NCBI GenBank assembly: GCA_947629235.1
Contig: CANRCX010000015.1
Location: forward strand, 1-36,194
Length of the DNA: 36,194 nt
Origin: an uncultured Bacilli bacterium
GTDB lineage: Bacteria > Bacillota_I > Bacilli_A > RF39 > UBA660
Direction of reading: 5' to 3'
Part shown: positions 1 to 36,194 of the stretch, piece by piece
Position numbering within the stretch: position 1 is the stretch's first letter
Layout of the letters: the number at the start of each line of letters is the position of its first letter
The notes under the pieces: generated by a model
Database searches by the model: none
The model's input: only the letters and a program-made list of their open reading frames with translations
What the model was told of the DNA's origin: nothing
Made by a program: the position numbers and the translations under genes

Positions 1-86
1 TCAAGTTGTACCTTAAAGTCTCCTCCTGGTATAACTTCTAGTACCTTACCTTCAAGCTCAATATAACCGTCTTTTTCTTTGGCCAT
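1..86 (-). CDS. infA: Translation initiation factor IF-1, partial (C-terminus outside window)
   Basis: Reverse-strand translation MAKEKDGYIELEGKVLEVIPGGDFKVQL matches the IF-1 N-terminus; position after map is typical. Confidence 0.9.
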   Translation of the reverse strand, partial: MAKEKDGYIELEGKVLEVIPGGDFKVQL

Positions 87-89
87 TTT

Positions 90-839
90 TCACTCTCCTG
101 TTAATATCTCATAACCATCTTTGGTTACAAGTACTGTATGTTCAAAATGAGCGGCTACACTTCCATCTCTTGTGATAATTCCCCATTCATCTGGAAGTAG
201 CCATACCTCTTTTGTACCTAAACTAAACATTGGTTCAATTGCTAAAGTCATTCCTGCTTTTAGAATGATTCCTTCACTTTCATGATTACTAAGATTAGGA
301 ATATATGGATCTTCATGCAAAGTTGTACCAACTCCATGACCGGTTAAGCATTCAAATATACCATATCCATTTTTTTTACCAACTTTACCTATTGCAGAAC
401 AAACTTCATTAAGTTTGATTCCTTCTTTTATAACAGAAATTCCAGCATATAATGCTTTTCTAGTATTATTTACTAGGTCTTCTGTTTTTTTATCAACGCT
501 ACCTACTATATAAGTATAAGCTGAATCTGAGTGATATCCTTTATAGATGCTACCAACATCTACTGAAACAATATCACCATTTCTTAATTTAGTATTATCA
601 GGTATACCATGTACTACCATGTCATTAATACTAACACAAGTACTAGCAGGGTAACCTTCATAGCCAAGAAATGAAGGTGTAGCGTCATGACTAACAATAT
701 AATCATGAGCAAATTTATCAATTTCTTTTGTAGTTACTCCCTCATGAATAAAATCTTTTAACTTCATTAATACTTCATAAGTAATTTGTCCAGATTTTCT
801 CATGAGTTCAATTTCTTGTTCATTTTTAATACTAATCAT
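90..839 (-). CDS. map: Type I methionine aminopeptidase
   Basis: Metal ligand motifs VVHGIP, VDVG, HSDSAYT, GHGVG, IEPM, FEHT. Confidence 0.97.
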   Translation of the reverse strand: MISIKNEQEIELMRKSGQITYEVLMKLKDFIHEGVTTKEIDKFAHDYIVSHDATPSFLGYEGYPASTCVSINDMVVHGIPDNTKLRNGDIVSVDVGSIYKGYHSDSAYTYIVGSVDKKTEDLVNNTRKALYAGISVIKEGIKLNEVCSAIGKVGKKNGYGIFECLTGHGVGTTLHEDPYIPNLSNHESEGIILKAGMTLAIEPMFSLGTKEVWLLPDEWGIITRDGSVAAHFEHTVLVTKDGYEILTGE

Positions 840-1491
840 TATTTTTACTTCCTATTATTTGTTCAAATTGATCAAAAGTTGTTTGTGGGTCTTTACTAGC
901 ATCTAATTCTACTAGTATACCTTTTTCTCTATAATATTCAATAACTGGTTTGCAATTCTTTTCATATGCTGCATAACCAATTTTAAATGTTTCTTCATTA
1001 TCGTCGTTTCTTGTTGTTAATTCAACATTACAATCATTACACATATTTTCAACTTTAGGTGCATTTACACCAGTTAATACATTATAAGTCTTTTTACAAT
1101 TTGGACATATTCTTCTTCCAATAGTTCTTTTTAAAGCTAAATCATAATCAACATTTAGTAGTAGTGCATAATCTATTTTGAAGTTTAATTCTTCACACAT
1201 TTGATTTACTGCATCTACTTGTGGCATGTGTCTTGGATATCCATCTAGGATAAATCCATTTTTAACATCATCCTTCATTAATCTTTCTTTCATTAGCTTA
1301 TTAGTTATTTCATCAGATACTAATTCTCTTTTAGCTTGAAGTGCTCTGATTTCTTGACCTATTTCACTATTAGGGTCAACTCCCCTTAAAAGTTCACCTG
1401 CTGATATGCATACTAGACCATATTTTTGATTTAACATACTAGCCATTGTGCCTTTTCCAGCAGCAGGTGGTGCAATTAAAATTAAATTCAT
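832..1491 (-). CDS. adk: Adenylate kinase-family nucleoside monophosphate kinase with Zn-binding LID (divergent P-loop)
   Basis: APPAAGKGT, LDGYPR, GRRICPNC...CNDC, RNDDNEET; located between secY and map. Confidence 0.93.
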   Translation of the reverse strand: MNLILIAPPAAGKGTMASMLNQKYGLVCISAGELLRGVDPNSEIGQEIRALQAKRELVSDEITNKLMKERLMKDDVKNGFILDGYPRHMPQVDAVNQMCEELNFKIDYALLLNVDYDLALKRTIGRRICPNCKKTYNVLTGVNAPKVENMCNDCNVELTTRNDDNEETFKIGYAAYEKNCKPVIEYYREKGILVELDASKDPQTTFDQFEQIIGSKNND

Positions 1492-1494
1492 ATC

Positions 1495-2745
1495 TTATCT
1501 CCTATTATAATTTCTTGATGCCACTGAACTTTCAAGTTGTTTATATGTTTCAAGAAGTACACCAACTGCAATTAAGATTGATGTTCCACCTAATTTAACA
1601 CTATCATCCATACCAGTTATTGCTGTAAATATTGTTGGTAGTGCTGCAATTATTGCAATAAATATTGCACCCATAAATGTAATTCTTGAAAGAACTTTTG
1701 AAATATATTTTTTAGTTTCACTTCCAGGTCTAATACCAGGAATGTATCCACCATTTTTATTTAAGTTTTTACTTAATTCATCTGGGTTAATTGTTAAGAA
1801 TGTATAAACATAAGTAAATATTAATATTAATAATATATAAATTATAAATCCAACTGGTTTTGATGTGGATAAATAATTATTTAGAAATCCTACAACTTTA
1901 GCATTTTTAATAAAATAACTAAGTATTGATGGAATTCCCATAATAACACTTGCTATTATGACAGGCATAACACCTGCTGAGTTCAATCTAAGTGGTAAGA
2001 ATGTTTGTTGTCCACCATAACTTGATGAGCTTCTATTAGAATACTGAATTGGTATTCGTCTTTCAGCTTCTTGAACAAATATAACTCCCACTATAATTCC
2101 TAAGTATAATAATATAAATAATGCAAATGATAACCAAGCTATTAATAAATTACTAGCACCAGGAATTAATGAATTAAATACTTTAACAAACATATCAGGT
2201 AAAGTATTAACAATACCTGCCATGATTATTAATGATACTCCATTTCCTATTCCTTTATTAGTAATTTGGTCTCCTAACCATAACAAGAATGCAGTACCTG
2301 CAGTTAAGATTAGAGCTGTTTTAAAATAGAACATTGGTTCACTTGTTTTTCCAATAAACATCATAGGATAGAAGAAACCTTGAATAAATGCAATTGCAAG
2401 ACCAGCATATCTTGTTATCTTTGCAATTTTTCTTCTTCCTTCTTCACCCATCTCTTTTAATTCTTTAAAGTATGGGATTATATCCATTTGAAGTATTTGA
2501 ATAATTATTGATGCAGTGATATATGGCATAACACCTAGTGCAAAGATTGAAAATTGTTTTAAACCTCCACCACTCATTGCATTGAATAATTCTAAAAATC
2601 CAATATTTCCATTAATTACTTGCATACCAGGAATTGTAATTGAATTACCTACCGCGAAGATGAATAATACACCAAGTGTGTATAGAACTCTGAATCTTAA
2701 ATCTTTATTAGAAGATCTAAATATTTGCTTAAATGTAGCAAACAT
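1495..2745 (-). CDS. secY: Preprotein translocase subunit SecY
   Basis: Multi-TM protein with SecY motifs (GNSITIPGMQ, GVMPYITASIIIQ, FLPLRLNSAGVMPVIIA); spc operon context. Confidence 0.97.
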   Translation of the reverse strand: MFATFKQIFRSSNKDLRFRVLYTLGVLFIFAVGNSITIPGMQVINGNIGFLELFNAMSGGGLKQFSIFALGVMPYITASIIIQILQMDIIPYFKELKEMGEEGRRKIAKITRYAGLAIAFIQGFFYPMMFIGKTSEPMFYFKTALILTAGTAFLLWLGDQITNKGIGNGVSLIIMAGIVNTLPDMFVKVFNSLIPGASNLLIAWLSFALFILLYLGIIVGVIFVQEAERRIPIQYSNRSSSSYGGQQTFLPLRLNSAGVMPVIIASVIMGIPSILSYFIKNAKVVGFLNNYLSTSKPVGFIIYILLILIFTYVYTFLTINPDELSKNLNKNGGYIPGIRPGSETKKYISKVLSRITFMGAIFIAIIAALPTIFTAITGMDDSVKLGGTSILIAVGVLLETYKQLESSVASRNYNRR

Positions 2746-2746
2746 C

Positions 2747-3190
2747 TTAAATCACCTCCGTAGTTCCACCTAACTCTTCTATTTTAGTAATAGCACTATT
2801 AGTAAATACATTAGCTTTAACAGTTAATTTTCTTTCTAATTTACCATTACCTAAAATTTTAATTCCATTTAATTCTTTTTTAACAAGTCCAGATTCTTTT
2901 AATAATTCTGGAGTAACAATATCTCCATCTTTAAATCTATTTAAATCTGAAACATTTACAATTGCATATTTAGTTGCAAATCTAGCATTAGAGAAACCTC
3001 TTCTTGGAAGTCTTTTGTATAATGGAGTTTGTCCACCTTCAAACCAAATGTGTACACTTCCACCACTTCTTGCTTTTTGACCTTTTTCTCCTCTTCCAGA
3101 AGTTTTACCATGCCCACTTGCAGGACCTCTTCCTACTATTTTTCTTCTATGAGTTGATCCTTCAACTTTACTTAATTCATGTAATTTCAT
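2747..3190 (-). CDS. rplO: 50S ribosomal protein L15
   Basis: [22 protein letters not shown] motif. Confidence 0.97.
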
Positions 3191-3705
3191 TATTTTAAGA
3201 CCTCCTCAACTGTTTTTCCACGAAGACTAGCTACATGTTCTATAGTTCTTTGATTAGCTAGAGCTTCAATTGTAGCTTTTGCAGTATTAATTTGAGTATT
3301 GCTTCCAAGTGATTTAGAAACAACATCTTTTACACCAGCAAGTTCAAGAACAATTCTTGATGCTCCACCAGCAATAATTCCACGACCAGCTTTAGCAGGT
3401 CTAATTAATACTTTAGCAGCTCCACAAACTCCAGTAACTTCATGAGAAATAGTTCTTCCATCAACTAAATCTACGTGTACAATATTTTTTTCTGCTTCTT
3501 TAATTGCTTTACTAACAGCTACAGGAATTTCTTTACTTTTACCAGTACCAATTCCTACATTACCTTTTCTATCACCTACAGCAACAGTTGCAGAAAATCT
3601 AAAGTTTCTTCCACCTTGTGTAACTTTTGTAACTTTACCAATAGATATTATTTTATCTTCATATAATTTTTTTGGTTCACGATCAGTTCTTTTATTACCG
3701 TTCAT
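3190..3705 (-). CDS. rpsE: 30S ribosomal protein S5
   Basis: [32 protein letters not shown] motif. Confidence 0.97.
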
Positions 3706-3715
3706 AAATTTCCTC

Positions 3716-4069
3716 CTAGAATTCTAGTCCATTTTCACGGGCAGCATCAGCTAATGCTTTAATTTTTCCGTGATATAGATATCCACTTCTATCAAAAACT
3801 ACTGTTTTGATTTTAGCTTCTTTAGCTTTTTTAGCTATATCTTTTCCAACTGCTTTAGCAGCTTCAACATTATTATTTTTTAATTTTAGTTCTAAAGAAG
3901 ATGAACTTGCTAATGTTACACCTTTAACATCATCTATTAATTGTGCATAAATAGCAGTATTACTTCTAAATACACTTAGTCTAGGAGTAGTTTCATTACC
4001 AGATAAAGTTCTTCTGATTTTTTTATGTCTTTTTAATCTCATATCATTTTTTGATTCTTTTTTTATCAT
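3716..4069 (-). CDS. rplR: 50S ribosomal protein L18
   Basis: [10 protein letters not shown]-like motif, [27 protein letters not shown]-terminus. Confidence 0.96.
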
Positions 4070-4079
4070 TTTTTACCTC

Positions 4080-4625
4080 CTAAGCAGCTTTCTTTCCTTC
4101 TTTACGACGGATATGTTCTTCTTTGAACTTAATACCTTTACCTTTATATGGTTCAGGTTCTCTTACTTTTCTAATTTTAGCAGCAAATTCTGATACTGCT
4201 TGTTTATCAAAACCACTAACAACTAGTTCGTTTGTAGATTTATCAGGCATTTCAACTTTGATACCAGATGGTACTTCAAGTTCTACTGAATGAGAATATC
4301 CTGCTGAAATAATTACTTTATTTCCTTGAACTTGGAATCTATATCCAACACCATTGATTTCTAATTCTCTTTTAAATCCTTCACTTACACCAATCATCAT
4401 GTTATTGATAATTGAATTAGTAGTTCCGTGTAATTGTTTTGATGTTTTAAGTTCATTTTTTCTAGTTACTAGAACTTTTCCATCTTCAACTTTTACATCA
4501 ACACTATCATTCTTAAAATTGAATTCTAATGTTCCTTTTGGTCCTTTTGTTGTTACTTTGTTACCATCAACATTTACTTCTACTCCTGATGGTATAGTTA
4601 ATATTCTATTTCCTATTCTACTCAT
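4080..4625 (-). CDS. rplF: 50S ribosomal protein L6
   Basis: MSRIGNRILTIPSGVEV start and EPYKGKGIKF near the C-terminus. Confidence 0.97.
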   Translation of the reverse strand: MSRIGNRILTIPSGVEVNVDGNKVTTKGPKGTLEFNFKNDSVDVKVEDGKVLVTRKNELKTSKQLHGTTNSIINNMMIGVSEGFKRELEINGVGYRFQVQGNKVIISAGYSHSVELEVPSGIKVEMPDKSTNELVVSGFDKQAVSEFAAKIRKVREPEPYKGKGIKFKEEHIRRKEGKKAA

Positions 4626-4632
4626 AACACAC

Positions 4633-5028
4633 CTACCATATATAAGCTAAAACTTCTCCACCAAGTTTTTTACTTCTAGCTTCTTTATCAGTCATAAGAC
4701 CTTCTGAAGTTGAAATAATTGCTATTCCAAGTCCATTTAGAACTCTTGGCATTTCATCAGCTTTAGCATACACACGTAATCCTGGTTTACTAATTCTTTT
4801 AAGACCAGTGATTACTCTTTCTTTAGATTTTGAATATTTTAGATTTACAACTAACATTTCTCCAACAGCTAATTTGTTAACATCATATCCAGCTATAAAT
4901 CCTTCTTTAGTTAAAATATCAGCAATACCTTTAGTCATTTTAGTTCCTGGTATTTCAACTGTTTTATACTTTAGCGCGTTTGCATTACGAATTCTTGTAA
5001 GCATATCTGCGATTGTATCATTAACCAT
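4633..5028 (-). CDS. rpsH: 30S ribosomal protein S8
   Basis: [13 protein letters not shown] start, [31 protein letters not shown] end. Confidence 0.97.
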
Positions 5029-5100
5029 TATAGGTCCTCCCTTCTTATTAACACTGATAGTTAATGTTTTGGTATTTTATTTTTTTATTTTTAAATTTTA

Positions 5101-5286
5101 TTACCAGCTTGATTTTTTAACACCTGGTATTTGTCCTTTATAAGCAAGTTCTCTAAAGCAAATACGGCATACACCAAATTTACTTAGTACACCATGTGGA
5201 CGACCACATCTTGTACATCTAGTATAATTTCTTGTAGAGAATTTGCTTCCTCTTTGTTGTGATATTAATTTACTTTTCTTTGCCAT
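5101..5286 (-). CDS. rpsN: 30S ribosomal protein S14, zinc-binding type (start trimmed from the ORF-track start at 5322 to MAKKSK)
   Basis: CTRC...CRIC zinc ribbon; [22 protein letters not shown]. Confidence 0.96.
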
Positions 5287-5299
5287 AATATTTCCTTTC

Positions 5300-5839
5300 T
5301 TACTTTCTAAAAGGTAACCCAAATTCAGTTAATAAAGCAAGTGCTTCTTCATTAGTTTTAGCTGTTGTAACCATTACTATATCTAAACCTCTAACTTTAA
5401 TAACTTGATCATATTCTACTTCTGGAAATACTAATTGCTCTTTGATACCAAGAGTATAATTACCTCTTCCATCAAAACTATTTTTAGATATTCCTCTAAA
5501 ATCTCTAACTCTAGGAAGTGCGATTGTAATTAGTTTATTTAAGAAGTTATACATATTATCTCCTCTTAATGTAACTTTACAACCTATTTTATTTCCTTCT
5601 CTAAGTTTGAAACCTGCAATTGACTTTTTAGCAGTTGTAATAACTGGTTTTTGTCCTGATAATGCTTCTAGATCTTTTAGTGCTGCATCAAGATATTTTT
5701 GATCGTTAATAGCATCACCTACACCCATATTTAGAACGATTTTTTCTAATTTAGGTACTTGCATTTTAGTAGTGTAGTTAAACTTTTTAGTTAAATTTGG
5801 AACTATTGAGTCTTCATATAATTTTTTTAATGTTTCCAT
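5300..5839 (-). CDS. rplE: 50S ribosomal protein L5
   Basis: [48 protein letters not shown]. Confidence 0.97.
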
Positions 5840-5846
5840 AATTCAC

Positions 5847-6197
5847 CTACTTACTTTCTTTTTCTTCTTTTTTCTTAGAAGTTTTCTTTTCTTTAGTTTC
5901 TTTTACTTCCTTTTTTGTTTCTTTTTTTACTTCTTTTTTTGTTTCTTTTTGTTCTTTCTTTTCAGCTTTTTCAGCTTTTTTGTCTACTACTTTAACATTA
6001 GAAATATGAATTGGAGCTTCTACTTCTAGAATTCCACCAGTTTCATTTTGTCTATTTGGTTTAACATGTTTTTTAACAATGTTAACACCATCTATAACAA
6101 CTTTATTTTCTTTTCTTAATATTTGTAGTACTTTTCCTTCTTTTCCTTTATTACTTCCTGTAATAACACGGACATTGTCTCCTACTTTTATCTTCAT
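5847..6197 (-). CDS. rplX: 50S ribosomal protein L24 with Lys/Glu-rich C-terminal extension
   Basis: KOW motif GDNVRVITGSNKGKEGKVLQILRKENKVVIDGVNIVKKHVKP followed by about 45 low-complexity residues. Confidence 0.95.
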   Translation of the reverse strand: MKIKVGDNVRVITGSNKGKEGKVLQILRKENKVVIDGVNIVKKHVKPNRQNETGGILEVEAPIHISNVKVVDKKAEKAEKKEQKETKKEVKKETKKEVKETKEKKTSKKKEEKESK

Positions 6198-6206
6198 GAT
6201 ATCCTC

Positions 6207-6575
6207 CTATAATACTTCTGGAGCTAGTGAAACAATTTTCATATAGTTTTTATCACGAAGTTCTCTAGCTACAGGTCCTAGAACACGAGTTCCAACAGGA
6301 CTATTATCATCTTTAATTAATACGCAAGCATTATCGTCAAATTTAATATGACTTCCATCACTTCTTCTAACGCCTTGAACTGTTCTTACAATAACAGCTT
6401 TAACTACTTTTCCTTTTGGAGTGTTTGAATTTGGAATTGCTTTTTTAACTGTTCCTACAACAACATCTCCAATATTTCCGCTTTTAACTTTGCTTCCACC
6501 AAGTACTCTGATTACTAAGATTTCACGAGCGCCTGAATTGTCAGCTACCTTTAAACGGCTTTCTGGTTGTATCAT
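6207..6575 (-). CDS. rplN: 50S ribosomal protein L14
   Basis: [28 protein letters not shown]. Confidence 0.98.
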
Positions 6576-6593
6576 AACTCTCTCCTTTCTTAA

Positions 6594-6851
6594 TTAAAGA
6601 ATAACAGCTTCCTCAACAATGCTATCTAATACATATCTTTTTGTTTTAGATAGAGGACGAGAAGATACAACTTTAACTATATCTCCTACTTTAGCTTTGT
6701 TATCCTCATCATGTACTGCATACTTTTTAGTAGTTTTTACATTTTTCTTGTAAAGTGGATGCTTTTTATAAGTTACAACTTCAATAGTAATAGTTTTATT
6801 ACAAGAAGCACTTACAACTTTTCCAACTAATTCTTGTTTCTTATTTTCCAT
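6594..6851 (-). CDS. rpsQ: 30S ribosomal protein S17
   Basis: GKVVSASCNKTITIEV, KHPLYKKNVKTTKKYAVHDE, RPLSKTKRY. Confidence 0.97.
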   Translation of the reverse strand: MENKKQELVGKVVSASCNKTITIEVVTYKKHPLYKKNVKTTKKYAVHDEDNKAKVGDIVKVVSSRPLSKTKRYVLDSIVEEAVIL

Positions 6852-6853
6852 TA

Positions 6854-7060
6854 TTAAGCTTCCTCCTTACTTTCTAATTCTCTTTCTCTAATAACTGTTT
6901 TAATTTTAGCAACATCATGTCTTAATTCTTTAATTCTATGAGGTTTTTCTAAAGTTCCAGTTGCTAGAGAAAATTTTAAATTAAATAATTCTTTTTTATT
7001 TTCATCTAGTTTTTTATTTAATTCTTCAGTGGTTAATTTTCTAATATCTACCATTTTCAT
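6854..7060 (-). CDS. rpmC: 50S ribosomal protein L29
   Basis: ELFNLKFSLATGTLEKPHRIKELRHDVAKIKT. Confidence 0.96.
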   Translation of the reverse strand: MKMVDIRKLTTEELNKKLDENKKELFNLKFSLATGTLEKPHRIKELRHDVAKIKTVIRERELESKEEA

Positions 7061-7482
7061 TATTTAGCCACATCCTTTGCAACAAATTTTGTTTTAATTG
7101 GTAGTTTGTGTCCTGCAAGACGGAAAGCTTCTCTAGCTATTTCTTCAGTAACATCAGTCATTTCAAACATGATTTTACCTTCTTTAACTACTGCTGCCCA
7201 TTCTTCAACATTACCTTTTCCACTACCCATACGAACTTCAGCAGGTTTCTTAGTTCTTGCTAAGTGTGGGAAAATGTTAATAAATACTTTTCCTCTTTTA
7301 AAACTTTTCATATAACGAGTCATAGCAATTCTTGCTGCTTCAATTTGTCTTGCTGTAATGTATGCTCCTTCTTTAGCCATAAGTCCATATTCACCTTGAG
7401 TAAGTGTTGTATTACCTTTAGCTTTTCCTTCATAACTTACTCTATGAGGTTTTCTATATTTAGTTCTCTTTGGAATTAACAT
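7060..7482 (-). CDS. rplP: 50S ribosomal protein L16 (start trimmed from 7524 to [14 protein letters not shown])
   Basis: Canonical [14 protein letters not shown] start preceded by GGGAGG; overlaps the 3' end of rpsC by 23 nt. Confidence 0.96.
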
Positions 7483-8137
7483 CTTTATGACCTCCCTTAT
7501 TCTTTTTAGCAGGAAGGATTTCACCTTTGTAAATCCATACTTTTACACCAATTTTTCCATAAATAGTATCTGCTTCTTTATGTGCATAATCTATATCTGC
7601 TCTTAATGTGTGTAGTGGTACAGTACCTTCTGTATATCCTTCAGTTCTAGCCATTTCAGCTCCAGCTAAACGTCCAGACACAGCAACTTTTATACCAACA
7701 GCTCCTGCTTTCATTGTATTTCTAATTGCTCTTTTTTGTACTGCTCTAAATGATGCTCTATTTTGAATTTGCATTGCAATTGATTCAGCTACTAATGCAG
7801 CATTTAGATCAGGATTTTTAACTTCAACTATTGATAAATAAATTTCTTCACCAGTTAGTTTTTGTAAAGCTTTTTTATGTTTTTCAATATCAGCTCCACC
7901 TTTACCAATTACGATACCAGGTTTTGATGTATTGATAATTACATTTGTTCTTTTTTTATTTCTTTCAATTACGATAGAAGCAACTGAACATCCTTTTAAT
8001 TCTTTATCTAAATATTTTCTAATTTTTAAATCAGTATTTAAATATTTAGCAAAATCTTTAGTTGGTGCATACCATTTACTTTCCCAGTCTCTGTTGATAC
8101 CAACTCTAAGTCCTACTGGACTTACTTTTTGTCCCAT
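7460..8137 (-). CDS. rpsC: 30S ribosomal protein S3
   Basis: [26 protein letters not shown] motif [14 protein letters not shown]. Confidence 0.98.
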
Positions 8138-8139
8138 GT

Positions 8140-8490
8140 TTAGTCCTCCTTCTCTTTCTTATTATCAGTTACACAAACATAAATATGACTTGTTCTGTGA
8201 TAATTTTTAGCAACTCTTGAGTGAGATGCAGCTTTTCTTCTTTTTAAAGTTCTTCCTTCATTAACATATGTTTCTTTGATTACTAAATCTTCTTTATTAG
8301 CACCAAAGTTATTAACAGCATTAGCAACAGCAGAATTTAGAACTTTTATTATTAATCTACTTGCTTTAGTATTTGTAGTAAGTAGTATTGCCTCAGCTTG
8401 AGATACTTTTTTTCCTCTAATTAAGTCTAGTGTCATTCTTGCTTTTCTAGGAGCAATCATTGCACCCTTATGTATACTATAAGTTTCCAC
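8140..8490 (-). CDS. rplV: 50S ribosomal protein L22
   Basis: [40 protein letters not shown]. Confidence 0.96.
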
Positions 8491-8500
8491 TTTTTACCTC

Positions 8501-8770
8501 CTATTTCTTACCGCTGCCGGCATGGCCAGTAAACTTACGAGTTAAACTAAACTCACCAAGTTTGTGTCCTACCATATCTTCAGTAACATATACTGGTATA
8601 AATTCACGTCCATTATGAACAGCAAATGTATGACCAACGAATTCTGGATAGATTGTAGAACGTCTTGACCAAGTTTTAATTACTTCTTTTTTACCTTTTT
8701 CATTTAATTCTCTAACTCTATTTAATAGTCTAGGGAATGTATAAGGTCCTTTTTTTAAACTTCTTGACAT
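8501..8770 (-). CDS. rpsS: 30S ribosomal protein S19
   Basis: [58 protein letters not shown]. Confidence 0.98.
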
Positions 8771-8789
8771 TTTACGGTTCCTTTCTTAA

Positions 8790-9620
8790 TTATTTCTTAC
8801 GACGAGTCATTATTAATTTTTCAGATGACTTTTTAGTTTTTCTAGTCTTAAGTCCTAGAGCTGGTTTACCCCAAGGAGTCATTGGTTGAGCACGTCCAAC
8901 TGGAGCTCTACCTTCACCACCACCATGTGGGTGATCATTAGGGTTCATAACAGATCCACGAACTGTAGGTCTAATTCCCATATGTCTTTTTCTTCCTGCT
9001 TTTCCTAAATGTACTAATTCATAATCAGTGTTTCCAACTTCACCAACAGTAGCACGACATGTTCCAAGTACTTTTCTTGTTTCTCCACTCTTAAGTCTTA
9101 AGATTACATATTTTCCTTCTTTACCTAAGATTTGAACACTACTTCCAGCACTTCTTGCAAGTTTTGCTCCTGCACCTGGGTTTAATTCAACATTGTGAAC
9201 AGTTGTACCTACAGGAATATTTTCAAGTGGTAATGCATTTCCAACTTTGATATCAGCATTTACTCCACTTTCAATTTTATCTCCAACTTTTAAGTTTAAT
9301 GGAGCGATTATATATCTTTTTTCTCCATCAGCATAATTTACTAATGCTATATTTGCACTTCTGTTTGGATCATATTCTATAGAAGCAACACGACCTTCAA
9401 TACCATCTTTATTTCTCTTGAAATCAATAACACGATATTTACGTCTAACGCCACCACCAATATGACGAACAGTTATTTTTCCTTGATTATTTCTTCCACC
9501 TGTTTTACTTTTTTTAACAAGAAGACTTTTTTCTGGAGTACTTTTAGTTATTTCTTCATTTATAAGAGTACTCATTCCTCTTGTTCCAGGAGTATTAGGC
9601 TTAAAATTCTTTATTGGCAT
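8790..9620 (-). CDS. rplB: 50S ribosomal protein L2
   Basis: [43 protein letters not shown]. Confidence 0.98.
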
Positions 9621-9630
9621 ATTATCCCTC

Positions 9631-9894
9631 CTAGTATTCTATTGAAGAGCCTTCTGCAAGTTTAACGTATGCTTTTTTATAAGCAGTAGTTAATCCTGTA
9701 TATCTTCCTACTCTTCTTTTCTTTTGTACTGCATTTACAGTATTTACGTTTACTACTTTTACATTAAATTGTTTTTCAATTTCGTTTTTAATTTGAGTTT
9801 TATTTGCTTTTTTTGATACTTTAAATACATATACATTATTTGCTTTTAAAGCTTCACTTTTTTCAGTTATTACTGGTGCTAAGATTATATTCAT
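9631..9894 (-). CDS. rplW: 50S ribosomal protein L23
   Basis: [42 protein letters not shown]. Confidence 0.97.
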
Positions 9895-10517
9895 TAGTTA
9901 AGCACCTCCTCTAATTTCTTAACTGCATCTTCATCTATTAATAAATAAGATGTTGCTACTAAATCTAAAACATTAACTTCTTCTGGACTTAAAACAGCTA
10001 CATTTTCATTATTTCTTGATGCTAAGAATAAATTTTCATTATCAAGAGAATAAACAACTAATGCTTTTCCATCTATTTTAAGAGTTTTTAACATTTCATT
10101 AAATGCTTTAGTTTTGTTGCTTTCTAAATTTAAATTTTCAACTACAACTAATTCTTTATCTTTATATTTAGATGTAAGTGCACTCTTTAATGCTAATCTT
10201 CTTTCTTTTCTATTTTGTTTTTTATTATATTTTCTTGGTTTTGGTCCAAATACAATTCCACCACCTGGCCATTGTGGGCTACGAGTAGATCCTTGTCTTG
10301 CATTACCTGTACCTTTTTGTTTATAAGGTTTACGTCCACCACCAGATACTTCACTTCTAGTTTTAGTACTAGCAGTTCCTTGTCTTAAAGATGCTTGGGC
10401 TAAAATGATTGCATCATGCATAACGCTTTCGTTTACTTCAACATTCCATACTTCATCTTTAAGTGTTAAATCTTTAACTTTTTCACCTTTAAGGTTTAAA
10501 ACTTGAACTTTTGCCAT
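9894..10517 (-). CDS. rplD: 50S ribosomal protein L4
   Basis: RQGTASTKTRSEVSGGGRKPYKQKGTGNARQGSTRSPQWPGGGIVFGPKPR. Confidence 0.98.
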   Translation of the reverse strand: MAKVQVLNLKGEKVKDLTLKDEVWNVEVNESVMHDAIILAQASLRQGTASTKTRSEVSGGGRKPYKQKGTGNARQGSTRSPQWPGGGIVFGPKPRKYNKKQNRKERRLALKSALTSKYKDKELVVVENLNLESNKTKAFNEMLKTLKIDGKALVVYSLDNENLFLASRNNENVAVLSPEEVNVLDLVATSYLLIDEDAVKKLEEVLN

Positions 10518-11326
10518 TATTCAGAAACCTCCTCACCAGTAGTTTCAGTTTCTGTTGTTTCTTCTGTTTCTTCTACTTCTTCAATTTTTTCTTCAGTAGT
10601 AGTTTCTTCTGTATTTTCAACAGCAGTTTCAGTTTCAACTACGCTTTCTTCTTCAGTAGATTCTTCATCATAAGAAATTAATTCAACAGGTTCTGTATAT
10701 TTACTACCTTTAATTGCTTCTTTAATGAATACAAATGAATTTTTAGCTCCTGGAACATTTCCACTTACTAATATACATTTATTTTCCATATCAACATCAA
10801 CTATCATTAAGTTTTGAATAGTGATTGTTTCATTACCCATATGTCCTGGTAATTTTTTACCTTTTAAAACTCTCATTGGTCTCATTGTACCAAGTGATCC
10901 TACACGTCTGTGATAAGTAGAACCATGAGTTTCTGGTCCACGAGATTGATTCCATCTCTTAATAACACCTTGGAAACCTTTACCTTTAGATGTACCAGTT
11001 ACATCTACTGTGTCTCCGTTTTTAAATACATCAGCTTCAATAACTTGTCCAAGTGTGTAAGAAGATGTGTCAATTCCTCTTATTTCTTTTAAGAAGCGCT
11101 TAGGTGATGTATTTGCTTTTTTAACATGTCCCATTTCTGGTTTGTTAGATGACTTTTCTTTTTTGTCAAAAGCACCTAATTGAATTGCATTATACCCATC
11201 TTTTTCAACAGTTTTGATTTGAGTTACAACATTACTTGGAACTTCTATAACTGTAACAGGTATTAATTTTCCGTCAGTTGTGAATACTTCAGTCATTCCA
11301 ACTTTACGTCCTAAGATTCCTTTCAT
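10517..11326 (-). CDS. rplC: 50S ribosomal protein L3 with acidic Glu/Thr-rich C-terminal tail
   Basis: [64 protein letters not shown]; about 50-residue acidic tail. Confidence 0.97.
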
Positions 11327-11350
11327 TTTAACTTTCCTTTCCTACTTTAC

Positions 11351-11659
11351 TTATTTTTTTATTTCAATATCTACTCCACTTGGTACATCCAAATGAGCAA
11401 GAGCATCAATTGTTTCTTTACTAGGTGATGTGATATCGATTAATCTTTTGTGAGTTCTAATTTCAAATTGTTCACGAGAATCTTTGTATTTGTGAACAGC
11501 TCTCAATATAGTGATTTTTTCAATTTCTGTTGGTAGTGGAACAGGTCCGCTAACAACTCCACCAGTTCTTTTAACAGTCTCAACAATTTTTGAGCAAGCT
11601 TGATCAACACTTCTGTGATCAAATGATTTAAGTCTGATTCTTACTTTGTCTTTAGACAT
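11351..11659 (-). CDS. rpsJ: 30S ribosomal protein S10
   Basis: [71 protein letters not shown]. Confidence 0.98.
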
Positions 11660-11790
11660 ATTAATTTTCCTCCTTCGCCTATAATTTTTTATAGACTTGC
11701 TAAATGCAAATTACCTGATTTTAAATTAAGTTTATAATTCAACTTAACCTGGTGTATCAGCAACCTTGCATATCATCGCCAAGTCAATTA
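11660..11790 (-). promoter_or_regulatory. Candidate S10 operon 5' leader (structured)
   Basis: About 130 nt from the predicted start site to rpsJ. Hairpins TTAAGTT/AACTTAA and CTATAA/TTATAG, plus long-range ATGCAA/TTGCAT and TTGCTGA/TTAGCAA complementarities; AAGGAGG ribosome binding site. Confidence 0.5.
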
Positions 11791-11796
11791 CAATTA

Positions 11797-11825
11797 ATTA
11801 TATGGCAAAATAAAAGAAAAATCAA
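11797..11825 (-). promoter_or_regulatory. S10 operon promoter: TTGATT - 17 nt - TATAAT
   Basis: Minus-strand hexamers at 11820-11825 (-35) and 11797-11802 (-10). Confidence 0.75.
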
Positions 11826-11868
11826 GCATTTTTTCTTAATTTTCCTTAAAAATTTCACACTTTTTTAT

Positions 11869-12846
11869 CTACTTATTTAATGTATTAAGTGCTTCAATAA
11901 TTTCTTTTACATCTTTTACTTCAGAAAATTTATTTTCTTTATCAGATTTAGTAACCCTAACATCAAAAGTATTATTTTTATCATATAATCTAAATAGTGT
12001 TTTACTTATGTAGTTTTCATCTTTATATTCAAACATATCAATTTTAGGATTTTCTGATACATTCTTTAAATCTACATCACTTTTTAAAGCATAATATATT
12101 TCAATATAATAATTATTTCCATTTTCCTTATTTGGTACATCTGTTAATATTTGTATTCCATCAATATAAATATTTTTTATTTTTGAATATGATTTTAATT
12201 TTTGATCAAATGGTAGTGGTAAAAAAGTTGCCATATCAAATGCATAAGGTTCATTATTTGAAATAGAAATTGTTTCAATTGCATTATTCATAAGCGTAAA
12301 AGCTTCATTATCGTTAATATTTACTATTTCTTTTTCTATTTGAGCATCAGATACTATATTTGTTTCAAATTTTGTTTTTATATATACATAATTTTTAAAA
12401 TATGTATCATCTTTAATTAACTTAGCTTCTGTTTTTTTTTGTGATACAACTTTATAATCAGAATAATCGTCTTTTATAATATCTGAAATTGAAGATACTT
12501 TTCCAACATTTATATTTACATTAAGATTACTTTTTTTATCATTTGTATATGATTTTAAAGTAATTGTATTAGATTCTATTAATTCTAATAGTTTTACTAA
12601 ATTTGTTGCAGTAAATGTATATCCATCAAAACTAAATTTACTAGTTATTTCATCTATAGAATAATCTGTTTTTGTTATACTTTCTGGATATTTTAATTCT
12701 GTTGTTATTGTTTGATCACCATCTGGATTTTTAGCAGGGTCATCTGTTGAAGGATTTTTTTTGCTTTGTGCAATTCCAATCAATCCTAATATCATAGTAA
12801 TTAATAATAGTCCACCAATTACATATAAAATAATTTTATTTTTCAT
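11869..12846 (-). CDS. Uncharacterised membrane-anchored extracytoplasmic protein
   Basis: Long ORF; N-terminal TM segment (IILYVIGGLLLITMILGLIGIA) followed by a polar domain. No family recognised. Confidence 0.8.
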   Translation of the reverse strand: MKNKIILYVIGGLLLITMILGLIGIAQSKKNPSTDDPAKNPDGDQTITTELKYPESITKTDYSIDEITSKFSFDGYTFTATNLVKLLELIESNTITLKSYTNDKKSNLNVNINVGKVSSISDIIKDDYSDYKVVSQKKTEAKLIKDDTYFKNYVYIKTKFETNIVSDAQIEKEIVNINDNEAFTLMNNAIETISISNNEPYAFDMATFLPLPFDQKLKSYSKIKNIYIDGIQILTDVPNKENGNNYYIEIYYALKSDVDLKNVSENPKIDMFEYKDENYISKTLFRLYDKNNTFDVRVTKSDKENKFSEVKDVKEIIEALNTLNK

Positions 12847-12858
12847 ATTTCTTCACCT

Positions 12859-14535
12859 CTATTTATTATTTAATATTAAATTTTTAACAGTTTCACATAT
12901 TTCTTTTATAATATCAGACTGATTACTTAAATATGCTAAATCTTCTTGAGATAAAACTGTATAACCTTCTTCATCAGTTAATGTATAAGATTTTTCTAGA
13001 TTTGGTATATCTAATGTAGGATTTTCTTTAGATGTAATAACAGAATTTAATTTAAGAACAGGATCATTACTCAAATCTGTATAAAGTTCTAAATCAATTG
13101 TACCTGACATTAAATTATCTTTTGTATCTAAATCAGTATATTTATATTTAACTTTAGAATATGTTTTATTATTTTCTATATTAATTTCTCCAGTAAATAT
13201 TTTATTATCTATATCATATTTTCCAGTGATGTTTAATACTTCTTTTTTATTTTCAGTTTTTATTAAAGTAAAGTAATAATATCCATTAATATTGCTAAAT
13301 TCAAAATAATAATCATCGCCAATATATACTTCTAATGATATAAGGTTAGTATTAGCTAAATCAGTATATAAATTTACATTAATATTTTTTGATGTTCTTT
13401 TTTCAGACACTAATTTTGATAATATATTTCTGATAGTTTCTTTATCTTTGCCTGTTATATTTTCTAATTCTTCAAGTACTGAATTATCATTAATAAATCT
13501 ATTAAAAGTTTTATTATATATATTAGTTACTTTTTCACCACTTAATAAACAGTTAACTTTTAACGCAACTACTGTAGTATCATGTATTTTTTTGAATACA
13601 ATTTTTCTTTGTAAATCGTCTTCTCCTATAATATCTATTATACTATCTTTTGTTTTTTCTAATACATTATATATAGATGTTAATTTTCTAATATCATACG
13701 TTAAAAATTGTTCTGAATTTTCTATATTTAATAAATTTAATTTAACATATTTTTCTTCTTCATTTGTATCATTAATTGGAAGTTGAAAATATGTTTTTCC
13801 ATCTTGTAAATGTAATTTTGTATCAAAAATAGGATTATTAGACTTAGATGCAATAATTTGTGTATATATATTTCCTTTTTTTACATCAAATCCAATATCT
13901 GTTTTAATGTTAATATCATTTAACATTTCTAATTTTGTATTATTTTCTGATATATCAGTATTAAAATTTACACTATAAGTGTTAACACTAGTATTTTTAA
14001 ATTCATTTATTTCTTCTTTGATATTATCAAATAATGAATTAATAATATCATCAAATACTTTTGTAGGTGTCATAACGAAATAATAATAAACTATAAATAA
14101 AAGTAATAATACTGCAAAAAAGCTTATTAAAGTGATGAAATATTTATTTGATTTATTTTTATAATATATTTCATCATGTATCTCTTCTTTAAATTCTTTA
14201 GTATCTTCAGCATTGTTTTGTGAAGATGCTTCTTGAGTAACCTTTTTAGCTTCTTCTTGTGTTCCTTTTACTCCTGGTTCATTATTATTTTGCTGTTGAT
14301 TTCCTTTATGTGCACCTGTTATTTTAGAAAACAATGTTTTTTTAGGTGGTTCTTCTTTTATCTCAGTCTTTTTAGGTGGTTCTAGTACAACCGGTTTACT
14401 TGGTTCAAAAACATTATTATCTAACTTATCATTAAGATTATTAGCATTATTATTTTCTACATTGTTAACATTATTTTCTACATTGTTAACATTATTTTCT
14501 ACATTATTTAAATTTTCATTTCCCTTTTCATTCAT
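12859..14535 (-). CDS. Uncharacterised protein: Asn-rich repetitive N-terminus, single TM, large extracytoplasmic domain
   Basis: NNVENNVNNVENNVNNVENN repeat; TM at YFITLISFFAVLLLLFIVYYYFV. Confidence 0.8.
   Translation of the reverse strand: MNEKGNENLNNVENNVNNVENNVNNVENNNANNLNDKLDNNVFEPSKPVVLEPPKKTEIKEEPPKKTLFSKITGAHKGNQQQNNNEPGVKGTQEEAKKVTQEASSQNNAEDTKEFKEEIHDEIYYKNKSNKYFITLISFFAVLLLLFIVYYYFVMTPTKVFDDIINSLFDNIKEEINEFKNTSVNTYSVNFNTDISENNTKLEMLNDINIKTDIGFDVKKGNIYTQIIASKSNNPIFDTKLHLQDGKTYFQLPINDTNEEEKYVKLNLLNIENSEQFLTYDIRKLTSIYNVLEKTKDSIIDIIGEDDLQRKIVFKKIHDTTVVALKVNCLLSGEKVTNIYNKTFNRFINDNSVLEELENITGKDKETIRNILSKLVSEKRTSKNINVNLYTDLANTNLISLEVYIGDDYYFEFSNINGYYYFTLIKTENKKEVLNITGKYDIDNKIFTGEINIENNKTYSKVKYKYTDLDTKDNLMSGTIDLELYTDLSNDPVLKLNSVITSKENPTLDIPNLEKSYTLTDEEGYTVLSQEDLAYLSNQSDIIKEICETVKNLILNNK
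14450..14506. repeat. In-frame 21-bp tandem repeat (about 2.7 copies, unit TTATTTTCTACATTGTTAACA)
   Basis: Units at 14450-14470 and 14471-14491, partial at 14492-14506; encodes the repeated VNNVENN. Confidence 0.85.
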
Positions 14536-14547
14536 AATTTTTACCTC

Positions 14548-16047
14548 TTATTCTATTATTAGACTTTCGCCAGTCATTTCTTTTGGCTTACTTATTTCAT
14601 ACATATCAATAATTGTTGGTATAACATCTCTTAGTGTTCCGTTTGGCTTTAACTTGTATTTATCACTACATATTATAAATGGTACCTTACTATCTGTATG
14701 ACTTGTATTTATTTCCCCATCATTATTTTTCATCATTTCTACATTTCCATGATCAGATGTTATAACTAAATCATAAAAGTTTTCTGTAGATTTTTCAAGT
14801 ATTTTACCAATACATATGTCACATGCTTCTAAAGCTCTTACAACAGCTTGTATATTTCCAGAATGCCCTACCATATCTGGATTTGCAAAATTAACAAGTA
14901 TAAAATCAAAATCATCTTCCATCGCGTCGAGCACAGCAGTTGTAACTTCTACTATATTCATTTCTGGTTTTATATCATACCTAGCCACTTTTGGCGAGGG
15001 GACTAATATTTTAAACAAATTTTTATCACTAAATTCTTCTGCTCCATCAAAGAAATATGTAACATGCTGATATTTTGGTACTTCTGCTATACGAGCTTGT
15101 TTAAATCCTAAATCAGCTAGATATTTACCAAATGTATTAGATATTGTTTCGTTTGTATATGCTCCATCAATTAATTCATTAGTACTATAAAGTGACATAT
15201 ATTTAACATTTTTAAATCTTTTAACATTGAACATATTGAATGTTGGATCTACAAATGAAGATATTAATTCTTCCATTCTTTCAGGTCTAAAATCTACAAA
15301 TAAAACTCCATCATTTTCTTTTATATTAGATCCTTTGGTTATTACACTAGGATTTACAAATTCATCTGTTATATTGTTTTTATAATGTAAGTCAATACAT
15401 CTTTCATAATCTGAAAAAGTATTACCAATATTATGAGAAATTACATCATATGCTTTTTTTACTCTATCATAATTTCCATCGTTATCCATTGCATAATATC
15501 TTCCACAAATTGTTCCAATATTTCCAAGTGATAATTTATTTATTTTTTGCATAAAGTTTTTAATTACATCTTTTGCTGTTTTTTGACCTGAATCTTCTCC
15601 ATCTGTTATGAAATGAAAAAATACATTTTTAATTCCCCTAATTTTAGCAAGAGCAAGCACTGCATAAAAATGATCCATACTCGAATGATTAGTACTAGTT
15701 GATATTAAACCTATTAGATGTAATGTAGATTTATTTTCATTAACATGGTCCATTAAATCGAGTAAATTATCATTGTCAAAGAAACTTTTATCTTTAATAC
15801 TATTATTTATTATTGTATATGGTTGAATTATCGTTCTACCACTACCAATAGTTATATGACCTGTTTCGCTATTTCCAATTACACCTTTTGGAAGTCCAAC
15901 TTCTTCTCCGCCAGTCGAAAGTTCACTAACAGGGAATTTCGTCAATATATTTGTTAAATTTGTTAAATTAGACATTTTAATAGCATTACCATTTTCATTT
16001 TCTCTTATGCCAAAACCATCTAATATTAATAAAATAATCTTTTTCAT
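14548..16047 (-). CDS. gpmI: 2,3-bisphosphoglycerate-independent phosphoglycerate mutase
   Basis: LILDGFGIR, GLPKGVIGNSETGHITIGSGR, TSDHGNVEMM. Confidence 0.95.
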   Translation of the reverse strand: MKKIILLILDGFGIRENENGNAIKMSNLTNLTNILTKFPVSELSTGGEEVGLPKGVIGNSETGHITIGSGRTIIQPYTIINNSIKDKSFFDNDNLLDLMDHVNENKSTLHLIGLISTSTNHSSMDHFYAVLALAKIRGIKNVFFHFITDGEDSGQKTAKDVIKNFMQKINKLSLGNIGTICGRYYAMDNDGNYDRVKKAYDVISHNIGNTFSDYERCIDLHYKNNITDEFVNPSVITKGSNIKENDGVLFVDFRPERMEELISSFVDPTFNMFNVKRFKNVKYMSLYSTNELIDGAYTNETISNTFGKYLADLGFKQARIAEVPKYQHVTYFFDGAEEFSDKNLFKILVPSPKVARYDIKPEMNIVEVTTAVLDAMEDDFDFILVNFANPDMVGHSGNIQAVVRALEACDICIGKILEKSTENFYDLVITSDHGNVEMMKNNDGEINTSHTDSKVPFIICSDKYKLKPNGTLRDVIPTIIDMYEISKPKEMTGESLIIE

Positions 16048-16126
16048 TTCTTTCTCCTATATACATTTTAACATATAAATTAAAAAAATTAAATGTATAT
16101 TTCATTTAATCTTCAAGTAATACATT

Positions 16127-16891
16127 TTATGATTTAACATTAATCATATCTAATCTTAATTTATCAGCAATAGTTACAATAAATTCACTATTAGTAGGTT
16201 TTGCTCTATCAATATCAACACTGTGCCCAAATATTTCTTCCATTAGATCAATATCACCCCTTAACCACGATACTTCTATTGCATGTCTTATTGCTCTTTC
16301 TACTCTTTGAATAGATGTATTAAATTTTACTGATAAATCTGGATATAATTCCTTAGTTATGCCACCAATAAAACCTGGATTATCATAAACCATTAATATT
16401 GCTGAACGAATATACTGATATCCTTTTATATGAGATGGAATACCAAGTTCATGAAGTAAATTAGTAACTTTTATTTGTATGTCTTTGTCTTGTATTTCAA
16501 TTAGTTCTTCTTTATTTTTATTAATTTTAGCTATATCAATTATTATTTCTTTTAAATTTTCTATATCAAATGGTTTAATAGCAAAATATTTAACACCAAA
16601 TTCACTAACTTTTTTGATTATATCATCATCACCAAATGAAGACATAATTATAACATTCTTTTGAATATTGTTTTTATTTAAATATTTTAATACTCCAATA
16701 CCATCTTTTTCCGGCATTGATAAATCTAAAAGCATTACATCAAAATCTGTATTAGATTCTATTAATTTAACAGCTTCTAATCCATTACTAGCTGTATTTA
16801 CTACCTCTACTTCATCACTCTCATTAAAGTACTTCTTAATAAAACTTATCTGCACTGCATTATCGTCTACTACTAATACTTTAATTTTCAT
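16127..16891 (-). CDS. spo0A: Sporulation master regulator Spo0A (receiver + Spo0A C-terminal DNA-binding domain)
   Basis: Receiver VDD/LLDL/IIMSS/IKPF; LHELGIPSHIKGYQYIRSAI, RVERAIRHAIEVSWLRGDID, KPTNSEFIVTIADKLRL. Confidence 0.95.
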   Translation of the reverse strand: MKIKVLVVDDNAVQISFIKKYFNESDEVEVVNTASNGLEAVKLIESNTDFDVMLLDLSMPEKDGIGVLKYLNKNNIQKNVIIMSSFGDDDIIKKVSEFGVKYFAIKPFDIENLKEIIIDIAKINKNKEELIEIQDKDIQIKVTNLLHELGIPSHIKGYQYIRSAILMVYDNPGFIGGITKELYPDLSVKFNTSIQRVERAIRHAIEVSWLRGDIDLMEEIFGHSVDIDRAKPTNSEFIVTIADKLRLDMINVKS

Positions 16892-16941
16892 TCATCTCTC
16901 CTTTTTATTCATATCGTAGTTTTCATTATACTACATATATT

Positions 16942-16969
16942 ATTATATTTCTACAATAAATTTTGTCAA
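16942..16969 (-). promoter_or_regulatory. spo0A promoter candidate: TTGACA - 16 nt - TATAAT
   Basis: Minus-strand -35 at 16964-16969 and -10 at 16942-16947. Confidence 0.65.
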
Positions 16970-17003
16970 ATATTGTAAATCTATATTAAATCATTCATAA
17001 AAA

Positions 17004-17027
17004 AAGTAGATGAATTACCATCTACTT
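17004..17027 (-). terminator. Rho-independent terminator AAGTAGATG-GTAATT-CATCTACTT + T-run
   Basis: Perfect 9-bp stem followed on the minus strand by TTTTTT; the preceding CDS stop lies in the loop. Confidence 0.85.
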
Positions 17028-18193
17028 GTAAATCTTCCACCTTTTGAAGGGAATGTTACAAAATTTCTTGGGTTAACTGTTTTGCTTCCATCTTCACCAG
17101 GCATTACCATAAAGTGTAAGTGTGCTCCAGTGGAGCAAGTATCCCATCCACCATTTTTCTTTAGTGTGTAGCCTCCACCACCACTTTTACCAATTACTGT
17201 ATCAATATTAACATAAGCACCCATACTAACATTTATTGCAGATAAATGCATATATCTTGTTCTATATGATTTTCCTTTAATATTATGAAGTATAGTTACT
17301 ATATTACCACCACAACTTGATTTTCTTGTAATACCAACTACTTTACCAGGTGCTGCTGCATAAACATTAGTACCCATAGATACTGCAATATCTATACCAC
17401 TATGTATTTCTCTTCCATGAATTGGACAATTTCTATATCCCCATTCACTTGATATAGTACCACTCTTAGTAGGTCTTACCATTCCAGATGAATTTGGAAT
17501 ATCTGTCATACAAGCAACTAGTTCTTCATCTTCACTACAATCATTTTCTTTATATATTTTTTCGTAATATTCTATTGTTTTCTTTCTTTCTTTTATTTCA
17601 CTAGCAACATCAGTATGTTGATTCTCTAAGTCTTTTAAACTTACATTATATGAAGCTAATTTTTTATCTAATGCATCAATATTACTTTCACTTTCTTTTA
17701 TTTTATCTTGTAGTTCCTTTTGTAATTTTTTATTTTCTTCAATCATATTATACATTTCATCTATTAAATTATCATTATATTCTGTAAGTTCTTCTACTAC
17801 TGCACTTCTATATATAAAATCAGTAAATGATTTTGCTTGAAATACATATTCTAAATATACATTATCACCTTCAGATATTTGTAAAAATGCTAAAAGTGAA
17901 TCAATTTCTTCTTTTTTATTTTCAATTTCTGCATTTAATTCATCTATTTTAATAAGTATTTCTTCTATTTGATTTTCATTTTGCTCAATTAAATCTTCTA
18001 ATTCTTTAATTTCACTTTGAGCAGCTTGAATATTTTTCTGTACATTCTTTTGTCTTTCTACTATAGATGCTTGTTCTGCCTCATCTTTTGCTAATTCTTC
18101 TTTTAAGTGTTTTAATGTTTCTGCATGAGTAACATTAATACTTAAGAAAATACAAAATATAACAAATAAAATTTTATTTATTTTTTTCATCAT
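17015..18193 (-). CDS. EnvC/PcsB-like murein hydrolase activator: signal peptide, coiled coil, M23 (LytM) peptidase
   Basis: EWGYRNCPIHGREIHSGIDIA and GAHLHF metal-site motifs, long coiled coil; adjacent to ftsX. Confidence 0.9.
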   Translation of the reverse strand: MMKKINKILFVIFCIFLSINVTHAETLKHLKEELAKDEAEQASIVERQKNVQKNIQAAQSEIKELEDLIEQNENQIEEILIKIDELNAEIENKKEEIDSLLAFLQISEGDNVYLEYVFQAKSFTDFIYRSAVVEELTEYNDNLIDEMYNMIEENKKLQKELQDKIKESESNIDALDKKLASYNVSLKDLENQHTDVASEIKERKKTIEYYEKIYKENDCSEDEELVACMTDIPNSSGMVRPTKSGTISSEWGYRNCPIHGREIHSGIDIAVSMGTNVYAAAPGKVVGITRKSSCGGNIVTILHNIKGKSYRTRYMHLSAINVSMGAYVNIDTVIGKSGGGGYTLKKNGGWDTCSTGAHLHFMVMPGEDGSKTVNPRNFVTFPSKGGRFTSRW

Positions 18194-19089
18194 ATTTTTA
18201 AATATTTCCTTACTGCTCTATAACTACCAAATGCTCCAACTAAAACTCCAACTGCAATTAGTACAAGCATAACTATATAAATAATATTAGTAGGATTTAC
18301 AAGTGGAATAATTGCTGTAAATAAATGTCCACCTAATTTATCATATAGATATTGATATCCAAAACAACAAGCAAGTATAGGAATTACTGCTCCAATAAAT
18401 CCAAGAATAATTCCTTCAAAGAAGAATGGTTGTTTAATAAATGCGTTACTAGCACCAACAAGTCTTCTTATTTCAATTTCTCTTCTTCTTGATTGAATTG
18501 TTATTTTAATTGTATTACTAATTAAGAATGCTGTCACAAGTATTAGTGCTATTACAACTACATATGTAATCTTTTTTACTATATCAAATATTTTAATTAA
18601 TTCTTCTACTGATCCTTCACCATATTTAACTAAGTCTACATTTTCTATTTCTTTTATTACATCAGCAGTATCACCAATTGAATTAATATCTTCTACTTTT
18701 ATTAAAAATGTATCTTTAAGTGGATTTGTTTCATCTGTATATTGTGAAAGAATACTTTTAAATACTTCTGATTCATCTTGTATTTCTTCTTTAACTTGAT
18801 TTTTTGAATTAAATTCTATACTTTTAACATTAGATAATTCAGTTATTTTAGATTTTACTTCTTCTATCTCTTCTTCACTTACACCTCTTTTTAAGAATGT
18901 AACTATTGTTAAATCTTTTTCTATTTTAGTAGTAAAATTATTAACATTATATGAAAGGATTAAACTAAATCCTACTAAAATAAGTGTAATAGTTATACAA
19001 GAAATACTTGCAAGAGATAATGAAAAGTTTCTAAATACACCTTTAAATGATTCACTTATATTATTACTTAAAATTCTAAATGCCTTCAT
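18190..19089 (-). CDS. ftsX: Cell division protein FtsX
   Basis: FtsX topology (TM, extracytoplasmic domain, 3 TMs), IKITIQSRRREIEIRRLVGASNAFIKQPFFFEG; next to ftsE. Confidence 0.93.
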   Translation of the reverse strand: MKAFRILSNNISESFKGVFRNFSLSLASISCITITLILVGFSLILSYNVNNFTTKIEKDLTIVTFLKRGVSEEEIEEVKSKITELSNVKSIEFNSKNQVKEEIQDESEVFKSILSQYTDETNPLKDTFLIKVEDINSIGDTADVIKEIENVDLVKYGEGSVEELIKIFDIVKKITYVVVIALILVTAFLISNTIKITIQSRRREIEIRRLVGASNAFIKQPFFFEGIILGFIGAVIPILACCFGYQYLYDKLGGHLFTAIIPLVNPTNIIYIVMLVLIAVGVLVGAFGSYRAVRKYLKI

Positions 19090-19774
19090 TTTTATATTTT
19101 CCTTTCATTACATCTTTTGCTATCATTCCATTTTCAATAATAACAACTCTTTTTTTCATTTTATTTACTATTTTTTCATCATGTGTTGCCATTATTATAG
19201 TAGTTCCTAAATCTTCATTAATTGCTTCTATTACTTTCATAATTTCCATAGAAGTTTTAGGGTCTAAATTTCCTGTTGGTTCATCACATATTAAAACTTT
19301 TGGATTATTAACAATTGCTCTTGCTATTGATACTCTTTGTTGTTCACCACCACTTAGTTCATCTGGATAGCTTCTTGTTTTATCTTTTAATCCAACTTGC
19401 TCTATTGCTTTTAATGTTTTCTTTCTAATTTCTTCTTTTTTAAGACCATAAACTTCTAATGCAAAAGCTACATTTTCAAATACTGTTTTTTTAGGTAATA
19501 GTTTATAATCTTGAAAAACTATTCCAAGTTTTCTTCTTAATTTGTATACTTTTCCATTTCTAAGTTTAGCAACATTTACTCCACCAACATAAACTTCACC
19601 TTTTGTTGGACGCTCTTGTCTATATAATAATTTTATCAATGTACTTTTACCACTACCTGAGGCACCTATTACAAAGACAAATTCTCCTTTTGATATATTT
19701 AAGTTAACATCACATAAAGCAGTAACTCCATTAGGATATCTTTTATAAACATTTTTAAGTTCAATTAACTGCAT
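19076..19774 (-). CDS. ftsE: Cell division ATP-binding protein FtsE
   Basis: GASGSGKSTLIKLLYR, VFQDYKLLPKKTVFENVAFALEV, LSGGEQQRVSIARA, DEPTGNLD. Confidence 0.95.
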   Translation of the reverse strand: MQLIELKNVYKRYPNGVTALCDVNLNISKGEFVFVIGASGSGKSTLIKLLYRQERPTKGEVYVGGVNVAKLRNGKVYKLRRKLGIVFQDYKLLPKKTVFENVAFALEVYGLKKEEIRKKTLKAIEQVGLKDKTRSYPDELSGGEQQRVSIARAIVNNPKVLICDEPTGNLDPKTSMEIMKVIEAINEDLGTTIIMATHDEKIVNKMKKRVVIIENGMIAKDVMKGKYKNEGI

Positions 19775-19834
19775 ACTTCCTCCTATAAATATTATATATG
19801 ATAATTTTTAGTAATTTATTGACAATATTTTCCT

Positions 19835-20764
19835 TTAATCATCAACATCTATTAATTTTTTTCTTCCTGTTCCACCTAATACTTCATAGCAATCACTTAC
19901 TACTATAAATGCATCTTTATCTATTTCTTTTATTGCACTTTTTAAGAGTGAATATTTTTCTGTTGGAACTACACACATAAGCATTTTACTTCTTTTATGT
20001 GAAAAAGCACCATGAGAATCTAATTCAGTTACACCACTTTCTATTATTTTTATTATAAAATCTTTTACTTCATCTTCTTTAGATGTATTTATAAAGAATG
20101 TTTTTGAATCACTTATTCCAATTAACATTTTATCAACAAGAGAAGTTGATAATACTGTTATTATTAATGAATACATAATAGATGTATAACCAAATGCAAT
20201 TCCACCAAATAATATTACAACTATAGCTATATCTCTTAACACTTGACCAAGTGGCATTTTTTTATAATGTTGTATTACTTTAGCAAGTATACTATTACCA
20301 CCAGTATTAAATCCAGCCATATATACAAGACCTTCTCCAAATCCACCAACAACTCCAGCTGCTAAAACATAAAGTAAAATATTATCAAATGAAAAATTGA
20401 TTAGTTCTGGAATGTCTTGAGTAAAATATACAAATACTGTATATAATGTTGCTCCAATAATACTCATAAGTGAATCTTTTAGTCCTAAAGTAAACAAACT
20501 AATTACAACAAATATAGCATTACCTAATAATATTATTGTGCTTGTATCTAAAGAAGGTATATAATTGTTTATAACTATTGCAAGTCCACCAAGTCCTCCA
20601 CCAACAAAACCATAAGGTACATAAAATAAATTGAATGAAAGAGCTGATATTAAACAACCTATAACAAATAGAAATGATCTTTTAGCTGCTTCTTTTTGTA
20701 CTAATTCTTCTCTAATTTTTTCACTATCAAATCTTTTAAATAACCTCATAATATTCTTCTCCAT
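19835..20764 (-). CDS. YitT family membrane protein (DUF161 + DUF2179)
   Basis: FNLFYVPYGFVGGGLGGLAIVINNY; C-terminal DUF2179-like GVTELDSHGAFSHKRSKMLMCVV. Confidence 0.88.
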   Translation of the reverse strand: MEKNIMRLFKRFDSEKIREELVQKEAAKRSFLFVIGCLISALSFNLFYVPYGFVGGGLGGLAIVINNYIPSLDTSTIILLGNAIFVVISLFTLGLKDSLMSIIGATLYTVFVYFTQDIPELINFSFDNILLYVLAAGVVGGFGEGLVYMAGFNTGGNSILAKVIQHYKKMPLGQVLRDIAIVVILFGGIAFGYTSIMYSLIITVLSTSLVDKMLIGISDSKTFFINTSKEDEVKDFIIKIIESGVTELDSHGAFSHKRSKMLMCVVPTEKYSLLKSAIKEIDKDAFIVVSDCYEVLGGTGRKKLIDVDD

Positions 20765-20802
20765 TATGATTATAGCAAATTTTTTAATATTTTACCACTA
20801 TA

Positions 20803-20833
20803 AAAACATATATCTTATTATGATATATGTTTT
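20803..20833 (-). terminator. Terminator downstream of prfB (AAAACATATATC/GATATATGTTTT)
   Basis: 12-bp perfect stem, 7-nt loop, T-rich flank. Confidence 0.7.
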
Positions 20834-21917
20834 AGTTAGAACTTCTTAAATATTCTTCTAAAAAGTTTTTAATATCTCCATCTAACACTTTATCCACATT
20901 TGCTGTTTCATAATTAGTTCTTGTATCTTTTACTAAAGTATATGGACACATAACATAACTTCTAATCGCGGATCCAAAGTTAACATCCATAACTTCACCT
21001 TTTAATTCTTTAACTTTATCATTAAATTCATTTTGATTCATAATAAATAATTTTGCTTTTAACATTTCAAGTGCTCGCTCTTTATTCTTAATTTGGCTTC
21101 GCTCAATTTGACAAGATGTAACTATACCAGTAGGTAAATGAGTAATTCTAACGGCTGAATCAGTTGTATTAACACCTTGTCCACCTGCTCCACTTGAACG
21201 ATAAACATCTATTTTTAAATCAGTTTCTTTTATTTCAACATTTAAATTTTTACTTATTTCAGGTGTCACTAATACTGATGCAAATGAAGTATGACGCCTT
21301 GAATTACTATCAAATGGACTAATTCTAACAAGTCTATGAACACCTGTTTCGCCTTTTAAATATCCAAATGGATAGTAACCTTTAACAAGCATTACTACAC
21401 CTTTAATACCAACTTCTTCACCATCATTTTTACTTATAACTTCATATTTATAATCATTCTTTTCAAAAAATCTTGTATACATTCTAAATAACATATTAGC
21501 CCAATCATTACTTTCAGTTCCACCTGCTCCTGAATGTATTTCAACATAAGCATTATTACTATCATATTCACCATTTAAAAATGTTGATAATTTTAATGAA
21601 TTTATACTTGATTCTATACTATTTAATTCACTTTCTAAACTCTTAATATCTTCTTCACTCAAATCAAGATTTAACATTTCACTAACAGTAGTTATACTAT
21701 CACTTAAATTATTGTATTTATTTACAATATCCTTTAAGTTTTTAATTTCTTCTAGTATTTCTTTAGTATTTTGCATAGACCAAAAATCAACTTGCATAGA
21801 AATTTTATCTAGTTCATTTATTCTAGATATTTTATTATCTATATCAAGTTTATTTTTTAAATCTTTAAGTAAATCATTAAATTCATTAATTTTCTTTTCT
21901 ATATCTTTTGTTTCCAT
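20832..21917 (-). CDS. prfB: Peptide chain release factor 2, uninterrupted (no programmed frameshift)
   Basis: SGAGGQGVNTTDSAVRITHLPTGIV (GGQ motif); N-terminal region reads continuously through the usual frameshift position. Confidence 0.95.
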   Translation of the reverse strand: METKDIEKKINEFNDLLKDLKNKLDIDNKISRINELDKISMQVDFWSMQNTKEILEEIKNLKDIVNKYNNLSDSITTVSEMLNLDLSEEDIKSLESELNSIESSINSLKLSTFLNGEYDSNNAYVEIHSGAGGTESNDWANMLFRMYTRFFEKNDYKYEVISKNDGEEVGIKGVVMLVKGYYPFGYLKGETGVHRLVRISPFDSNSRRHTSFASVLVTPEISKNLNVEIKETDLKIDVYRSSGAGGQGVNTTDSAVRITHLPTGIVTSCQIERSQIKNKERALEMLKAKLFIMNQNEFNDKVKELKGEVMDVNFGSAIRSYVMCPYTLVKDTRTNYETANVDKVLDGDIKNFLEEYLRSSN

Positions 21918-21973
21918 ACATAAAATTATATCAATTTAATTTATTTTATTCAACAAAAGAAAAAGACTTTTAA

Positions 21974-22459
21974 TTAAGCAATTATACCAAGTAATTTTCT
22001 TGCATAATTGTCATAATTATTAAAGTCTTTACCACTTTTATTTAAATATTCTATGTATTTTGTAAGCCATTCATCAGCACTAGAAAAACCTACTTGAAAG
22101 TTATTATTTATTTGATTACATAAAAGTACTTCAATATAACTTCTAAGTCCATTACCAGCATTAGTATTTATAAGATCACTAATTACATATTGAAATGTTT
22201 TTTCAGGTGTACTTAACAATTTATCATATTCTTCCCTACTAGCATCAATATAATCATAAGGTATAGATGATTCTTTTGGACCATTATCTACAATTGTATT
22301 AATTAAATCTTCTACTTCCTTAAATTCTTCTTCACTATAATCTCCAAATCTAGTATCAACTACTTCATCATTTTTATTAAATATTAATAAACCAGCAATA
22401 ACAAGTATAACTAACGCAATACATACAATAACTATTATTAATTTATTTTTTTTACTCAT
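21974..22459 (-). CDS. Uncharacterised N-terminally anchored small protein (start trimmed to MSKKNK)
   Basis: ATG at 22459 preceded by GAAAGGA; single TM IIVIVCIALVILVIAGLLIF. Confidence 0.7.
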   Translation of the reverse strand: MSKKNKLIIVIVCIALVILVIAGLLIFNKNDEVVDTRFGDYSEEEFKEVEDLINTIVDNGPKESSIPYDYIDASREEYDKLLSTPEKTFQYVISDLINTNAGNGLRSYIEVLLCNQINNNFQVGFSSADEWLTKYIEYLNKSGKDFNNYDNYARKLLGIIA

Positions 22460-22521
22460 ATTAATTCCTTTCAATAATTTTTACACATTTATTATAGCAT
22501 TAATTTATAAAAAATACAAAT

Positions 22522-24216
22522 CTACTTAGTTTTTTTAAGTTTATATGTATCTAAAGCAGTAATATTAAAATCATAATTATTATTTATAAATTTTTTTATA
22601 TCTTCAATATTAATTAATTCTAATTTCAAACTAGTTAATTCTCCAGCATATTTTTCATTTTCTTCAAAACTAGATACATATGAATATGCTTTTTCTAATG
22701 AATCTTTATTTTCAGTAATTAAATTATTTAATTTAATATTAATTTCTTCTAATTTTTCTTGATATTCTTTATTATCTTTTTTATTATTTACTAATTTCTT
22801 TAAATCATTATATATATTTTCAACATCAGATAATATAGGTAAATAATCTTCATCTACATGTAATTCACAATATGCTATTATTAAGCAATATAAAATATAT
22901 AACATTAAAGCAATTATTGAAAAAGGAACCATAAGTAAATATTGTGTATCTTTATTAATTTCTGTAACTTCTTTCATATTTTCAAGATCAACGCTAATTT
23001 GATTAATTATTCTAAATGCCTTATTTGTTAAGTGTTCTAAATATACATCATCACCTTCCAAAATATAAATATCTTCTGGTTGAAATAAAGAATTTAAATC
23101 CATAGCATATAATTCTTCTAAAGAAAAATTTTGATAATTACTTAAATCATATTCTGTGACAGTTCTTTTACCTTCAGTGGTTACTGGACCATAATCTAAA
23201 ATATGCAAACTATCATCTGTTGTTGGTTCATATTCTTCTGTTATAGTATATGGTTCTTCATTTAACAAATCGTAATTGGTTTTAGTAGTCATATAAGTTG
23301 TTTCTGTATTACTAGCAGTTAATTTACTAACTTTCCAAGCACCAAAAACAAGACCAACTGCTACTGCAGAATTTATAAATAATCTTATATTATTTCTAAT
23401 TAAACTTAATAATTTTTTCTTTTTATCTATTGGTTTTACTAATTTTTTAAGATTACCATTCAATTCATTTATTGAATTTAAAAAAATACCCATTTCGTTA
23501 TCTATTTCTTCCAAAGCTTTTTTCTTTTTATTTATATTATTATTTACAATAGCCATAATTAATTCGGTATTTGCATAATTTTCATCAAAACCTTTAGAAG
23601 CAATTTCTTTAGCTTTTATACTTACTAATTTATTTTTTTCATCTCTTAAGTCGATTTGTTCAACGTCTCTTCTAACTAATTTATCAATATAAACTTTATC
23701 TACTTCACCTAATTTATTTAGTAGTGCACTATAACAAAATTGTTTCATTTCTTCTTTAATAAATATATAAACAATTTTATAAATTTCTTCTATTACAGGA
23801 CCTTCAACTTCATAATCTAAAGTTTTTGATTTATGTAAATTTTTTAAGACTTGTTCAATTTTCTCACGATATTTAGTAAAATCTTTTTCATCTTTTTGAT
23901 TACTTTCTAAAAATTCTTTAACCAATTTAGCAGTATGATAAGCCATTGCATATATTTCATAATCTAATAATTTTTCATATAATTTATTTAGTTTGTTGAT
24001 AGTATTTGTATATCCTTGTTCTAAAAAAGCTGTTTGACCTAAGGCTAAACTAGGATTTGAAAAATTATAACTCTTTTGAATTTCAGCTTTATTTTCATTA
24101 ATTATTTCTTCCTTAACTCTTATAAATTCATCCATATTAAAACCAATAATTTTTAATTCATTTATTCTTTTATCTACTTTTTCTAAAGTAACATTGTACA
24201 AAATTGCTTTGTCCAT
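22522..24216 (-). CDS. Uncharacterised coiled-coil protein with two TM segments
   Basis: 564 aa; TM segments near LFINSAVAVGLVFGAW and YLLMVPFSIIALMLYILYCLIIAY; helical Lys/Glu-rich flanks. No family recognised. Confidence 0.8.
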   Translation of the reverse strand: MDKAILYNVTLEKVDKRINELKIIGFNMDEFIRVKEEIINENKAEIQKSYNFSNPSLALGQTAFLEQGYTNTINKLNKLYEKLLDYEIYAMAYHTAKLVKEFLESNQKDEKDFTKYREKIEQVLKNLHKSKTLDYEVEGPVIEEIYKIVYIFIKEEMKQFCYSALLNKLGEVDKVYIDKLVRRDVEQIDLRDEKNKLVSIKAKEIASKGFDENYANTELIMAIVNNNINKKKKALEEIDNEMGIFLNSINELNGNLKKLVKPIDKKKKLLSLIRNNIRLFINSAVAVGLVFGAWKVSKLTASNTETTYMTTKTNYDLLNEEPYTITEEYEPTTDDSLHILDYGPVTTEGKRTVTEYDLSNYQNFSLEELYAMDLNSLFQPEDIYILEGDDVYLEHLTNKAFRIINQISVDLENMKEVTEINKDTQYLLMVPFSIIALMLYILYCLIIAYCELHVDEDYLPILSDVENIYNDLKKLVNNKKDNKEYQEKLEEINIKLNNLITENKDSLEKAYSYVSSFEENEKYAGELTSLKLELINIEDIKKFINNNYDFNITALDTYKLKKTK

Positions 24217-24295
24217 AATTAACCCCCTTTAAAAATGTGATTTAGATTATACCATAAAATACTAAAAAAATCAAACTTTGTAAAAAAAATATATA

Positions 24296-24931
24296 TTAAA
24301 ATTCCTTTTTCATATATATTTTTAATGATATTCTATATGATAAATATACGGTTGCTATAACTATCACAATTGATAATAATATTAAAATATATGGATTTGA
24401 AAATATATATTCAACTAAAGATGAATTTGTAGAATTTAATATTTTAATTAATAATAAAAATAATGCCACAACTCCAAATACTACTGCAAACATAGCCATT
24501 CTAGCTTTCTCTATTCCAAATTTAAATATTATTGGATAAATAATCGCAAGTATTATTAAAGTCACTGCTATTGTCACAATGCTAGTTGCAAATGACATAA
24601 AATTAATTTCTGCATGTTTTACACATAATATCAATAATGAAACAGCAAATGTTACTATTGATAAAACTAATATCATTAATATTGTTGCTATATACTTTGA
24701 TTTTACTGCATTAATTCTACCATTTGGAAAAGAAGTTGAATATGCATTAAAGTTATTATAAGAATCATAACTAAAAGTTGTCGTCATTACACTCATACTT
24801 ACAAATGCAACTATATATGATATATCCATGCCACCACTTATTCCAATAAGTCCATACAAAATCATTAATAAAACTAAAAATTTTAAATTACTTTTAGCTG
24901 TAAATAAATCTTTTTTAATAAAACCTAACAT
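24296..24931 (-). CDS. ABC-2 type transporter permease
   Basis: Six-TM hydrophobic pattern; overlaps by 1 nt with the ABC ATPase gene. Confidence 0.8.
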   Translation of the reverse strand: MLGFIKKDLFTAKSNLKFLVLLMILYGLIGISGGMDISYIVAFVSMSVMTTTFSYDSYNNFNAYSTSFPNGRINAVKSKYIATILMILVLSIVTFAVSLLILCVKHAEINFMSFATSIVTIAVTLIILAIIYPIIFKFGIEKARMAMFAVVFGVVALFLLLIKILNSTNSSLVEYIFSNPYILILLSIVIVIATVYLSYRISLKIYMKKEF

Positions 24932-25788
24932 TATTTCACTCCTTTTACCATTAAAAGCATTAAATCATCTAAAGTTATTTTATCTATAACTTTAATATCA
25001 TACTTTTTCATAAAATCTTTTTTATTTTCAATTAATACTTCATAATCATATTTATTTTTCTTATATCTTAAATAATCTTTTTTATCTATTTTATTAAATT
25101 CTTTTTCATTACATTTAACTACTCCATAAGAATCTAATAGTTCATTTGTAGTTTTAGAAAGTAATATTTCACCATTATTAATAAATGTAATGTAATCTGC
25201 TATATGTTCTAAGTCAGTTGTGATATGGCTTGATAATAATATTGAACAATCTTCATTTTGAATAAAATCTTGAAATATACTTATTATTTCATTTCTTGCT
25301 ATTGGATCTAAATTTGATGTTGGTTCATCTAATATTAGTAGTTTAGGATGATGTGAAATACATACTGCTATTTCTAATTTTTTCTTCATTCCTTTTGATA
25401 ATGTTTTAATTTGTGATTTTTTATCTAGTCCAAAGTCTTTTATATATTTAAAATACAAATCACTATCCCAATTTTTATAAATATCTTTCATTATACTATT
25501 TAAATCATTTATAGTTAATATTTCTGGAAAAAACATATCATCTAAAATTACACCAATGTCTTCTTTAATTTTATTTTCATTTTTAATACTATCTAGTCCA
25601 AATATTTTAATTTCACCTGTATAATCAGTAAGTATTCTTAATATTGATTTTATTGTTGTAGTTTTACCAGCACCATTTTCACCAATAAAACCCATAATCA
25701 TACCTTTTGGTAATTTAAAATTAACATTTTTAAGTTCAAAGTTTTTATATTTTTTACACAAATTTTTAACTTCTAAAATATTTTCCAT
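24931..25788 (-). CDS. ABC transporter ATP-binding protein (YtrB-like)
   Basis: GENGAGKTTTIKSI, LSKGMKKKLEIAVCI, LLILDEPTSNLDP. Confidence 0.92.
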   Translation of the reverse strand: MENILEVKNLCKKYKNFELKNVNFKLPKGMIMGFIGENGAGKTTTIKSILRILTDYTGEIKIFGLDSIKNENKIKEDIGVILDDMFFPEILTINDLNSIMKDIYKNWDSDLYFKYIKDFGLDKKSQIKTLSKGMKKKLEIAVCISHHPKLLILDEPTSNLDPIARNEIISIFQDFIQNEDCSILLSSHITTDLEHIADYITFINNGEILLSKTTNELLDSYGVVKCNEKEFNKIDKKDYLRYKKNKYDYEVLIENKKDFMKKYDIKVIDKITLDDLMLLMVKGVK

Positions 25789-26165
25789 TATTTATTCTCC
25801 TCGTATAATATATTAATTATTTCATTTATTTCTTTTTTAGTAATACTATTAATTTTAGCAAGATTAACTGCTTTATCTAATAATTCTTCTATTTTATTTA
25901 ATTGTTCTTCACGAGCAATATTTTTATTTATAGTATTTACATATACACCCTTAGATGGAATAGTTTTTACATAGCCTTCACTCTCTAATTCTTCGTATGC
26001 ATTTTTTGTTGTAATTACACTACATCTTAAATCTTTTGCTAGATTTCTAATAGATGGTAATAACTCATTAGGCTTTAATTCACCAGAAATAATTTTGCTT
26101 TTAATTTGCTCTTTTATTTGTTCATATATTGGAGTATTAATACTATTACTAATTATTATTTCCAT
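25788..26165 (-). CDS. GntR-family transcriptional regulator, YtrA subfamily
   Basis: PIYEQIKEQIKSKIISGELKPNELLPSIRNLAKDLRCSVITTKNAYEELESEGYV; short C-terminal domain. Confidence 0.93.
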   Translation of the reverse strand: MEIIISNSINTPIYEQIKEQIKSKIISGELKPNELLPSIRNLAKDLRCSVITTKNAYEELESEGYVKTIPSKGVYVNTINKNIAREEQLNKIEELLDKAVNLAKINSITKKEINEIINILYEENK

Positions 26166-26177
26166 ATTTCACCTCGA

Positions 26178-26218
26178 CTGTATATATCAATTATATACAG
26201 ATTATATACAGTTGTCAA
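26178..26218 (-). promoter_or_regulatory. TTGACA-17-TATAAT promoter overlapped by CTGTATATA repeats (putative YtrA operator)
   Basis: -35 at 26213-26218 and -10 at 26190-26195. Tandem 11-bp ATTATATACAG at 26190-26200 and 26201-26211; inverted CTGTATATA/TATATACAG at 26178-26186 and 26192-26200. Confidence 0.8.
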
Positions 26219-26260
26219 TAAAAAAAAGATGAAAAAATTCATCTCATATTATAAAAGTGA

Positions 26261-26950
26261 TTATTTATTAATTTTTTCTTCTATTTTCTTTTGTAAATCC
26301 ATTAGTGCTTCTTTTGTAGTTTTTAAATGTGGGAATGCATTTATTAAACGTCTGTGTAAAATACCTTTATCAGTTAATATTTTCTTAACTTTTTTAGATA
26401 TTTCTTCTGTTTGGTCTTTCTCTACTTTTTTAAGTTCTCCTTTGAACCCTTTAATTATTATAAATGATACTATGTTATCTGCTAGATATATAATAAATAA
26501 AACTATTGCTATTATATTTAATAATAAAGGTGGTATATTAGATATAATTTTCATAAAGAATGGATTAACTATATATAAAATTAAACATCCAAGTATTCCA
26601 AATGGAATCATTGTTTCTAAACATATTCTTCCATTTATATTGAATTTTCTATTACTATAATCCCACCATCTAGCATGAAATATTTTTTCAAGTATGTAAC
26701 TTGTAAAGTATTCTAAGATAGAACATATAAGTATAGCCATAAAAAATAATATAATAGGTTCTTTTAAATATTTTCTTAATAAAAAATATAAAAGTAAACA
26801 TCCATGACCATATATAGGACAATATGGTCCAATTAAAAAACCTCTATTTACTAATTTATGCTCTTCAACAATAGTTACAATTACTTCCATTAACCATCCC
26901 ATAAATGAATAAATCATAAATAACATAAAATACATTGATATTTTTTCCAT
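26261..26950 (-). CDS. Putative ABC transporter permease, CmpB-like multi-TM family
   Basis: FMIYSFMGWLMEV, NRGFLIGPYCPIYGHGCLLLY, WDYSNRKFNINGRICLETMIPFGILG. Confidence 0.75.
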   Translation of the reverse strand: MEKISMYFMLFMIYSFMGWLMEVIVTIVEEHKLVNRGFLIGPYCPIYGHGCLLLYFLLRKYLKEPIILFFMAILICSILEYFTSYILEKIFHARWWDYSNRKFNINGRICLETMIPFGILGCLILYIVNPFFMKIISNIPPLLLNIIAIVLFIIYLADNIVSFIIIKGFKGELKKVEKDQTEEISKKVKKILTDKGILHRRLINAFPHLKTTKEALMDLQKKIEEKINK

Positions 26951-27064
26951 ATATTACCTCTTAACACTACATATAAAATTATATCATACTTCACTATTTA
27001 ATTATATTATTTTTGAGATTTATTATTAAAAAATATTATTTTATTGTAATGTATTACTTTACTA

Positions 27065-27093
27065 TTGACATACTTTTTAAATTATTGTATATT
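27065..27093 (+). promoter_or_regulatory. Promoter TTGACA - 17 nt - TATATT
   Basis: -35 at 27065-27070 and -10 at 27088-27093; a hairpin begins about 10 nt downstream. Confidence 0.7.
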
Positions 27094-27099
27094 ATAGTT

Positions 27100-27145
27100 A
27101 ATGAGATTGATTCTAGCCCAATGGGTAAGTAGTCAATCTCTTTTT
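27100..27145 (+). ncRNA. Putative ~45-nt structured small RNA ending in its own terminator
   Basis: GAGATTGA (27103-27110) pairs with TCAATCTC (27133-27140); inner CTA/TAG and GCCC-AAT-GGGT stems separated by TT and AAG bulges; TTTTT at 27141-27145. Confidence 0.5.
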
Positions 27146-27366
27146 ATTATCATTAATAATTTATTATCATTTATAATAATTATTTTATTTATCCATTTTC
27201 TACTTTGAATATTATATATTTTATCAATTTGATTAAGTGTTTTTATTAAAGTTATTTTAGTATTAGTTCTATCAGTTATTCCTATTTTATTTGCTAGTTC
27301 TTGTTGAGTCATATTTTTTTCTTTTCTAAGTTTTGATATGAATTTCCCTATCTTTTCTTGATTCAT
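27133..27366 (-). pseudogene. Truncated XRE-family HTH gene (start at MNQEKIGKFIS)
   Basis: FISKLRKEKNMTQQELANKIGITDRT matches the XRE N-terminus, then the recognition-helix/turn consensus (VSKWE...) is lost and an unrelated tail follows. Confidence 0.6.
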
Positions 27367-27405
27367 TTTTTTTCCTTTCAAGTGAATTATATTATAAAAC
27401 ATAAA

Positions 27406-27443
27406 AAAAATATACAAACTAATCGTAGAGTTTGTATATTTTT
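27406..27443. terminator. Bidirectional terminator (AAAAATATACAAACT/AGTTTGTATATTTTT)
   Basis: 15-bp perfect inverted repeat, 8-nt loop, downstream of the minus-strand BSH-like gene. Confidence 0.8.
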
Positions 27444-27453
27444 ATCTAATTTT

Positions 27454-28428
27454 TTAATTTTGATATAATATTTGTCCATCTTTAATTAAATCATAATTTA
27501 TAAGTTTATTACTATCTAAATTTTCTTTATACATATCAACTGCACTAATTTGACTATTATCATAAGTCTTATAATAGTAAATACCTTTATCTGTATTAAC
27601 ACAAGAACTATATATTGTTATTTCATATTTATCTTCTCCCATATGAACACAACCTCTTTGTTGACATACAGAATCTAATATATGAAAAAATTGACTAATA
27701 CTTTCATTTTCACTATCTCCAGAAAGTGAATTCATTTTAGTAAATGTTGCTTTTACAAATCTTGATGCAGATGATAAGTCACCTGGAAGACCTAATGCCC
27801 CCATACCTCTACTATAAGCAGTTAAATTTAATTTATCTGAAAAATTATTTTTAGGTGGTTCTATTGACATACTCATATAATTATTTAAATTAAACATATG
27901 TATATCAAATGTAGGATTATTTGTTAGTATTCCAACTGGATTATCATAAACTTTAAGTCCATCTTTTACACTTTCGACTGTAATAGATGAATCTTTATCT
28001 GCTATTATCCAATGTAATGGTGAAGCAGGTAATTCATCACTAAAATTAATATTAGCAATATTTAAATTATTTAATTTTTCTTTTGCTTCTTCTACTGTTG
28101 AACACTGACATAAAATATATGGTATAAATTCAAATGGAGCAACATTATCTTTCCCTTCTTTTTTTTCTCCATAATATGCATTTCCAGGAAAATTTAGTCC
28201 TGCCATAGAAAGTCCTTTTTCATTAGTTGCATCATAATATAGTGGATAATCATTCATAACATAAGACATACCTATTAATGCATAATGTGTTTTAACACTA
28301 CCTACATTTCTAAAATTAAATTCATAATTTCTAGGTGTTACTGTTACTGTTTCTTTATATGAAAATTCTAAATCTAAATTCCTTCCAAAATAATGATCTT
28401 TTGTTTTATATGTTGCTGCTGTGCACAT
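27454..28428 (-). CDS. Choloylglycine hydrolase family (bile salt hydrolase-like) enzyme
   Basis: MCTAATYKTKDHYFGRNLDLE (Cys2 nucleophile, Arg, Asp), LTNNPTF, YSRGMGALGLPGDLSSASRF. Confidence 0.92.
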   Translation of the reverse strand: MCTAATYKTKDHYFGRNLDLEFSYKETVTVTPRNYEFNFRNVGSVKTHYALIGMSYVMNDYPLYYDATNEKGLSMAGLNFPGNAYYGEKKEGKDNVAPFEFIPYILCQCSTVEEAKEKLNNLNIANINFSDELPASPLHWIIADKDSSITVESVKDGLKVYDNPVGILTNNPTFDIHMFNLNNYMSMSIEPPKNNFSDKLNLTAYSRGMGALGLPGDLSSASRFVKATFTKMNSLSGDSENESISQFFHILDSVCQQRGCVHMGEDKYEITIYSSCVNTDKGIYYYKTYDNSQISAVDMYKENLDSNKLINYDLIKDGQILYQN

Positions 28429-28485
28429 AATATTACCTTCTTTCTTATAAAAAATTATATCAAAAAATTATATTTTTTTATAGAC

Positions 28486-29154
28486 TTATTTGTCATTTGT
28501 TACATCACCATTACCTGATACAGGAATACTTTCTCCCAAATATGTAGGTTTTGGTTTAAATATAACTTTTATTGCATCTTTATTTCTTGCAAGTATTTCT
28601 CTTAAATCTCTATAAAGTTGTCCTGAATATTTTACTGTATCAGCACTTACTCCATAAGCATCTAATCCTAATTTGTTTGAAATATAAAGTGCTCTATATA
28701 AATGATATTTTTGTGTCACTATTAAGACTTTTTTAGATTTAAATATTTCTTTTGCTCTATAAATACTATCATATGTTGAAAATCCAGCATGATCCATAAA
28801 TATATCTTCAGATTTAACTCCATTATTAATTGCATACTTTTTCATTATATTTACTTCATCATAATCTTCTCTTCCATGATCTCCACTCATAATCATTTTT
28901 TGTGACACACCTTGTTTATATAAATCTACTCCTTTTAATATTCTATCTTTAAGCATTGGACTTGGTTCATCACCCCAAACACCTGCTCCTAAGACTAAAA
29001 TACAATCTATATCTTTTAATTTACTATAATCACCATCTTCAATTATTTGTGATTTAGTTGACAATTTTACATAAGCATTAACTCCAAATACATAAATAAT
29101 ACCTACTACAAATAATATTCCAAATATAATTAATAATTTAGTCATTTTCTTCAT
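28486..29154 (-). CDS. SanA/YdcF family (DUF218) membrane-anchored protein
   Basis: ILVLGAGVWGDEPSPMLKDRI, SGDHGREDYDEVNIMKKYA, FSTYDSIYRAKEIF, VTQKYHLYRALYI. Confidence 0.88.
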   Translation of the reverse strand: MKKMTKLLIIFGILFVVGIIYVFGVNAYVKLSTKSQIIEDGDYSKLKDIDCILVLGAGVWGDEPSPMLKDRILKGVDLYKQGVSQKMIMSGDHGREDYDEVNIMKKYAINNGVKSEDIFMDHAGFSTYDSIYRAKEIFKSKKVLIVTQKYHLYRALYISNKLGLDAYGVSADTVKYSGQLYRDLREILARNKDAIKVIFKPKPTYLGESIPVSGNGDVTNDK

Positions 29155-29288
29155 ACAAACTCCTTTAATTTATTTTACCATAATAAAAGTAAATCAAATA
29201 TAATATTTTAATTGATTTACTTTTTCATATGTTAATTTTAGTATATCTTATTAATTTTAGTACATAATATATATTAGATATATATTAA

Positions 29289-29355
29289 ATTTATATAAAA
29301 TCAATATATATTTTATATAAATCTAATTGACAATTTATATAAATAATGATAATAT
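29289..29355 (+). promoter_or_regulatory. TA operon promoter (TTGACA-17-TAATAT) with three TTTATATAAA palindromes at 22-bp spacing
   Basis: Palindromes at 29290-29299, 29312-29321, 29334-29343; -35 at 29327-29332, -10 at 29350-29355. Confidence 0.75.
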
Positions 29356-29379
29356 TTCAATATGAATAGGAGGTGTGAT

Positions 29380-29667
29380 ATGGAAAGTTTAACAACTGCT
29401 ATTAGTGTACAAATTAATAAAAAAGATAAAGAACTTGCAAATAATATATTAAAAGACTTAGGTTTAAATATGAGTACATATATAAATATGGCAATAAAGC
29501 AACTAATAAATAAAGATGGAGTACCATTTGATGTAGTAAATCCAAAACCAAACAAAGAATTATTAGAAGCATTACAAGAAGGTGAAGATATATTAAATGG
29601 AAAAATAAAAACGAAAAGATATCATAGTGTTAAAGAACTAATTGAGGATTTAGAAAATGATATTTAA
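29380..29667 (+). CDS. RelB/DinJ-family antitoxin (start trimmed from 29362)
   Basis: AISVQINKKDKELANNILKDLGLNMSTYINMAIKQLINKDGVPFDV; AGGAGGTG ribosome binding site just upstream of ATG 29380. Confidence 0.9.
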   Translation: MESLTTAISVQINKKDKELANNILKDLGLNMSTYINMAIKQLINKDGVPFDVVNPKPNKELLEALQEGEDILNGKIKTKRYHSVKELIEDLENDI

Positions 29668-29965
29668 TTTTACTAATTCAAAATACGATATAGAAATATC
29701 TTCACTTTTTAAATCACAATATAAAAAAATTAGAAAACAAGGAAAAGATATAAATAAACTAATCTCCATCCTAGAAACTCTTGCAAATGGTGAAATATTA
29801 GATCCAAAATATAAAAATCACAAATTAATAAATAATAAAATTTATAAAGAATGTTATGAATGTCATATTGAACCTGACTGGTTACTTATATATAAATATC
29901 AAGATAACAATCTAATTTTACTTTTATTTGCAACAGGTACACATAGTGATTTATTTAACAAATAG
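29657..29965 (+). CDS. YafQ-family mRNA interferase toxin
   Basis: NHKL, YECHIEPDWLLIYKYQDNNLILLLFATGTHSDLF; 11-nt overlap with the antitoxin gene. Confidence 0.93.
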   Translation: MIFNFTNSKYDIEISSLFKSQYKKIRKQGKDINKLISILETLANGEILDPKYKNHKLINNKIYKECYECHIEPDWLLIYKYQDNNLILLLFATGTHSDLFNK

Positions 29966-29982
29966 TTTATTATTAATCATAC

Positions 29983-30010
29983 AAAAAGCACTAAATCATT
30001 AGTACTTTTT
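29983..30010. terminator. Bidirectional terminator between convergent toxin and GDPD genes
   Basis: AAAAAGCACTAA-ATCA-TTAGTACTTTTT (one mismatch). Confidence 0.8.
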
Positions 30011-31820
30011 ATTTGAATAAATTTTGTATAAAATCTATATACTCTTGTATTAAATTACTTGTTTTACTTTCATAAATCATTTCTTTTGCAAGAGTAATAT
30101 TATCAGTAATAATATTATCTACATTCATATTAATCATATCATTAATGCTTTCTTTTGTATTAACAGTCCATGCATATAATTCTTTTCCATTATTATGAAC
30201 TTTATTAACAAGAGTTTTTGTAACACTAGATGCTTCAATACTAAAACTATCAGCATCTTTTAAACTAGTTATATCACCATAAGCAAGACTCATAACATAT
30301 ACTGTTTTAATATTTTTATCATATTTTTTAACATTTTCAAGTACTTCATATGCTTGTGATGTTACAACACAATTACTTGCAAAATCATATTTATTAACTA
30401 ATTCTACTACACTTTTTTCAAAATCTACTTCATGACCAGTAGGTTTTAATTCAATATTTAATTTAATATTATTATCTTTTGCAAATTCAATTACTTCTTC
30501 AAGAGATGGTATTTTTTCACCTTTAAATTCACTACTAAAGAAACTTCCAGCATCAAGACTTCTAATTTCATCAAATGTTACATCCCAAGTATTTTTATTA
30601 ACACCAGTAGTTCTTTTTAAATTGCTATCATGCAACACAACTAATTTTTTATCTTTAGTTTGTTGTACATCTAATTCAATCCAATCACTATTTAACTCTT
30701 TTGCACCAACAAATGCTGCCATTGTATTTTCAGGATACATAACAGATGCACCTCTATGAGCAGTAACTTCCATAGTTCTAACATACTCAATATTTAAATC
30801 ATATTTACCACTTAATATTGAATATGTAAATAACGATCCACTTGCTATAACTAAAATAATTACACAAGTTTTTAATGTATTAAATAATTTATTTCTCTTT
30901 CTGTTTTCTTTTGCTTTTACATCTAAATGAATAATTTTTTCATTTTTACTTTCCTTATGTTTATAAAATAATACACTCATAATTGCATAACAAATTGGTG
31001 TAGAAAGTAATGTAACAATAATAAGTGAAATAGCTATTAATAACCAAATTAATGTAATAGATATATTACCTAAAATATTCTTGCCAAATAATTTATAGAA
31101 TAAAATTATTAAGAATATTGAGAATAATATGAATAATACATATATAATTACAATTGCAATCTCAGTTATTATTAAATATAAAAAGTCTTTTAATTTATTT
31201 TTCTTACTTAATTCTATACTTTTCTTTCTTGCTTCTTTAAAATTACAATTTTCAAGAACAAAATAATGAGTTGAATAAAGCCATCTAAATAATAATATTG
31301 TAAGTAATATTAAAAATATTAAATATATTATTGATAACATTTTATTAGCACTAATAAAATCTAATATAAATTCTGGTACTGATAATGTTGAAATAAATCC
31401 AGAAGAAACACCAATATTTAAAAATGGTATTAAGAATACTATTAAGAATGGTAATAATATATTCTTTCTACTAAATACTCTTAATGATTTTTGTATTGCG
31501 ATAGTAACTGCATTTTTAACACTTATTTTTTTCTTTTGATATGAACTATCTAATATAACTATAATTGTACTAATTTCTATAAAACTATAGAATGTTATTA
31601 AAAGTAACAATAATAATATTAAAAGTAATACTAATGGATTAGTTAAAAATGAAATAATATTTTCTAAAGTTAAATAATTATATCCACTAATTTTTGTTAT
31701 CAAACTAAATATTGATAAAAATAAAGGTACAAATATTATTGCTGTAATAATTTTATAAATTAATTCAAAACTTACTAATGTTTTTAAATTAAATTTTAAC
31801 ATGTTTTTAATTTTTTTCAT
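30009..31820 (-). CDS. Glycerophosphodiester phosphodiesterase with N-terminal multi-TM domain
   Basis: TAHRGASVMYPENTMAAF, WIELDVQQTKDKKLVVLHD, LNIELKPTG; hydrophobic N-terminal half. Confidence 0.92.
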   Translation of the reverse strand: MKKIKNMLKFNLKTLVSFELIYKIITAIIFVPLFLSIFSLITKISGYNYLTLENIISFLTNPLVLLLILLLLLLITFYSFIEISTIIVILDSSYQKKKISVKNAVTIAIQKSLRVFSRKNILLPFLIVFLIPFLNIGVSSGFISTLSVPEFILDFISANKMLSIIYLIFLILLTILLFRWLYSTHYFVLENCNFKEARKKSIELSKKNKLKDFLYLIITEIAIVIIYVLFILFSIFLIILFYKLFGKNILGNISITLIWLLIAISLIIVTLLSTPICYAIMSVLFYKHKESKNEKIIHLDVKAKENRKRNKLFNTLKTCVIILVIASGSLFTYSILSGKYDLNIEYVRTMEVTAHRGASVMYPENTMAAFVGAKELNSDWIELDVQQTKDKKLVVLHDSNLKRTTGVNKNTWDVTFDEIRSLDAGSFFSSEFKGEKIPSLEEVIEFAKDNNIKLNIELKPTGHEVDFEKSVVELVNKYDFASNCVVTSQAYEVLENVKKYDKNIKTVYVMSLAYGDITSLKDADSFSIEASSVTKTLVNKVHNNGKELYAWTVNTKESINDMINMNVDNIITDNITLAKEMIYESKTSNLIQEYIDFIQNLFK

Positions 31821-31934
31821 AAAGCACTTCCTTAATATTTCTATTATACATCAAAAATAAATTTTGTAATTAATTTTATTATTGATTTTTATTTTTATTT
31901 AATATATCATAATTTTAGTAAAAAGTGATGAAAT

Positions 31935-33665
31935 ATGAAAAACAAAAAAATAATTAAAAAAAGTTTAATATTTTTTAAAGATTTAAAGTTTAAATTATTA
32001 ATATTACTGCTTCTTCAAATACTTATTGGAATAGTTAGTTTCACAACTCCAATATTTGAAGCAAGACTAATAGAAGCAATTACTACTTTTAAGTTATTTA
32101 AAACAATATTAGTTTTAGCAGTAATATATTTATCTTTAGAATTATTATATTTATTTCTATCTAAAACTAGTGTTGTATATTATCTTAAAAATATAAAAAG
32201 TAAAATTTTATTTTCAATTAGAAAATATGTTATAGATAATATTTTCGAATTAGAAACAGTCAATTTTGATAAAAATACAACTGGTTATTTTGAAGAAAGA
32301 ATAATAGGTGACACAAATATAATTGCTAAAACATTAAATTCAGCAATACAAAGAATAGTTGAAATGATTACTAGAATTGGTGTTGTTATTTATATATTTT
32401 TTATAAACTGGATTATTGGATTAATATTTTTATTTATAATAGTTATTACTGCTCTTTTAAAAAATAAAGTTGATGTCAAAAATAAAGAAAATTTAAAAAT
32501 AGCAAGACAAAATGATGATACTACTTATAGTTTTATTACTGAAACAATAAGAGGAATAAGAGATATTAAATTATTAAACTTTAAAAGATACGCTAAAAAA
32601 GAAGTTATGGATAAACTAGATGAAAATAATAATAAATATAATGAATTTCAAATATATGATTATAAAACATGGAATCATATAAATTATATTATAATAATTG
32701 GAACTGTTTTAATTATTATAATAGGATTCAAATTTGTAAGTTTAGGTTTAATGTCACTTGCTGATTTAATGGTTATTTATCTTTATAGAGTATATGTATT
32801 TAGTTTTATGGATTTATATTCAGTAGTAAAAGATTGTATAAGAGATTACACACTTTCATTTGAAAGAATATTTGATTTATGTGATGATAAAAAACATCAA
32901 AAAGATAAATTTGGAAATATACATATTGATGACTTTAAAGGTAAAATTGAATTTAGAAATGTAACTTTTGGATATTCTAAAAAAGAAGTTATTAAAGATT
33001 TAAATTTAATTATCAAGCCTAAAGAAACTATTGCATTAGTAGGAAGTAGTGGAAGTGGTAAAACTACTTTACTTAATTTAATTACTAAAAGTTATGATAT
33101 AGATTCTGGAGAATTATTACTTGATAATAAAAATATAAATGATTTAGATGAAAAAACAATAAGAGAAAATATTTCAATAATTACTCAAAATCCATATATA
33201 TTTAATATGAGTATAGAAGATAATTTAAAATTAGTAAAACCAAGTGCTACTAAAAAAGAAATTGAAGAAGTTTGTAAAATAGCTAAATTTTATGATTATG
33301 TAATGTCTCTTCCAGATAAATTTAACACAATAATTGGTGAAGGTGGAATAAATTTAAGTGGTGGACAAAGACAAAGACTTGCAATAGCTAGAACATTATT
33401 AAAAGGTGCTAAGATATTATTATTTGATGAAGCAACTAGTGCTCTTGATAATATAACTCAAAAAGAAATACAAGAATCAATCGATAATATATCTTCTGAT
33501 TATACAATTATTATTGTTGCTCATAGATTATCTACTATTATTAATTGTGAGAAAATCTATTTACTTGATAATGGTAAAATTATTGATAATGGAACACATC
33601 AAGAATTATTAAAAAGAAATAAAAAATATAAAGAACTATATAATTTAGAATCTAAAGATAATTAA
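31935..33665 (+). CDS. ABC exporter (fused TM + ATP-binding domains)
   Basis: GSSGSGKTTLLNL, LSGGQRQRLAIARTLL, ILLFDEATSALD, VAHRLSTI. Confidence 0.93.
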   Translation: MKNKKIIKKSLIFFKDLKFKLLILLLLQILIGIVSFTTPIFEARLIEAITTFKLFKTILVLAVIYLSLELLYLFLSKTSVVYYLKNIKSKILFSIRKYVIDNIFELETVNFDKNTTGYFEERIIGDTNIIAKTLNSAIQRIVEMITRIGVVIYIFFINWIIGLIFLFIIVITALLKNKVDVKNKENLKIARQNDDTTYSFITETIRGIRDIKLLNFKRYAKKEVMDKLDENNNKYNEFQIYDYKTWNHINYIIIIGTVLIIIIGFKFVSLGLMSLADLMVIYLYRVYVFSFMDLYSVVKDCIRDYTLSFERIFDLCDDKKHQKDKFGNIHIDDFKGKIEFRNVTFGYSKKEVIKDLNLIIKPKETIALVGSSGSGKTTLLNLITKSYDIDSGELLLDNKNINDLDEKTIRENISIITQNPYIFNMSIEDNLKLVKPSATKKEIEEVCKIAKFYDYVMSLPDKFNTIIGEGGINLSGGQRQRLAIARTLLKGAKILLFDEATSALDNITQKEIQESIDNISSDYTIIIVAHRLSTIINCEKIYLLDNGKIIDNGTHQELLKRNKKYKELYNLESKDN

Positions 33666-33684
33666 TTTTAATTAAAAAGAAAAA

Positions 33685-33708
33685 GAGTTAAATTTCATTA
33701 ATTAACTC
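33685..33708 (-). terminator. Terminator formed by the 3' end of the TIM-like gene (GAGTTAA/TTAACTC + T-run)
   Basis: 7-bp stem followed on the minus strand by TTTTTCTTTTT; the TAA stop (33688-33690) lies in the stem. Confidence 0.7.
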
Positions 33709-34395
33709 CTTTAATTTGTTAATATCAGTACTATATGAATCTACAATAATTCCATCACTTACATTTAATATATCTTTTACATTATTTGAATCAACATAAC
33801 CACCATAATATACTTCTATATTAATATCGTATTTATTATTCATATATTTTTTTAATAATTCTATTGTTTTTGATATTTTATCTACATCATATTCAATTTC
33901 ACCTATTGCTGAAGATGGAATATATGCTAAACTTAAATATTTTAAATTATTTGATTCTATTGATTTTAAATAATAATTTAATTCTGTTTTTAAATAATTA
34001 AATGGTTTTCTTTTTTTAATTGATTCACCTATGCATAATATTGTTTCACATTTAGAACTAAGTGATTTAAATAATTTTTCTTTTGATTCTTCATATGGTT
34101 CATACATTAATTTTCTTCTTTCATAAAGTCCTACTAATGTGTAATTAATACCAATATCTTTTAATGATTCTAAATTTATTTCACCACTAAATGAACCTGT
34201 TTTATAACTATAAAAATTTTGTGTTCCAACTTTATAATCTACATTTTTAAATAATGTTAAATAAAGAATTGGTGGAAATATTATGAATTCAAAATTATCA
34301 TGTTTTAATTTTTCAAATTCTTTTTTAAAATCTACCATTTCTTTATATAAGAAATAACTTTTTTGATTTAAAATTATTTTTTTCATATTAACCAT
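33688..34395 (-). CDS. Triosephosphate isomerase-like protein, predicted catalytically dead
   Basis: VGTQNFYSYKTGSFSGEI, GLYERRKLM, CIGES, AYIPSSAIG, YYGGYVDSNN align to TIM, but His95 and Glu165 are replaced. Confidence 0.85.
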   Translation of the reverse strand: MVNMKKIILNQKSYFLYKEMVDFKKEFEKLKHDNFEFIIFPPILYLTLFKNVDYKVGTQNFYSYKTGSFSGEINLESLKDIGINYTLVGLYERRKLMYEPYEESKEKLFKSLSSKCETILCIGESIKKRKPFNYLKTELNYYLKSIESNNLKYLSLAYIPSSAIGEIEYDVDKISKTIELLKKYMNNKYDINIEVYYGGYVDSNNVKDILNVSDGIIVDSYSTDINKLKELINEI

Positions 34396-35527
34396 TTAAT
34401 CTACTAAGAGTTTTAAATTTCTTTCCTTCTAAATATTCAAGTGTAGATCCACCACCAGTTGAAACATAATATACATGTGTATCAAAGTATTTAGAAGCTC
34501 CAGTTATATCACCACCAGCTAATATTGTTGGAAATTTTTGACCTTCTAAATATTTTAATATTTCTTTTGTACCATTTTCATAAGCTTTTTCTTCATATTT
34601 TCCAAGTGGCCCATTCCATAATACAAGTGTACTATCAAAAAGAGCCTCTTTAAATCTTTCTATAGTCTCAGGTCCAATATCATAACCAATGTCATCATCA
34701 TCCATATCTTTAATATTTTTAATTCCATTTTGAGTTACAATATCTATTGGTAAAACCATTTTTTCACCATATTTATTTATTAAATTTTGTACATAATCAA
34801 TATTTTCTTCACTAACTGGACTCTTTCCTACATTATATCCTTTAACTCTTAAGAACGTAAAACACATAGCACCAGCTAATAATACTCTTTTAGTATTATC
34901 GATTAAATTATCAATAACACCTATTTTATCACTTACCTTAGCTCCACCTAATATTAATGTTTTATCTTGATTTATTGCTTTATCTAAAACATCTGTTTCT
35001 TCTTTTACTAAAAATCCTGCATAAGATGGTATATATTTAGATATTCCATAAGTTGATGCATGACATCTATGGGCAGATCCAAATGCATCAAGTACAAATA
35101 TATCTCCTAAAGATGCCCAATATTTTGATAAAGCTTCATCACAAGAACTTTCAAGCTTAGTAGGAAAATCTTCAAATCTAGTATTTTCTACAAGTAATAT
35201 TTCACCATTTTGTAAATTATTTACAGTAGTTTCTAATAACTCACCACGAGTTTTTGCTACAAAATAAACAGGACAATTTACTAATGTAGTTAAATGTTTA
35301 GCTACATCAACTAAACTATTTTTCTTTTTATCTTCTTCACTTTCAACTCTTCCTAAATGTGATAATAATATTACTTTAGCTTGATGCTCAATTAAATAAT
35401 TAATAGTTTTTAAACTACCAACTATTCTAGTATCATCAAGTATTTTTCCATCTTTTCTTGGAACATTAAAGTCAACTCTTACTATAACTTTTTTACCTTT
35501 AACATCTGCATCACTTATAACTTTCAT
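34388..35527 (-). CDS. pgk: Phosphoglycerate kinase
   Basis: VRVDFNVP, LSHLGR, LVENTRF, LGGAKVSDKIGVI, WNGPLG, STGGGSTLEYLEG. Confidence 0.96.
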   Translation of the reverse strand: MKVISDADVKGKKVIVRVDFNVPRKDGKILDDTRIVGSLKTINYLIEHQAKVILLSHLGRVESEEDKKKNSLVDVAKHLTTLVNCPVYFVAKTRGELLETTVNNLQNGEILLVENTRFEDFPTKLESSCDEALSKYWASLGDIFVLDAFGSAHRCHASTYGISKYIPSYAGFLVKEETDVLDKAINQDKTLILGGAKVSDKIGVIDNLIDNTKRVLLAGAMCFTFLRVKGYNVGKSPVSEENIDYVQNLINKYGEKMVLPIDIVTQNGIKNIKDMDDDDIGYDIGPETIERFKEALFDSTLVLWNGPLGKYEEKAYENGTKEILKYLEGQKFPTILAGGDITGASKYFDTHVYYVSTGGGSTLEYLEGKKFKTLSRLNG

Positions 35528-35538
35528 AAAAAATATAC

Positions 35539-36096
35539 CTACCTTTCAATTTCTGTGTATAATTTTTTAGCATCTTCTTTTAATTTATCTAATGTCGTAT
35601 TTACAATTTCAACATCATAATCTTTAAAGTCATCAAGATCTACTTCTGTTTTATGTTTCTTTTGTTCTTCACTAAGACCATTATCAAAATTAATTCTATC
35701 AATATGTATTAACTTTAAATCTGGAAATGCTTTCTTTAATTCATTTATTTCAAGTTTAAGTCTTACATCACTAATAATTACTGCATCATAGAAGCAAGAG
35801 AATATTTCAATATCTTCTTTCATTCTATCAACAAATAGCATTTCTTTACCAAGTTTTTCTCTAATTACTTGTGTACCTAATTGTTGTAATAATTCTCTTG
35901 GTTTAGTTTCATCCTTTAAATCCCATCCTGTCATTTCACTTGCATAATACTTAATATATTTTGCAAGATGTGTCACAATTGCAGTTTTACCGTTTTCTTC
36001 ATATGCATCTTTTAAGTATCCTGCAAATGTATCCTTTCCATGTCTTGCTTTACCAGCAATAATATAAATTTTTGGTTTTGTTTCTTTTACTTCCAT
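35539..36096 (-). CDS. P-loop kinase, possibly dNMP kinase-like
   Basis: IIAGKARHGKDTFAGYL Walker A; RELLQQLGTQVIREK; IISDVRLKLEINEL. Confidence 0.65.
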   Translation of the reverse strand: MEVKETKPKIYIIAGKARHGKDTFAGYLKDAYEENGKTAIVTHLAKYIKYYASEMTGWDLKDETKPRELLQQLGTQVIREKLGKEMLFVDRMKEDIEIFSCFYDAVIISDVRLKLEINELKKAFPDLKLIHIDRINFDNGLSEEQKKHKTEVDLDDFKDYDVEIVNTTLDKLKEDAKKLYTEIER

Positions 36097-36118
36097 AAAT
36101 ACTCCTTTCTTTTTATTT

Positions 36119-36149
36119 GGTAGTGTGCATAGTTTGTATACAAACTACC
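36119..36149. promoter_or_regulatory. Palindrome upstream of the kinase-pgk-TIM-like operon
   Basis: Perfect 16-bp palindrome AGTTTGTATACAAACT (36131-36146); alternative outer pairing GGTAGT/ACTACC. Confidence 0.5.
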
Positions 36150-36194
36150 TATTTTTTTCTTTATTTACTTATATTTTCTATATATTTTTTAATA

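Follow-up and report, generated by a model that had tools for sequence, protein, structure and literature searches.

Triosephosphate isomerase (TIM) is the textbook near-perfect enzyme, and substitutions of Glu165 and His95 are known to have severe effects on its activity. The protein described here is encoded in a window of 36,194 nucleotides (the whole stretch of DNA analyzed) from an uncultured Bacilli bacterium. Canonical TIMs (TpiA, PF00121; e.g., 2jgq from H. pylori and 5ujw from F. tularensis) share with it the fold, Lys12, Asn10, Glu97, the loop-3 region and the pgk-tpiA gene order; the window protein differs from them in having Leu95, Ile165, Ser168, Tyr211 and Asp232, together with an unconserved loop 6 that carries a one-residue deletion. 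The bifunctional PGK-TIM (NCBIfam PRK13962) presents the same order, with phosphoglycerate kinase (PGK) followed by TIM, and both halves match its model, whereas in the window the ORFs are separate, the pgk stop preceding Met4 of TIM, and the TIM half is catalytically incomplete.

Other described systems resemble the window protein in kind. The engineered dead TPI K13M (human/Drosophila) is likewise a folded TIM, dimeric, non-catalytic and biologically effective: its fold and dimer are kept, and it partially rescues Drosophila TPI mutants (PMC4816394). It is, however, artificial and eukaryotic, and Lys13 is lost there but kept in the window TIM; its effects in Drosophila show that a non-catalytic role is possible in principle, without implying that the same applies to the window TIM. 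Prozyme-type pseudoenzymes, such as that of trypanosome AdoMetDC (PMC6221367), are also dead homologues under selection, but no active paralogue is seen in the assembly of the window genome. No natural TIM pseudoenzyme was found in the open-access literature (subscription papers were outside the scope of the search), and the window TIM is most likely new in its details and a pseudoenzyme of a known kind.

Gene structure, fold and active-site residues

The TIM ORF (33688-34395, minus strand) encodes 235 aa in an intact frame, with 18% GC. The upstream ATG (Met1) is not the start kept among relatives; the conserved start is Met4 (34386), and M4-K5 are invariant across the genus. Counted from Met4, the gene starts 1 nt past the pgk stop, and the overlap with pgk reported in the first-pass annotation exists only with the upstream ATG. 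The features of the locus are the following:

33688..34386, minus strand: pseudo-TIM ORF derived from tpiA, counted from Met4, the conserved start (AF2 model, Pfam TIM)
34360..34362, minus strand: codon AAA, catalytic Lys12, retained
34126..34128, minus strand: codon CTT, Leu90, TIM position 95, where nearly all relatives have the catalytic His
33919..33921, minus strand: codon ATT, Ile159, TIM position 165, where most relatives have the catalytic Glu
33910..33912, minus strand: codon TCA, Ser162, TIM position 168, loop-6 hinge Trp gone
33796..33798, minus strand: codon TAT, Tyr200, TIM position 211, phosphate-binding Ser gone
33739..33741, minus strand: codon GAT, Asp219, TIM position 232, phosphate-binding Gly in canonical TIM
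34388..35527, minus strand: pgk, phosphoglycerate kinase, directly upstream of the TIM ORF in the same orientation
35539..36096, minus strand: deoxynucleotide-monophosphate-kinase-like gene (DNMK), upstream of pgk, conserved genus-wide

Homology to TIM at the level of the fold, proposed from the sequence alone, was confirmed by two approaches. The sole Pfam match of the ORF is PF00121 TIM (126.7 bits against a gathering cut-off of 20.1, E=1.4e-36, residues 7-234), and the AlphaFold (AF2) model is a TIM barrel (pLDDT 93.4, pTM 0.92) whose best PDB matches are all TIMs (TM ~0.9); loop 6 is its lowest-certainty part (block mean 76). Gap-free alignments with PDB entries place GLYERR over GHSERR and AYIPSSAIG over AYEP(V/I)WAIG. 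Together with the codons, they establish the changes His95 to Leu (CTT versus CAT in sisters), Glu165 to Ile (ATT versus GAA in active relatives), Trp168 to Ser (TCA versus TGG), Ser211 to Tyr and Gly232 to Asp (GAT versus GGN), so that Gly232-Gly233 of the phosphate site reads Asp-Ser. The reported loss of His95, Glu165 and the loop-6 Trp is borne out by these alignments, by those with sister proteins and by the codons, as is, for Gly232-Gly233, the reported change of the phosphate-site GGAS to DSYS; Lys12, said to be kept, is indeed invariant, as is Asn10, and Glu97 is also retained. No conserved acid in loop 6 stands in for Glu165. A shift in the alignment masking His or Glu is excluded, the region being ungapped against sisters at 51-65% identity, and so is a sequencing error, since a separately assembled species (G159; 94% protein identity) has identical changes. 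The protein thus has the Lys12 of a functional TIM (EC 5.3.1.1) and lacks His95, Glu165/Trp168 and Ser211/Gly232-Gly233. The equivalog cut-offs for functional TIM are missed as well (TIGR00419, 63.2 versus 130.6; NF000728, 98.3 versus 255), an observation that concerns the window protein only and is weak when taken alone. Judging from these residues, isomerase activity has probably been lost.

The genome carrying the window (G000) is represented by an assembly that is 91.7% complete, in which no second TIM was found. The canonical tpiA that the first-pass annotation proposed searching for is therefore not detected in the same genome, nor is one in the five other genus genomes in which position 165 is Ile or Val; the probability that one gene is absent by chance from all six assemblies is ~5e-6. 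As far as the assembly shows, a prozyme model, with the protein as activator of an active TIM, is ruled out by the lack of an active paralogue. A bin of the same genus, G160, contains two TIMs (C9:7960-8670 and C1:2853-3536), one resembling canonical TIMs and the other being of the genus type, and is likely a mixed bin, given its 6% contamination.

Stepwise change among relatives and selection

Our survey covered ~160 related genomes, including 147 family genomes and the genus genomes. TIM is present in 120 of the 147, with scores from 265 down to 53 bits, and absent from the other 27; the K-H-E triad is intact in 119 family TIM sequences (genus genomes counted in), and Lys12 is retained in every family TIM covering the site. 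Within the genus the triad reads K-H-E in G060, G153 and G160, K-H-D in G155, K-H-I in G149 and G150, K-H-V in G147, and K-L-I in G000 and G159, with Ile165 also in a fragment from G156. Glu165 has thus become Ile or Val in six species and His95 has become Leu in two, all of one genus, and the loss of TIM residues, as read from these sequences, is stepwise within it. The question of whether Leu and Ile are conserved at the two sites across relatives has a divided answer: Ile/Val165 is shared by the six species, all of them with Asp232, while Leu95 is confined to two. Asp232 occurs in 7/7 TIMs whose residue 165 is Ile, Val or Ser (among them all six genus species with Ile/Val165) and in 0/135 with Glu165, the seven representing two independent events; Gly is found at 232 in G155 (Asp165) and in G052 (His165). 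The Ile/Val165 species as one group are compatible with the trees of both PGK and TIM, with moderate support.

Outside the genus, G068 (L064) reads K-T-S (Thr95/Ser165), again with Asp232, and G052 (L058) reads K-E-H (Glu95/His165) with loop 6 deleted; by their sequences, both are further, independent losses of the triad. The TIM branch of G155 (L051; Glu165Asp) is ~2x the PGK branch and >3x the DNMK branch, and is an independent erosion event. Named relatives include rabbit “Lapin” isolates, RUG-series and goat-caecum MAGs, labeled uncultured Bacilli, Erysipelotrichaceae or Tenericutes; the lineage may belong to an RF39-like order.

The TIM gene has also been lost outright at least two times in the genus (G148/G162/G157/G158 and G151/G152); no TIM remnant was found in these six members, in which pgk is intact and followed by other genes. 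Their existence bears on the suggestion that the window TIM is a scaffold for PGK, or more broadly a separate protein equivalent to the TIM half of PGK-TIM that stabilizes or regulates PGK. The pgk-tpiA order is kept in 108/108 loci where both genes were seen, the 1-nt spacing suggests coupled translation, and among NCBIfam models that of the PGK-TIM fusion scores best for PGK and second best for TIM. Nonetheless, this order was inherited from an active ancestor and hence is no specific evidence of partnership, and PGK survives without TIM in six sisters. A necessary partnership, and with it the scaffold as a necessary role, is therefore unlikely, an optional one is possible, and we regard the PGK reading as a whole as rather improbable.

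Selection was estimated from G000 and G159 with a pairwise codon model. Their TIMs differ with dN 0.027 and dS 0.98 (omega 0.028), omega=1 is rejected (2dlnL 95), and the differences at codon positions 1/2/3 number 8/4/33; this omega comes from one species pair, the double loss being present in just two genomes, and omega beyond that pair is unreliable, dS being saturated. The corresponding PGK omega is 0.040, on a par with that of TIM, in support of the earlier view that the gene is being preserved and is not in decay. On a fixed tree, the stem branch leading to G000 and G159 measures 0.34 for TIM, 0.07 for PGK and 0.10 for DNMK, and the two tips summed measure 0.07, 0.07 and 0.11. There was, then, a TIM-specific burst of replacements on this stem, after which TIM was constrained as strongly as PGK, a pattern that fits a change of function and not decay.

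Neutral decay caught early would make the ORF the unbroken relic of a TIM rendered useless by the switch to phosphoketolase. The outright losses in two or more clades of the genus and the 27/147 family genomes without TIM would agree with it, as would the rate of TIM relative to PGK, ~1.5x higher among pseudo-TIMs than among K-H-E relatives. Against it stand the omega of 0.028 after both residues were gone, the six species without stops and a tip rate equal to that of PGK; relatives had intact ORFs and not inactivated ones, and simulated neutral drift at 0.2 substitutions per site broke every copy of the ORF. Decay is largely refuted by omega, and we consider it very unlikely. In this sense, the window TIM lacks both the disrupted frame and the omega near 1 of a pseudogene, and combines, as a pseudoenzyme does, the loss of essential catalytic residues with later purifying selection (in the one species pair).

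Metabolic context and candidate roles

Gene content was assessed one family at a time. Phosphoketolase directly yields glyceraldehyde-3-phosphate and acetyl phosphate. All 18/18 genus genomes have phosphoketolase and 0/18 have class II FBA, so glyceraldehyde-3-phosphate should form without DHAP; since G000 encodes both GAPDH and PGK, its lower glycolysis can proceed in the absence of TIM. Acetate kinase, identified by reading the sequence, is also present in G000. Among 80 genomes picked by TIM state and surveyed for PF07479, PF01116, PF03894 and PF00365, class II FBA occurs in 22/22 with TIM >240 bits, 4/33 with TIM <190 bits and 3/25 without TIM, and phosphoketolase in 3/22, 30/33 and 24/25, respectively (Fisher p 7e-15, descriptive only, the relatives being non-independent). 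Twenty-three of the 80 have FBA only, 51 phosphoketolase only, six both and none neither; this near mutual exclusion amounts to repeated switching of central sugar metabolism in a single family, and the cause of the relaxed constraint on TIM appears to be metabolic. A search for class I FBA (PF00274) was uninformative, since it gave no match in the 14 control genomes either.

GpsA is present in G000 (C7:44326-44748, minus strand) and in several sisters, and is kept in genomes without TIM, FBA or glycerol kinase. Its presence is relevant to the proposal that the window TIM is a weak isomerase, acting through Lys12 and a substitute base, that provides small amounts of DHAP for making glycerol-3-phosphate. 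Lys12 and Asn10 are invariant, and no known FBA, DeoC/LacD-type aldolase or glycerol kinase was found in G000 and the GpsA-bearing sisters. Mycoplasma hominis offers a parallel: it has phosphoketolase and GpsA and has kept the lower pathway, TIM included, and TIM is proposed there to connect GpsA with lower glycolysis (PMC2751442). On the other hand, the base, the electrophile and the phosphate-contact residues are all replaced, with no loop-6 acid to serve for Glu165; GpsA persists in TIM-less genus members, and therefore another source of DHAP or G3P exists; and in G159, which carries the pseudo-TIM, no GpsA was detected. Such a weak activity is, in our judgment, quite unlikely.

A PPi-dependent phosphofructokinase is also encoded in G000 (C13:5056-6279, minus strand; L185; PRK14072, 497.8 bits), and its 77-79% identity to the copies of G039 and G101 suggests horizontal transfer. 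The enzyme is found in 5/6 genus genomes with Ile/Val165, the only other match in the genus being a different 565-aa type (G161), and no known FBA was found in any of the six. In such species TIM might have acquired a new catalysis, for instance as a Lys12 lyase. The same phosphofructokinase nevertheless occurs in TIM-less G039 and G101 and in K-H-E G038 and G021; it maps with the pseudo-TIM to one clade, where their co-occurrence may be a single coincidence, and the phosphate site is gone, all of which makes such a lyase extremely improbable. A broader possibility, a novel function, catalytic or sensory, connected with phosphoketolase/PPi-PFK metabolism, e.g., Lys12-dependent on sugar phosphates, with its intermediates living in one genus (Glu165Asp; Ile/Val165 with His95; Ile165 with Leu95), is also unlikely.

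We consider it likely that the window protein is a genuine pseudoenzyme of the TIM family, derived from the tpiA next to pgk in an uncultured lineage of AT-rich gut Bacilli and selected for a non-isomerase role after the switch to phosphoketolase. Phosphoketolase would first have replaced the aldolase/TIM half of glycolysis, and TIM flux may no longer have been needed. Glu165 then gave way to Ile or Val, and Gly232 to Asp, in a single clade within the genus; these changes removed the catalytic base and placed an acid in the phosphate site, presumably with loss of activity. On the stem of G000 and G159, His95, Trp168 and many other residues changed in the burst that preceded strong purifying selection. 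The protein would thus have been kept for something besides triose isomerization, as a repurposed TIM. We favor a role in binding or scaffolding, unrelated to isomerization, for a folded and probably dimeric protein, because the loop-3 residues and Lys12/Glu97 are kept; retention of the dimer is suggested by the conservation of loop 3. Asp232 may pair with Lys12, fill the phosphate site and occlude the old pocket. The outright loss of the gene in sister species counts against this reading, and any such role is therefore dispensable at the genus level.

A dead yet conserved TIM, with its intermediates and a likely metabolic cause visible in relatives, would allow testing of the route from an essential enzyme to a pseudoenzyme once its pathway has been replaced, and would also test whether the non-catalytic functions of TIM alone sustain selection.
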